This document shows positions 1 to 64,000 of a stretch of 64,000 nt of DNA, piece by piece. The stretch's first letter is position 1. Each line of letters opens with the position of its first letter. The DNA comes from Methyloferula stellata AR4. Lineage in GTDB: Bacteria; Pseudomonadota; Alphaproteobacteria; Rhizobiales; Beijerinckiaceae. Location: the NCBI RefSeq assembly GCF_000385335.1, contig NZ_ARWA01000001.1:2434001-2498000 (forward strand), read 5' to 3'. The notes below the pieces were generated by a model that saw nothing but the letters and a program-made list of their open reading frames with translations, did no database searches and had not been told where the DNA came from. The position numbers and the translations under genes are program-made.

Positions 1-819
1 CCGATCAACCTTCTTTACGCAACGGCGTCCACGACGCCTTCGGCATCCTTCTCGCGCTCTCTCGTTGTCGTCGGCAAAGGCGCTTCTGTCCGGATCTCGG
101 AGTCGAGCATTGGCGATGGCGGCCGGACCGGCCAGACTTTCGGCGCCTTGATTTTCTCGGTCGCCGACGAAGCCGATGTCGGCCATACGGTGATGCTGAC
201 CAAGACAGCGGTCGGCAGCGTTCGGCTTGACACCTTCATTGTCGAGGTGGGCGCCAAAGCGAAATTCGACAGTTTCGCGCTGATCGCCGGCAGCGGCCTC
301 GTCCGTCGCCAGATCTTCATGCGCTTTGCCGGAGACGAGACGGTGGGCTCGCTGCGTGGGGTATCCCTTCTGCGCGGAAAAGAGCATGCGGACACGACTT
401 TGTTCGTCGAGCATGTCGGCCAAGGCTGTGTCGGCCGCGAGACCTTCCGCTACATTCTCGACGATGAAGCGACGGGTATTTTCCAAGGCAAGATCCGCGT
501 CGCCCCGGGTGCGCAAAAGACCGACGGCAAGATGCTGAGCAAGGCTCTGCTGCTGACCGATATGGTCGCGATGAACAACAAGCCCGAGCTTGAAATCTTC
601 GCCGACGATGTCGCTTGCGGCCACGGCGCTACGTGCGGCGGCTTGAGCGAAGACCAGATCTTCTATCTTCAGTCCCGCGGCATTCCTTATGCGGATGCGG
701 AGTCGCTTCTGCTTGAGGCTTTTGCCGGTGAGCTGGCAGACGAGATTCAAAACGAGGCTCTCGTCGGAACCTTTAGGACCGAGATTGCAACCTGGCTCAA
801 CGAGCGGGTCAAGAAGTAA
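1..819 (+). CDS. sufD: SufD, Fe-S cluster assembly scaffold subunit (5' end outside window)
   Basis: The reading frame is open from the first base, so the gene is cut by the window edge; about 272 C-terminal residues are visible of a family length near 430. SufD is a beta-helix protein that pairs with SufB and the ATPase SufC to assemble Fe-S clusters in the cytoplasm. The visible part has the repeated hydrophobic beta-helix pattern and the conserved C-terminal stretch with DDVACGHGATCGG followed by YLQSRGIPYADAESLLL, which is typical of SufB/SufD proteins. It lies 87 bases upstream of sufS in the same orientation, so it is the tail of a suf operon whose sufB and sufC should lie upstream. An ATG-like start inside (TTG at 148) is only an internal codon. 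Identification is firm; the start cannot be seen. Confidence 0.95.
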   Translation, partial: PINLLYATASTTPSASFSRSLVVVGKGASVRISESSIGDGGRTGQTFGALIFSVADEADVGHTVMLTKTAVGSVRLDTFIVEVGAKAKFDSFALIAGSGLVRRQIFMRFAGDETVGSLRGVSLLRGKEHADTTLFVEHVGQGCVGRETFRYILDDEATGIFQGKIRVAPGAQKTDGKMLSKALLLTDMVAMNNKPELEIFADDVACGHGATCGGLSEDQIFYLQSRGIPYADAESLLLEAFAGELADEIQNEALVGTFRTEIATWLNERVKK

Positions 820-906
820 TGGCCTGGATGCGCATGGCAGGAGCGGCCGGATATTGCTCTTGCCTGCCCAACGGATCGAGCACGGGGCTTTGCACTGGGC
901 TCAGAT

Positions 907-2160
907 ATGGTGCGGACAATGAATAAGCATATCACCGATGCGCCTTTGGACGTGATGAAGATCAGAGAGGATTTTCCGATCCTCTCGATGGAAGTCTACG
1001 GCAAACCGCTCGTCTATCTCGACAATGCCGCTTCGGCGCAAAAGCCGAAGGAAGTCGTCGATCGCATGGTCCGCGCGACCTATACCGAATATGCCAATGT
1101 GCATCGCGGACTGCATTATCTCGCGACGGCCGCGACGGATGCTTTCGAGCAGGCGCGCGAAAGCGTGCGCGCCTTCTTGGGAGCCGGGTCGGTCAACGAG
1201 ATCATCTTCACCAAATCGGCGACCGAGGCCATTAATCTGGTCGCGGCCTCGTTCGGCCAGGCCTTCATTCAAGAGGGCGACGAAATCGTCCTCTCGATCA
1301 TGGAGCATCACGCCAACATCATCCCGTGGCACTTCCTGCGCGAGCGCAAGGGCGCGGTGATCAAATGGGTCGATGTCGACGACGAGGGGAATTTCTCCCT
1401 CGAGGCCTTCGAGAAGGCCTTGTCGCCCAAAACCAAGATCGTCGCCATGACGCATATGTCGAATATGCTCGGCACGGTGACGCCGGTGAAGGAGATCGTC
1501 AAAATCGCGCATGAGCGCGGGATTCCGGTCCTGATCGACGGTTCGCAAGGCGCCGTCCATCTCGAAGTCGATGTCCGCGATCTCGATGTCGATTTCTATG
1601 TCGTGACGGGCCACAAACTTTATGGCCCGACGGGCATCGGCGCTGTCTATGGCAAGACGGAATGGCTTGAGAAGCTGCCGCCCTTCCTTGGTGGCGGCGA
1701 GATGATCAACGAGGTCACGATGGATACCGTGACCTACAACGAGCCGCCGCATCGCTTCGAGGCCGGCACGCCGCCGATCATCCAGGCGATCGGGCTCGGC
1801 GCCGCGGTCGATTACATGCAGAAGATCGGGCGCGCCCGCATCCATGCGCATGAAATGGCCTTGAGCGATTATGCGCATGAGCGTCTGGGCAAGATCAATT
1901 CGCTCAAAATCTTCGGGCATGCGAAAGGCAAAGGCGCCATCGTCGCCTTTGAAATGAAAAACGCGCATGCCCACGATGTCGCGACGATCATCGATCGTTC
2001 CGGCATCGCCGTGCGGGCTGGAACGCATTGCGCCCAGCCCTTGTTGAAGCGGTTCGGCGTCACTTCGACGTGCCGTGCCTCCTTCGCCGTCTACAATACA
2101 TTCGAAGAAGTCGACAAACTCGCTGAGGCCCTGATCCGGGCCGAAGGTTTGTTCGCCTGA
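907..2160 (+). CDS. sufS: SufS, cysteine desulfurase
   Basis: A 417-residue PLP-dependent class II (SufS-type) cysteine desulfurase, which takes sulfur from cysteine and hands it to the SUF scaffold. The PLP lysine is visible as K237 in VVTGHKLYGPTGIG, the cofactor-stacking histidine region as MEHHANIIPW near 132-141, and the persulfide-carrying cysteine as C375 in RAGTHCAQPLL. Length matches the family (about 406-415). The start is uncertain between ATG 907 and ATG 919 (MNKHITDAP); neither has a strong ribosome binding site, and the extra four residues are not diagnostic. It sits between sufD and sufT, the usual order in Rhizobiales, and ends 16 bases before the sufT start. Confidence 0.96.
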   Translation: MVRTMNKHITDAPLDVMKIREDFPILSMEVYGKPLVYLDNAASAQKPKEVVDRMVRATYTEYANVHRGLHYLATAATDAFEQARESVRAFLGAGSVNEIIFTKSATEAINLVAASFGQAFIQEGDEIVLSIMEHHANIIPWHFLRERKGAVIKWVDVDDEGNFSLEAFEKALSPKTKIVAMTHMSNMLGTVTPVKEIVKIAHERGIPVLIDGSQGAVHLEVDVRDLDVDFYVVTGHKLYGPTGIGAVYGKTEWLEKLPPFLGGGEMINEVTMDTVTYNEPPHRFEAGTPPIIQAIGLGAAVDYMQKIGRARIHAHEMALSDYAHERLGKINSLKIFGHAKGKGAIVAFEMKNAHAHDVATIIDRSGIAVRAGTHCAQPLLKRFGVTSTCRASFAVYNTFEEVDKLAEALIRAEGLFA

Positions 2161-2176
2161 GAACGAGGAGCGATTT

Positions 2177-2575
2177 ATGTCCGAGGCTCAAACCGCAGAC
2201 GCAGAAGCCACAACGGTTCCGCCGAACGACCCACAGTGGATCTTCTCCGACGATGTTTCGGAGAAGGAGCGCAACCGCTTGAGGGGCGATTGCGTCGCGG
2301 CCTTCAAGACGATCTTCGACCCGGAGATTCCCTGCGATATCTACGAGCTGGGTCTTATCTACAAAGTCGATGTCGACGAGAACCGGTTGATCCGCGTCGA
2401 GATGACCTTGACGGCGCCGGGATGTCCCGTCGCCGGACAGATCACGGAATCGGTCGAGACGGCCATCGGCACAGTGCCTGGCACCCTCGGCGTGGTCGTG
2501 AGCATCGTCTTCGAGCCGCCGTGGGAGCAGGGCCGCATGTCGGACGAGGCTCGGGTCTCGCTCGATATGTTCTGA
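2177..2575 (+). CDS. sufT: SufT, MIP18/DUF59-family Fe-S maturation factor
   Basis: A 132-residue DUF59 (MIP18-like) protein. The family helps mature Fe-S proteins, and members encoded in suf operons are called SufT. The signature DPEIP is at residues 48-52 and the conserved cysteine is C83 in TLTAPGCP; the usual C-terminal end with VFEPPWEQGRMSDEAR is present. The first 30 or so residues form a low-complexity acidic leader before the domain. A clear ribosome binding site (GAGGAG) precedes the ATG. The gene follows sufS by 16 bases and is followed 61 bases later by a strong terminator hairpin, so it is probably the last gene of the main suf transcript. Confidence 0.93.
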   Translation: MSEAQTADAEATTVPPNDPQWIFSDDVSEKERNRLRGDCVAAFKTIFDPEIPCDIYELGLIYKVDVDENRLIRVEMTLTAPGCPVAGQITESVETAIGTVPGTLGVVVSIVFEPPWEQGRMSDEARVSLDMF

Positions 2576-2584
2576 CCTTGAGAT

Positions 2585-2611
2585 GTTTCGCGGCCTTAGC
2601 GGTCGCGAAAC
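2585..2611. repeat. Short inverted repeat after sufT
   Basis: GTTTCGCG and CGCGAAAC form an 8-bp perfect stem, extended by GCC/GGT pairing (one G-T wobble) around a five-base loop. It lies ten bases after the sufT stop and just ahead of the T-tailed terminator. It has no T-tract of its own, so it may be an RNA-stabilising hairpin or a protein-binding palindrome; the sequence alone does not decide. Confidence 0.4.
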
Positions 2612-2636
2612 CGTTCAATTCATCTTTCCTTCTGAT

Positions 2637-2667
2637 AAGCGGCTGAGAAATCAGCCGCTTTTTTATT
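2637..2667 (+). terminator. Rho-independent terminator of the suf transcript
   Basis: AAGCGGCTGA and TCAGCCGCTT form a perfect 10-bp stem closed by a GAAA tetraloop and followed by a run of T (TTTTTTATT). This is a textbook intrinsic terminator. It separates sufT from sufA, implying that sufA is expressed from its own promoter or by read-through. Confidence 0.92.
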
Positions 2668-2763
2668 GCCGGCGGGCTGCCTCGCCTGCCAGAGGCTGCA
2701 AATCGGCGATTGAGTCCCCATATCCGGATCACGAAATGGACTTCAGGGCTCAAGGAGCTAGGC

Positions 2764-3135
2764 ATGGCCTCGAGATTTGCAATTATGTCCGTGACGGAGG
2801 CGGCGGCGGCGCGCGTCCGGGACTTGACGGAAACAGCCGGAAAGCCGGTGCTGGGTCTGCGGGTTGGCGTCAAGAACGGCGGCTGCGCCGGCATGGCCTA
2901 TACTGTCGAATTCGCCGACGAGCTGGGGCCGCTCGATGAGGTTGTCGAAGACAAAGGCGTGAAGCTCGTCGTCGACCCGAAGGCGCTCATGTTTTTGCTC
3001 GGCACGGAGATGGATTATGAGACGAGCACTGTCTCTTCCGGCTTCGTCTTCCGCAATCCCAATCAGGTTGGGTCATGCGGCTGCGGTGAATCCGTCACAT
3101 TGAAGCCGGCCGATGCGGTCAGCGCTTCCTCCTGA
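2764..3135 (+). CDS. sufA: SufA, A-type Fe-S carrier protein
   Basis: A 123-residue A-type Fe-S carrier (HesB/IscA/SufA family) that accepts clusters from the SUF scaffold and passes them to apo-proteins. The three cluster-binding cysteines are in NGGCAGMAY and GSCGCGES, with the family spacing. The start at 2764 (MASRFAIMSVTEAA) is chosen because AGGAG lies six bases upstream; an in-frame TTG at 2710 would add an unsupported 18-residue leader. It is separated from sufT by a strong terminator although it belongs functionally to the same system. A second A-type carrier, ErpA, is at 6563-6913. Confidence 0.93.
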   Translation: MASRFAIMSVTEAAAARVRDLTETAGKPVLGLRVGVKNGGCAGMAYTVEFADELGPLDEVVEDKGVKLVVDPKALMFLLGTEMDYETSTVSSGFVFRNPNQVGSCGCGESVTLKPADAVSASS

Positions 3136-3137
3136 AA

Positions 3138-3171
3138 CAAAGCTTGCCACGACCCCGCGCGGCAAGCTTTG
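3138..3171 (+). terminator. Hairpin after sufA, probable weak terminator
   Basis: CAAAGCTTGCC and GGCAAGCTTTG make an 11-bp perfect stem with a 12-base loop starting two bases after the sufA stop. No T-tract follows, so it may terminate inefficiently or protect the 3' end. Confidence 0.5.
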
Positions 3172-3257
3172 ACTTCGGCCTTTCGGCGGATAGGCTTTGG
3201 GCTTAGGCCTAATAGAATTGGCTCATTGACCAGCAAAGATAAACGCGGGGGGAAATC

Positions 3258-3776
3258 ATGCGCGCCATTTTTGGGCTTGCGATCGGCCTTGCCTTGATCG
3301 CGGGGGGTAAGGCTATGGCGGAAACGCCGCTGCCGTCTCAGGCACCCGTGCCGGAGCAAATGCCTTTCAATATTCCCTATGGACCGACGGTCGATCTTGC
3401 GAAAGCCAAACAGCTCGCGGCGGTCGCCGAGGCCGAGGCCATCAAGCATAATTGGAAGATGGCGATTTCTGTCGTCGATCCTTCCGGCGCTCTCGTCTAT
3501 TTCGAAAAGATCGACGATACGCAATTGGCCTCGGTGATCGTGTCGCAGAAAAAGGCCAGCACGGCGGCGCTCTATCGCCGGCCGACCGCGGTCTTCTACG
3601 ATGCGATGGAGACAGGCCATCCCTCGGTTGCGACGCTCGATCCTCATCCGGTGGCGTCAGCCGGCGGATTTCCGCTCGTCGAAGGCGGTAAGCTGATCGG
3701 CGCGATCGGTTGCAGCGGCGGCGCGCCGGTTCAAGACGCGGTGGTCTGCAAGGCAGCGGTCGATACACTTCACTAG
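3258..3776 (+). CDS. Secreted GlcG/HbpS-family protein, copy 1
   Basis: A 172-residue protein with an N-terminal signal peptide (hydrophobic stretch then AMA-ET, cleavage after about residue 21) and one GlcG/HbpS domain (residues about 40-172), recognised by DLAKAKQLA, WKMAISVVDPSGALVYFEKID, FYDAMETGHPSVA and the C-terminal GAIGCSGGAPVQDAVVCKAA (read as separate motifs). Relatives include haem-binding HbpS and GlcG of the glycolate locus; the ligand here cannot be read from sequence. Two cysteines near the C terminus could form a disulfide in the periplasm. The start has a GGGGGGAAA region upstream. A close paralogue follows 155 bases later (3932-4462), so the pair arose by tandem duplication. 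Confidence 0.85.
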   Translation: MRAIFGLAIGLALIAGGKAMAETPLPSQAPVPEQMPFNIPYGPTVDLAKAKQLAAVAEAEAIKHNWKMAISVVDPSGALVYFEKIDDTQLASVIVSQKKASTAALYRRPTAVFYDAMETGHPSVATLDPHPVASAGGFPLVEGGKLIGAIGCSGGAPVQDAVVCKAAVDTLH

Positions 3777-3799
3777 AACACGATTCACTCATCGAGCCG

Positions 3800-3820
3800 T
3801 CATTGCTTCGCTCGCAATGA
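3800..3820. repeat. Short copy of the CGTCATTGC palindromic repeat
   Basis: TCATTGC TTCGCTC GCAATGA is a 7-bp inverted repeat. Its sequence matches the core of the longer palindromic repeats at 14544, 33996 and 34412, so it looks like a minimal or decayed member, located between the two GlcG-like genes. Confidence 0.6.
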
Positions 3821-3931
3821 TGGTCTTCGTTGTGCTTTCGCCTTCACGAAACAATTGATCGTCCCGACCCCTTTGGGGCGACGGTGGCTGCCATATTTCC
3901 CTCCTGGATTGAACCGGGGAAGGGACCTATC

Positions 3932-4462
3932 ATGGCGCGCGCGAGCTTGGGGTTTGTGATCGGTTTGACAATGATCGCCGGATGCGGTGCGGCCTTTGCG
4001 CAGGCGTCGACGCCGCTGCCGTCTCAGGCACCCGTGCCCGAGCAAATGCCTTTCAACATTCCGATCGGCCGGTCGATCGATCTCGCCAAAGCCAAGGAGC
4101 TTGCCGGCGCCGCCGAGACGGAGGCCGCAAAGCGCCATTGGAAGATGGCGATCTCGATCGTCGATCCCTCGGGCGAACTCGTCTATTTCGAGAAGATGGA
4201 CGACACGCAATTCGCGTCGATCCAGATCGCGCAAGCTAAAGCCCGCACGGCCGCGCGTTTTCGCCGTCCGACCTCGGCTTTCTATGATGCGATCGAGACG
4301 GGCCATCCGTCGATCGCCGTGATCGACCCGACGCTCGTCGGCATACCCGGCGGCCTGCCGCTGGTCGAGAATGGCAAACTTATCGGGGGGATCGGCTGCA
4401 GCGGCGGTGCCAGCGTGCAGGATGCCGTCATCTGCAAGGCGGGGGCGGACAAGCTGCAATAA
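3932..4462 (+). CDS. Secreted GlcG/HbpS-family protein, copy 2 (possible lipoprotein)
   Basis: A 176-residue paralogue of the preceding gene with the same single GlcG/HbpS domain (DLAKAKELA, WKMAISIVDPSGELVYFEK, FYDAIETGHPSIA, CSGGASVQDAVICKAGADK). The start at 3932 (MARASLGFVIG) follows GAAGGGA; a longer frame from 3830 would put the signal peptide inside the protein. The signal peptide contains IAGC, which fits a lipobox with the cysteine at residue 18, whereas copy 1 has IAGG; alternatively signal peptidase I could cut after AFAQA. So this copy may be membrane anchored while copy 1 is soluble. The linker after the signal peptide is almost identical to copy 1 at the nucleotide level. Function beyond possible haem or small-molecule binding is unknown. 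Confidence 0.85.
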   Translation: MARASLGFVIGLTMIAGCGAAFAQASTPLPSQAPVPEQMPFNIPIGRSIDLAKAKELAGAAETEAAKRHWKMAISIVDPSGELVYFEKMDDTQFASIQIAQAKARTAARFRRPTSAFYDAIETGHPSIAVIDPTLVGIPGGLPLVENGKLIGGIGCSGGASVQDAVICKAGADKLQ

Positions 4463-4505
4463 GCATGATCCCGAAAAGTTGCAGACTTTTCGGCTGAGAT
4501 CATGC
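4463..4505. repeat. Palindromic repeat, GCATGATC/CCGAAAAGT family
   Basis: A nested palindrome: GCATGATC, then CCGAAAAGT-TGCAG-ACTTTTCGG, a CTGA spacer, then GATCATGC. The outer 8-bp arms and inner 9-bp arms are both perfect. It starts one base after the stop of the GlcG-like gene. Other copies lie at 25637, 32080, 49657 and 63836, all directly at gene ends or starts. Confidence 0.88.
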
Positions 4506-4563
4506 GTTAGAAAAAATGAAAAAGAACGCCATTGGGATGCCGGATGCGTTTCCGGCATGTGCC

Positions 4564-6069
4564 TTAGTCCTGCTCTTCGACGACCTTCACCGGTTTCAGC
4601 TTGACTGGCCGCAGCAGGAACATGGGAACGTGATCGCCCATGCCGACGACAGGCGGATCATTGGAGACTTGCGCGCGCGGCCGTCTTTCAGTCCGCTCGG
4701 GTGCGGCCACACGTTCGGGCGCGGCGCGTTCCGGCGCCTCGCGGCCGTCGCGGCGTCGCGATTTTACGTTTTGACGCGGCAAGCGCGGTGGCAGGACGTC
4801 ATCTGGCTCAGCCGCGGCAATGGCGGGGCTCGGCCGCTCGCCCGACGAAGGCGATGCACGCCGCCAGTTCCCACGCCCGCCACGCGTGCGTCCGCGCGGC
4901 TCTTCCGCCGGTGCTTCTTCAGGCGCTTCCGAGGCCGATGGCTTTTCGTTCATCCATTCGATCTTGGTCGCGATGAGTTTTTCGATTTCGTCGATATATT
5001 TTTGATCGGCATGGGTCACGATGGAGAGTGCTATGCCGCTACGTCCGGCGCGCCCTGTACGTCCGATCCGATGCACATAATCCTCTGCATGAGTCGGGAC
5101 GTCGAAATTGAAAACATGGCTGACGTCGGGAATGTCCAATCCGCGCGCCGCCACGTCCGAACAGACGATCAAAGCAACTTCGCCCGATTTGAACGCATCG
5201 AGCGAGGCCATGCGCGCGCGCTGATCCATGTCGCCATGCAAGGCGCCTACGGCGTAGCCGTGTTTTTGCAGCGAATTATGGAGCAGCGCGACATCGCGTT
5301 TGCGATTGCAGAAGATGATCGCATTTTTGAAATTCTCGGCGTCCTTCGCTTCGCCGATGAGCCTGCGCAAAGTCTCGCGCTTGGCCGCGCCTGGCGCGGA
5401 GGCGACGAGCTTTTGGGTAATCGTGCTTGCGGTCGAGGAGGGCGGGGCGACTTCGATCCTGACGGGGTTATGCAGGAACGTGTCGACGAGACGGGTGATT
5501 TCGGGCGGCATGGTTGCCGAGAAGAACAAGGTCTGCCGCGTGAAGGGAACAAGCTTGCAGATGCGCTCGATGTCGGGAATGAAGCCCATGTCGAGCATGC
5601 GGTCGGCTTCGTCGATGACCAGAATTTCAATGCCGGTCAGAAGCAATTTGCCGCGCTCGGAAAAATCGAGCAGCCGGCCGGGTGTCGCAATCAGGACATC
5701 GGCGCCGCGGGTGATCTTGGTTTCCTGATCGCCGAAGGACATGCCGCCGATCAGAAGCGCGACATTGAGTTTGTGGTTGACGCCGTAACGCGTGAAGCTC
5801 TCTTCGACTTGGGCGGCCAGTTCGCGCGTCGGTTCGAGGATCAATGTGCGTGGCATTCGCGCCCGCGCGCGGCCCATTTCCAGGCGGCACAGCATCGGCA
5901 AGGTGAAGGCCGCCGTCTTGCCCGTGCCCGTCTGAGCAATGCCTAAAATATCGCGGCCGGCGAGGGCATAGGGTATGGCCTGCTCTTGGATGGGCGTCGG
6001 GTTTGTATAGCCGGAGGCATCGACGGCTTGCAGAACCTTTTCACTAAGGCCGAGTTCTCGAAACGACAT
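4564..6069 (-). CDS. rhlE: RhlE-type DEAD-box RNA helicase
   Basis: An ATP-dependent RNA helicase of about 501 residues, acting in RNA remodelling or ribosome assembly in the cytoplasm. Motifs appear in order: Q-motif region NPTPIQEQAIPYAL, Walker A AQTGTGKT, PTREL, ATPGRLLDF, VIDEADRM (DEAD box), SATMPPE, ARGLDIPDV and HRIGRTGRAG. Beyond the two RecA-like domains (to about residue 370) there is a long basic, Arg/Gly/Glu/Pro-rich tail with RGRTRGGRGNWRR, typical for RNA contact in RhlE proteins. The start at 6069 (MSFRELGLSE) follows TTAGGATTAGA; an upstream TTG would add 17 unsupported residues. It is preceded by a gene-free stretch of over 400 bases, which could hold a long 5' leader. Confidence 0.92.
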   Translation of the reverse strand: MSFRELGLSEKVLQAVDASGYTNPTPIQEQAIPYALAGRDILGIAQTGTGKTAAFTLPMLCRLEMGRARARMPRTLILEPTRELAAQVEESFTRYGVNHKLNVALLIGGMSFGDQETKITRGADVLIATPGRLLDFSERGKLLLTGIEILVIDEADRMLDMGFIPDIERICKLVPFTRQTLFFSATMPPEITRLVDTFLHNPVRIEVAPPSSTASTITQKLVASAPGAAKRETLRRLIGEAKDAENFKNAIIFCNRKRDVALLHNSLQKHGYAVGALHGDMDQRARMASLDAFKSGEVALIVCSDVAARGLDIPDVSHVFNFDVPTHAEDYVHRIGRTGRAGRSGIALSIVTHADQKYIDEIEKLIATKIEWMNEKPSASEAPEEAPAEEPRGRTRGGRGNWRRASPSSGERPSPAIAAAEPDDVLPPRLPRQNVKSRRRDGREAPERAAPERVAAPERTERRPRAQVSNDPPVVGMGDHVPMFLLRPVKLKPVKVVEEQD

Positions 6070-6506
6070 TCTAATCCTAAGAAAAAACGAACATGAGGTT
6101 GGTTGAGTTGGCGATTGCATCGAGCAATGCGTGCCGGCGAATACCTGCTTCAGCCATCGTCTGTTCGAATCGCATATTTTGCAGCGGAGCCTTACCCGTT
6201 GCCGAAGCGCAGCTCTGTAATTTGAGATTGCGAAAGCCCGTGCCGACAGTCGAATGACGACACAGAGTTTGGCTTGCTTTTAGTCTTTAATGGGAAAGCA
6301 AAAAACGTGCGTTCGCTTTCTTGAAAAGAACGAAATCGCTCTTTTGTGCCGCGTCTGTGACGAGGCGGCATCTCACGTTCCCCACACATATGAGGCTAAA
6401 GTGCTGAAATGACAAGTCCTGCGAGGGCCGATTGCCTGGGGATAGAAGCTGAAACGCGCCAAAATGCCGCGCTATGTTTAACGGCTCTCAACTGGGGCTT
6501 TCTCTT
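6070..6506. other. Long gene-free stretch upstream of the helicase gene
   Basis: No open frame with a ribosome binding site, no tRNA-like cloverleaf and no recognised riboswitch is visible. The sequence is locally AT-richer (for instance around 6280-6345) than the flanking genes. It probably carries the helicase promoter and 5' leader plus the erpA 3' region. A short imperfect stem TGCCGC/GCGGCA sits near 6347-6370. Confidence 0.5.
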
Positions 6507-6544
6507 TAAAAACAATAAGGCTCCGCCATTTCTGGCGAAGCCTT
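6507..6544 (-). terminator. Intrinsic terminator of erpA
   Basis: On the minus strand AAGGCTTCGCCA-GAAA-TGGCGGAGCCTT forms a 12-bp stem (one T-G wobble) with a GAAA loop, followed by ATTGTTTTTAAA. It begins 19 bases after the erpA stop. Confidence 0.88.
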
Positions 6545-6562
6545 GCTTGAAATCGAAGGATT

Positions 6563-6913
6563 TTATACGGCGAAGCTTGAACCGCAACCGCAAGAAGCGG
6601 TGGCCGCCGGATTCGAAACCTTGAACATGCGGCCCATCAGATCGTCGATGAAATCGATCTGGCAGCCCTTCAGAAATTCGAGCGAGATCTGATCGACGAG
6701 AACGGTCGCGCCTTCGCGCTCCAGGACGAGATCGTCTTCGTTGCGCTCGGTGGTCACGGTATAGGTATATTGGAAACCCGAGCAGCCGCCGCCATCGACG
6801 CCGACGCGCAGAACCGAGCCGGGGGCCTCGGTCTTCATGATTTCTGCTACGCGGCGCGCGGCCGCCTCGGTAAGAATGACGACGGGGGCGTCGACGGTTG
6901 CGGCTTCACTCAT
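6563..6913 (-). CDS. erpA: ErpA, A-type Fe-S insertion protein
   Basis: A 116-residue A-type carrier that delivers Fe-S clusters to target enzymes. Cluster ligands are in DGGGCSGFQYTY and ASCGCGSSF. It is distinct from SufA at 2764: it has the ErpA-like FQY after the first cysteine and the DDLMGRMFKVSNP segment. The start at 6913 (MSEAATVDAP) follows a GAGG eight bases upstream; extending to 7018 gives a basic leader not expected for the family. It is divergent from dgt across 128 bases, an arrangement common in Rhizobiales, and ends at a strong terminator. Confidence 0.94.
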   Translation of the reverse strand: MSEAATVDAPVVILTEAAARRVAEIMKTEAPGSVLRVGVDGGGCSGFQYTYTVTTERNEDDLVLEREGATVLVDQISLEFLKGCQIDFIDDLMGRMFKVSNPAATASCGCGSSFAV

Positions 6914-7041
6914 GGGGAAAACCTCGGAATGATTGGGACTGGAGGAGGCCTCCGCGCCACAGCGCTTGCCTCGTTTCGATTTAGAGAAGATACGTCGCCT
7001 TGCCCCTAACTGCAACAAGTTAGGCCGGAAAACGAGTTTTC

Positions 7042-8262
7042 ATGAAAGATTCCAGTTATCTCCCCCGGCGGGCCTCCTATGCCTCGGACGCCGCCCGCAG
7101 CCGCGGCCGTCTCTTGAGCGAGCCGTCCTCGCCGACTCGCACCGAATTTCAACGCGATCGCGACCGGATCATCCATTCGACCGCCTTCCGCAGGCTTGCC
7201 CACAAGACCCAGGTCTTCGTGCCGCATGAGGGCGACCATTTCCGGACGCGCCTCACCCATTCGATCGAAGTCGGTCAGATTGCCCGCGCGATTGCCCGGG
7301 CGCTCGGTCTCGACGACGACCTCGCCGAGGCGCTGGCTCTGGCCCATGACCTCGGCCATACGCCCTTCGGGCATACGGGCGAGGACGTTCTCGACGAGCT
7401 GATGGCGCCTTACGGCGGGTTCGATCATAACGCCCAGGCGCTCAGGATCGTCACCAAATTGGAGCGGCGCTACGCGACCTTCGACGGCCTCAATCTGACC
7501 TGGGAGACGCTTGAAGGGCTCGTCAAGCACAATGGGCCGCTTCTGGAAAAGGATGGCACGCCGGTGCCGCGTTATGCCGAGCGGGGCCTTCCGATGGCAC
7601 TCGTCGAATATGACGCGATCAATCCCTTGGAGCTTGCGAGCTTTGCCAGCGGCGAAGCCCAGGCGGCAGCCATCGCCGACGATATCGCCTATAATGCACA
7701 TGATATAGACGATGGGCTGCGCGCCGAAATCCTCGATTTCCAGCAGATCTCGGAAACCGATTTTCTGCGCGACATCGGCAGCGAGATCGAATCGCTTTAT
7801 CCGGGTCTCGAAAAGCCGCGCGTCATTCACGAGCTGGTGCGGCGCATGATTACCCATTTCATCGAGGACGCCATCGAAGAAAGCCGGCGTCGTCTGTCGG
7901 AAGCGAAGATCGAAAGCGTCGAGGAGATCCGGGCCCGCGGCGAGCCCGTCATCGGTTTCTCGGAAGCGACGAACAGCGTCGATCGCATGGTGAAGAGCTT
8001 CCTGTTCCAGCATATGTATCGGCACCCGAACGTCACCCGCATCAGGGCCGATGCGCATGAAGTCATCATCAATCTGTTTCGCAGCTTCTTTGCCGAGGTC
8101 GAGCTGATGCCGAAAGAATGGGCGCATATGGCAGCGGCGATGCCGCCGAAGGAAGAAGCGCGCCGCGCGCGCCTCGTCTGCGATTATATTGCCGGCATGA
8201 CCGATCGTTTCGCGCTGGCCGAACACCGCCGTCTTTTTGACGTTGCACCTGAACTCAGATAG
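7042..8262 (+). CDS. dgt: Deoxyguanosinetriphosphate triphosphohydrolase-like protein (HD domain)
   Basis: A 406-residue HD-domain dNTP triphosphohydrolase that removes tripolyphosphate from dNTPs and so influences nucleotide pools. The metal-binding HD signature is visible as H73 in [10 protein letters not shown] and H102-D103 in [11 protein letters not shown], with a later [14 protein letters not shown] motif that supplies the last aspartate. Length and the N-terminal [20 protein letters not shown] match the dGTPase-like subfamily. It starts divergently from erpA and ends 17 bases before argS, so the two are likely cotranscribed. The exact substrate preference cannot be inferred. Confidence 0.93.
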
Positions 8263-8279
8263 GGCGCGATACTATCGCC

Positions 8280-10061
8280 ATGAATATTTTTGCTGAATTC
8301 CAAGAGCGCATCGCATCGCATCTGGCGCGGATCGTGGCTTCCGGCCGCTTGCCGGCCGATCTCGATCTCGGCCGTTTTGTCGTCGAGCCGCCGCGCGACG
8401 CGACGCATGGCGATCTCGCGACCAATGCCGCCATGGTCTATGCGAAAGAAGCCAAGGCTTCCTTTGCCAATCCGCGCCAGCTCGCAACCGAAATCGCGGC
8501 CGTTCTTGCCGACGATCCAGATGTTGCGCAAGCCGAAGTGGCGGGTCCTGGCTTCATCAATATCCGCCTAAAGCCGGAAGTCTGGAGCAAGGTGCTGCTG
8601 GCGGCCTTGACGCAAGGCGCGGCTTTCGGCCAAGCGGGACCGGCGCCGGCGCTCGCCGCCCGCAAGATCAATATCGAATATGTCTCGGCCAATCCGACGG
8701 GCCCCATGCATGTCGGCCATTGCCGGGGGGCGGTCTTCGGCGATGCGCTCGCCAATCTTCTCGCCTATGCCGGCTATGACGTGACGCGCGAATATTATAT
8801 CAACGATGCCGGCGCGCAGATCGATGTGCTCGCACGCTCCGCTTATCTGCGTTACCGCGAGGCGACGGGCGAGGAGATCGGTGCGATCCCGGAAGGGCTT
8901 TATCCTGGCGACTATTTAAAGCCCGTCGGCGAAGCGCTTGCGAACGAATACGGGATATCTCTCCTCAGCAAGACGGAGCCCGAATGGCTCGAGATGGTGC
9001 GGGTCATTTCGATCGAGGCCATGATGGGCATGATCCGCGACGATCTCGCCGCGCTCAACATCACCCATGAAGTCTTTTTCTCCGAACGCTCGCTGACGCG
9101 CGGCGCGGAAGGCGACGCGGTCATACGCGCGATCCAAGACCTGCGCGACAAAGGTCTCGTCTATGAAGGCCGTTTGCCGCCGCCCAAGGGCCAGCTCCCG
9201 GACGATTGGGAGGATCGCGAACAGACCCTGTTCAAGTCGACCGATTTCGGCGACGACGTCGACCGGCCTTTGATGAAGTCGGACGGCAGCTACACGTATT
9301 TCGCCTCCGATATCGCCTATCACAAGATCAAAATCGAACGCGGCTATGCGACTTTGATCGATGTCTGGGGCGCCGATCATGGCGGCTATGTCAAACGGAT
9401 GCAGGCCGCGGTCGCGGCGCTGTCCGGCGAGAAAACCGTCCTCGACGTGAAACTATGCCAGCTCGTGAAGCTGATGCGGAACGGCGAGCCGGTCAAAATG
9501 TCGAAACGGGCAGGGGATTTCGTCACTCTGCGCGAAGTCGTCGATGAGGTCGGCGTCGATGCCGTGCGCTTCATGATGCTGTTTCGGAAAAACGACGCGC
9601 CGCTCGACTTCGACTTGAGCAAAGTCGTGGAACAGTCGAAAGACAATGCGGTTTTTTACGTGCAATATGCTCATGCACGCGGAAAATCAGTGCTACGGCA
9701 GGCGCTTACCACATTTGCCGGAAGTGATTTCTCAACCGAGAGCTTGGCTGGAGCCGACCTCTCTTTATTGACCGACGAGGGTGAGCTCGGGCTTATAAAG
9801 TTGATCGGGCAGTTTCCGCGCGCGATAGACGCTGCCGCCGCGGCGCACGAGCCGCATAGAGTAGCGTTTTATTTGCACGACCTGGCCTCGCTCTTCCACT
9901 CGCATTGGACGCGGGGCAAAGATCAGCCACAATTACGCTTTGTTAATGAAGATACTTCAAATTTGACCTTTGCGAGGCTGGCTTTGGTGACAGCCTTGAC
10001 TTCGGTTCTTGCCTCGGGACTGAATATCCTGGGTGTCAGCGCACCAGAAGAAATGCGTTAA
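8280..10061 (+). CDS. argS: Arginyl-tRNA synthetase
   Basis: A 593-residue class I aminoacyl-tRNA synthetase charging tRNA-Arg. The N-terminal Add-1 domain occupies about residues 1-110; the HIGH motif is HVGH at 144-147 and the KMSKS equivalent is KMSK at 406-409. The C-terminal anticodon-binding DALR domain is present ([15 protein letters not shown] onward). It follows dgt by 17 bases and precedes the SPOR gene by 143. From about 9640 to the end the codon choice shifts toward ATA, AGA, CTA, TTA and TCA, codons largely avoided in the first two thirds; see findings. Function is certain. Confidence 0.97.
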
Positions 10062-10204
10062 AACGCGGATTTAGAGTGCGTTTTACAGGACTTACGGGAA
10101 ATAAACGCAAATTTTTGCCCGTTTGTTGCTGGATCGCCGCGATATTTTGGCCCGAAAGTCATGATGCTATTGGGCCGAATCTTACGGTTGCGAGGTATTG
10201 AGTT

Positions 10205-11767
10205 ATGAGTGAGCCAGCAGCTAAGCGCCCGATGATCGATCTGGACGAATTCGAACGGCGTCTGCGCCGTCCGACGCCAGCAGCTGTGCATTCTCAGGAG
10301 GATCCGCTGGCCGAACTCGCCCGCCTTGTCGGCGGCGTCCAGGAAGATCCATTCAAAAACGTTTTCGAGCAGGACCGGCATCTGCCGCGTTCGCCGCGCT
10401 TCGCATCGGCTCAGGGCGGCGCAGCGCGCGTCGTGCAGACGGCGCCGCGGGTGCAGGCCGCGCCGCGCGTCGTGCAGGAGGATTTCGGCGCCGAGGACTA
10501 TGCTGCGAGCGATCAGCATTTGCATGGCACGATTCATCCGCAAGTTTATGCCGATCAAAGCTATGCCGAACCGGATTATGCCGAGACTTATGCTCACGAC
10601 GAGCAGGCGATGATGGCGGCTCAGGCCGGCTATCACGCGGCCTCGGCCGAAGATGAGAATTATGCCTGGTCGGAGGCGGGAGCGCCTGTCGGGGCTGCCG
10701 AGCCGATGAGGTCTGCGCTCGCCGATGCGCCGCGTTCGCGCCGGCCGCTTTATGTGATGGCTGCGATCATCGCAGCAGGCATCGCGGGGATCGGCGTCAG
10801 CTTCGCCTATAAGAGCAAGTCCGGGCCGCATGAACTCGCTATGATCAAGGCGATGAGCGGCCCGACCAAGGTCCAGCCGGATTCGCCCGGCGGCGCTGAT
10901 GTTGCGAACCAGGATGCATCCATTCTCGACAAGACGCCGCAGCCGACGCCGGTGGCACTCGTCGATCACCAGGAGCGGCCCGTCGATCTCGGGCGTCAGC
11001 AGGCTGCGCCGCGGACCATCATGGCGGATGCCGCAGGATCCATGGGCGCGGCCAGCGTTCCCGTTCCTCCGCCGCCAACCAGCCAGCAAGCCGCGGCACC
11101 GCAGAACATCCAGTCCTATGGGATCGGTGCTCTGATCGAACCGAAGAAGGTCAAGACCGTCTCCGTGCGGTCCGACGGCACGCTGCTGCCAAACGATACG
11201 CCGCCGCAAATGCCGCAAAGCGCGCCCGCCGCTGCTCCTGCCATGCAGGCGCCGCATCCGGCAGCGCCCGCGACCTCGGGTGCAACGACGCCGAAGCCCG
11301 CAACGCCGAAGTCGACGGCACGTGTCGTCACCACGCCGAAGCCGCAGTCGGCCGAGCAGCAGGTTGCCGACGACAACGGCGAGGCGCCCACTGCGCCGGC
11401 CGCCGCCACGCCGGTGGCTCCGGCGCCCGTGAAACCGAAGCCTGCATCTGCGAAGCCGATGAAGGTCGCCGAAACGGAAACCACGGATTCCATTCCGGAT
11501 GGCGCGGACAAACATGCCTCGGGCGGTTCATTCGCCGTGCAATTGGCAGCTCCCGGATCCGAACAGGAAGCGCATGACCTGACCAACAAGCTCGCATCGA
11601 AATTCGGCAGCGAGCTTAAGGGCCACCACCTCACCTATCACCGGGCGAAAGTGAACGACAAAACCGTCTTCCGTGTCCGCGCGGCCGGGATGTCTCACGA
11701 AGAGGCAACAGGGATTTGCCAGAAGCTCCAGGCGAGCGGTGGCTCCTGCTTTGTCGCAAAGGACTAG
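10205..11767 (+). CDS. SPOR-domain membrane protein
   Basis: A 520-residue bitopic envelope protein. Residues 1 to about 178 form an acidic, disordered cytoplasmic region; a single membrane segment follows at about 180-200 (LYVMAAIIAAGIAGIGVSFAY); then a long Pro/Ala-rich periplasmic linker; and a C-terminal SPOR domain (about 442-520) with GGSFAVQLAAPGSEQEA and FRVRAAGMSHEEA. SPOR domains bind denuded septal peptidoglycan, so a role at the division site is inferred. It has GAGG nine bases before the ATG. Position between argS and nagZ is conserved in Rhizobiales, and coupling to nagZ supports a cell-wall role. Confidence 0.88.
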   Translation: MSEPAAKRPMIDLDEFERRLRRPTPAAVHSQEDPLAELARLVGGVQEDPFKNVFEQDRHLPRSPRFASAQGGAARVVQTAPRVQAAPRVVQEDFGAEDYAASDQHLHGTIHPQVYADQSYAEPDYAETYAHDEQAMMAAQAGYHAASAEDENYAWSEAGAPVGAAEPMRSALADAPRSRRPLYVMAAIIAAGIAGIGVSFAYKSKSGPHELAMIKAMSGPTKVQPDSPGGADVANQDASILDKTPQPTPVALVDHQERPVDLGRQQAAPRTIMADAAGSMGAASVPVPPPPTSQQAAAPQNIQSYGIGALIEPKKVKTVSVRSDGTLLPNDTPPQMPQSAPAAAPAMQAPHPAAPATSGATTPKPATPKSTARVVTTPKPQSAEQQVADDNGEAPTAPAAATPVAPAPVKPKPASAKPMKVAETETTDSIPDGADKHASGGSFAVQLAAPGSEQEAHDLTNKLASKFGSELKGHHLTYHRAKVNDKTVFRVRAAGMSHEEATGICQKLQASGGSCFVAKD

Positions 11768-11794
11768 GCCGGAACTTGAAAGCACACAATTGAG

Positions 11795-12811
11795 ATGCGC
11801 GCTTTCGTCTGCGGCTGCTCCGGCTTGGTGCTGAGCGAGGACGAACGCGCCTTCCTGCGTGAGACTGAGCCTTTCGGTCTTATTCTCTTCAAGCGAAACA
11901 TCGACACACCCGCGCAAGTGAAGGCGCTTGCCGACGCTTTCGCCGATTGTCTCGGCCGCGACCATGCCGCGATCCTCATCGATCAGGAAGGCGGAAGGGT
12001 CCAGCGCCTCGGGCCGCCGCATTGGCGGACCTATCCGCCGGCTTTCCGCTTCGGGCAGACGCGTCTGCCGCTCGACCGGCAAGCCAAGCTCGTGCGCGGC
12101 GCCGCGCGGATCATGGCGCATGATCTCCGGGAACTTGGCATCACGGTCGATTGTCTGCCGGTGCTCGATGTGCCGGTGCCGGGCAGCCATAGCGTCATTG
12201 GCGACCGCGCCTATGGCGATACGCCCGAGACCGTGGCGACGCTCGGCCGAGCTGCGGCCGAAGGGCTGCTCGATGGCCATGTGCTGCCGGTGATGAAACA
12301 TGTGCCGGGCCACGGCCGCGCCATGGCCGACAGCCATATGGAACTGCCGATCGTAACGGTGCCGGTCGAAGCTTTGAGGCAAAGCGATTTCGCGCCGTTC
12401 AAGGCAAACGCGGATCTGCCCGCCGCGATGACTGCGCATGTCGTCTATGAGGCGCTCGATCCCGAGCGGCCCGCGACACTCTCGCCTCTGGTCGTCGAGA
12501 CGATCATCCGGCATGAAATCGGCTTCGACGGGCTGTTGATCAGCGACGATCTCTCGATGCGCGCGCTGAAAGGCTCATTTCGCGACCGGGCCGAGGGCCT
12601 TTTCGCGGCAGGCGTCGACATAGCGCTTCATTGCAACGGCGACCTGCAAGAGGCGCGCGCCGTCGCCGCCGGCACGCCTCTGCTCGAAGGCAAAGCTCTG
12701 GAACGGGCGGACGCCGCCATGGCCAGGCTCGGCGGCAAGCCTGCCGCGGGCGATTTCGATCCTGTGGACGCCTGGAAAGCGATCGAAGCCGAGCTTGCGA
12801 TCACCGCTTGA
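11795..12811 (+). CDS. nagZ: NagZ, beta-N-acetylhexosaminidase (GH3)
   Basis: A 338-residue glycoside hydrolase family 3 enzyme that removes GlcNAc from muropeptides during peptidoglycan recycling in the cytoplasm. Visible signatures are LIDQEGGRVQRL, the histidine-rich catalytic loop KHVPGHGRAMADSH, and LISDDLSMRAL, which contains the nucleophile aspartate. Length matches bacterial NagZ. It begins 27 bases after the SPOR gene and is followed by scpA, the usual Rhizobiales order. No signal peptide is present, as expected. Confidence 0.95.
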   Translation: MRAFVCGCSGLVLSEDERAFLRETEPFGLILFKRNIDTPAQVKALADAFADCLGRDHAAILIDQEGGRVQRLGPPHWRTYPPAFRFGQTRLPLDRQAKLVRGAARIMAHDLRELGITVDCLPVLDVPVPGSHSVIGDRAYGDTPETVATLGRAAAEGLLDGHVLPVMKHVPGHGRAMADSHMELPIVTVPVEALRQSDFAPFKANADLPAAMTAHVVYEALDPERPATLSPLVVETIIRHEIGFDGLLISDDLSMRALKGSFRDRAEGLFAAGVDIALHCNGDLQEARAVAAGTPLLEGKALERADAAMARLGGKPAAGDFDPVDAWKAIEAELAITA

Positions 12812-12817
12812 TCGGGC

Positions 12818-12843
12818 CATGATTCCGATAAAGTAACCATGCG
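12818..12843. repeat. Degenerate copy of the GCATGATC/CCGAAAAGT repeat
   Basis: CATGATTCCGATAAAGTAACCATGCG keeps the ends and part of the inner arm of the palindromic family but the right inner arm is lost. It lies seven bases after the nagZ stop. Confidence 0.4.
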
Positions 12844-12859
12844 TTAGGAGATTGATTCG

Positions 12860-13657
12860 GTGGCGGACCTGCCGTTCGACGAACAAGAGCAAATCAAGAG
12901 CGAAGGCGAGGCTGCTTTTCTGGTCGATCTCGACGGTTTCGAAGGGCCGCTCGACCTTTTGCTCGATCTTGCGCGCCGGCAGAAGGTCGATCTGCACAAA
13001 ATCTCGGTCCTGGCGCTTGCCGATCAATATCTCTCCTTCATCGCCGAGGCGCGGCGCGTGCGGCTCGAACTCGCCGCCGATTATCTCGTCATGGCGGCGT
13101 GGCTTGCCTATCTGAAATCCAGGCTTTTGCTGCCGCAAGGTCCGCAAGATGCGGAGCCCGACGGTACCGAGCTTGCCGAAGCGCTCGCGTTGCGCCTGCA
13201 AAGGCTGGAGGCGATCCGCGCCGCGGCCGATGCGCTCGTCAACCGGCCGCGCCTCGATCGCGATGTCTTCCGCCGCGGCCAGCCCGAGCAGCTCAACATC
13301 ATCTCGACCACGTTTTGGCAGGTGAGCCTCTACGATCTTCTGTCCGCCTATGCACGGCAAAGACAGAAACAGGCGCTCTCGACCATGCATATGCCAAAGC
13401 GCTTGGTCTGGTCGCTGATCGAGGCGCGAGCGGCGCTTGAGAAGCTCGCCGGTCAGGCCTTGGACTGGACGTCGCTTGATTCCTATCTCATCGAATATTG
13501 CACGACGCCCGAGATGCGGCGCACGGTTCGCGCCTCGGCTTTGTCGGCCATGCTCGAAATGGTCAAGGAGGGTACGGTCGCGATCAGACAGGACCGGGCC
13601 TTCGCCCCGATCTGGATCAAGAGTGCGCCGCGTGTGGTGGATGCGGCACCGGTTTGA
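12860..13657 (+). CDS. scpA: ScpA, segregation and condensation protein A
   Basis: The 265-residue kleisin subunit of the SMC-ScpAB condensin that compacts and segregates the chromosome. The N-terminal signature FEGPLDLLLDLARRQKVDL and the helix DYLVMAAWLAYLKSRLLLP are diagnostic. The start is GTG at 12860, supported by AGGAG nine bases upstream. The C-terminal winged-helix region (RRTVRASALSAMLEMVKEG) is intact. It is followed 35 bases later by scpB. Confidence 0.94.
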   Translation: MADLPFDEQEQIKSEGEAAFLVDLDGFEGPLDLLLDLARRQKVDLHKISVLALADQYLSFIAEARRVRLELAADYLVMAAWLAYLKSRLLLPQGPQDAEPDGTELAEALALRLQRLEAIRAAADALVNRPRLDRDVFRRGQPEQLNIISTTFWQVSLYDLLSAYARQRQKQALSTMHMPKRLVWSLIEARAALEKLAGQALDWTSLDSYLIEYCTTPEMRRTVRASALSAMLEMVKEGTVAIRQDRAFAPIWIKSAPRVVDAAPV

Positions 13658-13692
13658 TGGCACTCGGCGGTTAAGTTTTGGAGGAGAGATTT

Positions 13693-14502
13693 TTGGGCGA
13701 GATCGCAAGATTGTTTCCGCACCTTGAAGGTGAAACGAAGATCGAGAACGAATCTGAGTCCTCTGACGCGCTTTTTGGCGAGGCCATCCGCATCGCGGAA
13801 GCCATGCTGTTTGCCGCGGCTGATCTTCTGGACGAAGGCGAGATCGCCAGGCGCATGCCCAATGGCATCGCCGTTTCGCAGGTGCTGGCGCAATTGAAGC
13901 AGGATTATGCCGCGCGCGGCGTCAATCTCGTGCGGGTGGGTCATAAGTGGATGTTCCGCACGGCGGCGGATCTCGGCTGGCTTTTGTCGCGGACCGAAAC
14001 CGAGCCGAAGAAACTCTCCCGCGCGGCACTCGAGACGCTTGCGATCGTCGCTTATCATCAGCCTGTGACGCGCGCCGAGATCGAGGATATTCGCGGCGTC
14101 GGCATTTCAAAAGGCACGCTCGATCTGTTGCTCGAAACCGGCTGGGTGCGTCTGCGCGGTCGCCGCAAAGCGCCGGGACGCCCTGTCACTTATGCAACGA
14201 CCGAGACTTTCCTATTGCATTTCGGCCTCGAAGCGATCGGCGATCTGCCGGGCCTCGAAGAGCTGAAAGGGGCCGGGCTTTTCGACGGCCGCCTGCCGAA
14301 GGAATTCCAGATTCCGCTGCCGAACGACGATCTGGCTTTGACCGCGGACGAAGATCCGCTCGAAGACGAAGCCCTGGAGCCCTTGCTCGACATCGACCAG
14401 CCTGATCCGGAGCGCGAGCAAGAGCCGGAAGAGGGCGACGGCGAGGGCGACGATTTCAATGACAAGCCGCTCGAAGACGACGACGGCGAGATCGAAGATT
14501 AG
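13693..14502 (+). CDS. scpB: ScpB, segregation and condensation protein B
   Basis: The partner of ScpA in the SMC complex; about 269 residues with two winged-helix domains at about 20-190 (AEAMLFAAADLLDEGEIA, LETLAIVAYHQPVTRAEI, IRGVGISKGTLDLLL, GRPVTYATTETFLLHFGL as separate motifs). The start is taken as TTG at 13693 because GGAGGAG lies about seven bases upstream; TTG at 13678 would place that site inside the gene. The last 60 residues are extremely acidic (Asp/Glu-rich tail), common in alphaproteobacterial ScpB. The twin-arginine genes that usually follow scpB in this order are absent. Confidence 0.92.
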   Translation: MGEIARLFPHLEGETKIENESESSDALFGEAIRIAEAMLFAAADLLDEGEIARRMPNGIAVSQVLAQLKQDYAARGVNLVRVGHKWMFRTAADLGWLLSRTETEPKKLSRAALETLAIVAYHQPVTRAEIEDIRGVGISKGTLDLLLETGWVRLRGRRKAPGRPVTYATTETFLLHFGLEAIGDLPGLEELKGAGLFDGRLPKEFQIPLPNDDLALTADEDPLEDEALEPLLDIDQPDPEREQEPEEGDGEGDDFNDKPLEDDDGEIED

Positions 14503-14543
14503 AAGCACGATCCGGGGTCAGGACTTCATCGTGACCTGAGGAG

Positions 14544-14620
14544 CGTCATTGCGAGCGAAGCGAAGCAATCCAGAGGCAGCCCGCTCAGACAATGGCATGG
14601 ATTGCTTCGGAGCCATAAGC
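14544..14620. repeat. CGTCATTGCGAG palindromic repeat, partly truncated
   Basis: The left arm (CGTCATTGCGAGCGAAGCG then AAGCAATCCAGAG) is complete; the right arm survives only as TGGATTGCTTCGGAGCC. The element lies in the 220-base gap between the convergent scpB and antiporter genes, which otherwise holds only hairpins. Confidence 0.75.
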
Positions 14621-14652
14621 CGGCCTTCAGCCGGGCGTCTTTATTCTTTTCG

Positions 14653-14675
14653 ACGGGCGTGCAGAGCACGCCCGT
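14653..14675. repeat. Perfect 10-bp hairpin between convergent genes
   Basis: ACGGGCGTGC-AGA-GCACGCCCGT is a perfect inverted repeat with a three-base loop. There is no T-tract in either direction, so it may act as a barrier or transcript stabiliser between scpB and the antiporter gene. Confidence 0.5.
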
Positions 14676-14722
14676 TGGCTCACGGCTCGATGATTGAGTC
14701 CTGATCCTAAACCAGCGGTTTT

Positions 14723-15871
14723 TCAATGCTCAAAAATGAGCATGAAAAACGCCATGAAGAGGATGAGATGCACCGCGCCTTGCAGGACGTTGGTGCGGCC
14801 GCTCGCAAAGGTCACGACGCTGACGGCGAGCGTCAATAGCAGCATGAGAAAATCTGTGTGCTCAAGGCCAAGCGTGATATCGCGGCCGGTGACATGGCTG
14901 ACGATCAAAATCCCCGGCACGGTCAGCCCGATGGTCGAGAGCACCGAGCCCAGAAAGATGTTCACCGACCGCTGCAAATGGTTGGCAACGGCCGCGCGGA
15001 CGGCGCCGATGGCTTCCGGCGTTGCAACGAGAACCGCCATGATCACACCGCCGAGCACCGCCGGAGCGTGCATCGTCTCTAGGATATGATCGACCGGATG
15101 CGCGAGCTGCTCGGCCAGAAAAACGATCGGCAGCATATAGGCGGCGAGCAGAAGAGCATGCACGATGAACGGCGCCTCGCTTTTCTCGGCCTTATGATCC
15201 TCGGGGATTTCTCCGGCGACCGTGAAATAGCCGCGATGGCGGCCGGTCTGCATGGCGAGGAAGGCGCAATAGAGGATGCCCGAGGTCACGACGAGAAACA
15301 TCCGTTGCATGGTCGAGAGCGTCGGGCCCTCCGTCGTCAATGTGTAATTCGGCAGGATCAGTGCGAGCACGGCGAGCGGGATGATCACGCCGAGATAGGC
15401 ATTCGCGCCTTGCAGATTATAGTGCTGTTCGCGGTGGCGCCAGGCGCCGAGCAGCAAGGACAATCCCACCATGCCGTTGAGGACGATCATTATCACGGCG
15501 AACATGGTGTCGCGTGCGAGGGTCGGATTGTTGTCGCCGTGCGTCATCACGGCGGAGATGCTCATCACCTCGATCGAAGTGACCGACAAGGTCAGGATCA
15601 GCGTGCCATAGGGTTCGCCGAGCCGCAATGCGAGCTGTTCGGCGTGACGCACCACACTTAGAGCTGAGCCGAGCACGGTTGCGAAGAGCCATCCGAAAAT
15701 CAGAGCCCACCGGAAGGGGTTCGCCAGATCGGCAAGCAGAAAGTCGCCGGCGACGAAAAAGGCGAGACTCGTCGCGTAGCTAAAGCCTAAAAACCAATCT
15801 TCGCGGATGAGCTTTGATATTTGGACTTTCTTGCGCGCCGGTTGCGCCTGCACGTTTTGAAGCATAACCAT
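14723..15871 (-). CDS. ChaA-like cation/proton antiporter (CaCA family)
   Basis: A 382-residue inner-membrane protein with about eleven hydrophobic segments. It matches the ChaA-type Ca2+(Na+,K+)/H+ antiporters: the two alpha repeats are visible as LILTLSVTSIEVMSI (about 92-106) and VLVATPEAIGAVRAAVANH (about 270-290), each holding the ion-coordinating glutamate. The start is placed at ATG 15871 (MVMLQNVQAQ); a TTG at 15910 would give 13 more residues. It lies 117 bases downstream of a Crp-family regulator in the same orientation, so it could be cotranscribed with, or a target of, that signalling module. Ion specificity is not deducible. Confidence 0.85.
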   Translation of the reverse strand: MVMLQNVQAQPARKKVQISKLIREDWFLGFSYATSLAFFVAGDFLLADLANPFRWALIFGWLFATVLGSALSVVRHAEQLALRLGEPYGTLILTLSVTSIEVMSISAVMTHGDNNPTLARDTMFAVIMIVLNGMVGLSLLLGAWRHREQHYNLQGANAYLGVIIPLAVLALILPNYTLTTEGPTLSTMQRMFLVVTSGILYCAFLAMQTGRHRGYFTVAGEIPEDHKAEKSEAPFIVHALLLAAYMLPIVFLAEQLAHPVDHILETMHAPAVLGGVIMAVLVATPEAIGAVRAAVANHLQRSVNIFLGSVLSTIGLTVPGILIVSHVTGRDITLGLEHTDFLMLLLTLAVSVVTFASGRTNVLQGAVHLILFMAFFMLIFEH

Positions 15872-15988
15872 CCCGGAGTGATTTTGATCGCGAGACGGAA
15901 CTATATCCAATATCTCGACAATCCGCTTTAGGCTTGTCTCAATTTATGCGTATATTTGAAAGCTTGCCTTGACCATTTTTGATCGCGT

Positions 15989-16663
15989 CTACTCCGCGCC
16001 TGTTTCCCGCATGAGCTTCTCGCGGTCGCGGATCAAAATGCGCCCGCGGCCGAGATCGAGAAGGCCAGCGCGCCGCCAGATCTGCAATTGCCGGTTCACC
16101 GTCTCGCGCGCGACGCCGACATAATTCGCAAGCCGGTCCTGCGAGATGTGAATTTCCATGCCGAAATCCTCGACGAGGATGGCGAGCCGCCGCGCCAGGC
16201 GCACCTGAAACGGCAGCAGCGCCGTTTCCTCCATACGGTCGCTGACCCATCTGATGCGCTGGCATAAAAGCTCGATGACGCGGATCGCGACACGGGCATC
16301 TTTTTCGAGATAGGCAAGAAAGTCGCTGCGACGGAGCACGAAAAGCTCGCTGGCTTCCGCCGCTACGGCATCGGCCGTGCGTGCCTGGCCGTCGAAAAGC
16401 GCGATCTCGCCGAAAAGATCGCCGGGTCCAAGCACGTTCAAGGTCAGAGTGTCGCCGGACGGCGTGCCCGTTTCGATGCGGATCTGGCCGCGCCTGATGC
16501 CGTAAAGTGCATCGCCTTTGTCGCCTTTGACGAAAAGCGTCTCGCCTTCGGGCAAGGTGCGTTTCTGACAGAGACTGGCAAGCTTCTCGATCGCTTGCGC
16601 ATCGAGCCCGGCGAAGAACGGATTGATCCGTAGCAGCGCCGCGAAGTCGCCGGGCTTATTCAG
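15989..16663 (-). CDS. Crp/Fnr-family cyclic-nucleotide-binding transcription regulator
   Basis: About 224 residues with an N-terminal cNMP-binding beta-barrel (about 10-130), a dimerisation helix, and a C-terminal winged helix (ISQDRLANYVGVARETVNRQ). The phosphate-binding cassette is complete: GEIALFDGQARTADA, with the ribose-binding Glu and phosphate-binding Arg, so cAMP or cGMP binding is plausible. No ATG, GTG or TTG occurs near the expected N terminus. The best start is CTG at 16661-16663, which overlaps the TGA of the upstream cyclase gene and has GGAG seven bases upstream; a TTG at 16813 would add 50 Arg-rich residues encoded inside the cyclase gene. This tight coupling suggests the regulator reads the nucleotide made by that cyclase. 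Confidence 0.87.
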   Translation of the reverse strand: MNKPGDFAALLRINPFFAGLDAQAIEKLASLCQKRTLPEGETLFVKGDKGDALYGIRRGQIRIETGTPSGDTLTLNVLGPGDLFGEIALFDGQARTADAVAAEASELFVLRRSDFLAYLEKDARVAIRVIELLCQRIRWVSDRMEETALLPFQVRLARRLAILVEDFGMEIHISQDRLANYVGVARETVNRQLQIWRRAGLLDLGRGRILIRDREKLMRETGAE

Positions 16664-17808
16664 CTTCGCGCTCCGATGATCTCGAAGGCTTCGACGGCGC
16701 GGCGGAAGCCCTTCAGGTTGAGCGTGCCGATGGATCTGGCGTCGAATGTCTCTTCGATCACGTTGAAGACGCGCTGATCGACGAGGATCTGGCCGGGCTT
16801 GGCCTCGTCGCAAAGCCGCGAGGCAAGATTCGTCACCGTGCCGACCGCGGCATAATCGAAGCGGCGCTCGAAGCCGATCTTGCCCAAGGTTGCGTAGCCG
16901 AGCGCGATGCCGATTCCGAAGCCGAGATCATGACCGCGCTTGCGCCATGTCCGTGCGAGCACTTCGACGCTCTCGCGCATCTCGACCGCCATGCGCACGG
17001 CCCGCATCGTATGATCGGGGCAGGAGAGGGGGTCGTTGAAGAGGGTGAGAAGCCCGTCGCCTGCGAAACGTTCGAGCGTACCTTCATAGCGGTCGATCAA
17101 TTGCCCGAGTGCGTGATGGAATTCATGCAGGACCGCCATCACCTCTTCCGGCTCGGCGATCTCGGTAAACGCGGTGAAGCCGCGCAGGTCGCAGAAGAGG
17201 ACCGTGACTTCGCGCCTATGGCTGCGCAAAAGGTCTTCCTGCTCGCTGCTGGCCGCGATGACATCTGCGACCTGCGGCGACAAAAAGCGCTTGAGGCGGC
17301 TCATGCGTTCGATTTCGGTGACCTGTTCGGTGACTTTCTGAGCGAGCGACTGGTTCCAGTTCTCAAGCTGCTTGGTCTGCGCCGCCAGTTGCACGGTCTG
17401 ATCCTGAACGACATCGTGCAGAGCCTTGATCCGCAACATGGAGCGCACGCGCGCGATGAGCGCCGCCTGATCGAAGGGCTTCGTCAGATAATCGTCGCCG
17501 CCGGCATCGAGGCCGGCGACAATATCGGTGCGGTCGGCCTTGGCCGTCAGGAGAATGATCGGAACGAAGCCGAAGCGCTGATCCTGCTTCAAGATCTTCA
17601 GGACCGAAATGCCGTCGAGCTTCGGCATCATGATGTCGAGCAAGATGAGGTCGGGCAGATGTTCGCGGGCCTGGGTCAACGCCTCTTCGCCGTCCATAGC
17701 GGTCACGACCTCATAGCCATGCGCCTCGAGGCGCATGCGCACGATGTCGAGATTTTCGGGAACGTCGTCGACCGCAAGAATACGCGGCGGGCTGCGCACT
17801 GTTTCCAC
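16660..17808 (-). CDS. Receiver-domain class III nucleotide cyclase (response regulator)
   Basis: A 382-residue response regulator with an enzymatic output. Residues 9-125 form a receiver with phospho-acceptor D58, the acidic pair D14-D15 and K110. A coiled-coil linker (about 130-175) joins it to a class III cyclase domain (about 198-380). Metal-binding aspartates D207 and D251 and the transition-state residues N327 and R331 are present. The usual adenine-specifying lysine is replaced by R247 (GTLERFAGDG), while D318 is kept, so product identity is not certain. Start is GTG 17808; GTG 17799 has the better-spaced AGAGGG. It lies between the kinase gene and the Crp-type gene, which it overlaps by four bases. 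Confidence 0.9.
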   Translation of the reverse strand: METVRSPPRILAVDDVPENLDIVRMRLEAHGYEVVTAMDGEEALTQAREHLPDLILLDIMMPKLDGISVLKILKQDQRFGFVPIILLTAKADRTDIVAGLDAGGDDYLTKPFDQAALIARVRSMLRIKALHDVVQDQTVQLAAQTKQLENWNQSLAQKVTEQVTEIERMSRLKRFLSPQVADVIAASSEQEDLLRSHRREVTVLFCDLRGFTAFTEIAEPEEVMAVLHEFHHALGQLIDRYEGTLERFAGDGLLTLFNDPLSCPDHTMRAVRMAVEMRESVEVLARTWRKRGHDLGFGIGIALGYATLGKIGFERRFDYAAVGTVTNLASRLCDEAKPGQILVDQRVFNVIEETFDARSIGTLNLKGFRRAVEAFEIIGARS

Positions 17809-17952
17809 CCTCTGAAAAAACTGCTGGGTACACTATTACCTGAAAAACGTCGAGATTCGCCGAGTTTTTGGTCTTAGGCCGTTTGTTTCAGGAAGGTGGG
17901 GCATTTCGGGCGCATGTGTATTGGACCTGCCCGAACTTTTTGAGATTATGCT

Positions 17953-20301
17953 TTAGGCTGCCCGGCGCTCCTGATCGACGCGGATCGGGATCAGAACCCG
18001 GAAAATCGATCCCGTACCAGGGGCCGACGTCACGCTGATCGTCCCGCCATGCATGTCGACGAAGCGTTTACTGATCGAGAGCCCAAGCCCGGTACCGCCC
18101 TTGATCCTTGTGCTCGTATTGTCGGCCTGCTGGAAAGCCTCGAAAATACGGGCTTGGTCTTCGGGCGCGATGCCTGGCCCCGTGTCTTCCACGCAGAGTT
18201 CGAAATCTTCGTCGATCACCTTGGCGCGGATAGTCACGCCGCCGGTCTCGGTGAACTTGATCCCATTGCTCACAATGTTCAAAAGCACCTGCGTCAGGCG
18301 CCGTTCGTCGCCGAAGCCCGCCGGAAGATTGTCGGCGATCTCTTGAGTGACCTTAAGGCCCTTGGCATGAGCGAGCGAGCCGGTGGTGCCGACGACCGCT
18401 TCGATGACGTTTCGCATCGAATAGGCTTCGAGCATCAATGACATTTCGCCGGCCTCCATTTTGGAGAGGTCGAGAATATCGTTGATGAGACCCAAGAGAT
18501 GGGTGCCATTGCTCTGCACGCGGGCGATGACGGGCTTGGCGCGTTCCGGCAATTCGCCGTAAAGCCCGTCCTGCAAAAGTTCAGCATAGCCCAGAACCGC
18601 GTTGAGCGGCGTCCTGAGTTCATGGCTCATATTGGCGAAGAAGAGCGATTTATGCTCGCTCGCGATCGCCAATTGGCGTCCCTTTTCCTCGACCTCATGG
18701 AAGAGATGCGCATTGTTCATGGCGAGCACGCATTGGTTCGCGAAGGATTGCATGAGAGCGACCGTATTGGCCGGAAACCGTCCGGGCGTGCGGCGTTCCA
18801 CGATGAGAACGCCGAGCACATCGCGCGAGCCGACGAGCGGCACGATCAGAGCCGATTTGAATCCGGCCGCGAGCGTCGCGGCGCGCAAGGGAAAATCCAT
18901 GGCGTCGGCGATCTGCGGAATCTGGATCGGTTTCTTATGCGCGGCGATCTCGCTCAAAAGACCATCGATGCGGTTGAGCCGCACCGCGCGGATGGCCTGC
19001 ACGAAACCGGGATCGAGCCCATGCGCCTCGGCGAGCTTGAAGGAGCGCAGATCGCGGTCGAAACTATAGATCGCGCCGCCTTCCGCCTGAGCAAGATCGG
19101 CGGCGCGTCCGACGATGGTTGCGAGAACGTCGGTCAGATCGAGAGACGCCGCGACCGAGCGTCCAACTTCATCAAGCGCCAATAATTCGCGGACCGATTG
19201 GGCAAGTTCTCTTGTCCGGTCTTCGACCTTCAGCTCCAACCGGACGTAGGAGTCCTGAAGCTGCCGCGCCATGCGGTTGAACTCATTGGCGAGAGCTTCG
19301 ATCTCGTCGCCGGTATGGACATCGATCGGATGGTTGAAATCGCCCGCCGCAAGCCGCGAGGCGCCGGCCTCTAGCGCTTTGATCGGGACGCTCATGCGCC
19401 GGGCCAGCGCAATGCTGGTGACGATGCAAAGCGCCAGGCTGAAGGCGAAAAGCCAAAGCAGCCGCGCCAGGAGCGCATAGACCGGCCCATAGGCCTGCGA
19501 CAGCGGCTCTTCGACGAATAAGAACCAGTTCAGGCCGGGAATGGGCGCATAGGCCGAAAGCACCTCCTCGCCGTCGAGGTTCTTGCCGATCTCGACCGGC
19601 TGTTCGGCGCCTTTCATGGCTGCGGCGACTTGCGGCAGATGCGAGAAATCGGCATGGCGCGACGCGACGCCCGCATTGGCATGGGTGATGAGGCGGCCGT
19701 CCGCCGTCACGATATAGGCATAGACGCCGGAGCCGGCTTGAATGCCGTTGACGATATCGGACAGGTAGCGAAGCTCGATATCGGCGATCGTCACGCCGCC
19801 GCGATTGCCCGGATGCGCCATGAAGAGCTGCATGCGCGGGCCATTCGGCGTGAAGCGCACGGGACCGAATTGCGGCTTGTCGATCTGCGCGGAGCGAAAT
19901 GCCAGCGCATAATCGGCCTCGGTCGCGGTAGCCGATCCATCGCGCGAGAGATTGAGAATCAGGCGGCCGGACCCGTCGAGCTGCGCGATCCCCGCGATCG
20001 CAGGCGTATGTTCGAGGATTGTTTCGTCATCCGCGCGGCGCTGCTCGGATGTGACGGAACTGGCGCGGGTCGCCCAACTGATCTGCCGCTCCATTTCGGC
20101 GAGGAACTGCTCGACCTTGAGCGCGGCGGCATCCGCCTTCTCGCCCTGCGCGTGCAAAAGCGCATGTTTCGTGTCGCGATAGGTGATCCAAATATCCGTC
20201 GCGCCAATGATCGCGAGGACAAAAATCATCAGCCCGACAAATGAGGTGACGTATTTCCCGAAGAGCGTCCGCCGCCAGGGCCGATTGAGGTGAAGGTTCA
20301 C
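17953..20301 (-). CDS. Membrane sensor histidine kinase (Cache-like sensor, HAMP, GAF, HisKA, HATPase)
   Basis: A 782-residue kinase starting at GTG. Membrane segments are at about 18-40 and 283-303, enclosing a roughly 240-residue periplasmic Cache-like sensor. Then come HAMP (to about 360, TGDEIEALANEFNRM), a coiled coil, a GAF domain (about 385-540), HisKA with phospho-acceptor H560 in FANMSHELRTPLNAVLGY, and a HATPase_c domain with the N box NIVSNGIKF, DTGPGIAPED and GTGLGLSISKRFVDMHGG. It carries no receiver of its own. The receiver-cyclase gene begins 144 bases downstream in the same orientation and is its likely partner. The ligand sensed is unknown. Confidence 0.9.
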   Translation of the reverse strand: MNLHLNRPWRRTLFGKYVTSFVGLMIFVLAIIGATDIWITYRDTKHALLHAQGEKADAAALKVEQFLAEMERQISWATRASSVTSEQRRADDETILEHTPAIAGIAQLDGSGRLILNLSRDGSATATEADYALAFRSAQIDKPQFGPVRFTPNGPRMQLFMAHPGNRGGVTIADIELRYLSDIVNGIQAGSGVYAYIVTADGRLITHANAGVASRHADFSHLPQVAAAMKGAEQPVEIGKNLDGEEVLSAYAPIPGLNWFLFVEEPLSQAYGPVYALLARLLWLFAFSLALCIVTSIALARRMSVPIKALEAGASRLAAGDFNHPIDVHTGDEIEALANEFNRMARQLQDSYVRLELKVEDRTRELAQSVRELLALDEVGRSVAASLDLTDVLATIVGRAADLAQAEGGAIYSFDRDLRSFKLAEAHGLDPGFVQAIRAVRLNRIDGLLSEIAAHKKPIQIPQIADAMDFPLRAATLAAGFKSALIVPLVGSRDVLGVLIVERRTPGRFPANTVALMQSFANQCVLAMNNAHLFHEVEEKGRQLAIASEHKSLFFANMSHELRTPLNAVLGYAELLQDGLYGELPERAKPVIARVQSNGTHLLGLINDILDLSKMEAGEMSLMLEAYSMRNVIEAVVGTTGSLAHAKGLKVTQEIADNLPAGFGDERRLTQVLLNIVSNGIKFTETGGVTIRAKVIDEDFELCVEDTGPGIAPEDQARIFEAFQQADNTSTRIKGGTGLGLSISKRFVDMHGGTISVTSAPGTGSIFRVLIPIRVDQERRAA

Positions 20302-20423
20302 CGCGAAATACTCTCACCAATGTCCGCAGGCTGAGTTTCGCCGCAAAATGTCATACTCGCGAACATTCGGCAAAGCGGCGGCAAGGAATACCGTGCGCCG
20401 CAGCTAGGCCTTGTCCGATCGTG

Positions 20424-22286
20424 TTAACGGCCACGTCTGCCGGGCTGGTCCGGCATGCCGCCGCCGCCAAGGAGACCGCCCAAAAGATCGCCCATGCTTT
20501 TCATCGTCTCTGCGTCGGGCATTTGGCCGCCGGCGCCGAGCCCGCCACCAAGTCCGCCGCTACCGCCCGCGCCACCGCCTAGAAATTCCTGGCCAAGCGT
20601 CGAGAGCTTTTCGATCGCGTGCGGATCGTTCAACAGGCCGCTAAGATCGGCTGAAACCTGCGGATCGGTCCAAGCTCCGCGAACGAGAATGGCCGCGCCG
20701 AGATCGAGGGGTGAGACCGCCGCTTGCTGTTTGGCCGCGGCGGCATCTCTGCCGGCCTGGGTCACGACCTTCGGCTCGAAGCGCAGATCGAAGGTCTGAT
20801 CGGCAAGCCCGACGTTGCCTTTGCCGCGTGCATCGATGATCGGGCTCGCAGCATGCAGATCGTTGGTGACGGCCATGCCGTCCTTGATCGCGAAGGTTCC
20901 GTCGAGAACTGTCACATCGATGCGGTTCGACAGGCTTTGCCAAGCTGGCGGCAGATAGGCGAGAACAGCGCGCAAGGTCGAAGGGGCGTTGATGCCGGTG
21001 ATCGCGCCGTCATGGAAATGCAGGCGGCTCGTGCCCGTCAAAGCGCTCGCCATGGCATGCGAATCGGAGCCGGTCGTCTTCAAGCTCACGGCCATGTCGA
21101 GCCTGCCTTCGAGATGATTGAAACGCGCGGCATCGGCGAGAAGCGGGGCGGTGTTGACGCTCGCAAGCACCATGTCGAGGCTTTCCTGCGGCACTGGCCG
21201 ATTGCCGTCGACGGCGAGATCGGCGCGCATCGTCCCTTGGTAGAAGTCGGCGCTTTGCAGGCCGAGCTTTAGAAACCCGTCGCTCAGATTGGCTTTCGCC
21301 TGGAGCGATCCGGCCTTCACCGATCCGGCTTTCAATGTTTTGACGCGCGCATCGATGGCAATGTCCAAAAGCCGCGACGGGCTCAGATCCAAAGGCTGAT
21401 CATTGAGCCGGTCGAGCGTGTCGCGGAGGTCTCCGGCAGGGACCGCGTCGAGATTGACGGCGCCGATCGACAGCTCATTGGCGACGAGCGTGAGCGAGAG
21501 GGCCGGAACGTCTTTCGACCAGTCGAGCGCGCCTGTCGCTTTCACCTGATTGGGGCTGAGCTGCTGCGGGCCCGCCGCGAAATGCAAGGCGTTATCGGTC
21601 AGAAGAATCTCGCTTTGCAATGTCACCGGCGTCGCGCCGAGATCGGCGTTGATCTCGGCTTTCAGCGTGGTCGGTGTGCCCGCGGCAAGATCCTTGAGCG
21701 AAGCCGCCTCGGCTTTGAATCTGACGTCATGTCCGCTCAGTCGGCCGTTGCCCGAAAGATCGAGCGCGCCATTGTCCGCGGCCTGCACACGAAGGTCGAT
21801 GGCTTCGGCATGGACCTTCGCCTTGCGCGCCTTGTTCTCGATCGTGATGGCGCCGTTCTGGATCGTGACGCCGTCGAGCTTCGCCTCCTCGGCGAGACGG
21901 CTCATCTTGTTTTCGGGGACGGTAGGCGCGGCCTTCTTCGTCTCGCCCTCGACAATATAGAATTGCGGGTGGATCAAGGTTGCATGCGCGATGCGCGGTT
22001 TGCCTGAAACGAGGCATTCCCAGGTGAGATCGAAACTCACCCGGTCCACCGCGAGCACGGGATCGTGGCTTGGATCGGAATCGGTCAAGCGCAGATCATC
22101 GCCGGTGAAATGAAGCTCGGGCCAAAAGCCGAGATCGGTTTTCGTGAAATGGGCCTGGAGACCGGTCTTGTCTTCAATGCGCCGGGCGAGCGCATCGACG
22201 AAAAGATGTTCGAGCGCAAATCCCGCGCCGACGGCCGCCGCGGCTATTGCGAGACCGGCCGTGCCAATTTTCAAGGCCCATTTCAT
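20424..22286 (-). CDS. AsmA-family membrane-anchored envelope protein
   Basis: A 620-residue protein with an N-terminal membrane anchor (residues 5-27) and a long periplasmic region. AsmA hallmarks are the early DALARRIEDKTGLQ and FTGDDLRLTD, repeated beta-strand segments, and the C-terminal AsmA_2-like part with LDGTFAIKDGMAVTNDL, IDARGKGNVGLADQTFDLRF and LVRGAWTDPQVSADL (separate motifs). The tail after about residue 575 is a Gly-rich low-complexity stretch. AsmA proteins are related to lipid-transport bridge proteins and affect outer-membrane composition; the exact role here is not known. It lies 122 bases downstream of the kinase gene start on the same strand. Confidence 0.85.
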   Translation of the reverse strand: MKWALKIGTAGLAIAAAAVGAGFALEHLFVDALARRIEDKTGLQAHFTKTDLGFWPELHFTGDDLRLTDSDPSHDPVLAVDRVSFDLTWECLVSGKPRIAHATLIHPQFYIVEGETKKAAPTVPENKMSRLAEEAKLDGVTIQNGAITIENKARKAKVHAEAIDLRVQAADNGALDLSGNGRLSGHDVRFKAEAASLKDLAAGTPTTLKAEINADLGATPVTLQSEILLTDNALHFAAGPQQLSPNQVKATGALDWSKDVPALSLTLVANELSIGAVNLDAVPAGDLRDTLDRLNDQPLDLSPSRLLDIAIDARVKTLKAGSVKAGSLQAKANLSDGFLKLGLQSADFYQGTMRADLAVDGNRPVPQESLDMVLASVNTAPLLADAARFNHLEGRLDMAVSLKTTGSDSHAMASALTGTSRLHFHDGAITGINAPSTLRAVLAYLPPAWQSLSNRIDVTVLDGTFAIKDGMAVTNDLHAASPIIDARGKGNVGLADQTFDLRFEPKVVTQAGRDAAAAKQQAAVSPLDLGAAILVRGAWTDPQVSADLSGLLNDPHAIEKLSTLGQEFLGGGAGGSGGLGGGLGAGGQMPDAETMKSMGDLLGGLLGGGGMPDQPGRRGR

Positions 22287-22335
22287 TGTATCGTTCCAAT
22301 CAAATTGATGGCGGGTCTAATATGTCGCTAAAAAG

Positions 22336-22707
22336 TCAGTGTTGGACGCGGGCCCATTTCTGGCCGCCGCAGATCATGCCGCCCATGACGCAGCCTTCGA
22401 CCTTCAAAGTCTCGTCGTCTTGCATCGACATGCGCGCCGCATATTTTTGCCCATCGCGGACGTTGACGACCGTGCCCGACCACAAAGCGCCGTTCGGGCG
22501 CATGCTGATCAAAACTTCTTGGCCGACCACGTTCTGCCCCTCTTGCGACCAGGACACGAAGCCGCACAAATTGCTGCCGCAGGGACGGATCGAGACATTA
22601 GCGCTTCCGTCGGCGATGCGCCATTCCCCGACGGGGCCAGCCAGGACTTGCGCGGCAAAAGACATCGAAAGAACGGAAGCGGCTCCGATCAAAGACAGAA
22701 TTTTCAT
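22336..22707 (-). CDS. DUF2147 secreted small protein
   Basis: A 123-residue protein with a cleavable signal peptide (to about VLA-GP, residue 23) and a DUF2147 domain, recognised by GPVGEWRIADGSANVSI, the paired-cysteine CGSNLCGFV and the C-terminal LKVEGCVMGGMICGGQKW. Four cysteines suggest disulfides in the periplasm. AGAGGA lies five bases before the ATG. DUF2147 proteins are widespread lipocalin-like small secreted proteins of unknown role. It is divergent from the epimerase-like gene and about 50 bases upstream of the AsmA gene on the same strand. Confidence 0.82.
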   Translation of the reverse strand: MKILSLIGAASVLSMSFAAQVLAGPVGEWRIADGSANVSIRPCGSNLCGFVSWSQEGQNVVGQEVLISMRPNGALWSGTVVNVRDGQKYAARMSMQDDETLKVEGCVMGGMICGGQKWARVQH

Positions 22708-22837
22708 GACGTCCTCTTGGTGCTGTGAAGTGGGAATGGCTTCGACTTAAAAAGCATGATCGAGTCGGGTTTTGGCTTCTGTGATCGAGGTCACACTCGA
22801 GGGGAGGGAGTCGCGATCTTGTGCAGGAGCGTTGCAA

Positions 22838-23827
22838 TTGAGTAACGGTTCGTGGAGGGGCCGTATCAGGCTGCGGTCGGGCGATGCCGTCGCGGAGATC
22901 TCCAGCGGAGGCGCGGAACTGCTGCGCTGGGACGTAGCTGGCGAGCCGCTGCTCTGGATGCCGGACGCGGCGATCTGGGCCGAGACGGCGCCCATTCTCT
23001 TTCCTGTGGTCGGCTGGACGCGTGGCGGCGGGGTGCGGGTTGGCGGCAAGCTCTATCCGCTTGGGCTGCATGGCTTTGCGCGTCACATGCAGTTTCGCGT
23101 TGCGCGCCTCGCCGAAGATTTCGTCCGGCTGACGCTGGACAGCACGCCGGACACGCTGGCGCTCTATCCTTTCGATTTCAGGCTCTGCGTCGATTACAGG
23201 CTCGAGGGTCGGTCTTTGCGCGTCGGCCTGAATGTTACCAACCGCGGGCCGGGGCCTATGCCTTATGCCTGCGGGTTGCATCCGGGTTTCCGCTGGCCGC
23301 TTGGCTCTGGCGGCCAGATCCGGCATCGGATTATCTTCGATACGAAAGAAGATCCCTATGTGCCGGAGATTACTGCTGCGGGACTTTTCGCGAAGACAAG
23401 CCGGTCCGTGCCGCTCGACGGCCGCGTGCTTGAATTGACCCCGGAGCTTTTCGCGCGCGAGGCCCTGTGCTTTTTGAATGCCAGAAGCCAAGGCCTTCGG
23501 TTCCAGGCGGAAGACGGCGCGGCGCTCGACATAGAACTTGAGGATTTTCCCCATATCGCGCTTTGGGCGAAGCCGCCGGCACCATTTCTCGCCATAGAGT
23601 TCTGGACAGGCCATGGCGACCCGGACGGGTTCGACGGCGATTTATCCGCCAAACCCTCGATGCGGCTTTTGCGCCCAGGGGAGAGCGCCTGCCATGACGC
23701 GCGCTTTGCCTTCACTCCGGCGGTTTTGGGACAGGATTCGGGGCGGGGCTTGGCAGCCCGGCGCAAGTCTGACAGAGAAGGTCGAAACAAGACCCATTTG
23801 GCAGAAAACGGGAGCAAGCGGGATTGA
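22838..23827 (+). CDS. Aldose 1-epimerase-family protein
   Basis: A galactose-mutarotase-fold protein of about 329 residues, matching the aldose 1-epimerase/YeaD-like superfamily: [41 protein letters not shown] and [13 protein letters not shown] are the conserved blocks with the substrate-binding His residues. The start is set at TTG 22838 because AGGAG lies eight bases upstream; TTG 22772 or GTG 22781 are alternatives with poorer sites. The last roughly 40 residues after FAFTP are basic and probably disordered. The stop overlaps the TTG start of folD, so the two genes are translationally coupled, although no pathway link is obvious. Sugar substrate unknown. Confidence 0.8.
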
Positions 23828-24801
23828 GCGAGGCACTCAGCACAGCGGCAAATACGGTTGAAACCGCGTCGGACGGCATTTTGCGCCCATCGGCAGGCAA
23901 GGCCCTGATCATCGATGGCAAACGCGTTTCGGAACTCGTCCTGGCCGAGACCGCCGAAAAGGTGCGCTCGCTCGCCGCTTCCGGCTTGAAACCCGGCCTC
24001 GCCGTCGTCCTCGCCGGAAACGATCCGGCGAGCGCCGTCTATGTGCGATCGAAAGGCAAGGCGGCCGAAGCCTGCGGGTTTTACTCAGTGCAGCACACGC
24101 TGCCCGATACGGTCTCTGAAGCCGAAGTGCTGAAGCTCGTCGAGGATCTCAACGCCGATCCTTTGATTCACGGCATCCTGGTTCAATTGCCTTTGCCGAA
24201 GGGCATCGATTCGACGCGCGTGCTGGCGGCGATTTCGCCCGCCAAGGATGTCGACGGCTTTCATCCGGTCAACGTGGGCCTGCTCGGCGTCGGCGAGATC
24301 GACAAGGCGCTCGTGCCTTGTACGCCGGCCGGCTCCATGGTGCTCATCGAGCGCGCCGCGGCGGCGCTCAACTTCGAGGTCTCGGGCTGCAACGCGGTCG
24401 TGCTCGGCCGCTCCAACATCGTCGGCAAGCCGATGGCGCAATTGCTTCTATCGCAGAACGCAACGGTGACGATCGCGCATTCGAAAACCAGGGATCTGGC
24501 GGGGGTGGTCGGGCGCGCCGATCTTCTTGTCGCCGCGGTCGGACGGCCGCAAATGGTGCCGGGAAGCTGGATTAAGGAAGGCGCGCTTGTCATCGATGTC
24601 GGCATTAACCGCATTCCGGCGGAAGGCCTGACCGCCGACGGAAAGCCGAAGACCCGGCTGGTCGGCGACGTCAATTTCGACGAGGCGATCGCACATGCCG
24701 GCGCGATCACGCCGGTTCCGGGCGGCGTCGGCCCGATGACGATCGCCATGCTGATGGCCAATACGCTGAAGGCGGCGCTCAGGATCGCCGCGGCGCGCTG
24801 A
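23824..24801 (+). CDS. folD: FolD, methylene-THF dehydrogenase/cyclohydrolase
   Basis: A 325-residue bifunctional enzyme interconverting 5,10-methylene-, methenyl- and 10-formyl-tetrahydrofolate in one-carbon metabolism. The catalytic lysine is in [13 protein letters not shown]; other signatures are [27 protein letters not shown], the NADP-binding [13 protein letters not shown] and [14 protein letters not shown]. It is about 35 residues longer than E. coli FolD because of an N-terminal leader. The start TTG overlaps the previous stop (TTGA). A 12-bp perfect palindrome TCCGTTAACGGA follows the stop directly (24802-24813). Confidence 0.94.
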
Positions 24802-24924
24802 TCCGTTAACGGACGGCACTTTGGCGGGCGTAACTTCGGCGCCCGGCTTGTCAGAGAGCTGCAAAGGCTTCACAAAAGCGGTCTGCCTATATCGGAATCT
24901 TCCGGTTTGGGGGGCGAATAGCCA

Positions 24925-25614
24925 ATGCAAACTCTTGGACGTGTTCCTTTCTTTAAAGATATCTCGGATCTCGAATTCGATCGGTTTGATCGCCGCTGCG
25001 CCTGGCGCCGTTACGACGACGGCGAGGTCGTGGTCGATTACGAGGATGAATCTTCCGACGTCTATTTCATCATCGCGGGCGAAGTCCGCATCTTGATCCG
25101 GACGATGGCCGGCAAGGAAATCATCCTGGCCGAAATGCGGGCTGGGCAGTTTTTCGGCGAATTATCGGCGATCGACAGCACGAAGCGCTCCGCCAATGTC
25201 ACGGCTTTGACCAAGTCGGAATTGTGCATCATGCCGGCGGCCGTCTTCCGCGAAATCATTTTCGCTTCGCCGATCAGCTGCGACAGGGTGTTGCGCCTGC
25301 TGACGGGCCGCGTCCGTGAACTCAACGCGCGTCTGGCCGAACATTCCATCTTCGACCTGAAGCACCGGCTTTATTCGGAGCTTTTGCGCATGTCGAACCC
25401 GCGTCCCGGCAAGCCCGCCGAAAAAACCGTGACCCCGCCGCCGTTCCATCATGTGCTGGCGGCGCGAATCGGCTGCCGGCGCGAGCAGGTCACGCGCGAG
25501 CTCTCCGCCATGGCGCAGGAGGGCCTCATCGAAAAGACGCGTGGCGCCTTGGTTCTGCTGAAGCCGCAGGTCCTTGAAGCGCGGCTCAACGAGGCCATGC
25601 GCGAAGACGGGTGA
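24925..25614 (+). CDS. Crp/Fnr-family transcription regulator
   Basis: A 229-residue regulator with an N-terminal cNMP-binding fold (about 5-120) and a C-terminal HTH (FHHVLAARIGCRREQVTREL). The cassette GELSAIDSTKRSANV keeps the Glu and Arg needed to bind a cyclic nucleotide; there is no N-terminal cysteine set for an FNR-type Fe-S cluster. It differs clearly from the Crp protein at 15989. It lies 123 bases after folD and converges on the FTR1 gene. Its targets are unknown. Confidence 0.88.
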   Translation: MQTLGRVPFFKDISDLEFDRFDRRCAWRRYDDGEVVVDYEDESSDVYFIIAGEVRILIRTMAGKEIILAEMRAGQFFGELSAIDSTKRSANVTALTKSELCIMPAAVFREIIFASPISCDRVLRLLTGRVRELNARLAEHSIFDLKHRLYSELLRMSNPRPGKPAEKTVTPPPFHHVLAARIGCRREQVTRELSAMAQEGLIEKTRGALVLLKPQVLEARLNEAMREDG

Positions 25615-25636
25615 CGTTTTCTCTATTCTTTGGGAC

Positions 25637-25680
25637 GCATGATCTTGGTCCGAAAAGTCCGCAGCTTTTCGCGATCATGC
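25637..25680. repeat. Palindromic repeat, GCATGATC/CCGAAAAGT family
   Basis: GCATGATC, TTGGT, CCGAAAAG-TCCG-CAGCTTTTCG and GATCATGC: the outer arms are perfect and the inner arms slightly diverged. It fills the gap between the convergent Crp and FTR1 genes and could double as a terminator for both. Confidence 0.82.
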
Positions 25681-26514
25681 TTTATGCGTCGCGAGCCTTT
25701 GCATCGGCTTCGGCGGCGGCGTCATCAGTTTCATCAGGCTGAAGATGATCAGCAGCGCGCCGAGATAGACGGCAAGCTGCAATTGCGTCGGCTGGTCGGA
25801 ATAGCCGAGCAGCGTCTGGAACACCCGGCCGATCATGCTGTTTTCCGGCAGGACGCCGGTCGTGTTCCACATGATCCTGTCGAATGTCGTGATGATGCCT
25901 GCCTGCTGCAAAAGCCCGGCGCTCTGTGCCGCCATTCCGGCCGCCATGAAGGCGATCAACACGCCGGTGACGCGGAAGAGATAGCGAAGCGGAATATTCG
26001 CCAGACCGACAAAGGTGACGAAGCTGATGGCGACGCCGAGCCCGAGGCCCGTGAGGCCGCCGGCCAGAAGGCCGAGCCCAGACACGCCGCTCGAAATAAC
26101 GATGCCATAGAGAAACAGCACGACTTCGGCGCCTTCGCGCAGAACCGCGATGCCGACGACGACCGCAAGTGCCAAGAGAGACCGCGCGCCGGTTTCGACG
26201 TCATGGCCGATCTGGCGGATGTGATCGCTCATCTCGCGGCCATGCCGCGCCATCCAGACATTGTGCCAGGTCAGCATCAAAACGGCGACTGCGAGGATCG
26301 AGGCGTTGAAGACTTCCTGCCCGAAACCTTCGAGCGCGTCTGAAATCTCTTTCGCGAAGACGGCGACGATCGCCGCGGCGGCGAGACCACTCAGAAGCCC
26401 GGCGACGATATAGGTCATCCGGCCCGGAATGTTCTTGGTGGCGGCCAGCACGATGCCGACGATCAGTCCTGCCTCGATGACTTCACGCAAGACGATGATC
26501 AACGCACCAATCAT
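25675..26514 (-). CDS. FTR1/EfeU-type iron permease
   Basis: A 279-residue inner-membrane protein with about seven membrane helices. The two REXXE iron-binding motifs of the FTR1 family are visible: REVIE at 10-14 and REGAE at 126-130. The start is placed at ATG 26514 (MIGALIIVLREVIE) with AGGAG nine bases upstream; the longer frame to 26565 has no support. The usual partners of EfeU (EfeO, EfeB) or of P19-type systems are not adjacent, so it looks like a stand-alone permease. The family imports oxidised ferrous iron; substrate assignment rests on the motifs. Confidence 0.88.
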   Translation of the reverse strand: MIGALIIVLREVIEAGLIVGIVLAATKNIPGRMTYIVAGLLSGLAAAAIVAVFAKEISDALEGFGQEVFNASILAVAVLMLTWHNVWMARHGREMSDHIRQIGHDVETGARSLLALAVVVGIAVLREGAEVVLFLYGIVISSGVSGLGLLAGGLTGLGLGVAISFVTFVGLANIPLRYLFRVTGVLIAFMAAGMAAQSAGLLQQAGIITTFDRIMWNTTGVLPENSMIGRVFQTLLGYSDQPTQLQLAVYLGALLIIFSLMKLMTPPPKPMQRLATHKA

Positions 26515-26582
26515 TCTCAAGAACTCCTGATCGGGAAGGCTGGCGGCGGCCCTGACTCTAGCCAAGCATCAAGCAGGCCAGG

Positions 26583-26609
26583 AAAAGCGCGATCACCGTG
26601 GATCGCGCT
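26583..26609 (-). terminator. Intrinsic terminator downstream of opgH
   Basis: On the minus strand AGCGCGATC-CACGGT-GATCGCGCT is a perfect 9-bp stem followed by TTTCC. It lies 110 bases after the opgH stop and 69 bases before the FTR1 start, so it should separate the two transcripts. Confidence 0.7.
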
Positions 26610-26719
26610 GCGATGATCATATGACAATCTTAGAAATAGCTCACAGATAGCCGTTCCGCAATAAGTCGCTGGAATCTTTAGAACTATTATAATCTTGAAA
26701 GGTCAGGACTTTGCCTGCG

Positions 26720-28936
26720 TCAGGCCGCCTCGGCCTTCTCGGCGCGCGGGTCGGTGAGCAGGCTCAGGCGCTCGATCAGGACCTTGTCGAGAAGCGTCGC
26801 CATGCGCTCCTTCGGATTGAGCCAGCTCAGGGCTTCGTCGAGATTTTCGGCGTCGGTGAGTTTGGCTTCGGCGAGTGCCCATTCCGGTGTGATCTCGCCG
26901 CGCTTGCGGCGGCGGCGCGGCGGCAGAAAGGCTTCGTGCAGAAGCCTGAAATGCGCGTCGTCGTGCAATGCGCGCAGCCCGTCGGGGATTTCGGCGTGAA
27001 CGCCGAGCTCCTCGGCAAGCGCATTCGCCCGGACGACCACGGGCGGCTTGACGCTTTCCTCGGGCGTCAGCAGCAGCCCCAGGCGGCGCAAGGCGACGCC
27101 AGGGCCGAGAAGGCCGGTCACCCAGGAAATGAAGATCGCGAGGATGAGTCCGGCGATCGTAGGCGACATCCAGGCAACGAGCGACGGAGAGATCAAGAGG
27201 CCCGCAATCAGGCTCAAAACGCCCAAGGCCACATGCGAGCGGTGCCGCCGCACGATGGCCTTGAAGGGGATCGATCCGTCGTCGCGCCGCTGCGGGTCCC
27301 AGCCCGTGTCGAAGCCAAAGAGGAAATGCGCGACATGGCCGGTCTGGATCAGCATCATGATGGGCGCCAGCAAGGCCGACATGATGATCTCGAAGACCGC
27401 CGAAATGATCAGGCGAATGGGGCCACCGCTGCCGCGCCGCGTTTGGCCTTGCCAGAGCGCGAGCAAAAGGCCGAAGACCTTGGGCAACAGAAGGATGACC
27501 ATGGTCGTCGCGAAAAGTTCGAGCGACTTTTCCGCATCGAAGCGCGGCCAGGCCGGAAACAAAGTGAAGTCGTTTGAAAAATATTCGGGCCTTATGTAGC
27601 TCGCCTGAAAGACGAGCACGATACCGACGATGAGCTGCAGCATCCAGGAGGGCGAGGTCAGATAGCCCATGATCCCGGTGATGAAATGCTGCCGCGAGGC
27701 CCAGTGCAGCCCGGCGGCTGGCAGGACCCGCAAATGCTGCAGATTGCCTTGGCACCAGCGCCGGTCGCGGGCCGAAAGATCGATGAGCGAGGGCGGGCTT
27801 TCCTCGTAACTGCCGCCGAGATCGGGCAGCATATAGACCGCGTAGCCGGCACGCCGGATCAAGGCCGCTTCGACGAAATCATGACTGAGGATATGGCCGC
27901 CGAAGGGCGGGCGTCCGCGCAAGAGCGGCAGGCCGCAATGATCGGCGAAGACCTTGGTGCGCAGGATCGCATTATGGCCCCAATAATTGCCGTCGCGGCC
28001 CATCCATGCCGAGAGGCCCGCCGCGATCACGGGGCCGTAGATGCGCGCCGCGAATTGCTGAACGCGGGCAAACAGCGTGTTGCGATTGATGATGAGCGGC
28101 AGCGTCTGAATGATGCCGGCATCGGGATCGCTCTCCATGGTCGCGGCCAAGGTGACGATCGCATGCCCGGTCATGATGCTGTCGGCATCGAGCACGACCA
28201 TCTGCGGATAGGCGCCGCCCCAGGAGGTGACGAAATCGCCGATGTTGCCGGCTTTGCGGGCAATGTTCTTCGGACGGTGCCGGTAGAAGACGCGGGCGGT
28301 CGGGCCGAGTCTCCGGCGCATCGCGATAAAGGCTTGTTCCTCTGCGATGAAAATATCCGGGTCGGTCGTATCCGACAGCAGGAACCAATCGAAAGCCGCG
28401 CCCAAGCCCGTTGCCTGCACGTCCTCGTAGATCGCCTGCAGGGTGCCGAAGACGCGGGCCGGCGCCTCATTATAGATCGGCATGACGACGGCCGTCTTCT
28501 CGGTGAGCGCCGCGGGCAGGGCAGCCGGTTTCGGCGAGCGGAACAAAAGCCCGAAAAATCCAACCAGGGAGCTCGTGCAGGCAAGCGCGATCCAGGAAAA
28601 ATTGATGACGAAGAGAAAGACGAGCGCCCATTCGAGCGGCGTCACGCCGCCGACGGCGACGACTTCATACATTTGCTGGGTGCCGTAGACGGTGAGCGCC
28701 AAAGCGCCGCCGAAGGTGATCAGACGCGCCATAACCGTCCCGAAGTTCACCCAGCGGCGGCTGGCCTTATGGCACTGCGATGTATCGAAATGATAGAGGC
28801 TCTGGACCGGCATGGCGAGCGGCGCTTCGGGCGGCATCGGAGACGCGATGTCGATGGGTTGGCTGCGGTCGTCCCATTTGGGGCCGAGGCCATCGTCGCT
28901 GCGCAGATCCGTTAGGGCGTCCATCGATAGAGCCAT
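26720..28936 (-). CDS. opgH: OpgH, glucan biosynthesis glucosyltransferase
   Basis: A 738-residue inner-membrane family 2 glycosyltransferase that polymerises glucose from UDP-glucose for osmoregulated periplasmic glucans. Two membrane helices near 67-90 and 103-125 precede the catalytic domain with VVMPIYNEAP, VLDADSIM (DxD) and RRWCQGNLQH (QxxRW-type), followed by several C-terminal helices. The cytoplasmic tail is charged. The start (28936) overlaps the end of opgG by 25 bases; an alternative ATG at 28924 would still overlap. opgG-opgH order and coupling match the family. Confidence 0.94.
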   Translation of the reverse strand: MALSMDALTDLRSDDGLGPKWDDRSQPIDIASPMPPEAPLAMPVQSLYHFDTSQCHKASRRWVNFGTVMARLITFGGALALTVYGTQQMYEVVAVGGVTPLEWALVFLFVINFSWIALACTSSLVGFFGLLFRSPKPAALPAALTEKTAVVMPIYNEAPARVFGTLQAIYEDVQATGLGAAFDWFLLSDTTDPDIFIAEEQAFIAMRRRLGPTARVFYRHRPKNIARKAGNIGDFVTSWGGAYPQMVVLDADSIMTGHAIVTLAATMESDPDAGIIQTLPLIINRNTLFARVQQFAARIYGPVIAAGLSAWMGRDGNYWGHNAILRTKVFADHCGLPLLRGRPPFGGHILSHDFVEAALIRRAGYAVYMLPDLGGSYEESPPSLIDLSARDRRWCQGNLQHLRVLPAAGLHWASRQHFITGIMGYLTSPSWMLQLIVGIVLVFQASYIRPEYFSNDFTLFPAWPRFDAEKSLELFATTMVILLLPKVFGLLLALWQGQTRRGSGGPIRLIISAVFEIIMSALLAPIMMLIQTGHVAHFLFGFDTGWDPQRRDDGSIPFKAIVRRHRSHVALGVLSLIAGLLISPSLVAWMSPTIAGLILAIFISWVTGLLGPGVALRRLGLLLTPEESVKPPVVVRANALAEELGVHAEIPDGLRALHDDAHFRLLHEAFLPPRRRRKRGEITPEWALAEAKLTDAENLDEALSWLNPKERMATLLDKVLIERLSLLTDPRAEKAEAA

Positions 28937-30486
28937 GTCTCGCTTACTGGTTTACCTGATGCCTCGAGAACGAGGCGTATTTCGCACGAAGTCTCGCTAC
29001 CTGGATCGAATTCGAACAAGACCCGGAAAACCTTAAAATCCCTGTAGCGGAAAGTCCGGATCAATGTGATCGTTCCCGGCTGGATGCTCAAGCTCGGTTT
29101 TATATCCTGGCCCTGAATTTGATCGGCAAGAATGTCGCCCGTGAATTCGACAATGAAACGCCGCCGACGCTGAGCGAGACCGCGGCCGGAATAGGATCCG
29201 GTGGCGACGGCCAAGGACGGGCGTTCGGGAGGGCTCCAACACCAAAACTGCCGATAGGCGAAAGAAGTTTCGCTGCCTGCCGCCAAAGTTTGTTTGGGCC
29301 GCCAATAGGTGATGATGTTGTCATTGGCTTCGGTCTCGGTCGGAATTTCGAGGAGCTGCATACCGCCCGAACTCCAGTCGCCGATCGGCTCGATCCATAG
29401 CGAGGGACGTTGCTCCCAATGCTGGTCGTCATCCTGGTACCGCTCGAAATCGCGGTCGCGTTGCAGGAGGCCGAAGCCGCGCGGCTTGTCGTCGACGAAG
29501 GTCGATATTTGCAAGGTCTCCCGATTGGCGACCGGCCGCCAAATCCATTCGCCGGTCCCAGTCAGCATTTGCAAGCCGCCGACCTCGCTGACATTGGGCC
29601 GCAGATCATCCGACCGGCGCCGGTCGATCGAGCCTAAAAGATGCGTGGCGCTCATCGTGGCGAGACCGAAATGGTCGACCACCGTGCGCGCGAACAAGGT
29701 GCATTCGGTGTCGATGATCGTCGCCTCGCCCGGCCTTACGGTAAAGCGGTAGGAGCCGGTCAGGCTCTCCGAATCGATGATCGCGTGGATGACAATTGCA
29801 TCGACAGCCAGCGCCGGGCGTTCGATCCAGACCGCGCGAAACGCCGGAAATTCTTCGCCGCGCGGATCGCCCGTCTTGATCGACAGCGCCCTTGCCATTG
29901 TGCCTGGATTTTGCCCGCGCGCCATGGCCCGGAAGAAACTGGCGCCCTGGAAGACGGCGATCTCGGAAAATGCATCCGTTCCCTGGGCCGCCTCGACCTT
30001 GAAGCCCGAGAATCCCATATCGCCGAGATTGGGCGGGACGGCGAGCTTGCCGAAATCATACAGATTCTGATCATAGATAACGCGGCGCGACTGACCCTGG
30101 GCAACGAGATTGATCGTCATGGGCGTCGAAAAAATAAAACCCCGGTGCAAGGGCACCAGCGCGAAGCCGACATTCTCCGCTGCCCAGATCTTCGCGGACG
30201 GTTTGCTGCGAATGGTCACATATTGTTCGTAAGTGAGGCCGCGCAAGGACTCGGGCAGGTCGCTGCTCGCCGCCTTAAACGGCTGTTTTGACAGATTTCT
30301 GGCTGTTTCCGTGACCAGCCCGGCCTCGAAAGGGGTAGGGTCTGACAAAGCGAAGCTTTGAGCCGGCTCTTGGGCCAAGGCTGGGGATGCGCCGAAGCCG
30401 GCGAGGCCCGACGCGTCCAAGCGCGCAGCCTGCTGCACCGCTAGGCTGCCGAGAGCGAATTTGAGTACGTCCCGACGCTCGAACAT
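28912..30486 (-). CDS. opgG: OpgG/OpgD-family periplasmic glucan biosynthesis protein
   Basis: A 524-residue periplasmic protein needed for osmoregulated glucan synthesis with OpgH. The N terminus has a twin-arginine-like signal (ERRDVLKFALGSLAV, RRxxLK) and a cleavage region near ALAQEP (residue 39), so export by Tat is likely; E. coli OpgD uses Tat while OpgG uses Sec, so the OpgG/OpgD subtype is not fixed. Conserved family blocks include YEQYVTIRSKP, LHRGFIFSTPM, TITECTLF-like DTECTLFAR, and WIWRPVANRETLQIS. It is the first gene of the opgGH pair, 233 bases away from the divergent glmU. Confidence 0.92.
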   Translation of the reverse strand: MFERRDVLKFALGSLAVQQAARLDASGLAGFGASPALAQEPAQSFALSDPTPFEAGLVTETARNLSKQPFKAASSDLPESLRGLTYEQYVTIRSKPSAKIWAAENVGFALVPLHRGFIFSTPMTINLVAQGQSRRVIYDQNLYDFGKLAVPPNLGDMGFSGFKVEAAQGTDAFSEIAVFQGASFFRAMARGQNPGTMARALSIKTGDPRGEEFPAFRAVWIERPALAVDAIVIHAIIDSESLTGSYRFTVRPGEATIIDTECTLFARTVVDHFGLATMSATHLLGSIDRRRSDDLRPNVSEVGGLQMLTGTGEWIWRPVANRETLQISTFVDDKPRGFGLLQRDRDFERYQDDDQHWEQRPSLWIEPIGDWSSGGMQLLEIPTETEANDNIITYWRPKQTLAAGSETSFAYRQFWCWSPPERPSLAVATGSYSGRGLAQRRRRFIVEFTGDILADQIQGQDIKPSLSIQPGTITLIRTFRYRDFKVFRVLFEFDPGSETSCEIRLVLEASGKPVSETWLYRWTP

Positions 30487-30719
30487 AACCTAACCGGCGG
30501 ACCTGGGCTGTACCGCTTTACTATATGATTTGACGGAAGTTCAGATGACAATCGGTCGCAAAACCGAGGGGTATTTTCGCGCCATGCCATCTGAGAAGGG
30601 TTTATTTTATCTATAACCTAATTTTGGCCGCGACGGGATGTGTTTTCACTCATTAGATAAGCTTTCACCACATGATCATGGCGAAAGCCCGGCCGTAACC
30701 ACGAGGACCGCGACTATTC

Positions 30720-32078
30720 ATGAATTCTGAGCCGACGTCGAAACGAACATGCCTCGCCGTGGTCCTCGCGGCAGGCGAAGGCACGCGCATGAAGTCGTCG
30801 AAGCCGAAAGTGCTGCATGCGCTCGCGGGACGCTCCATGCTGGCGCATGTGCTCGCGGCGCTCGCGGCGGCCGAGGTCGATCACGTCGCGGTGGTGGTCG
30901 GCCCAGGGCATGAGGCGGTCGAGGCCGAGGTGCAAAAACTGAAGCCCGGAGCGGAAATTTTCCTGCAAACCGAGCGCCGCGGGACAGCGCATGCGGTCTT
31001 GGCGGCGCGGCAGGCGATCGCCCGCGGCTATGACGATCTCCTCGTCGTCTTTGCTGACACGCCGCTGGTGCGCGGCGAGACTTTTCTGGCGATGCGCCGG
31101 GCGCTGGCCGATTACCACGCTGCCGTCGTCGTGCTCGGCTTCGAGCCGGAGGATCCGACGGGCTACGGACGGCTGATCCGCGAGAATGGTGAACTCGTCG
31201 CGATCCGCGAGGAAAAGGACGCGAGCGAGGAAGAGCGCGAGATCGGCCTTTGCAACGCCGGCCTCATGGCCTTCGGCGGGCATGGCGCCTTGAAGCTTCT
31301 CGACGCTATCGGCAATACCAATGCCAAGAATGAATATTACCTGACCGATGCCGTTGCCGTCGCAAGGGCGCATGGCGTCCTGGCCGCCGTTTTCGACGTG
31401 CCGGCCGACGAAGTCCTCGGCGTCAATGATCGCTTCCAGCTCTCGGTGGCCGAATCCTACCTGCAGGAACGTCTGCGCCTCGCAGCTATGCAAGCCGGCG
31501 TGACGATGCGTGAACCGACGAGCGTTTATTTCTCTTTCGATACGGTGCTTGGCCGCGACGTCACCATCGAGCCGCATGTCGTTTTCGGACCGGGCGTCAC
31601 CGTTGCCGAGGGGGCTTCAATCCTGGCCTTTTCGCATCTCGAAGGGGCGAGCGTCGGGCCGAATGCCATCGTCGGTCCCTTTGCGCGGCTGCGTCCGGGC
31701 GCCGTGCTGCATGAGAATGTGCACGTCGGCAATTTCGTCGAGGTGAAGGCCGCCGTCCTCGAAGCGGGCGTGAAGGCCAATCATCTGAGCTATATCGGTG
31801 ACGCCAAAATCGGCGCCAGGAGCAATATTGGTGCAGGAACAATCACCTGCAATTATAATGGGTTCTCGAAGTTTTTTACGGAAGTGGGTGAGGATGCCTT
31901 CGTCGGCGTCCACTCGGCTCTGGTGGCGCCGGTGAAGATCGGCGCCGGCGCCTATATCGGAACGGGTTCCGTCATTACGCAGGATGTCCCGGCCGATGCG
32001 CTGGCGCTTGCGCGCGTACACCAGATCGAAAAGCCCGGATGGGCGGCGGCGTTTCGCGCCAAGAACAAGAAGAGCTGA
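30720..32078 (+). CDS. glmU: GlmU, N-acetylglucosamine-1-phosphate uridyltransferase/acetyltransferase
   Basis: A 452-residue bifunctional enzyme making UDP-GlcNAc for peptidoglycan and lipopolysaccharide. The N-terminal uridyltransferase carries [10 protein letters not shown] at 16-25 and the Mg-binding [11 protein letters not shown]. The C-terminal acetyltransferase is a left-handed beta-helix of hexapeptide repeats (about 255-440) with [20 protein letters not shown] and [11 protein letters not shown]. Length matches the family. It is followed by glmS, which makes the glucosamine-6-phosphate used upstream in the same pathway; the gap holds a palindromic repeat. Confidence 0.95.
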
Positions 32079-32079
32079 A

Positions 32080-32122
32080 GCATGACCCCAAAAAGTTGCC
32101 GGCTTTTTGGACGAGATCATGC
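32080..32122. repeat. Palindromic repeat, GCATGATC/CCGAAAAGT family
   Basis: GCATGACC, CCAAAAAGT-TGCCG-GCTTTTTGG, ACGA, GATCATGC. Paired changes in the inner arms (CCAAAAAG with CTTTTTGG instead of CCGAAAAG with CTTTTCGG) preserve the stem, suggesting selection for the hairpin. It starts two bases after the glmU stop and ends 36 bases before the glmS start. Confidence 0.85.
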
Positions 32123-32158
32123 GTAAACATCGTCGAACTCCAAACCGAAAGACATGCG

Positions 32159-33985
32159 ATGTGCGGAATTGTCGGCATTCTCGGGCGGGGGCCGGTTGCG
32201 AGCGGGCTTCTCGAAGCCCTGAAGCGGCTCGAATATCGCGGCTATGATTCAGCCGGCATCGCCACACTCGAAGGCGGCAAGCTGACGCGCCGCCGGGCCG
32301 AAGGCAAGCTCAAGAATCTGGAGGCGCTGCTCGCCAAGGAGCCTCTGCTCGGGCCGATCGGCATCGGCCATACCCGCTGGGCGACGCATGGCCGCCCGAC
32401 CGAGAATAACGCGCATCCGCACGCGACCGACAAAGTCGCGGTCGTGCATAATGGCATTATCGAGAATTTCCGCGAATTGCGGGAGGAATTGCGGGCCAAG
32501 GGCCATAAATTCGTCACCGAAACTGACACGGAAGTCATCGCCCATCTGATCACCGATGCGATGCAGAACGGCATGAAGCCGGTCGAGGCGGTGGCCGAGA
32601 GCCTGCCGCGCCTCAAAGGCGCCTTCGCGCTGGCTCTGCTCTTTAACGGCGAAGAGGATCTTCTGATCGGCGCCCGGCAAGGCGCACCGCTCGCAGTCGG
32701 CTACGGCGATGGCGAAATCTATCTTGGCTCCGACGCGCTGGCGCTGGCGCCTTTCACCGACACGCTGACCTATCTCGAAGATGGCGATTTCGTCGTGCTG
32801 ACGCGCCATTCGGCGGAGTTCCGCGATGCGCGCGGGCTGCCGGTCGAGCGGCGCAAGATCAAGACTTTGGCCTCGGCCTTCATGGTCGATAAGGGCAATT
32901 ACCGCCACTTCATGGCGAAGGAAATCCACGAACAGCCGGAAGTCGTGGCGCGCACGCTGGCGCATTATCTCGATATGTCTGCCGGCCGCGTCGCCTTGCC
33001 GTTCGACTTGCCGGTCGATGCGAAAAAGCTGCAGCGCCTGACGATTGCCGGCTGCGGCACCGCCTATTTCGCCGCGCTCACCGCCAAATATTGGTTCGAG
33101 CGTTTCGCGCGGCTCGCCGTCGATGTCGAGATCGGCTCGGAGTTCCGTTATCGCGACGTGCCGCTCGAAGAGGGCGGCCTGACGATCGTCGTCTCGCAAT
33201 CGGGCGAGACGGCCGATACGCTTGCCTCGCTGCGCATGGCGAAAGCCTGCGGGCAAAAGACGATCGCAGTCTGCAATGTCGCGACCTCCACCATGGCGCG
33301 CGAGGCCGATGTCGCGGCGGCAACGCTGGCGGGCCCCGAGATCGGTGTCGCCTCCACCAAGGCCTTTACCTGTCAGCTCGCCGTGCTGGCCGCGCTCGCG
33401 CTCGCTTTCGGACGCGCGCGCGGCACGTTGGACGAGGTGAATGAGGCGCGGCTCGTCTCGGAGCTGATGGCGCTGCCCGGCTTCATGGCGGAAGTGCTGA
33501 AACATGAAATGCTGGTCGAAAAGCTCGCACATGACCTCTCTAAGGTCCGCGATATTCTCTATCTCGGCCGCGGCACATCCTATCCTTTGGCGCTCGAAGG
33601 CGCGTTGAAGCTGAAAGAGCTCTCCTATGTCCATGCCGAAGGCTATGCGGCGGGCGAATTGAAACATGGGCCGATCGCGCTGATCGACGAAGACATGCCG
33701 GTGATCATCCTGGCGCCGACCGATGCCGTGCTCGACAAGACGATTTCCAATATGCAGGAGGTCGCGGCGCGAGGCGGGCGGCTGATCCTGATCTGCGATC
33801 CGCGTCAGGCGCAGGATTTTGCGAGAGACGCCGAGGCGGTAATCGTGATGCCGCTGATGCCACCCGATTTCGCCGCGCTCGTCTATGCGATCCCGGTCCA
33901 GCTCATCGCCTATCATACGGCGGTGCTTTTGGGGAAAGACGCCGATCAGCCGCGCAATCTCGCAAAGAGCGTGACGGTGGAATAG
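32159..33985 (+). CDS. glmS: GlmS, glucosamine-6-phosphate synthase (isomerising)
   Basis: A 608-residue glutamine amidotransferase that converts fructose-6-phosphate and glutamine to glucosamine-6-phosphate. The start at 32159 is fixed by the family: after Met removal the nucleophile C2 must be N-terminal (MCGIVGILGRG). The glutaminase domain (to about 240) contains GHTRWATHG, and two SIS sugar-isomerase domains follow (IAGCGTAYFAALTAKYW, VVSQSGETADTLASLR, YLGRGTSYPLALEGALKLKE). The C-terminal RNLAKSVTVE end is intact. I see no glmS ribozyme upstream, as expected outside Firmicutes. Confidence 0.96.
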   Translation: MCGIVGILGRGPVASGLLEALKRLEYRGYDSAGIATLEGGKLTRRRAEGKLKNLEALLAKEPLLGPIGIGHTRWATHGRPTENNAHPHATDKVAVVHNGIIENFRELREELRAKGHKFVTETDTEVIAHLITDAMQNGMKPVEAVAESLPRLKGAFALALLFNGEEDLLIGARQGAPLAVGYGDGEIYLGSDALALAPFTDTLTYLEDGDFVVLTRHSAEFRDARGLPVERRKIKTLASAFMVDKGNYRHFMAKEIHEQPEVVARTLAHYLDMSAGRVALPFDLPVDAKKLQRLTIAGCGTAYFAALTAKYWFERFARLAVDVEIGSEFRYRDVPLEEGGLTIVVSQSGETADTLASLRMAKACGQKTIAVCNVATSTMAREADVAAATLAGPEIGVASTKAFTCQLAVLAALALAFGRARGTLDEVNEARLVSELMALPGFMAEVLKHEMLVEKLAHDLSKVRDILYLGRGTSYPLALEGALKLKELSYVHAEGYAAGELKHGPIALIDEDMPVIILAPTDAVLDKTISNMQEVAARGGRLILICDPRQAQDFARDAEAVIVMPLMPPDFAALVYAIPVQLIAYHTAVLLGKDADQPRNLAKSVTVE

Positions 33986-33995
33986 CATTCTCCGC

Positions 33996-34084
33996 CGTCA
34001 TTGCGAGCGCAGCGAAGCAATCCAGAGCTCTAGGCCTTTGCTTTCTGGATTGCTTCGTCGCTGGACGCTCCTCGCAATGACGGT
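33996..34084. repeat. CGTCATTGCGAG palindromic repeat, left of the GIY-YIG gene
   Basis: The left arm CGTCATTGCGAGCGCAGCG plus AAGCAATCCAGA pairs with a right arm TCTGGATTGCTTCG ... CTCCTCGCAATGACGG; arms differ by short insertions that would bulge. A short spacer (about 20 bases) forms the loop. The right arm contains the probable ATG of the following nuclease gene. Confidence 0.88.
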
Positions 34085-34391
34085 TGCAGGATCGGAGCGA
34101 CGCCTGAGACAGCCTTGCGTTTACATTATGGCGAGCCAACGCAACGGCACGCTCTATACTGGCGTCACAGCCAACCTGTCGCGGCGAGCATTCGAGCATC
34201 GCGAAGGCTTGGTCAAAGGATTCACAAGCGCCTACGACTGTAAGAGGTTTGTCTGGTATGAATATTACGATTTGATGATCGATGCGATTGCGCGCGAGAA
34301 GCAGATCAAGGGTGGCAGCCGCGCCAAAAAGCTGGCGCTGATTGAAAGTTTCAACCCGGAATGGAACGATCTTTACGACTCATTGGCATAA
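34077..34391 (+). CDS. Small GIY-YIG nuclease-domain protein
   Basis: About 104 residues made of a single GIY-YIG domain (UPF0213/YhbQ-like). Motifs are VYIMASQRNGTLYTGVTANL (GIY...YIG), the catalytic-helix arginine in LSRRAFEH, the EHREGLVKGFTSAYDCKRFVW block and a C-terminal FNPEWNDLY. The metal-binding glutamate lies in AIAREKQIKGG. The best start, ATG 34077, lies inside the right arm of the palindromic repeat. The gene is bracketed by two such repeats (33996-34084 and 34412-34486). Similar small GIY-YIG proteins are numerous in Rhizobiales; their function is not established. The composition is somewhat AT-richer than neighbours. Confidence 0.85.
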   Translation: MTVAGSERRLRQPCVYIMASQRNGTLYTGVTANLSRRAFEHREGLVKGFTSAYDCKRFVWYEYYDLMIDAIAREKQIKGGSRAKKLALIESFNPEWNDLYDSLA

Positions 34392-34411
34392 GGGCTTCGT
34401 CATTGCACTGT

Positions 34412-34486
34412 CGTCATTGCGAGCGAAGCGAAGCAATCCAGAGGGCGGGACTGGATTGCTTCGTCGCTTCGCTCCTCGCAATGACG
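34412..34486. repeat. CGTCATTGCGAG palindromic repeat, right of the GIY-YIG gene
   Basis: CGTCATTGCGAGCGAAGCG, AAGCAATCCAG, an 8-10 base loop, then CTGGATTGCTTCG TCGCTTCGCTCCTCGCAATGACG. Long near-perfect inverted repeat with two small bulges. A partial extra copy (TTCGTCATTGCAC) sits immediately upstream at about 34397, as if elements had nested or recombined. Confidence 0.88.
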
Positions 34487-34506
34487 GGTGAAACGAGCAT
34501 TTTTCG

Positions 34507-35085
34507 ATGATTGTTCGGATCGCAACTTTAGTCAGAACAAGATGGCGCAGGCTGACGGCGAATTCCTGGACGCTGTCGCGCTGGTATTATCGGCATCATA
34601 AGATCGAACTTTCGGGCCGCCCTCACCATACGGTCTGGTATTTCGCCTATGGCTCGAACATGCATGAGAGCGCCTTTATCGAGCGGCGCGGCATGCGGCC
34701 GATCGAGCGGCGGCCAGGGCGCGTCAAGGGCTATCGGCTGAGATTCAATCTCGACGGCAGGCCGAAGGGCAAAGCCGCGCCGGCCAACATCTGCGCCGAT
34801 CCCGAGGCGGAAGTCTGGGGCGTGCTTTATCGCATCACCGGCCGCGAGATGCTGCGCCTCAATCTATCGGAAGGGGTCCCCGGCAAGCGCTACCGGCCCG
34901 TGTGGCTCAACGCGGAAGATGGCGATGGCGGCGAGATCGCAGCCTTCACCTATGTCGCCGAGGGCAATGAGGCCGACGGCCGCCCGTCGCTGCGCTACAT
35001 CACGCTCTTGCGCGAGGGGGCGCAGGCGCATGGACTGCCCGACGCATGGGTGGCGCATTTGCACAGCGTTGAGCATGCGGAGTGA
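34507..35085 (+). CDS. Gamma-glutamylcyclotransferase-fold protein
   Basis: A 192-residue protein whose residues from about 43 on match the gamma-glutamylcyclotransferase (GGCT/AIG2-like) fold: WYFAYGSNMHESAF is the substrate-binding loop, followed by RPGRVKGYRLRFNL, EVWGVLYRITGREMLRL with the conserved acidic residue, and a C-terminal GLPDAWVAHLHSV. The first 40 residues are basic and not part of the domain; no ribosome binding site precedes ATG 34507, so the true start may be internal. It lies 20 bases after a palindromic repeat. Substrate unknown. Confidence 0.78.
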   Translation: MIVRIATLVRTRWRRLTANSWTLSRWYYRHHKIELSGRPHHTVWYFAYGSNMHESAFIERRGMRPIERRPGRVKGYRLRFNLDGRPKGKAAPANICADPEAEVWGVLYRITGREMLRLNLSEGVPGKRYRPVWLNAEDGDGGEIAAFTYVAEGNEADGRPSLRYITLLREGAQAHGLPDAWVAHLHSVEHAE

Positions 35086-35109
35086 CCAAAAAAGCTCAAA
35101 ATATGATAT

Positions 35110-35646
35110 TCAATGAGGGGAGGAAACAGAGCTCACGTAGTTCGTAGTCTCGGTTGATCCCGAAAACAAATTCCCTAAGGGGATCGCTGATAGGTCGACA
35201 TTAGATATGTCCATCATGGAATACTCAGGAGCACGCATGGGCAGCCATCGTTGCAATTCATCGCTTATCCATCGAAGATAAGCATCACGATCCGCACCCT
35301 GAATCTTGTCGGTATCTATTTCTGTGCGATTATCCATTAGATGCGATAATTGATTGTTCAGTTTCTGTATCATTCCCGCAGGAGCTTTACCGGGGATATA
35401 TTCAGGGGTCGCGAAATCAGACGCTGAGTTCGTTCTTGTTTGGATGAAGAATTCGGCAAGCACACGGGTATGCAGACAGAAGTTCTCCTTCATCGCATTT
35501 AGAGCATCTTGCCGCTGCAGATGGGAAGCTCCAGCTTTTTCGAGCAGGTCATCGATTTTCATTATCAAGGCGTAAGATCCATTTAGCATGCAAATCTCAT
35601 AATTGAGATGGTGTTGAATCTTGTCGATTGTGTATTTTGTCGCCAT
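35110..35646 (-). CDS. Unknown protein, HEPN-like helical features
   Basis: A 178-residue soluble, probably all-helical protein that I do not recognise by name. Two segments, FCLHTRVLAEFF (about 56-67) and NNQLSHLMDNR, resemble a pattern seen in uncharacterised HEPN-like families (HxRxLxxFF followed by xHL...R); this is a weak inference. Codon use is much more AT-rich than its neighbours. A second AT-rich gene on the same strand lies 63 bases upstream (35710-36420). Both sit between a GGCT-fold gene and thiL, where nusB is often found in relatives, so the pair looks like an acquired insert. Confidence 0.6.
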   Translation of the reverse strand: MATKYTIDKIQHHLNYEICMLNGSYALIMKIDDLLEKAGASHLQRQDALNAMKENFCLHTRVLAEFFIQTRTNSASDFATPEYIPGKAPAGMIQKLNNQLSHLMDNRTEIDTDKIQGADRDAYLRWISDELQRWLPMRAPEYSMMDISNVDLSAIPLGNLFSGSTETTNYVSSVSSPH

Positions 35647-35709
35647 TGCACCTCGCCATTCTGAGTTTGAGCTACCGCTGCATACAGTGGGAGTTGCGCT
35701 TGCTGCGCC

Positions 35710-36420
35710 TTAGTTTTTAACTCCAAGTTCTTCCAGCAGCGCGTCGTTGTCTGCGATCAGCGCGGGAAGGCCATCAATCGCATCGGTCGAAGGTAAAAAT
35801 CCACCATGCTGCTTTTGTACGGCGAGCAGCAAATCAATAGCGATGAGCCCAGCTTGTGCGCATTGATAGAGGTCGGCCTTGATCCATTTCTCGTCCTCAA
35901 AGTCGAAAAAACTCGTGTGAATTTCTGCTCGCGTCCCGGGCACATAATTAAAGTTATGTTGGCTATTAAAAATGTTCGCGTGAGCTGATTGGTCGTTGAT
36001 CTGATTCTTAATTTGTTGGATCATTTTCGAGTGTTCTTTATATGCGTCGTCGATCCATTTGTAGGCTTTTAAAGATGCTTTTTGCGCTTCGGGCTGTTTG
36101 CTACCTTCGTAATTGAAATAAATTTCGGTGTTCTGATGGGTTAGCGCATAGGCAGCATTGACGGTTGATTCCAAAAAATAGCGCAGGTCCATTTTTGCCT
36201 GAATTCGATGAAGCCGCACCGTCGATATCAGTGATAGTGAGTGATACTTTTTCAATTGAGACAGGAAACGGATGAATATTTCGCAGTCTGTAACTGGCCA
36301 CATCATGATATTTGATAGAAGAATTGTCGTGTTGTAAGCATTTACGTAGAAATTCCCGTACCGCTGCTCAGCCTCGATCACCCTTTCATGTTCTTGCATA
36401 GAGTAGATGGTGAGGCTCAT
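35710..36420 (-). CDS. Unknown protein in an AT-rich accessory pair
   Basis: A 236-residue, probably helical cytoplasmic protein without signal peptide or membrane segment. I do not recognise it. A central part, RIQAKMDLRYFLESTVNAAY, and the later QINDQSAHANIFNS are amphipathic and carry His/Arg residues of the sort seen in HEPN-like or DUF5677-like helical bundles, but no catalytic motif is clear. Its codon use is AT-rich like the following gene, with which it probably forms a two-gene transcript. Gene start at 36420 is the only good ATG near the N terminus. Confidence 0.6.
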   Translation of the reverse strand: MSLTIYSMQEHERVIEAEQRYGNFYVNAYNTTILLSNIMMWPVTDCEIFIRFLSQLKKYHSLSLISTVRLHRIQAKMDLRYFLESTVNAAYALTHQNTEIYFNYEGSKQPEAQKASLKAYKWIDDAYKEHSKMIQQIKNQINDQSAHANIFNSQHNFNYVPGTRAEIHTSFFDFEDEKWIKADLYQCAQAGLIAIDLLLAVQKQHGGFLPSTDAIDGLPALIADNDALLEELGVKN

Positions 36421-36517
36421 TGGCTTTATTGCCGGGTTAATGGCTAAACTGCGATCTCGCGAAGTTCGTCGATCATGGCGCTAATAGCAAGCCATTCATG
36501 GCTGACATAGACACATC

Positions 36518-37513
36518 ATGCCACGCCTCTCCGAAGACGCATTGATCGCGACGATCTTTGCCCCGCTGGCAGGGCCGGGCGCGTTGCGGCTCGAAGACGA
36601 TGCCGCGCTGCTCAAAGTCGCGGCGGGCGACGAGCTTGTCCTCACCAAGGATATGCTTGTCGCGGGCGTGCATTTCTTTGCCGACGATCCGCCGGATATG
36701 ATCGCCCGCAAGGCGCTGCGGGTGAATCTCTCCGATCTGGCCGCGAAAGGCGCCGAGCCGCGCGGCTTTCTGCTGGGCCTCGGCCTGCCGGGCGATTGGC
36801 AGGAGGATTGGCTGAAGGCTTTCGCCGCGGGCCTGGGCGCGGATGCCGGCACTTTCGCCATTCCGCTGCTTGGCGGTGACACGGTACGCACGCCCGGGCC
36901 TTTGACCCTCTCGATCACGGCGATGGGCACAGTGCCCGAAGGTAAGATGATCCCGCGCGGCGGTGCCAAGGCAGGCGATCATCTCTTCGTGACCGGCACG
37001 ATCGGCGACGCGGCGCTTGGCCTCAAATTGCGCCAGAACGCGGAAAGCAACCGGCCCTGGATCGGCGGGCTCGACGAGACCCAGGCGGCTTATCTTCGCG
37101 ACCGCTATCTCCTGCCGCAACCGCGGGTGGGACTTCGGCAAGCCCTACGCGCCTACGCCCACGCGGCCATGGATATTTCCGATGGTTTTGCCGGGGATCT
37201 CGCCAAAATGCTGCGGCTCGCGGGTCTGACAATCGAAATCGGCGCGGGGCAGGTGCCCTTGTCGGAGGCGGCCCGAGCGGCACTCGCCGCCGAGCCGCAA
37301 TGCCTTTCCACAATCCTGACGGGTGGCGACGATTACGAGATCCTCTGCGCCGTCCCGCCCGAAGAAAAGGCAGGCTTTGCCGCGTCTGCCGCGGCGGCGG
37401 GCATCAAGGTGCAGGAGATCGGCATGTGCACGCCTGGGCGCGAGCCGGTCCGCATCCGGGACGCCAAGGGCGAATTGCTGTCTTTCGAGGCAGGCTCCTA
37501 CCAGCATTTTTAG
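36518..37513 (+). CDS. thiL: ThiL, thiamine-monophosphate kinase
   Basis: A 331-residue kinase of the PurM/ThiL fold that makes thiamine diphosphate from the monophosphate. Conserved blocks are EDDAALLKV, LVLTKDMLVAGVHF, ALRVNLSDLAAKGAEP, LLGGDTVRTPGPL, AMDISDGFAGDLAKM and TGGDDYEILCAV, all nucleotide- or Mg-binding. The genes usually found upstream (ribH, nusB) are absent and replaced by an AT-rich two-gene insert; hppA downstream is the usual neighbour. Confidence 0.94.
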   Translation: MPRLSEDALIATIFAPLAGPGALRLEDDAALLKVAAGDELVLTKDMLVAGVHFFADDPPDMIARKALRVNLSDLAAKGAEPRGFLLGLGLPGDWQEDWLKAFAAGLGADAGTFAIPLLGGDTVRTPGPLTLSITAMGTVPEGKMIPRGGAKAGDHLFVTGTIGDAALGLKLRQNAESNRPWIGGLDETQAAYLRDRYLLPQPRVGLRQALRAYAHAAMDISDGFAGDLAKMLRLAGLTIEIGAGQVPLSEAARAALAAEPQCLSTILTGGDDYEILCAVPPEEKAGFAASAAAAGIKVQEIGMCTPGREPVRIRDAKGELLSFEAGSYQHF

Positions 37514-37548
37514 CGCCGATTCTATGAATATCTTGGGAGCCGACCGAT

Positions 37549-37664
37549 CCCTCATCCTGAGGAGCTTGCGAAGCAAGCGTCTCGAAGGACGAGAGATCGG
37601 CATGTTTCTGTAGAAAAATCCTCGTCCTTCGAGACGGGTCCTCCGGACCCTCCTCAGGATGAGG
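37549..37664. repeat. Paired CTCATCCTGAGGAGC/GTCTCGAAGGACGAG repeats
   Basis: A unit reading CCTCATCCTGAGGAGC ... GCGTCTCGAAGGACGAG is followed about 27 bases later by its inverted copy CTCGTCCTTCGAGACG ... CTCCTCAGGATGAGGA. Together they form a large imperfect palindrome in the thiL-hppA gap. Related copies lie at 40040 and 40109. No protein is encoded. Confidence 0.88.
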
Positions 37665-37809
37665 ATTTTCAAGCTGCATGTGGGTGGGGCCTGGTTCTGA
37701 GAGGTAGCCGCTCCAACTTGCGGGTGATTGCGAAGCGCTCCGCTTTCTGCCACATGTTGCGCGCCCAATGCGGCAATAGGTCACAAAAACAAGACACAGG
37801 GTGGAATCG

Positions 37810-39942
37810 ATGATGGCACTTTGGCTGGTGATTGCGTGCGGACTCTTGTCGCTCGTCTATGGAATCGTCACGTCGTCCCAGCTTCTCGCGGCTGACGCGG
37901 GTTCGGCCCGCATGCGCGAAATCGCCGCCGCGATCGCCGAAGGCGCGCAAGCCTATTTGAAGCGCCAATATATCACCATCGCCCTTGTCGGCGTCGTGAT
38001 CTTCATCATCCTCGGCTTTCTCTTGTCGTGGACGGTCGCGATCGGTTTTCTGATCGGCGCTCTTTTGTCGGGCGCGGCAGGCTTCATCGGCATGAATGTC
38101 TCGGTGCGTGCCAATGTCCGCACCGCGCAGGCCGCCTCGCAATCCTTGGGCGCGGGCCTCGATATTTCCTTCAAGGCGGGTGCCGTCACCGGCATGCTGG
38201 TCGCCGGCCTCGCGCTGCTTGGCGTCTCGGTTTATTATTTGATCCTCACGGGTCCGCTCAAACATGCCGGCGATAGCCGCGAAGTCATTGACGCTCTGGT
38301 GGCACTCGGCTTCGGCGCCTCGCTGATCTCGATCTTCGCGCGTCTCGGCGGCGGCATTTTCACGAAGGGCGCGGACGTGGGCGCCGATCTCGTCGGCAAG
38401 GTCGAAGCGGGCATTCCGGAAGACGATCCGCGCAACCCGGCGACCATTGCCGATAATGTCGGCGACAATGTCGGCGATTGCGCCGGCATGGCGGCCGATC
38501 TCTTCGAGACCTATGTGGTGACAGTGGTCGCGACCATGGTGCTCGCCTCGATCTTCTTCAGCGGCCAAAGCGTGCTTGCCTCCGCCATGCTCTATCCGCT
38601 GGCGATCTGCGCCACCTGTATCGTGACCTCGATCATCGGCACCTTCTTCGTGAAGCTCGGCGCCAATAATTCGATCATGGGCGCGCTTTATAAAGGCCTG
38701 ATCGCCACGGGCCTGCTGTCGGTTCTGGGCGTCGCCGTTGCGACGCAATTCACGGTCGGCTGGGGCGACATCGGCACGGTCGGGACTCAGGTCATCAATG
38801 GGACGAAGCTCTTCATCAGCGGGATGGTTGGCCTCGTGATCACCGGCTGCATCGTGGTCATTACCGAATATTATACCGGCACAGGCAAGCGTCCCGTGGT
38901 GTCGATCGCGCAAGCCTCCGTCACCGGCCACGGCACCAACGTGATCCAGGGCCTCGCGGTTTCGCTCGAATCGACCGCGCTGCCCGCGCTTGTCATCGTC
39001 GGTGGCATTATCGCGACCTATCAGCTCGCGGGCCTTTTCGGCACGGCCATCGCGGTGACGACCATGCTCGGCCTCGCCGGCATGATCGTCGCGCTCGATG
39101 CCTTCGGGCCGGTGACGGATAATGCCGGCGGCATCGCCGAAATGGCGGGCCTGCCGAAAGATGTGCGCCACGCGACCGATGCGCTCGACGCGGTCGGCAA
39201 TACGACGAAAGCCGTCACCAAAGGCTATGCGATCGGCTCGGCTGGCCTCGGCGCGCTCGTGCTGTTCGCGGCCTACACCAACGACATCAAACATTTCGTC
39301 GATAGCGGCGTACCTTATTTCAAAAATGTCGGCGCGGTGAATTTCGAACTCTCCAACCCTTATGTCGTCGCGGGTCTCATCTTCGGCGGCATGATCCCCT
39401 ATCTCTTCGGCGGCATTGCCATGACGGCCGTCGGCCGCGCGGCGGGTTCCGTCGTCGAGGAAGTGCGGCGGCAGTTCAAGGAAAAGCCCGGCATCATGCA
39501 GGGCCTGGACCGGCCCGATTACGGCCGCGCCGTCGACATGCTGACCAAGGCGGCGATCAAGGAAATGATCATTCCGTCGCTTCTGCCGGTGCTGGCGCCG
39601 CTCGTCGTCTATTTCGGCGTGCTGCTGATCTCGGGCTCGAAGGCGTCGGCCTTCGCGGCGCTCGGCGCCTCGCTGCTCGGCGTCATCGTCAACGGCCTGT
39701 TCGTGGCGATCTCGATGACGTCGGGCGGCGGCGCCTGGGACAATGCCAAGAAAAGCTTCGAGGACGGCTTCATCGATAAGGACGGCGTCAAGCACTATAA
39801 GGGCGGCGAGGCCCACAAAGCCTCCGTCACCGGCGATACGGTCGGCGATCCTTACAAGGATACGGCGGGACCTGCCGTGAACCCGGCCATCAAGATCACC
39901 AATATTGTCGCGCTGCTGCTCTTGGCCGTTTTGGCGCACTGA
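37810..39942 (+). CDS. hppA: HppA, membrane proton-translocating pyrophosphatase
   Basis: An about 710-residue integral membrane enzyme that couples pyrophosphate hydrolysis to proton pumping. The catalytic block with [13 protein letters not shown] and [19 protein letters not shown] is intact, as are the later [16 protein letters not shown] and [10 protein letters not shown]. The motif [17 protein letters not shown] carries Lys (about residue 467) where K+-dependent enzymes have Ala, and T at the following diagnostic site, so this should be the K+-independent subtype. Start candidates are GTG 37801, ATG 37810 and ATG 37813; GGGTGGA favours the latter two. The gene lies between two repeat-rich gaps. 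Confidence 0.95.
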
Positions 39943-40039
39943 CAAGCAAGAGATTCACGTGCTATAGGCGAAGCCGCCCGCTCTTCCCATATAGAGCGGG
40001 CTGGCTTTGCTATACGGCCTTCTTGCAGTTAAGGGTGAC

Positions 40040-40087
40040 GCCCTCGTCCTTCGAGACGTTTGCTTCGCAAGCTCCTCAGGATGGGGG
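40040..40087. repeat. CCTCGTCCTTCGAGACG...CTCCTCAGGATG repeat
   Basis: A single unit in the orientation of the second half of the 37549-37664 pair, located in the hppA-thrS gap, immediately left of a perfect hairpin. Confidence 0.8.
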
Positions 40088-40108
40088 CTTTGAAAGGCCC
40101 TTGCCGAG

Positions 40109-40160
40109 GCCCTCGTGCTTCGAGACGGCGCCGAAAGGCGCCGTCTCGAAGCACGAGGGC
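40109..40160. repeat. Perfect 24-bp hairpin with GAAA loop
   Basis: GCCCTCGTGCTTCGAGACGG continuing with CGCC, a GAAA loop, and the exact reverse complement. The 24-bp arms have no mismatch. The arm sequence is a relative of the CTCGTCCTTCGAGACG repeats. No T-tract follows, so it is not a classical terminator; it ends 84 bases before the thrS start and would sit in or before the thrS leader. Confidence 0.9.
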
Positions 40161-40244
40161 GGTAGGAAGAAAAGTTGCCGCAGGCTACAATGAAACCCGA
40201 AGCTTACGCCGATGGTCTCGGCGAGTGAGCACAAGGAGACAGAT

Positions 40245-42182
40245 ATGATATCCGTGACCTTTCCGGACGGCGCGTCGCGCCCTTTCGAGCCTGGGATCAG
40301 CGGGTTCGAGATCGCCCAAAGCATCTCGCCCTCGCTTGCCAAGAAAACTCTTGCCATGGCGGTCGACGGCAAGCTGACCGATCTCACCGACAGACTTTCG
40401 AACGACGCCAAGGTCGAATTCGTGACCCGCGAGGACCCGCGTGGGCTCGAATTGATCCGCCACGATGCCGCGCATGTGATGGCCGAAGCGGTCCAATCGC
40501 TTTACCCCGGCACGCAGGTGACGATCGGCCCGGTGATCGAAAACGGCTTCTATTACGATTTCTATCGCGAGCAGCCTTTTACGCCGGAAGATTTCGCGGC
40601 CATCGAAAAGAAGATGGCGGAGATCGTCGCCAAGGATTCGCCTTTCACCAAGGAAATCTGGACGCGCGATCAGGCAAAATCCTGGTTCGAAAAACATGGC
40701 GAGGCCTTCAAGGTCGAGCTCGTCGATTCCATTCCGGGCGACGAGGATCTGAAGATCTATCGGCAGGGCGATTGGCTCGATCTCTGCCGCGGCCCGCATC
40801 TGCCGTCGACCGGCAAGGTCGGCACGGCCTTCAAGATCATGAAGGTTGCCGGTGCCTATTGGCGCGGCGATTCAACCAAGCCCATGCTCCAGCGCATCTA
40901 TGCGACGGCCTTCGCCTCGCAGAAGGAACTCGACGCCTACCTGAAAATGCTCGAGGAGGCCGAGAAGCGCGACCATCGCCGCCTCGGCCGGGAGATGGAT
41001 CTCTTCCATTTCCAGGAGGAGGGGCCGGGCACGGTCTTCTGGCATCCAAAAGGCTGGACGCTCTTCCAGACGCTCATCTCTTACATGCGGCGGCGTCAGC
41101 AGGCCGAAGGCTACGTCGAGGTCAATACCCCGCAAGTGCTCGACCGCGCTTTGTGGGAGACGTCCGGCCATTGGCAGACCTATCGCGAGAACATGTTCAT
41201 CACCCAGACGGAGGATGAGCGCGTCTTCGCGTTGAAACCGATGAATTGCCCTGGCCATGTGCAGATCTTCAAGAACGGCTTGAAGTCCTATCGCGATCTG
41301 CCGTTGAAGATCGCCGAATTCGGTATCGTACATCGCTACGAGCCGTCGGGTGCGATCCACGGCATCATGCGCGTGCGCGCCTTCACGCAGGACGATGCGC
41401 ATATTTTCTGCACCGAGGATCAGATCCGCGAAGAAGCGCTGAAGGTCAATGAACTCATCCTGTCGATCTATCAGGATTTCGGCTTTACCGATGTCGTCGT
41501 GAAACTTTCGACGCGGCCCGAGAAGCGCGTCGGCTCGGATGAGGCTTGGGATAAGGCCGAAGCTGCCTTGATGACGATCCTCGACGAGTTGAAAGCGCAA
41601 GGCTTGAAGACCGGCATCAATCCGGGCGAAGGCGCCTTCTATGGGCCGAAGCTCGAATATACGTTGCGCGACGCGATCGGCCGCGAATGGCAATGCGGCA
41701 CGACCCAGGTCGATTTCAATCTGCCGGGCCGCTTCGGCGCCTTCTATATCGCGGCGAATAGCGAGAAGACGACGCCGGTCATGATTCATCGCGCCATGTT
41801 CGGCTCGCTCGAGCGCTTCACCGGCATTCTGATCGAGCATTATGCCGGTCATCTGCCGCTCTGGCTGTCGCCGGTGCAGGCGGTCGTCGCCACGATCACC
41901 AAAGAGGGTGACGATTATGCCTTCGAGGTGATGGCGGCGGCGCGCAAGCTCGGCCTCAAGGTCGAGGGCGATCTCTCGAACGAGAAGATCAACTATAAGG
42001 TGCGCGAGCACTCGCTTGCCAAGGTGCCGGTACTGCTCGTCGTCGGCAAGAAGGAGGCGGCGGAGCGTACGGTTTCGATCCGTCGGCTCGGCTCGCAGGA
42101 GCAGAAGACGATGGGCCTCGACGAGGCTTTGGCGGCGCTCGCCGAAGAGGCGCGCGCGCCTGATGTGGTGAGGGCTGGCTGA
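40245..42182 (+). CDS. thrS: Threonyl-tRNA synthetase
   Basis: A 645-residue class II synthetase. Domains in order: TGS (about 1-60), the editing domain with [11 protein letters not shown] (HxxxH) and [10 protein letters not shown], the catalytic core with [10 protein letters not shown] (zinc-binding Cys), [19 protein letters not shown] and the C-terminal anticodon-binding domain (about 540-645). The start at ATG 40245 ([10 protein letters not shown]) is chosen because AGGAG lies eight bases upstream and the TGS domain begins there; the ATG-like frame to 40212 adds 11 unsupported residues. A bidirectional hairpin terminator follows. Confidence 0.96.
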
Positions 42183-42193
42183 ACGATCGTGAG

Positions 42194-42222
42194 GCGATCG
42201 CCGTTGTGCGGCGATCGCTTTG
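42194..42222. terminator. Hairpin terminator between convergent thrS and a small gene
   Basis: GCGATCGCCG-TTGTG-CGGCGATCGC is a perfect 10-bp stem eleven bases after the thrS stop, followed by TTTGGTCTT. It also lies just after the small minus-strand gene ending at 42226, so it could serve both strands. Confidence 0.75.
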
Positions 42223-42225
42223 GTC

Positions 42226-42456
42226 TTACGCGAAGACGACTCCGCCCGATGGCGTGGCATAGACCCATTGCGCCGGCGTCGCGGCGCTTTTCAAAATATA
42301 TTGCCAAGCGGCATTGTCGCTGCGCTCGACGATGATCTCGGTCCCCGGCCAATCTTTTGTGCGCGCTATATGGCCTGTGGGAATGCGGTAGACCGCATGG
42401 TTCGCCAGCTTCGCTATGCCGTCGGCGCTCATTTCGACCAATGTCGTTTGAACCAT
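42226..42456 (-). CDS. Small unknown protein
   Basis: A 76-residue soluble protein I do not recognise. A strong ribosome binding site (GGAAGGAG) lies seven bases before the ATG, and codon use is like the neighbours, which argues for a real gene. Hydrophobic strands alternate with charged turns (YRIPTGHIARTKDWPGTEII, WQYILKS, WVYATPSGGVVFA), suggesting a small beta-rich fold. It has no signal peptide. It is convergent with thrS. Confidence 0.6.
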   Translation of the reverse strand: MVQTTLVEMSADGIAKLANHAVYRIPTGHIARTKDWPGTEIIVERSDNAAWQYILKSAATPAQWVYATPSGGVVFA

Positions 42457-42596
42457 TTAACGCTCCTTCCGATTGGACTTTGCCCGCCATCATTGCGCCC
42501 GAGGATAGGGGACGCGAGAGGCTTCCTATAAATGAGCGTTTATAGCATGGATCGCGAGAGGGCGCCATAGGCCATTGGCGGCTTATGTCTCTTGGT

Positions 42597-43367
42597 TCAA
42601 GGCACGGCGGCCCCGGGATGAGATCCCGCCCTTTGCGATGTGACCAGAATGCAGCCGATCATAGCGATCATGATGACGAGCGAAGAAGTCAGGCGGCTGA
42701 GGTCGAGGCCGCCATTCTCATGCGGCTTGGTCAGGAGATCGCCGACCGCTGCACCGAGCGGACGGGTCAGAATGAAGGCCAGCCAGAACAGCAAAACATG
42801 GGATACCCTCGTGGTGAAATAGGCCGCCGCCACAAGAATAAGGGCGCCGCCGAACACCAGAGCCGCACCTTCATAACCGAGACCGGAATCGTCGGCGAGG
42901 AAATCGCCGAGCGCTGTCCCGAGTGTGTTCGAGAACAGGATCGTCAGCCAATAAAAACCCTCGGCCTTTCGGGTGGCAATGTCGGTCGCCGATACGGACC
43001 CGAGCGTGAAATGCCAAGCGGCGAGCACAATCACCACGAGCGCGAAGAGAATGAGCGATCCGCCGATATAGCCGACGCCGAGAGAGCGGTCTGCGAAATC
43101 CGCCATGGTCGTCCCAGCCGTGGTCGTCGCAACGATCACGGCCCAGTAGAGAAAGGAATGAAAGGACTTCGCGGCGATCTGTGCCGCGACCAGGACGACG
43201 AAGACAGAGAAGAAGATGACGGTGCTAAGGGCATAGCCTAATTGCATCGTCATGGAGACGGCATCGCCACCCGTCTCTCCTAGCGTGGTCGCAAGAATTT
43301 TAATGAGCCAGAAGGCGAGGGTGACTTCCGGAACTTTGCTGGCGTGAGCCGGAATATTATCCTTCAT
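42597..43367 (-). CDS. COG4705-type membrane protein with four internal repeats
   Basis: A 256-residue protein with about eight membrane helices. It is built from four similar units, each with an aromatic-rich helix and a G-D end: FWLIKILATTLGETGGD (about 19-35), FLYWAVIVATTTAGTTMAD, FYWLTILFSNTLGTALGD and LFWLAFILTRPLGAAVGD. This matches the uncharacterised COG4705 family. The start at 43367 lies 14 bases after the stop of the symporter gene, so it is the third gene of a DUF3311-symporter-COG4705 transcript. A transport-accessory role is possible from context but not shown. Confidence 0.8.
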   Translation of the reverse strand: MKDNIPAHASKVPEVTLAFWLIKILATTLGETGGDAVSMTMQLGYALSTVIFFSVFVVLVAAQIAAKSFHSFLYWAVIVATTTAGTTMADFADRSLGVGYIGGSLILFALVVIVLAAWHFTLGSVSATDIATRKAEGFYWLTILFSNTLGTALGDFLADDSGLGYEGAALVFGGALILVAAAYFTTRVSHVLLFWLAFILTRPLGAAVGDLLTKPHENGGLDLSRLTSSLVIMIAMIGCILVTSQRAGSHPGAAVP

Positions 43368-43381
43368 GCGCTTCTCGCCAT

Positions 43382-44938
43382 TTATGTTAAGATCGTGATC
43401 TCGCCCAGCGGCGGATCTTCGTAGTCGGCGGCCTTCGTCTCGTCCGGCGCCGTGTTCGGCAGAAGCGCTGCGAGAACGGTGGCGACCGTGACATTGGCGG
43501 CAAGCGCCATCAGACCGTTATAGACCCCGATATCCGTGTCGAAGAGCTTGTGCACCGGCACCCAGGCCGTCGGTCCCCAGGCGAGCCATGTGCCAAGGAT
43601 CATGCCCGCCGCCCAGCCGGTAAACAGGCTCCAGCCGGAAAACCAGCGCGTGAAGAGCCCCAAAATCACGGCCGGAAAAATCTGGATCATCCAGACGCCG
43701 CCGAGCAATTGCAGATCGAGTGCGAATTTTGTCGGCATGAACAAGATCACGGCCAGAGCCCCGACCTTGACGACGAGCGACATCAGTTTGGCGAGCGTTG
43801 CTTCCTGACGCGGGCCGATCGCCGGGTTGATGAAAGGTTTCCAGACATTGCGCGTGAACGTATTGGCCGCGCCGATCGACATCACGGCGGCCGGCACAAG
43901 CGCGCCTATAGCGATTGCTGCGAAGCAGAAACCAGCGAACCAGGACGGAAACATTTTCAGGAAGAGCTGCGGGACCGCGTCTTGAGGATTATCGACTTTG
44001 ATGCCCGCCGCATGCGCCATGTAGCCCATCAGCGCAATGAAGCAGAGCAGGACCGAATAGGCGGGCAGAGCGATCGCATTCTTGCGGATCGTCGAGGCGC
44101 TCGACGCGCATAAGAGCCCGGTCATGGCATGCGGATACATGAAGAGCGCCATGGCCGAGCCTATGGCGAGCGTCGCATAGGGTGCCATCTGCTGAGGGCT
44201 GAGCAGGAGCCCGGCCGCGACCTTGCCGCCGGAAGCCGAGGCCTTCGCGTCGAGAATCGCGCCCGCTGCGTCGAAGATCGCCCCATAGCCGCCGAGCTTT
44301 GCCGGGATGACGATGATCGCGGCGATGACGAAAATATAGATCATGATGTCCTTCACGAAGGAGATCATGGCCGGCGCGCGCAACCCGCTCGTATAGGTGT
44401 AAAGTGCGAGAATAACGAAGGCGAGCGTCAGCGGCAGATGTGCGAGCCAGCCCTGGCCCTCGAAGCCGAGCGCCTGGATCACCTTCTCCATGCCGACGAG
44501 CTGCAGCGCGATGTAGGGCATGGTGGCGAGAAGGCCGGTGATGGCCACCGCGAGTTCCAGGCCGCGATGATTATAGCGCCCGAACACATAATCGGCCGCG
44601 GTCATATAATTCTTGCGATGCGCGACCGACCAGAGGCGTGGAAAGGTCAGATAGAGGAGGGGGTAGATCAAAACCGTATAGGGTATGGCGAAGAACCCAT
44701 AGGAGCCGATCGCATAGACCACGGCCGGAACCGCGATGATCGTATAGGCGGTGTAAAGATCGCCGCCGATCAGAAACCAGGAGATCACCGGACCGAAGCG
44801 GCGTCCGCCGAGGCCCCATTCCGCGAGATCATTGAGGTCTGCGGTTTTCCAGCGCGCGGCGAAGAAACCAAGCACCGTGACGAGTCCAAAAAAGCCGATG
44901 AAGACGAGCGTCGCTGGCCAGTTGAGATGATCGATCAT
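43382..44938 (-). CDS. MctP-like sodium:solute symporter (SSF family)
   Basis: A 518-residue inner-membrane permease with about thirteen helices. SSF signatures include EWGLGGRRFGPVISWFLIGGD near the N terminus (substrate and ion site; shown as overlapping parts EWGLGGRRFG and SWFLIGGDLYTAYT) and AAIAIGALVPAAVMSIGAAN. The protein resembles the monocarboxylate permease MctP of rhizobia, so uptake of lactate, pyruvate or similar acids is inferred. Its start overlaps the stop of the small DUF3311 gene (ATGA), the partner normally found with this permease type. Confidence 0.88.
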   Translation of the reverse strand: MIDHLNWPATLVFIGFFGLVTVLGFFAARWKTADLNDLAEWGLGGRRFGPVISWFLIGGDLYTAYTIIAVPAVVYAIGSYGFFAIPYTVLIYPLLYLTFPRLWSVAHRKNYMTAADYVFGRYNHRGLELAVAITGLLATMPYIALQLVGMEKVIQALGFEGQGWLAHLPLTLAFVILALYTYTSGLRAPAMISFVKDIMIYIFVIAAIIVIPAKLGGYGAIFDAAGAILDAKASASGGKVAAGLLLSPQQMAPYATLAIGSAMALFMYPHAMTGLLCASSASTIRKNAIALPAYSVLLCFIALMGYMAHAAGIKVDNPQDAVPQLFLKMFPSWFAGFCFAAIAIGALVPAAVMSIGAANTFTRNVWKPFINPAIGPRQEATLAKLMSLVVKVGALAVILFMPTKFALDLQLLGGVWMIQIFPAVILGLFTRWFSGWSLFTGWAAGMILGTWLAWGPTAWVPVHKLFDTDIGVYNGLMALAANVTVATVLAALLPNTAPDETKAADYEDPPLGEITILT

Positions 44939-45105
44939 CGGCCGGCCTGCTTATGAAAGATGTAAATGGTGAGGCATGATGCCGGGATCAGCAGGATCTG
45001 AAACCAGTAGAAAAACGGAAAGCCGAAAAGCCGCGGCTCGATCAGATTATAGACGATCGGCAGCACCGCGAGCAGACAGGGGATGAGCAGGAGAAGAAAT
45101 TTCAT
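44935..45105 (-). CDS. DUF3311 small membrane protein, symporter partner
   Basis: A 56-residue protein with two hydrophobic segments (about 2-19 and 31-51) and the DUF3311 core YNLIEPRLFGFPFFYWFQIL. The TGA overlaps the ATG of the downstream symporter gene, so the two are translationally coupled. DUF3311 proteins accompany SSF permeases of the MctP/PanF/YhjG type and may be small subunits. No strong ribosome binding site is seen before ATG 45105, but the match and coupling make it secure. Confidence 0.88.
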   Translation of the reverse strand: MKFLLLLIPCLLAVLPIVYNLIEPRLFGFPFFYWFQILLIPASCLTIYIFHKQAGR

Positions 45106-45212
45106 TGAGCGTATTTCGGTTGGGACATGATGAGAATGCCAGAGCGCAGCTTTGCTGGCAAAGCTGATCTCCGCAAGAGTGGTGGCAAGTGTTACGCCAA
45201 GATTTCAAGATT

Positions 45213-45239
45213 TAGCGGTGCCTGTAATCGGCGCACCGC
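45213..45239. repeat. Hairpin in the gap before the DUF3311 gene
   Basis: AGCGGTGC-(11 bases)-GCACCGCT is an 8-bp inverted repeat 28 bases after the stop of the minus-strand gene at 45267. It has no T-tract; it may be a weak terminator or an operator for the symporter operon. Confidence 0.35.
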
Positions 45240-45266
45240 TTACACTTTAATTGATAATCCGATGAT

Positions 45267-46259
45267 CTATTTCATGATCACTTCGACATCGCGATCGAGC
45301 GTCGAGGTCACTTTGAAGTTCGTTTGGTAGGTCTTGTTGTCATGTCGCGCGATGGCGACATATTCGCCTTCGGCGAGGACGAGCGACGGAAAAGCGCCGA
45401 TCAATTCGCGGATGACGTCGCCGCCGGGCGTCAGAATCGTGAAGGCCGTATTGGCCATGGCTTCGCCGCCCGGTGCGCCGACGAGTTTCAAGGTCATGAC
45501 GGCGGCGCGGTGGCGCAAAGTCGTGTCGGTCAGCTTGCCGGCCTGCACGCGCAGATCCGCGCCGACGACGGAATTGGTTGCACTGGCGCTGCCGCTGGTC
45601 GTCGTATCGAGCAAGGTCGAGACGACATGATAATTGCCCTCGGGAAGGCCAATGGTGTCGCCTGCCTTGGCATTGGCGAAGACGAGCTTGGCTTCCGAAT
45701 TGCCGCGTTCAGGCACATAGATCGCGATCGATAGTTTGGTCGGATTGATCGGCACATCGCCCAAAAGTCCGACGATCCTCAGGCCGCCGGCATTCAGGAC
45801 CAGCTTTTCGCTGATCGTCTGTCCGTTGATCACCACGCGTTTGGTGACGCCGGCAAGACCGAGCCCTGCGTGAACGATATAGGCGCCGTCGGGCAGGGGT
45901 AGCGTTGGCGTCGCATCTGAAGATTCGGCGACGAGCTTATGCGATTGGTCCTGGTCCGTCGCTTCGTTGAAGACCCGCCATTTGAGCCCGGCATGGATGG
46001 GTTGCGGGTCATTGGCTGTCAGAACGGCGGTGAGGTGAAGGGCACCTTGGCTCGTCTCGAAAGGGGCGCCGAACCGCGCGTTCGGCGCCGCCGGCGGCAA
46101 TGCCGGCGCGCCCGGATTGCCGAAGGAGGAGGCGGGATCGGCCGCGGCCGTGCTCAGGCTCGCCAGGCCGAGGAGAAGGATGAGAGCCCAGTCGATGAGC
46201 GAATGCGTAAGGCTTGCGTACGGCCGGAGGCTCAGTGCTTTCGCGGCTCTACTCGTCAT
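45267..46259 (-). CDS. Secreted beta-rich protein coupled to a YfhO-like gene
   Basis: A 330-residue protein with an N-terminal membrane segment/signal (about 20-40, LIDWALILLLGLASLSTAAA) and a periplasmic region of repeated beta-strand units: PLPDGAYIVHAGLGLAG, LPEGNYHVVSTLLDT and LAEGEYVAIARHDNKTY share the pattern (L)P-x-G-x-Y-x-V, suggesting three transthyretin/carboxypeptidase-regulatory-like domains. The start overlaps the end of the upstream YfhO-like gene by 11 bases. I do not recognise a named family; a role with the membrane protein in envelope glycan or lipid modification is inferred from coupling only. Confidence 0.72.
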   Translation of the reverse strand: MTSRAAKALSLRPYASLTHSLIDWALILLLGLASLSTAAADPASSFGNPGAPALPPAAPNARFGAPFETSQGALHLTAVLTANDPQPIHAGLKWRVFNEATDQDQSHKLVAESSDATPTLPLPDGAYIVHAGLGLAGVTKRVVINGQTISEKLVLNAGGLRIVGLLGDVPINPTKLSIAIYVPERGNSEAKLVFANAKAGDTIGLPEGNYHVVSTLLDTTTSGSASATNSVVGADLRVQAGKLTDTTLRHRAAVMTLKLVGAPGGEAMANTAFTILTPGGDVIRELIGAFPSLVLAEGEYVAIARHDNKTYQTNFKVTSTLDRDVEVIMK

Positions 46260-48696
46260 CTTTGTGCAATAGCCCGGAGACGGCGGCGCTCAGATTGGCC
46301 ATGGACAAAGGATGAAAGGAAAATTCGACCGTATGATGGCCCGGCGGAACTTCGACGCCCCGGAAGAGAATATTGGTTCGCAGGACCGGCTTTTTCTGAC
46401 CATCCACGCGCGCTTCCCATCCCGGATAGAAGAGATCGTGCAAGACGACGACGCCGGGCTGATCGGTCGTCACATCGATCGTCACGCTATTATCGGCATA
46501 ATGCGTGATGGCTGCCTGCGTTTGCGCTGACTCGCCGCTCGAATCGAGAAGCGAGGTGCTGAGATCGCCGAGACTTGTCCCATCGATAAGCACCTCCTTC
46601 GACACATCGAAATTGGGCAACGTGGATTCGTCGATGACGGTTTCGTTGTCGGAGGGCTTGATTTTGGTGGCGACATAAGTCCGGGGGGCGCCTTTGCCGA
46701 GCTTATAAATATACATCGAGTCGCCGACATAGAGCTGCTGGATGTGCGACGGCCTCGGGAAATGCCGCGGCAGATTGGTCAGGGGCCGGTCGAGCACCAG
46801 ATATTCGAGGCCGAGCAGCGCGGCCAGCGTGCATTTATAGCCGCGGAACGTGCCGGGAAAATGCCGCTGATAAGGATCTTCGGCATTCTCGCCGGGCCCG
46901 ACCGCGCGTTCATAATCGGAAATGCGCAGCGGATTATAGCCGAGCGTATTTTCAAACTTCAGCACCATGGAGGCATTCTGCCAGGGGCCGCTGAGGCCAA
47001 GGACCTCGATCCGCGGATGGTCGCCCTCGGCGACTTTGCTCGCGATGTCCTGCCGCAACACCTCTATGCCCCGGGCATCGCCTGGCGACAGATGCGCATA
47101 GACCGCATAGCGGCTGTTGGGTTCGGCATTGAGCGATGAGGCTGCATCGCGCCAGATCAGCTCGGCACCGGTCGCTGCGACCAGAAGAATGGCCGCCAGC
47201 GCGCGGCGGCGGCGCGACCGTAAAAGAACGAGGATGGCTGCGGCGCAGATCATGAGCGCCACGCTGATTGCAAGCTCTCGCAGCGACGGCAGTGCGTGTT
47301 TCTGCGCCAGCGAAAAGGCGAGCCCGAGCCCGAACAGTGTTGCGACGGCGCTGCCAACCGCGACGGGCAGAACAAACCTAAGCCAACGCGGCCGGAAACC
47401 TGCGATGGAGGGAAGCCCGTCTTCGATATAGCGATGCAGAAGATAACCGCTGATCAAAGCCAGCATGATGTTGACGACGAAAGTCGCATCCGCCGGTCGC
47501 CGGTAGAGCGACACACCGGGAAGCCAGTCGAAGGCCCAGGAGAAGATCGGAGTTTCGCGGCCGACGGCATAGAGCATCATGGCGACGGTGACCGCGACGC
47601 AAAAACGAAGGCCGCGCGCAAAAATGCGTCCGCCCGCCAACCCGTGCCAGACGAAGAGCAGGATCGGAACGGTGCCGATGAAGAGATAATTGATGCAGCG
47701 GTCGGTCCAGTCCGTCTCGGCCATGGTCTCGTAGCCCGGACCCCAGTAATCATAATTCCAGTCGAGAGAACCGAAGAAGTTCGGGGCAAACAGGGTGATG
47801 AGATTGACCGGCGCGAACGAGCCCGCGGCCGCGACCCCATAGGAAATGCCGGGACGGTTCGATGTCCCGAGAAATTGCATCGTCAGCAAGGTCGGCGCAG
47901 CCATCACGACGAGGACGATCGCGCCCATCAGCGCGATCACGCCGGCGCGGGTCTTCACATAGGTGAAGACATCTCCCGACGCGGCCGTCAGCCAGACCAG
48001 GCGGCCGATCAGAACCAGAGCCAGAAGGAAGGCGACCTGATCGCGCCCGAGCGCCATCAGGCAGGCAAAAAGACCGAAAAGGGCCGCGAATTTATAGGAG
48101 CGGCGCTCCAATGTGAGATCGAGTGCCCAAAGAGCCCAGGGAAAGAACGAATAGGAAATGATCATCCCGGTGTGCTGCAGACGGGATGACGCCACGCCGC
48201 CCAGCATGAAGACCATGGCGGCGAGAACCGCGCCCGCCGGATGCCAGCCGCGCTTTTGGAAGAGACAGAGGATGCCGAAGCTGCCGAAGAGCAGGTGAGA
48301 CAGGATGACCGCGTCGAAGACCTGCATCGATGCGTGCGGCGCGACGAGCGCGAAGAGCACCATGCTCGGCGTAAAGAGCAAGGATTGCGGATCGGCGACC
48401 GACGGGTGGCCGGCGAAATGATACGGGTTCCAGAGCGGGATTTCGCCATGCTGCAAGGCGTCCGCGAGAAAGCGGAACATGGGATAGAAATGATTTTTGG
48501 AATCCCATGGCACGACGGCGCCGGTCGCCAGCCAGCAGGCAAAGGCGGCGCCGGCAAGGCCGCACAGGCTCGCAATTGCGAGCAAGGTGGCAGGCCGCGT
48601 CCAGGCACGGGCGCGCGCCGCCGCCTCGGTGGCGGAAGGCTGCAACCGGCCGGTGAGGGGCGCGGCGGGAGATACGGCTGTGTCGAGAAGGGTCAT
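46249..48696 (-). CDS. YfhO-family large membrane protein (GT-C-like)
   Basis: An 815-residue inner-membrane protein with about twelve to thirteen helices in residues 35-500 and a large C-terminal extracytoplasmic domain. The YfhO/DUF6311-like features are PWDSKNHFYPMFRFLADAL, GEIPLWNPYHFAGHP (with acidic residues of the first outer loop, as in GT-C transferases), a central LYRRPADATF, and the C-terminal FYPGWEARVDGQKKPVLRT plus VPPGHHTVEFSFHP. YfhO proteins are linked to glycosylation of cell-surface polymers such as lipoteichoic acid in Gram-positives; the acceptor in this organism is unknown. Confidence 0.82.
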   Translation of the reverse strand: MTLLDTAVSPAAPLTGRLQPSATEAAARARAWTRPATLLAIASLCGLAGAAFACWLATGAVVPWDSKNHFYPMFRFLADALQHGEIPLWNPYHFAGHPSVADPQSLLFTPSMVLFALVAPHASMQVFDAVILSHLLFGSFGILCLFQKRGWHPAGAVLAAMVFMLGGVASSRLQHTGMIISYSFFPWALWALDLTLERRSYKFAALFGLFACLMALGRDQVAFLLALVLIGRLVWLTAASGDVFTYVKTRAGVIALMGAIVLVVMAAPTLLTMQFLGTSNRPGISYGVAAAGSFAPVNLITLFAPNFFGSLDWNYDYWGPGYETMAETDWTDRCINYLFIGTVPILLFVWHGLAGGRIFARGLRFCVAVTVAMMLYAVGRETPIFSWAFDWLPGVSLYRRPADATFVVNIMLALISGYLLHRYIEDGLPSIAGFRPRWLRFVLPVAVGSAVATLFGLGLAFSLAQKHALPSLRELAISVALMICAAAILVLLRSRRRRALAAILLVAATGAELIWRDAASSLNAEPNSRYAVYAHLSPGDARGIEVLRQDIASKVAEGDHPRIEVLGLSGPWQNASMVLKFENTLGYNPLRISDYERAVGPGENAEDPYQRHFPGTFRGYKCTLAALLGLEYLVLDRPLTNLPRHFPRPSHIQQLYVGDSMYIYKLGKGAPRTYVATKIKPSDNETVIDESTLPNFDVSKEVLIDGTSLGDLSTSLLDSSGESAQTQAAITHYADNSVTIDVTTDQPGVVVLHDLFYPGWEARVDGQKKPVLRTNILFRGVEVPPGHHTVEFSFHPLSMANLSAAVSGLLHKDDE

Positions 48697-49091
48697 CGGC
48701 GAAAGGGGCTACGCAAGGGAACAATGCCGATGCCGGCAAGACTGAAACGCAAGGGGGGCTGTCTTGAAAAAGTCTGGCGGCTTTCTCCCAAAACGGCACC
48801 TGCTTCATTGAAACCAGGGTCAAAACTAAGTCGAAGCTTGTTTTTAAGGCATAAGAGGCGAAAGCCGTCACGTATTATTTTCATGTCGGCCGCCGCTCTG
48901 GCGTCGGGCCTCTGTTTAGACAGAAAATCTCTCATGAGTGCGGTGCAGCCTTGCCCAACTGGAAACCCTCCGCCTAATCCCTTTGCAAGGTGACCATTTC
49001 AAGGCATTGAAGAGACTTGGAAGAGGCTTGCCATGCTGGAGAAAGCCTTGTTCTATCCGGCATCTTTTCGCATGAAACGTGTGAACTCGGC
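48697..49091. other. Gene-free divergent region
   Basis: About 395 bases between the minus-strand YfhO-like gene and the plus-strand nitroreductase gene. No open frame with a ribosome binding site or family match is visible, and no repeat of the families listed elsewhere. It is likely to hold promoters for both genes; around 48800-48890 it is AT-richer (GCTTGTTTTTAAGGC). Confidence 0.5.
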
Positions 49092-49655
49092 ATGAATGAA
49101 ACCTTAGAGCTTCTCGCCTCGCGACGATCCGCGCCGGCCGCGAGCCTCAGCGAGCCTGGTCCCAGCCCTGAAGAACTCGAGTCCCTGCTGAAAATCGCCT
49201 CGCGCGTGCCGGACCACGGTAAACTTGTACCCTGGCGCTATATTCTGTTCGAAGGCGCGGCCCGCCACCGCGCGGGTCAGATCATTGCCGACACCTATGC
49301 CAAGGCGCATCCCGAAGCCGACGAGGCCAAACTCGATATCGAGCGCAAGCGTCTGGCGCTGGCGCCTCTGGTGATCGCGGTCGTCTGCCGCGCCGGCCCG
49401 CACGAAAAGATTCCGGAATGGGAGCAGGTCATGACCTGCGGCGCCGTCTGCATGAATCTGACGATCGCTGCCAATGCGCAGGGCTTTGCGACCGTTTGGC
49501 TCTCGGAATGGTACGCCTATGATCCGGCGGTTCTGGCGCTGCTCGGTCTCGAGCCCAATGAAAAGATCGCAGGCTTCATCCATATCGGAAAGCCGCCGGG
49601 CCCGCGCGATGACCGGCCGCGCCCGGTGATCGCCGACATCGTGACCAGGTTTTAG
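49092..49655 (+). CDS. YdjA-like nitroreductase
   Basis: A 187-residue FMN-dependent nitroreductase-fold protein of the compact YdjA type. Evidence is the N-terminal MNETLELLASRRSAPA (FMN-phosphate Arg/Ser), the catalytic-helix region LLKIASRVPDHGKLVPWRY, CGAVCMNLTIAANAQGFATV and GFIHIGKPPGPRDDR. The start at 49092 is used because it begins exactly at the family N terminus; a frame from 49017 adds 25 residues without homologous character. Physiological substrate unknown. Confidence 0.88.
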   Translation: MNETLELLASRRSAPAASLSEPGPSPEELESLLKIASRVPDHGKLVPWRYILFEGAARHRAGQIIADTYAKAHPEADEAKLDIERKRLALAPLVIAVVCRAGPHEKIPEWEQVMTCGAVCMNLTIAANAQGFATVWLSEWYAYDPAVLALLGLEPNEKIAGFIHIGKPPGPRDDRPRPVIADIVTRF

Positions 49656-49656
49656 A

Positions 49657-49700
49657 GCATGACCCCGAAAAGTTGCAGACTTTTCGGATCAAGGTCATGC
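49657..49700. repeat. Palindromic repeat, GCATGATC/CCGAAAAGT family
   Basis: GCATGACC, CCGAAAAGT-TGCAG-ACTTTTCGG, ATCAA, GGTCATGC. The outer arms show paired substitution (GCATGACC with GGTCATGC) relative to the 4463 copy (GCATGATC with GATCATGC), preserving pairing. It starts three bases after the nitroreductase stop. Confidence 0.87.
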
Positions 49701-49854
49701 GTTGAAACAACAGCCTGGTCTCATAAGATCATGCAGTAAAACGAGAACTTATGCCTTGGGACTTGAGCTGAGCCGGGCGTCTTAAAGCATCGTTTACCAT
49801 GTTCGCGGAAACTCATACCGCGCGAAGCCGAGGCGGCTTCGCCGGAGTCGCGAA

Positions 49855-51216
49855 ATGATCGTCCGGAAATTCATGCAATGGGTGCAGACCGCATCGGCCA
49901 GCCAAAGGGCCGATGGGGCGAGCGCATTGGCAAGGGCCTATCTCTACGCGGATCTCGACGGCGAGCAGAGGCAGGAGGCGGAGCAAGCCTTAACCAGCCT
50001 CCTTGACGACGCCTCGCCGCTGGTGCGCCGCGCGCTTGCCGAAAGTTTTGCCAGCGCCGCAGAGGCGCCGCATCATATCGTTCTCGCGCTCGCCGACGAC
50101 CAATCCGATATTTCCTCGATCGTGCTTGGGCGCTCGCCTTTGCTCACCGATTCCGAGCTCATCGATTGCGCCGCCATCGGCGATGCTTTCGCGCAATCGG
50201 CGATCGCCTTGCGTCCGCGTCTTTCGGCGCCGGTCGCGGCGGCCATCGCCGAAGTCGGCGGCCGCGAGGCCGCGATCTCGCTTGCCATCAATCCCGGCGC
50301 CGATCTGCCGGAATTTTCCATGCACCGGATGATCGAACGATTCGGCGACGACGGCGAGATGCGCGAGGCGCTGCTGTCGCGGCCGCATCTTCCCGCAGCC
50401 TTACTCTCGGATATTGTCGCGGCGACATCGAAGACGCTCTTTGCCTTCGTCACCAATTGCAATTGGATGCCGACGGAACGGGCGGAGCGGGCGGCGCGCG
50501 AGGCGCGCGAGAAAGCCAATGTCATCATCGCGGTCTCGTCCGAAGCGGAAGCCAATGGGCCGCAAAAACTCGTCGCGCATTTGCGCGCCTCCGGACAATT
50601 GACGGCAGGCCTTGTGCTGCGGGCGCTGCTCTCCGGCAATATGAGCCTTTTCGAAGCCGCGCTTTGCGAATTGTCCGGCCTGCCGATGAGCCGCGTCCGC
50701 GGTCTGACCGGGGATTGCATGTCGGCTGGTTTCGCGGCGCTCTATCGCAGGGCGGGCCTGCCCGAGAAATTACTGCCGGCGTTTCGCGCCGCGCTCGAAG
50801 CCTTGCGCGTCTGCGGCCATGATTATCCGGGCTCGGCGCGTCTGTCGCGCCAGATGGTCGAGCGGGTTTTGACGGCTTGCGAAAGCCCGAACACTGCGCT
50901 GACCGACAAGCTCTTCGCGGTGCTGCGGCGCTTCGAGGCCGAGGCTGCCCGCGAGGAGGCGCGTCTCGATACGCCGACATTCCTGCAGGAAACGCCGGTT
51001 GCGCCCGCCATCGTCTTTGAGCACGCGGAGGAAGAATCCGTGCCGATTCTCGACGAGGAGCCTGTGCTGGTGCTGACCGACATCGGCGAGGACTTGGTCG
51101 CAAGCGAGGATTTTGGCAGGACCGCGCCTTTGGTCGAAATTCCGGCGGAGATCGATCCGCAGCCATCCTTTGTCATCGACTTCACCGCGCTCGAAGCTGA
51201 ATTGCTGGCGGCGTAA
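49855..51216 (+). CDS. DUF2336 protein
   Basis: A 453-residue soluble protein whose residues about 40-350 fit the DUF2336 family of alphaproteobacteria: HEAT-like helical repeats with TSLLDDASPLVRRALAESFA, PHHIVLALADDQSDISSIVL and PLLTDSELIDCAAIG. The last 90 residues are acidic and Pro-rich. GGAG lies eight bases before the ATG. No catalytic motif is present; the family function is unknown, a scaffold role is possible. It stands alone, convergent with the nudix gene. Confidence 0.82.
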   Translation: MIVRKFMQWVQTASASQRADGASALARAYLYADLDGEQRQEAEQALTSLLDDASPLVRRALAESFASAAEAPHHIVLALADDQSDISSIVLGRSPLLTDSELIDCAAIGDAFAQSAIALRPRLSAPVAAAIAEVGGREAAISLAINPGADLPEFSMHRMIERFGDDGEMREALLSRPHLPAALLSDIVAATSKTLFAFVTNCNWMPTERAERAAREAREKANVIIAVSSEAEANGPQKLVAHLRASGQLTAGLVLRALLSGNMSLFEAALCELSGLPMSRVRGLTGDCMSAGFAALYRRAGLPEKLLPAFRAALEALRVCGHDYPGSARLSRQMVERVLTACESPNTALTDKLFAVLRRFEAEAAREEARLDTPTFLQETPVAPAIVFEHAEEESVPILDEEPVLVLTDIGEDLVASEDFGRTAPLVEIPAEIDPQPSFVIDFTALEAELLAA

Positions 51217-51227
51217 ATCTTAAAGAC

Positions 51228-51809
51228 TCACGCCTCGTTCATGAGTCCTTTGACCTTCGCGTAATAGAGAAGTGCGATGGTCTTGGCGTCGCAAATCTCG
51301 CCGCTCTCGATCATGGCGAGCGCCTCGTCCAAAGTCGGCTCGATCACTTCTATATCTTCGCCTTCGTCGGCGAGGCCGCCGCCGGGCCCGACGCGGTCTT
51401 CCGGCCTGTAGCGGACCACGAAGAAGGTCAGTTTCTCCGTGACGCTGCCGGGGCTCATGAAAGCCTCGAAAATCCGCACCGGCTTTTCGATCTTAAAGCC
51501 CGCTTCTTCCTCGACTTCCATGACGATACGGACGGCCGGATCTTCGCCTTCGAGCTTGCCGGCGACCGCTTCGATCAAATGACCTTCGCCATTGCTGACA
51601 AAAACCGGCAGCCGGAATTGCTTGATCAGCGCGACGCGTCCGCGCGTCGGATCGTAAAGCAGGATGACGGCACCCTGGCCCGTATCGAAGACCTCGCGCG
51701 AGATCGTCTGCGTCTTGCCGTCGGATCGCTGCCGCTCGATCGTGACTTTTTCGAGCAGATAGCGGACGTGCGACAAGACCTGGCGCGCGAGAATGCGGGC
51801 TTGAGCCAT
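51228..51809 (-). CDS. NudK-like nudix hydrolase with altered nudix box
   Basis: About 193 residues matching the GDP-mannose/ADP-ribose pyrophosphatase (NudK) group: GAVILLYDPTRGRVALIKQF, the nudix helix AGKLEGEDPAVRIVMEVEEE followed by AGF, and YMSPGS-like FMSPGSVTEKLTFFV. Within the nudix box the metal-binding EE pair is kept, but the usual Arg is Met and the first Glu is Asp, so activity may be altered. The start ATG 51809 follows the NAD kinase stop by one base (TGAAATG), hence translational coupling; both act on nucleotide-containing cofactors. Confidence 0.82.
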   Translation of the reverse strand: MAQARILARQVLSHVRYLLEKVTIERQRSDGKTQTISREVFDTGQGAVILLYDPTRGRVALIKQFRLPVFVSNGEGHLIEAVAGKLEGEDPAVRIVMEVEEEAGFKIEKPVRIFEAFMSPGSVTEKLTFFVVRYRPEDRVGPGGGLADEGEDIEVIEPTLDEALAMIESGEICDAKTIALLYYAKVKGLMNEA

Positions 51810-51810
51810 T

Positions 51811-52602
51811 TCAATATCCAAATTGTTCGCGCAAAATCCGCTCGTTCATCGAATGACCGGGATCATGCAAAAGGACGAGGCCCGTGGCGTGATCCATCGC
51901 GATCGATACGCGCACCACATTGCGGATTTCGAAGTGATCGGCGGTGGCCGCGACCGGCCGCAGATCGGGTTCCAGAATATCGATTTCGACATGCGCCCGG
52001 TCGGGCAGGAGCGCGCCATGCCAGCGCCGCGGCCTGAACGCCGAAATCGGCGTCAGCGGCATCAGCGTCGCGTCGAGCGGCAGGATCGGCCCGCCGACGG
52101 AGAGATTATAGGCGGTAGAGCCCGCCGGCGTCGCGACGAGCAGCCCGTCGGCGACAAGCTGGCCGAGCCGCTCCTGGCCATCGACGCAGATCCGCAGCTT
52201 GGCCGCCTGATAGGTTTGGCGGAGCAGGGCGACCTCGTTGATCGCATTGGCCCTTTCGGTATGTCCCGCAAGATCGGTCGTGGTCATGACCAGAGGATGC
52301 ACGACGGAAGGCTCAGCCGCCTCGAGCCGCGCTTTCAGATCCTCCTCCTGATATTCGTTCATGAGAAATCCGACCGAGCCGCGGTTCATCCCATAGATCG
52401 GCTTGGCGTGGCCCATGAAGCGGTGCAGCGTCTGCAGCATGAGCCCGTCGCCGCCGAGCGTGACGAGGACATCCGCCTGCGCCGGCTCGACATTGCCATA
52501 GGCGCGCGCAAGCCGCTCCAACGCTTCGTCCGCCGCCGGGGTTCCGGAGGAGAGGAATGCGATACGCTCGAAGCGGCGACCCGCTCCATTCCCATCCGCC
52601 AT
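51811..52602 (-). CDS. nadK: NAD kinase
   Basis: About 263 residues. It phosphorylates NAD to NADP. The diagnostic GGDG is in VLVTLGGDGLMLQ, followed by YGMNRGSVGFLMNEY, the second conserved block ADGLLVATPAGSTAYNLS with GGPI, and the C-terminal DHATGLVLLHD. The start at ATG 52602 (MADGNGAGRRF) has GGAGG nine bases upstream; a longer frame to 52698 adds a basic leader. It is the first gene of a pair with the nudix hydrolase and divergent from valS. Confidence 0.93.
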   Translation of the reverse strand: MADGNGAGRRFERIAFLSSGTPAADEALERLARAYGNVEPAQADVLVTLGGDGLMLQTLHRFMGHAKPIYGMNRGSVGFLMNEYQEEDLKARLEAAEPSVVHPLVMTTTDLAGHTERANAINEVALLRQTYQAAKLRICVDGQERLGQLVADGLLVATPAGSTAYNLSVGGPILPLDATLMPLTPISAFRPRRWHGALLPDRAHVEIDILEPDLRPVAATADHFEIRNVVRVSIAMDHATGLVLLHDPGHSMNERILREQFGY

Positions 52603-52783
52603 GGCTTTGGGCCTCCGGCTCCCAGATTTTCGGATTCTCCTGAGCTTTGACATAGCCGGAAGCGGCGCCGGCCGCAAAGGTTTGGCGTTCGGCTCCATCT
52701 GGCTTACATGACATGCAACATCTTTTGACTGGCGTCATTCCGCGCGTTGACTCCCGGAAACGCCTCCGCTTTTAACGGTCCCC

Positions 52784-55579
52784 ATGGAAAAAACATTTGA
52801 TCCCGCCGCGGTCGAAGGCCGTATTTCGGCGCTTTGGGAGGACGCCGGCGCGTTTCGCGCCGGGCGGCCGGAACGGGCCAGCGCGGAACCCTTTACCATT
52901 GTGATTCCGCCGCCGAACGTCACTGGCTCGCTCCATATGGGGCACGCGCTCAACAATACATTGCAGGATATTCTGTGCCGCTTCGAGCGCATGCGCGGGC
53001 GCGACGTGCTCTGGCAGCCGGGGACCGACCATGCGGGCATCGCGACCCAGATGGTCGTCGAGCGGCGATTGGCCGAGCGGGGCAACGTAGGCCGCCGCGA
53101 GATGGGCCGCGCCAAATTCCTCGAAGAAGTCTGGCGCTGGAAAGAGGAATCGGGCGGCGCCATCATCAATCAATTGAAGCGGCTCGGCGCCTCCTGCGAC
53201 TGGTCGCGGGAGCGTTTCACCATGGACGAGGGCCTGTCGAAGGCCGTCGTGAAGGTCTTCGTGCAGCTCTATAACGAGGGCCTGATCTATAAGGACAAGC
53301 GGCTCGTCAATTGGGACCCGAAGCTCTTGACCGCGATCTCCGACCTCGAAGTCGTGCAGGTCGAGACGAAGGGCAGCCTCTGGCATTTCAAATATCCGAT
53401 TGTGGACGATGTGGGCCAGGAGACCGGCGAATTTATCATCGTCGCGACGACGAGGCCCGAGACCATGCTGGGCGACACGGCGGTGGCCGTGCACCCGGAT
53501 GACGAGCGCTATAAACATCTGCAAGGCAAAAAGGTGCGGCTGCCGCTGGTCGGACGGCTGATCCCGATCGTCGCCGACACCTATTCCGATCCCGAGAAGG
53601 GCACGGGCGCGGTGAAGATCACCCCGGCGCATGATTTTAACGACTTCGAAGTCTGGCAACGGCACAAAGACAACGAACTTAAGGGTACCGACCCGATCGA
53701 TATTTTTACGCCGGATGGAAAACTGAAGTCGTCGGACTTCGACGATTTTACGTTTGGTCATCGCGCGCCGGACCCACGAAATCCGAATGTCACGTTTGCG
53801 GATCAAGGGGCCCTTGGGCTTGGGCGTCCCACCTTCGAGGATATTCCTGAAGAACTGCGAGGCTTAGATCGCTTCGAGGCACGAAAGGTCGTTGTCGAGC
53901 TGATGGAAGCCAAGGGGCTTCTCGATAAAATCGAGCCAACACAACATGCAGTGCCGCATGGCGACCGGTCCGGCGTCGTCATCGAGCCGCGCCTGACCGA
54001 TCAATGGTATGTCGACGCCAAGACTCTGGCGCAACCGGCGCTCGCCGCCGTGCGCGAAGGCAAGACGAAGTTCATCCCGGAGAATTGGGAAAAGACCTAC
54101 TTTCAATGGCTCGACAATATCCAGCCCTGGTGCATCTCGCGTCAGCTCTGGTGGGGTCATCAGATTCCGGCCTGGTACGGGCCTGACGGCAAGGTCTTCG
54201 TCGAGGCCTCCGCTGCGGAGGCCGAAGTCGCGGCGGCGAGCCATTATGGTGCGCCGACGCCTCTCGCACGCGACGAGGACGTCCTCGACACCTGGTTTTC
54301 CTCGGCGCTCTGGCCCTTCTCGACGCTCGGCTGGCCGGACGAGACGCCGGAGGTCAAACGCTATTACCCGACCAATGCGCTCGTCACCGGCTTCGACATC
54401 ATCTTCTTCTGGATCGCCCGGATGATGATGATGGGCCTGCATTTCATGCACGAGATCCCGTTTCACGACGTCTATATCCACGCCCTCGTCCGCGACGAGA
54501 AGGGCGCGAAAATGTCGAAGTCGAAGGGAAACGTCATCGATCCCTTGGGACTCATCGAGCAATATGGCGCCGACGCCTTGCGCTTCACGCTCGCGGCGAT
54601 GGCGGCGCAGGGCCGCGACATCAAGCTCTCGACGCAGCGCGTCGAAGGCTATCGCAATTTCGCGACCAAGCTCTGGAACGCGGCGCGCTTCGCCGAGCTG
54701 AACGGCTGCGCGGGCGTCGAGAGCTTCGATCCGCGCGCCGCGAAAGTCACTCTCAATCAATGGATCATCGGCGAGGCCGCCAAAGCCGTAGCCGAGACCT
54801 CCGCCGCGATCATGGCCTATCGCTTCAACGATGCGGCCAATGCGGCCTATCGCTTCGTCTGGAACATCTTCTGCGACTGGTATGTCGAACTGGCAAAGCC
54901 CTTGCTGCAAGGGACGGACGAGGCCGCCAAGGCCGAGACCCGCGCCGCGGCGGCTTTTGTGCTCGATCAGATCCTGAAGCTTCTGCATCCCTTCATGCCC
55001 TTCCTGACGGAAGAGCTTTGGGGTCTGACGGCGACCGAGGCCCTGCCACGCAAGACCGTTTTGGCGCTCGCCGAATGGCCGGTGCTGGAAGGCTGCGAAA
55101 ATCCGGCCGCCGAGGCCGAGATCGGCTGGGTCGTGGAACTCATCTCCGAATTGCGCTCGGTCCGGTCCGAAATGAATGTCCCGGCGGGGGCCCTTGCGCC
55201 GCTGGTGCTCGTCGCTGCGCCGCCGGAGGTCGAGGCCCGCGCCGGGGCCTGGGACGAAACGATCAAGCGGCTCGCCCGGGCTTCTGAGATTTCTTTCGCA
55301 GCGGGGGCGCCCGAGCAGTCGGTGCAGGTCATTGTGCGCGGCACCATAGCGGCGCTGCCGTTGCAGGGCGTGATCGATTTCGCCGCCGAGAAAGTGCGTC
55401 TGACCAAGGAAATCGAAAAGCTCAAAGGCGAGGCGGCCAAGATCGAGGCGAAGCTCGGAAATGCCGATTTCGTCGCAAGGGCGCCGGAAGAAGTGGTGGA
55501 CGAAAACCGAGACCGGCTTGCGGAAATCGCCGCCCGCATCGAGAAATTGAGCGCGGCTCAGGTCCGGCTGGGGCTCTGA
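52784..55579 (+). CDS. valS: Valyl-tRNA synthetase
   Basis: A 931-residue class I synthetase. The HIGH motif is HMGH at 51-54 and KMSKS is at 576-580, with the CP1 editing domain between ([20 protein letters not shown]). The anticodon-binding domain and the C-terminal coiled-coil arm ([19 protein letters not shown]) are complete. Between NDFEV (near residue 286) and [10 protein letters not shown] (near 365) the editing domain is longer than in E. coli ValS and its codon use is different; see findings. Function is certain. Confidence 0.96.
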
Positions 55580-55707
55580 GCTCGGGCTCCAACCCGGCTG
55601 CTTTGTTCCACCAAGTCCATTATGTAGATCAGGCTACAATCTGATTACCGCTTGAAAACCAAACGGGGTTAAAGTTCAAATCCGGGATCATTGGGGCGTG
55701 TTCGCGC

Positions 55708-56166
55708 ATGGCTGAGAAAAAACTGGCTGCCGCCGCTTCGGACATCGTCCTTCCGTCGGAGACGGCCCAGGCTCAAAGGTTCGAGCGCGCCCGCACCGCG
55801 CAGGCGACCGCCGTTCTCGAAGATTATGTCGAGCTCATCGACGATCTTTTGCGCAGCGAGGGCGAGGCGCGGCCGACCGACATCGCGCGGCGCCTAGGCG
55901 TCTCCCACGCCACCGCGATCAAGAGCATCGGCCGGTTGAAGCGCGAGGGGCTTGCCACTTCGAAGCTCTATCGTGGGGTCTTCCTGACGCCGCAAGGCCA
56001 AGATCTGGCTCAGCGCGTGCGCGCGCGCCATAGAACCGTCGTCGATCTTTTGGTCGCGGTCGGTGTTCCGCAGCACTGCGCGGAACTTGATGCGGAAGGT
56101 ATCGAACACCATGTTTCGGATGTGGCGCTCGCAGCCTTCTCGCGTTTCCTGAAACGCCGCGGCTGA
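55708..56166 (+). CDS. mntR: MntR, manganese-responsive DtxR-family regulator
   Basis: A 152-residue metalloregulator that represses manganese uptake genes when Mn2+ is bound. The winged helix (about 40-95, ARPTDIARRLGVSHATAIKS) is followed by a dimerisation/metal domain with EDYVELIDDLL, ARHRTVVDLLVAVGVPQHCA and ELDAEGIEHHVSD, which contain the Glu, His and Cys metal ligands of this family. Length fits the mntR group lacking an SH3-like domain. No manganese transporter gene is adjacent; mntH may lie elsewhere. Confidence 0.9.
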   Translation: MAEKKLAAAASDIVLPSETAQAQRFERARTAQATAVLEDYVELIDDLLRSEGEARPTDIARRLGVSHATAIKSIGRLKREGLATSKLYRGVFLTPQGQDLAQRVRARHRTVVDLLVAVGVPQHCAELDAEGIEHHVSDVALAAFSRFLKRRG

Positions 56167-56494
56167 AGCGAACCGGAGCGGCGAACCAAGCTGCCCTTCG
56201 CGTTGATCGCCGCCCGGCTGGTTGGCCCTTGCTGTGTAAGATTTGTTGCTTTCTAGCAACAGCCATTAATCATCTTACGCTTGTCTTGGGTTCACAAGAA
56301 GAAAGCCGCTTTTCAGCCATAAACCAACGGCTAGTCTGAAATCGCTCGAGTTGAGAAAAGGTTCTTCCGTCGGCTGCACATCGATTGGAAGAACGTGCGT
56401 AACAGGGTTCTTTGAATGCCCGCTTCCCCGCGCGGCTTTCGAGAATGTGGCCTGGGCCGACATTCTGCTCAACTAAGCTGCCGGGATTTAGTAA
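56167..56494. other. Gene-free region upstream of ilvD with nested palindrome
   Basis: About 328 bases. The main structure is GTAAGAT (56236-56242) ... TGTTGCT-TTCT-AGCAACA (56244-56261) ... ATCTTAC (56273-56279): an inner 7-bp hairpin inside an outer 7-bp inverted repeat. No leader peptide rich in Ile/Val/Leu codons is visible, so classical attenuation of ilvD is not supported. Confidence 0.55.
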
Positions 56495-58225
56495 ATGGAT
56501 GCGCGCGTTTTCGATAAGAAGAAACTTCCCAGCCGTCATGTGACGGAAGGACCGGAGCGGGCGCCGCACCGGTCTTATCTCTATGCGATGGGCCTGACGC
56601 GCGAGCAGATTCATCAGCCCTTCGTCGGCGTCGCCTCTTGTTGGAACGAAGCCGCTCCCTGCAACATCTCCTTGATGCGGCAGGCGCAGGCGGTGAAGCA
56701 GGGCGTCGCCTCGGCTGGCGGCACGCCGCGCGAATTCTGCACGATCACCGTGACCGATGGCATCGCCATGGGTCATCAGGGGATGAAGTCCTCGCTGGTG
56801 TCGCGCGATGTCATCGCCGATTCCGTCGAACTCACCATGCGCGGCCATTGCTACGACGCGCTCGTCGGCCTCGCGGGTTGCGACAAATCGCTGCCCGGCA
56901 TGATGATGGCGATGGTCCGCCTCAATGTGCCGTCGGTCTTCATCTATGGCGGCTCGATCCTGCCCGGCACTTTCAAAGGCAAGCCGGTGACCGTTCAGGA
57001 CCTGTTCGAGGCTGTCGGCAAATATTCCGTCGGCGACATGACGCCTGAGGATCTCGACGAACTCGAGACCGTGGCTTGCCCCTCGGCCGGCGCCTGCGGC
57101 GCTCAATTCACCGCCAATACGATGGCAACAGTTTCCGAGGCGATCGGCCTCGCTCTGCCTTATTCGGCCGGAGCGCCGGCGCCTTATGAAATCCGCGACC
57201 GGTTCTGCCTGACGGCGGGCGAGATGGTGATGGAGCTGATTGCCCGCAACATCCGCCCACGCGATATCGTCACCCGCCGGGCGCTCGAAAATGCCGCGAC
57301 GGTGGTTGCCGCGTCTGGCGGCTCGACCAATGCGGCTTTGCATCTGCCGGCGATCGCGCATGAAGCGGGCATTAAATTCGATCTCTTCGACGTCGCCGAG
57401 ATCTTCAAGAAGACGCCCTATATCGCCGACCTGAAACCGGGCGGCAAATATGTTGCCAAGGATATGTTCGAAGCGGGCGGCATCCCGCTCCTGATGAAGA
57501 CGCTGCTCGATCATGGCTTTCTGCATGGCGACTGTCTCACCGTGACCGGCCGCACCATTGCCGAGAACATGGCCAAGGTGAAATGGAATCCGGACCAGGA
57601 CGTGGTCTATCCGGCGGATAAGCCGATCACCGTGACAGGCGGCGTCGTCGGGCTCAAAGGCAATCTCGCGCCGGAAGGCGCGATCGTGAAGGTTGCCGGC
57701 ATGAAGCAGGATCACCTTGTCTTCAAGGGTCCGGCGCTCTGCTTCGACACTGAAGAAAGCTGCTTCGAAGCGGTCAGCCAGCGCAAGTATCAGGAAGGCT
57801 GCGTCTTCGTCATCCGCTACGAGGGACCGCGCGGTGGCCCCGGCATGCGCGAAATGCTGTCGACGACGGCGGCGCTTTACGGCCAGGGCATGGGCGAGAA
57901 GGTCGCGCTCATCACCGACGGGCGCTTCTCGGGCGCGACGCGCGGCTTCTGCATCGGCCATGTCGGGCCGGAGGCGGCGGTCGGCGGCCCAATTGCTCTC
58001 GTGAAGGATGGCGACATCATCGAGATCGATGCCGTCAAAGGCACGATCGAGCTGCATGTGTCCGATGAGGAGCTCGCCGAGCGCCGCAAGGCGTGGCAGC
58101 CGCGCAAGACGGATTTCGGCTCAGGTGCCCTTTGGAAATACGCCCAGATCGTCGGTCCCGCCGTCAATGGCGCGGTGACGCATCCGGGCGGTTCCGGCGA
58201 GACGCAAACCTATGCTGACATTTAG
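56495..58225 (+). CDS. ilvD: Dihydroxy-acid dehydratase
   Basis: A 576-residue Fe-S enzyme of valine, isoleucine and pantothenate synthesis. Cluster ligands by family position are C56 (PCNISL), C129 ([11 protein letters not shown]) and C201 ([14 protein letters not shown]). Other blocks are [14 protein letters not shown] and [20 protein letters not shown]. The stop overlaps the start of the downstream ExoR-like gene by 14 bases. Its Fe-S cluster links it to the SUF system encoded at the start of the window. Confidence 0.95.
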
Positions 58226-59066
58226 CGTCTCCTCCGCCATTATCGGGATTGGGATGGCTGCGTTCCTGGCCATGCCTTCGCACGCCTTCGATGGCTCAGA
58301 CGCCGTCGCCAGTGACAAGACGCCGTTCCGCAGCTTCAAAAATCCGCACGCTGCTTTGCAGGCTGGACTCGAAGGGTTTCGCTCGGGCGATCAGCATTCG
58401 GCGGTCGAGGCCTTGAAATATGCGGCGGCCGGCGGCGAGTCGCTGGCGCGCTGGAAACTCGGCAAGATGTATGCGGATGGCGATGGCGTCCCGCATGACG
58501 ACATCAAGGCCTATGAATATTTTTCGCAGATCGTCGACACTTACGACGAGGACAATCCCAATCGCCGGGAAGTTTCCGTCGTCGCGAGCGCCTTCGTCGC
58601 CGTCGGCATTTATAGTTTGAACGGCATCCCGAATACCAAGGTCGTGGCGAATCCCGAGCGCGCGCTCGAAATGTTCCAATATGCCGCGACCAATTTCGGC
58701 GACGCCAATGCGCAATATAATCTGGCGCGCATGTATCTCGACGGCGCCGATGTCGTGGCCAAAGACGGCCGCCAGGCTGCACGTTGGCTCTATCTGGCGG
58801 CCGATAAGGGCCATCCGCAGGCGCAGGCGCTTCTCGGCCAGATGCTCTTCACCGGCCATGATGGTGTGCAGAAGCAGCGCGCCCGCGGTTTGATGTGGCT
58901 CTCGATCGCGCGCGACTCCGTCCAGCCGTCGAAAGACGCGGTGCTGTCGAAGAAGGACCAATGGATTGTCGATCTCTACGACAAGGCCATGGCGGCGGCG
59001 AGCGATACGGACCGGCAGGTCGCAACGATCTATCGCGACGATTTTAAGAACAGCAAGCACAACTGA
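58212..59066 (+). CDS. exoR: ExoR-like periplasmic Sel1-repeat protein
   Basis: A 284-residue protein with a signal peptide (cleavage after about SHA, residue 25) and Sel1-like repeats: [59 protein letters not shown]. Overall layout (short N-terminal GFRSGD helix pair, repeats, a central [19 protein letters not shown]-terminal helix with [12 protein letters not shown]) resembles ExoR, the periplasmic inhibitor of the ExoS-ChvI two-component system in rhizobia. Orthology is inferred from layout; I cannot check it. The start overlaps ilvD by 14 bases. Confidence 0.75.
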
Positions 59067-59149
59067 GCGTCCAAATCCCAGGATCTATCGGCGACAGGCC
59101 GATTCCCGGATATGGCCGGCTGAAGCATCAACGATTGCGAGCAATGTGA

Positions 59150-59545
59150 ATGGAGAGGTCGAACGGATATGTCCGGGGCGGACCCTTGGTTCTTCTGCGT
59201 CTTGAAGGCGCCGCCATTCTTGTCGTCTCGCTTCTGGCCTATGGTCAGACGGGACAATCGTGGTGGACCTTTGCCGCGCTCATCCTGGCGCCGGATCTCA
59301 GCATGCTCGGCTATCTCGTGAATGCGCGGGCAGGGGCAGCAAGTTACAATGCCGTTCATACTCTGACGGGCTCCCTTATGCTTCTGGGGTTAGGGCTCGT
59401 CTCCGGCAGTGCTTTGATCTTGTCTTTGAGCCTCATATGGCTTGCTCACATCGGTCTCGATCGCATGCTCGGCTTTGGGCTGAAATATGCGTCCGGCTTC
59501 TCGGACACGCATCTCGGTCTGCTCGGCATACGGAAAGAGGCTTGA
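59150..59545 (+). CDS. DUF4260 membrane protein
   Basis: A 131-residue protein with about four membrane helices that matches DUF4260: LRLEGAAILVVSLLAYGQ, DLSMLGYLVNARAGAASYN, AHIGLDRMLGFGLKY and SDTHLGLLGIRKEA are the conserved blocks. Function of the family is unknown. It is not overlapped by its neighbours; the ATG 59150 lacks an obvious ribosome binding site. Confidence 0.82.
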   Translation: MERSNGYVRGGPLVLLRLEGAAILVVSLLAYGQTGQSWWTFAALILAPDLSMLGYLVNARAGAASYNAVHTLTGSLMLLGLGLVSGSALILSLSLIWLAHIGLDRMLGFGLKYASGFSDTHLGLLGIRKEA

Positions 59546-59806
59546 GAGCAGGACCTCATGGTTACCGAGCCCTGAAGGCTCTCGTTCTTTTGCAGGTCCA
59601 TTCTTTCCCGATCTTAACTTTCGAGACGGAACCCGGAACGGACCGGCGACGAATCACTGACCCATACGAAGTTCCGGACCTGTTCGCGCCGCATCTTGTG
59701 GTGGTGAACGATACGATTAACATCATGCGGATCGCGGCCCATGCGTTGAAACGCGAATGGTGCAAGCGCGTTAAGACCGGTGTGCCATTTTAACCCGGGG
59801 TGAGCC
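59546..59806. other. Gap with a doubtful open frame
   Basis: A frame reading from TTG 59542 to 59793 would give about 83 residues (ending REWCKRVKTGVPF) and overlaps the DUF4260 stop, but it has no family resemblance I recognise and a poorly spaced ribosome binding site. Codon use is mixed. I treat it as possible but unproven coding sequence. Confidence 0.3.
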
Positions 59807-60601
59807 GTGGCGAAGATATATGTCGGCATCGGCGGTTGGACCTATGCGCCTTGGCGCGATAATTTTTATCCGCGCGGGTTAAAGCAGGCTGACGAGCTTT
59901 CCTTCGCCAGCCGGCATGTCTCGACGATCGAGGTCAACGGCACCTTCTATCGCACGCAATCGCCGGAGAGCTTCCGCCGCTGGGCGGAAGAAGTGCCGAA
60001 AGACTTCGTCTTCTCCATCAAGGCGCACCGGCTGACGACGCATCGCAAAGTGCTCGCCGAATCGGCGCCGGCCGTCACGCGCTTTATTGACAGCGGCCTT
60101 GCCGAATTGGGCAAGAAGCTCGGGCCGATCCTCTGGCAATTCGCGCCGACGAAAAAATTCGAGCCGGAGGATTTCGAGGCTTTTCTCAGCTGCCTGCCAC
60201 CGAAATTGGACAGCCTCAAACTCCGTCACGTCGTCGAGGTGCGGCACGAGAGTTTTTGCAATGAAGATTTCGTCGCGCTCGCGCGGCGCCACAAGGTCGC
60301 GATCTGCCTTGCGCTCTCCGATAAATATCCGCTGATCGCTGATCCAACCGCGGATTTCGTCTATGCACGGCTGCAGACGAGCCAAGCGAAAGAGCAGCAA
60401 GGCTATCCGAAAAAGGAACTCGATCGCTGGGCGGGATATGTGAAGCAATGGAGCGGGGGCAAAGCGGTTGCAGAACTGCCCTTGCTCGCAAAGCCGCCCG
60501 CTGCGAAAGCCAAGGGCCTTGATTGTTTCCTTTATTTCATCGCCGGGGCCAAGGAGCGCAATCCGGCGGCGGCCATGGCTCTGATGGAGCGGTTGAAGTG
60601 A
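59807..60601 (+). CDS. DUF72 (YecE-like) protein
   Basis: A 264-residue TIM-barrel-like protein of the DUF72/YecE family. Signatures are YVGIGGWTYAPWRDNFYP at the N terminus, STIEVNGTFYRTQSPESFRRW, FSIKAHRLTTH, LGPILWQFAPTKKF, VEVRHESF and the C-terminal AGAKERNPAAAMALM. The start is GTG with GGGGTGA upstream. The family's biochemical activity is not established. Confidence 0.86.
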   Translation: MAKIYVGIGGWTYAPWRDNFYPRGLKQADELSFASRHVSTIEVNGTFYRTQSPESFRRWAEEVPKDFVFSIKAHRLTTHRKVLAESAPAVTRFIDSGLAELGKKLGPILWQFAPTKKFEPEDFEAFLSCLPPKLDSLKLRHVVEVRHESFCNEDFVALARRHKVAICLALSDKYPLIADPTADFVYARLQTSQAKEQQGYPKKELDRWAGYVKQWSGGKAVAELPLLAKPPAAKAKGLDCFLYFIAGAKERNPAAAMALMERLK

Positions 60602-60635
60602 TCCAGGTCACGAATTCAAAAAAGGAGGGAGGCGA

Positions 60636-60769
60636 ACCCTCTCCCAGAGGGAGAGGGTGGCTGCGAAGCAGCCGGGTGAGGGGTTAGACTCTTATTCGGA
60701 TGGAACGAAACCCCTCATCCGCCTCGCTCCGCGAGGCACCTTCTCCCACAGGGAGAAGGAACGCGCTCG
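60636..60769. repeat. CCCTCTCCC/GGGAGAGGG palindromic repeat
   Basis: ACCCTCTCCCAGAGGGAGAGGGT, GGCTGCGAAGCAGCC, GGGTGAGGGG, then the inverted part CCCCTCATCCG, GCCTCGCTCCGCGAGGC and CCTTCTCCCACAGGGAGAAGG. Several small perfect hairpins nested in a larger imperfect palindrome, filling the gap between the convergent DUF72 and cyclase genes. Confidence 0.88.
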
Positions 60770-60808
60770 ACCTTTGAGTATGAGTCCTCCCATTTATGCG
60801 CCCTGACC

Positions 60809-63028
60809 CTAAGCCAAGCCGCGCAAAAGGCTTGCGTAGAATTTCACATAAGGCGCGCTTTCAGGATGCGCCTGCGCGGCGGCGACGATCTGGTGGATCT
60901 TGATGTCTTTTCGCTCGACGGCCGAAAGCACAGCCTCGTGCAACGTGAGGAATGATTTGAAATCGGCGGACTCCTCCTTCGCCGATCCATGCAGGGCGAA
61001 GACGCGCAATGCGTGACTCTTGCCCTTGAGATCGATGTCGCCGAGGCCGACGAAGAGAAAACCCGGCGCCGCTTCGACGGTCGTTTCCGAGACGATGATC
61101 GGGACGCCCAGCACCTTGGTCGTCGCTTCGAGCCGCGCTGCGATATTCACCGTATCGCCGACGATTGAATAGTCGAAGCGATGTTGCGATCCGATATTGC
61201 CGACGAAGACTTCGCCGGACGAAATGCCGATCCCGATGTCGATCGGCTGATGTGAGCGTCCGGCTTCGATTGTCTCGGCTGCGACTCTCGCGTCGATCAA
61301 AGCGACCGTTTCGCGCATGGCGAGCGCCGCCCGGCAGGCGTGTCCGGCATGATGTGGAACATCGGTCGGCGCGTTCCAGAAGGCCATCAATCCATCGCCG
61401 ATATATTTGTCGAGCGTGCCGTTTTCATTGAGCACGATCTCGGTCAGCGGCGTGTGCAGCATATTGAGAAATTGCACGACCTCTTGCGCCGAAAGGGCTT
61501 CGGCCCGCGCGGTGAAATCGCGGATATCGCTGAAGAGCACAGTCACATCCCTTGCTTCACCGCCGAGCTGAAGACGCGATGGATCTTCCGCCAGACGCTC
61601 CACCAGCGCGGGCGCGAGATAGCGCGCGAAGGCCTGACGCACGAAGCGTCTTTGGCGTTCCGAACGGCGGTAGACGGCGACCGTCATCGTTGTATAGGAG
61701 GCGAGCGATGTCGCAGCGGGCAGCAGCGGATCGAACAGAAGATCGGCCCGCAAGAAAGCCAGAAAGCTCGCACCTGCGAAACCGGCGATCACAAAAAAGG
61801 TAAAGAGCGCGGCGGCGACCGGGTTGGCGAAGCGCGCCAATAAGGTGGCCGTGAGGCCGCCGAGAACGAGGAGGAAAGCCTCAAGTCCCGGCGCATAATC
61901 CGGCCGCGCCAGATGCGCGCCGGAGGCGATATGCTCGATCACTTCGGCATGAATATCGACGCCGGGGACAGCGGCTTCCAATGGCGTCGAGCGAATATCC
62001 GCTTGCGCCGAGGCGCTTGAGCCGATGAGCATGATCCTGTCGCGGATATCGTCAGCGCTGGTGAACCCATCGAGCACGCGCCATGCCGGAATGCGGCGGC
62101 CCGCTTGCGTTCCTGCGAAGCGGACGCGCACCATGCCGTCCGATTCCGTATCGATCAGGGCATTGCCGATCTTGACCGAGATAATGCCGGTCGATGCGCC
62201 ATAGGCCTGCGCGCCGGAGGCGTTGGAGGATTTCACGACGATCGTATCGGCGCCTTGGGCCACGCGCAAAGCTTCGGTGTCGAGCGAAGGCACCAGCATC
62301 GGGGCGCCATGAGCATCATCGAGCGCAAAGAGCAAAGGCGCTTTTCGCACGATGAGATCGCGGTCGGGCAGCCAATTGATGGCGCCGAGTCCTGTCGTCT
62401 TCTCGGTCAGGCGCGGCAGAGGCAGGATGGCGCTGTGAAACCGCGTCAGAAACGGAATCGGATCGTCGCCGATCGTCGCAAATCCGGTCTTGATCGGAAT
62501 GTCGCGCGGCGCGCCTTCGAAAGTCAGCACGAATGCGAGAACCGAAGGGATCGTGCCCAATGTATCCGCGAGGCTATCGGTCTTGATCAGGCCTTTGGCG
62601 ACAAGCGCGTCGCGAAAAGCGTCGCGCTCGGGGATATCCGGCAATTGCGTCAGCATGTTTTCCGGCGTGAGACGGTCTCGTTCGGCGAAGAGAACGTCGA
62701 AAACCACAGCGGCCGCACCGAGTTCATTGAGTTTTTCGGCAAGGTCCGAGAGCCGGCTGCGCGGCCAGGGCCATTGCCCGAGCTTTTCGAGCGAGGCATC
62801 GTCGATGTCGATGACGCGGACGGGCAGATCCGGCGTCCACGCGCGGGGACTGAGGCGTTGATAATTGTCGAAAATGAGATTGCGGAGATTGTCGGCGACG
62901 GGCGGATTGGCAAAGCAGATCGCAAGGCCGATGGCGATCGGCGCGCACCACAGAGCTGCGCCGAGGCTCGCGCGCCAAAGCTTCGCTAGCTGATCTTCCA
63001 GTCCAATGATCAGCGAGGGCTTGTCCAC
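60809..63028 (-). CDS. CHASE2-domain class III adenylate cyclase
   Basis: A 739-residue membrane cyclase. One N-terminal helix (about 25-42) is followed by an extracytoplasmic CHASE2 domain (about 45-365; RVIDIDDASLEKLGQWPWPR, AAAVVFDVLFAE, IMLIGSSASAQADIRSTPL), three membrane helices (about 375-450) and a cytoplasmic class III cyclase domain with VTVLFSDIRDFTARAE, GTLDKYIGDGLMAFWNAP and FDYSIVGDTVNIAARLEATT. The metal aspartates, the adenine-specifying Lys and Asp, and the Asn/Arg pair are all present, so cAMP production is likely. It lies three bases after xthA's stop on the same strand. Confidence 0.9.
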   Translation of the reverse strand: MDKPSLIIGLEDQLAKLWRASLGAALWCAPIAIGLAICFANPPVADNLRNLIFDNYQRLSPRAWTPDLPVRVIDIDDASLEKLGQWPWPRSRLSDLAEKLNELGAAAVVFDVLFAERDRLTPENMLTQLPDIPERDAFRDALVAKGLIKTDSLADTLGTIPSVLAFVLTFEGAPRDIPIKTGFATIGDDPIPFLTRFHSAILPLPRLTEKTTGLGAINWLPDRDLIVRKAPLLFALDDAHGAPMLVPSLDTEALRVAQGADTIVVKSSNASGAQAYGASTGIISVKIGNALIDTESDGMVRVRFAGTQAGRRIPAWRVLDGFTSADDIRDRIMLIGSSASAQADIRSTPLEAAVPGVDIHAEVIEHIASGAHLARPDYAPGLEAFLLVLGGLTATLLARFANPVAAALFTFFVIAGFAGASFLAFLRADLLFDPLLPAATSLASYTTMTVAVYRRSERQRRFVRQAFARYLAPALVERLAEDPSRLQLGGEARDVTVLFSDIRDFTARAEALSAQEVVQFLNMLHTPLTEIVLNENGTLDKYIGDGLMAFWNAPTDVPHHAGHACRAALAMRETVALIDARVAAETIEAGRSHQPIDIGIGISSGEVFVGNIGSQHRFDYSIVGDTVNIAARLEATTKVLGVPIIVSETTVEAAPGFLFVGLGDIDLKGKSHALRVFALHGSAKEESADFKSFLTLHEAVLSAVERKDIKIHQIVAAAQAHPESAPYVKFYASLLRGLA

Positions 63029-63031
63029 GCG

Positions 63032-63817
63032 TCACGCGAGATCGATGCGGATCGGTACGTGATCCGACGGCTTCTCCTCGGCGCGCCGCTCCTTGTCGAT
63101 CGTCACCTTCAAAAGCCGGTCGGCTGCCTGCGGCGACAAGAGGAGATGGTCGATCCTGATGCCTTTGTTGCGCTGCCAGGCGCCGGCCTGATAGTCCCAA
63201 AATGTATAGAGCCCGGCATCGTCTGTCGTCGCGCGCAAGGCATCTGTCAGGCCGAGATTGAGCAGCGTGCGAAAGCGTGCGCGCGTCTCCGGCAGGAACA
63301 GCGCATCGTTGACCCAGGCAGCCGGATCATAGGCGTCGCGCGCGTCCGGAATGACATTGTAATCGCCGGCAAAGACGAGCGGCTCCTCATAGGCGAGCAA
63401 GGTCTTCGCATGCGCGATCAGCCGGTCCATCCAGCCGAGCTTGTAGGGGTATTTATCCGTGTCGGGCGGATTGCCGTTGGGCAGATAGAGGCAGGCGACA
63501 CGCACGACGCCGGCGCCGTCCGGGATGATCGCCTCGATATAGCGCGCATGTTCGTCGCTGGGGTCGCCCGGCAGGCCGCGCGTCACTTCGGGCGGGGCTT
63601 TGGAAAGGATCGCGACGCCGTTGAAGCCTTTCTGGCCGTGGGTCGCCACATTATAGCCAAGCGCCTCGACCTCCAGGCGCGGGAAGGCTTCGTCCACGCA
63701 TTTGATTTCCTGCAGGCAGAGAACGTCGGGGCCAACATCCTTCAAATAGCGAAGCAGGTGTTCCGTTCTTTGCCGGACGGAATTGACGTTCCAGGTGGCG
63801 ATTTGCACGGCGGTCAT
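63032..63817 (-). CDS. xthA: XthA, exodeoxyribonuclease III
   Basis: An endonuclease/exonuclease/phosphatase-fold enzyme for repair of abasic DNA. Motifs are IATWNVNSVRQR, VLCLQEIKCVD (metal Glu), YLPNGNPP, FAGDYNVIPDA, IRIDHLLLS and the catalytic SDHVPIRIDL at the C terminus. ATG 63817 (MTAVQIATWN) is given, but GGAGG sits directly against it; GTG 63808 (MQIATWNVNS) has GGAGG nine bases upstream and matches the family start better. It probably forms a transcript with the cyclase gene downstream (three-base gap), without evident functional link. Confidence 0.93.
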   Translation of the reverse strand: MTAVQIATWNVNSVRQRTEHLLRYLKDVGPDVLCLQEIKCVDEAFPRLEVEALGYNVATHGQKGFNGVAILSKAPPEVTRGLPGDPSDEHARYIEAIIPDGAGVVRVACLYLPNGNPPDTDKYPYKLGWMDRLIAHAKTLLAYEEPLVFAGDYNVIPDARDAYDPAAWVNDALFLPETRARFRTLLNLGLTDALRATTDDAGLYTFWDYQAGAWQRNKGIRIDHLLLSPQAADRLLKVTIDKERRAEEKPSDHVPIRIDLA

Positions 63818-63835
63818 CCTCCAGCGGCGCCTAGA

Positions 63836-63881
63836 GCATGAACCCGAAAAGTCGGCTCGACCCTTCGCAATAAGATCATGC
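63836..63881. repeat. Palindromic repeat, GCATGATC/CCGAAAAGT family, decayed inner arm
   Basis: GCATGAAC, CCGAAAAGTCGGC ... and GATCATGC. The outer ends are kept but the right inner arm is altered (CCCTTCGC instead of ACTTTTCGG). A further left half-copy, GCATGATCCCGGAAAACG, follows at 63899-63916. Both lie upstream of xthA. Confidence 0.65.
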
Positions 63882-63943
63882 GTCAAAACAAGCTTAGAGC
63901 ATGATCCCGGAAAACGATCGCGCTCTGGAGGACCTATCTTAAC

Positions 63944-63974
63944 AGAAAACGCATCCAGGTTGCCCTGGATGCGT
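63944..63974 (-). terminator. Intrinsic terminator of a minus-strand gene beyond the window
   Basis: On the minus strand ACGCATCCAGG-GCAA-CCTGGATGCGT is a perfect 11-bp stem followed by TTTCTG (TTTT counting the last stem base). It should end a transcript entering from the right edge. Confidence 0.75.
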
Positions 63975-64000
63975 CGTGTTCGGCTTATCGAGCCGGTATC

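Follow-up and report, generated by a model that had tools for sequence, protein, structure and literature searches.

Precedents for a linked cyclic-nucleotide synthase and receptor are provided by the cyaD1-clr locus of S. meliloti and the gcyB-gcyC-cgrA genes of Rhodospirillum centenum. According to the available part of its description, the S. meliloti locus likewise combines a class III cyclase with a cyclic-nucleotide-dependent Crp protein and also holds a Clr target gene, although the S. meliloti cyclases are described as receptor-like, unlike the receiver-cyclase considered here (PMC4222275). In R. centenum, a Crp-type receptor is likewise clustered with cyclase-subunit genes (RC1_3785-gcyB-gcyC-cgrA) and activates them via TGTGA-N6-TCACA in what is described as a feed-forward manner; this system is cGMP-dependent, gcyB-gcyC are termed non-catalytic subunits, and a receiver-cyclase is not mentioned in the available portion of the report (PMC4681086). 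In the AphC-CyaC system of Anabaena, as presented in the accessible section of the source, a histidine-kinase-like protein purportedly phosphorylates and activates the cyclase and thereby raises cAMP (PMC4284465). Xanthomonas XC_0250/XC_0249 likewise comprises linked cyclase and cNMP-receptor genes; however, in the part of the article at hand, a diguanylate cyclase bearing a cNMP domain takes the place of a Crp protein as the receptor, and the cyclase carries TPRs rather than a receiver (PMC3770947). Literature searches turned up no paper on the present locus in Methylocella or Bradyrhizobium, and a search on receiver-cyclases gave no direct match among the first 12 of 49 entries. Anabaena CyaC is a large hybrid protein, unlike the split system described below; we know of no Crp protein linked to it, and of no two-component step at S. 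meliloti cyaD1-clr.

The locus lies in a window of 64,000 nucleotides of Methyloferula stellata AR4, i.e., the whole stretch of DNA that was analyzed. The initial annotation had placed a histidine kinase, a receiver-cyclase, a Crp-type regulator, and an antiporter in a row on one strand, and this is borne out by the open reading frame (ORF) list and Pfam, which locate all four genes on the minus strand with key motifs intact. The features are as follows.

14723..15910, minus strand: CaCA/ChaA-like cation antiporter, start TTG 15910 or ATG 15871 (Pfam; NCBIfam below cut-off; relatives)
15989..16663, minus strand: Crp-type regulator Crp1, with a probable CTG start (Pfam, junction, start codons, alignment, orthologues)
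16660..17808, minus strand: fusion of a receiver (D58) and a class III nucleotidyl cyclase (Pfam, PDB alignment, residue table, motifs)
17953..20301, minus strand: sensor histidine kinase with H560 (Pfam dCache_1, HAMP, GAF, HisKA, and HATPase_c; motifs; relatives)
20424..22286, minus strand: AsmA-family protein, AsmA-like (Pfam)
22336..22707, minus strand: DUF2147 protein, probably heading the operon (ORF list, Pfam, sister genome G001)
22780..22795, no strand assigned: exact CRP-type palindrome TGTGA-N6-TCACA ahead of the DUF2147 gene, kept in G001
24925..25614, plus strand: Crp2, a second Crp-type regulator that could read the palindrome instead of Crp1; the M. tundrae counterpart is 83% identical (Pfam)

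The DUF2147, AsmA-like, kinase, receiver-cyclase, Crp, and antiporter genes constitute a co-directed unit from 22707 to 14723 (ORFs, Pfam). The AsmA-like and DUF2147 genes, upstream on the same strand, had previously been missed. The claimed spacings also hold, with 144 bases between kinase and cyclase and 117 bases between Crp and the antiporter when counted from ATG 15871 (78 from TTG 15910). The six genes may share a single transcript; promoters could sit in the 122- and 144-base gaps, which is a point against the operon model, and a promoter scan was uninformative (three found versus 1.7 expected, sd 1.1).

Pfam assigns Response_reg (9.1e-30) and Guanylate_cyc (1.1e-20) domains to the receiver-cyclase. 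A motif check of the two-component partners revealed the phospho-acceptor His (H560) and the ATPase motifs of the kinase, together with the phospho-acceptor Asp (D58), Thr (T88), and Lys (K110) of the receiver. The class III cyclase residues are likewise present, i.e., the metal-binding D207 and D251 and the transition-state N327 and R331, and these letters are identical across every aligned row of the residue table. The kinase probably responds to an external signal by activating the receiver-cyclase, which would synthesize a cyclic nucleotide. At the purine positions, Arg247 and Ala320 are found instead of the Lys and Thr/Asp of adenylate cyclases; in PDB alignments, CyaB has Lys/Thr and 2w01, which we take to be the guanylate cyclase Cya2, has Glu/Gly. 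Arg occupies the purine position in 20 of 25 receiver-type rows, and 13 distinct Bradyrhizobium fusions carry Arg (8) or Lys (5) at the same position. The product may be either cAMP or cGMP, and calling cAMP from sequence was given up.

Crp1 comprises cNMP_binding (2e-24) and HTH_Crp_2 (1.1e-15) domains in Pfam. The only in-frame ATG, GTG, or TTG upstream is TTG 16813, 154 bases within the cyclase gene, and the next downstream candidate, TTG 16555, would remove 36 residues. CTG 16663 aligns with the Met of Bradyrhizobium Crp proteins and forms a CTGA overlap (16663-16660) with the cyclase stop; a Shine-Dalgarno-like GGAG lies seven bases ahead, and both CTGA and GGAG are identical at the cyclase-Crp junction of sister genome G001. 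On these grounds, we infer that Crp1 starts at the rare CTG and that the overlap with the cyclase stop, as claimed in the initial annotation, is real; translational coupling giving a matched synthase/receptor stoichiometry is thus plausible. The recognition helix shares R, E, and R with that of E. coli CRP, and Clr (7PZA) ranks second among the PDB matches of Crp1. The proposal that the cassette has the residues for binding a cyclic nucleotide is borne out in part: the phosphate/ribose residues (G85, E86, R95, and T96) are present, and at the two base-contact positions Crp1 has V140/S141, where S. meliloti Clr has T140/T141, as given in the accessible part of its report (PMC10127613). In the orthologues of Crp1, the first residue of this pair is Q, M, L, T, or V, and the second is S.

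A synthase-receptor pair is supported by other genomes. In 19 of 24 of them, the Crp1 orthologue and an intact class III cyclase are encoded no more than about 5 kb apart, as against none of 40 Crp paralogues (five genomes) within 6 kb of such a cyclase; the other five of the 24 genomes comprise two with a degenerate cyclase, two with none found, and one undecidable case. The degenerate cases, L155 and L156, have a protein just above the Guanylate_cyc cut-off, as seen in a profile search and in Pfam, 4.6 and 4.3 kb from Crp, respectively, and were classified by eye since the transition-state Asn is replaced; in L160 and L171, both Bradyrhizobium, the surroundings of Crp1 yielded no cyclase. 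Four sensor arrangements occur among the cyclases near Crp1: the two-component split of the host genus, a Cache-HAMP-GAF-cyclase fusion in Bradyrhizobium, and, in others, a Cache-HAMP-cyclase fusion and a CHASE2-cyclase. The pairing of cyclase and receptor recurs in other bacteria under other sensors. Furthermore, within the host genome, the AsmA gene that neighbors the Bradyrhizobium Crp matches only the AsmA-family gene at 20424..22286.

Of 23 related loci, 21 have the kinase upstream of the receiver-cyclase on the same strand, and the pair is spread over many phyla; among 41 kin genomes, the receiver-cyclase was not found in 37, and two of the four with a match show it for the cyclase part only. 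In the cyclase tree, the outgroups sit on long branches and many forks are open; accordingly, no direction of change is claimed. Neither Crp nor the antiporter lies beside the pair in any of the 23 loci examined outside the host genus, and Crp adjoining the pair as a general rule was rejected. The antiporter matches Na_Ca_ex (5.1e-30) and scores 269.9 bits against the ChaA equivalog PRK10599 of NCBIfam, the cut-off of which is 505; it is patchy in kin (13 of 41 genomes), its relatives in 11 other genomes have no cyclase or Crp gene in the 1.5 kb flanks read, and its linkage to the remaining genes is seen solely in the two genomes of the host genus. The four genes had been proposed as one conserved closed circuit with the antiporter as its dedicated ion-transport output, to be tested by the separation of the genes in relatives; neither claim is supported by this comparison. 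By that test the antiporter leg fails, and the antiporter was rejected as a conserved output; the Crp leg is conserved in other arrangements only. These absences are what would be expected if the pair worked alone and Crp1 and the antiporter were unrelated genes gained by chance at its 3′ end. Where only the antiporter is concerned, this explanation roughly equals the best one; for both genes, we regard it as quite improbable, as it is opposed by the repeated presence of Crp1 near class III cyclases under four sensor arrangements and by the overlap of the cyclase stop with the Crp1 start.

The exact palindrome TGTGA-N6-TCACA occurs at four sites in the 4.24 Mb genome, and the reversed control pattern at none; around the three sites outside this locus, the ORFs were read. 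The site at 22780-22795 is 72 nt before the DUF2147 gene, the first of the unit, and is kept exactly in the sister species G001, 73 nt before its DUF2147 gene. A looser pattern, TGTGWCN4GWCACA with up to three mismatches, gave 26 matches in the window versus 60 on average over five mononucleotide shuffles, and the single one-mismatch match retained is the exact site itself. All 15 of the Bradyrhizobium Crp-AsmA intergenic regions examined contain TGTG(A/T)CN4G(A/T)CACA. L157 and L159 lack a palindrome in the interval from Crp1 to its cyclase, L155 and L156 lack one close upstream of Crp, and a Methylovirgula MAG in which the genes are present has none in recognizable form. M. tundrae (L008) retains the DUF2147, kinase, and receiver-cyclase genes and a one-mismatch palindrome before DUF2147, and Crp1 was not found there (best Crp match, 30%); accordingly, another Crp protein may read the operator. 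The candidate is Crp2, which starts 2.1 kb beyond the palindrome, is kept in M. tundrae, and carries G, E, R, and S in the phosphate cassette along with the recognition-helix motif R-E-x-V-x-R. That the cyclase feeds Crp2, with Crp1 as a recent rider, nevertheless appears rather unlikely, considering that Crp1, and not its paralogues, recurs near cyclases and that Crp2 has Leu/Asn at its base-contact positions.

We favor, with somewhat more confidence than doubt, a sensor-to-second-messenger operon with Crp1 as the receptor, feeding back on itself. The Cache/HAMP/GAF kinase would sense a periplasmic, and perhaps also a cytosolic, cue and phosphorylate D58, which would activate the receiver-cyclase for the production of cAMP or cGMP. 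The translationally coupled Crp1 would bind this nucleotide and act at CRP-type palindromes, presumably beginning with that ahead of the DUF2147 gene, such that the operon would feed back on itself. The output would then lie within the operon (DUF2147, AsmA-like, and the antiporter in the host genus) and at a few other sites. More tentatively, Crp1 may be a portable receptor, remaining paired with class III cyclases as one sensor is exchanged for another; the set, which in the host genus and Bradyrhizobium also shares an AsmA-like gene and a CRP-type operator, would then form a self-amplifying cell-envelope cyclic-nucleotide circuit, the purine specificity of which would depart from that of textbook adenylate cyclases.

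Bradyrhizobium genomes, for example, encode dozens of class III cyclase domains (38, 48, and 38 in G052, G054, and G062, respectively) and several Crp-like proteins (9, 12, and 11), and, to our knowledge, the matching of cyclases to receptors in them is mostly unknown. A receptor that keeps its cyclase partner while the sensor changes would provide a handle on this matching. With just two class III cyclase domains in the host genome, the circuit could be probed against little background. Furthermore, the occurrence of the same kind of sensory front end and the same enzyme family with and without phosphotransfer would allow direct and two-component control to be compared.

The four genes proposed in the initial annotation, namely a histidine kinase, a receiver-cyclase, a Crp-type regulator, and an antiporter, were borne out in position and on the minus strand by open reading frames and Pfam, and two more genes (AsmA-family and DUF2147; gaps of 49 and 122 bases) lie upstream on the same strand.

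22707-22336 (-), DUF2147 gene
22286-20424 (-), AsmA-like gene
20301-17953 (-), kinase: dCache, HAMP, GAF, HisKA, and HATPase_c
17808-16660 (-), receiver fused to a class III cyclase
16663-15989 (-), Crp1: cNMP-binding and HTH_Crp_2
ending at 14723 (-), antiporter of the CaCA type (269.9 bits, below the ChaA equivalog cut-off of 505)
outer neighbor, divergent: mutarotase-like gene (name by eye)
other outer neighbor, convergent: scpB gene
24925-25614 (+), Crp2, a second Crp-type regulator
25675-30486 (-), beyond Crp2: FTR1-type iron permease-like, mdoH- and mdoG-like glucan-synthesis genes (names by eye)
60812-63031 (-), CHASE2-type class III cyclase (purine positions: Lys/Ser); the genome has no others beyond this one and the receiver-cyclase

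The phospho-acceptor residues are in place (kinase H560; receiver D58, T88, and K110), and gene order is the same in G001, the sister genome of the genus, as far as three broken contigs allow. The kinase-to-cyclase gap measures 144 bases, as claimed; the 117 bases between Crp1 and the antiporter hold with one start but become 78 if the other is chosen. Upstream of Crp1, the single in-frame ATG, GTG, or TTG (TTG 16813) falls within the cyclase gene, and the next in-frame start downstream, TTG 16555, would cost Crp1 36 residues. In 16 Bradyrhizobium Crp proteins, the Met aligns with CTG 16663, a codon that forms CTGA with the cyclase stop and has GGAG seven bases upstream; CTGA and GGAG are identical in G001. 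We infer a CTG start with stop-start coupling to the cyclase, and the overlap described initially corresponds to this junction.

A search of 397 genomes of the order identified a Crp1 orthologue (E <= 1e-58) in 21, its own genome counted. The other 20 regions, three more (L118-L120), and the two of the genus were compared, representing 24 distinct genomes, as L118 and L173 are one contig. In 19 of the 24, Crp1 has a class III cyclase with intact metal and transition-state residues no more than about 5 kb away: 2/2 in the genus, 3/3 in another genus of the same family, 1/1 in family f29, and 13/16 in Bradyrhizobium, a label inferred for 14 of these 16 via the named genome behind G052. In two Bradyrhizobium regions (L160 and L171), no cyclase was found near Crp1, and in a third (L168) the contig ends, leaving linkage undecidable. 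In L155 and L156 (family f11), a weak cyclase (23.1 and 24.0 bits; Guanylate_cyc cut-off, 21.9) lies 4.6 and 4.3 kb off, with its transition-state Asn replaced (by eye). As a control, a listed cyclase was found within 6 kb of 5/5 Crp1 orthologues and 0/40 Crp paralogues in G000, G001, and the Bradyrhizobium genomes G052, G054, and G062; this covers cyclase matches of about 2.5e-9 or stronger and so does not extend to degenerate copies, and some neighbors fall beyond contig ends. The closest paralogue-cyclase distances are 8.3, 9.8, and 10.8 kb.

The linked cyclases carry different sensors. The Bradyrhizobium cyclase has dCache-like, HAMP, and GAF domains in the same protein but neither kinase nor receiver (Pfam on L119; dCache below cut-off). 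An AsmA gene, whose single match in the Methyloferula stellata genome is the operon AsmA gene (25% identity), separates this cyclase from the Crp gene, which is divergently oriented. L157 and L159 have a dCache-HAMP fusion as the linked cyclase, and L154 and L158 a CHASE2 protein. On the cyclase tree, poorly resolved in parts, three changes suffice for these architectures.

Regarding specificity, the receiver-cyclase retains its metal and transition-state residues, with Arg247/Ala320 as the purine-specifying pair. Among 25 receiver-type rows, Arg fills the first purine position in 20, His in three, and Cys and Lys in one each; 13 distinct Bradyrhizobium fusions show Arg (8) or Lys (5) there, all with Ala at the second. 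In the Cache-HAMP and CHASE2 cyclases next to Crp1, the pair is Ser/Thr. Because Arg and Lys replace each other, the residues hint weakly at ATP as substrate. The Crp1 residues claimed for cyclic-nucleotide binding stand as to the phosphate cassette, which is complete, but the base-contact positions are V/S, versus T/T reported for Clr, the S. meliloti Crp (PMC10127613).

TGTG(A/T)CN4G(A/T)CACA occurs in 15/15 Bradyrhizobium Crp-AsmA intergenic regions (16 genomes, L168 being cut), although the genomes are related and hence not independent, and agrees with the Clr consensus GTNNCNNNNGNNAC (PMC10127613). The exact TGTGA-N6-TCACA is found four times in the M. stellata genome (reversed control pattern: none), once at 22780-22795, 72 nt ahead of the DUF2147 start; G001 has a site 73 nt ahead of its DUF2147 gene, with two spacer bases different. 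Upstream of Crp, L154 and L158 carry an exact and a one-mismatch site; no palindrome was found close to Crp in L155, L156, L157, or L159. The relative M. tundrae, which has Crp2 and no Crp1, carries a one-mismatch site ahead of its DUF2147 gene (the 360 kb of the 23 loci hold four matches of this kind in all); this site is the strongest result against a putative operator belonging to Crp1 alone. No palindrome precedes DUF2147 in the Methylovirgula MAG. Separately, the two species of the genus share another exact palindrome (L186 2009-2024, L189 3449-3464), flanked by MarR-like and L,D-transpeptidase-like genes (names by eye), and in one family f11 genome a 20 kb region surrounding the Crp1 orthologue contains six exact copies (L155 3931-16572), far above elsewhere.

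AphC-CyaC (PMC4284465), cyaD1-clr (PMC4222275), cgrA (PMC4681086), and XC_0250/0249 (PMC3770947) provide precedents for elements of the proposed circuit, and there is precedent for each of two-component input, cyclase, and local receptor. A limited literature search found no description of their combination, of one receptor recurring with exchanged sensors, or of a shared AsmA gene and operator.

The kinase and receiver-cyclase were also compared across relatives as a pair. Among 41 kin genomes (one of the same genus, otherwise mostly one per genus), the receiver-cyclase is matched at E <= 1e-40 in four, and the receiver part is included only in the two of the genus. A scan of named genomes gave the best 80 of 591 relatives; 57 were set aside (<=37% identity over the protein, or a partial match only), and 23 loci (L008-L029 and L042; 51-72% identity) were examined. 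A kinase akin to that of the window sits upstream on the same strand in 21/23, the exceptions being L012, which ends at a contig edge, and L020, with the kinase on the opposite strand. An extra receiver stretch lies nearby in 22/23 (a separate one-domain protein by Pfam in L010) and is absent from M. tundrae (L008) and the window. An RND pump is encoded not far from the M. tundrae receiver-cyclase (L008 12686-15751 (-)) and next to the Bradyrhizobium Crp (L119 2484-5642 (+)), with 63% identity between them and no match within the window.

Conservation of the four-gene neighborhood, proposed initially as a check, does not hold outside the genus: 0/23 loci have a Crp-like ORF or antiporter within flanks of up to 10 kb, some contigs being short. 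In M. tundrae and the Methylovirgula MAG, DUF2147 and mutarotase-like genes precede the pair, as in the window, without AsmA. Since the pair occurs outside the genus without Crp or antiporter, and at two loci with DUF2147 and no AsmA, gene content suggests a DUF2147-kinase-cyclase unit around which AsmA, Crp, and the antiporter may have been gained in the genus, or from which they may have been lost elsewhere.
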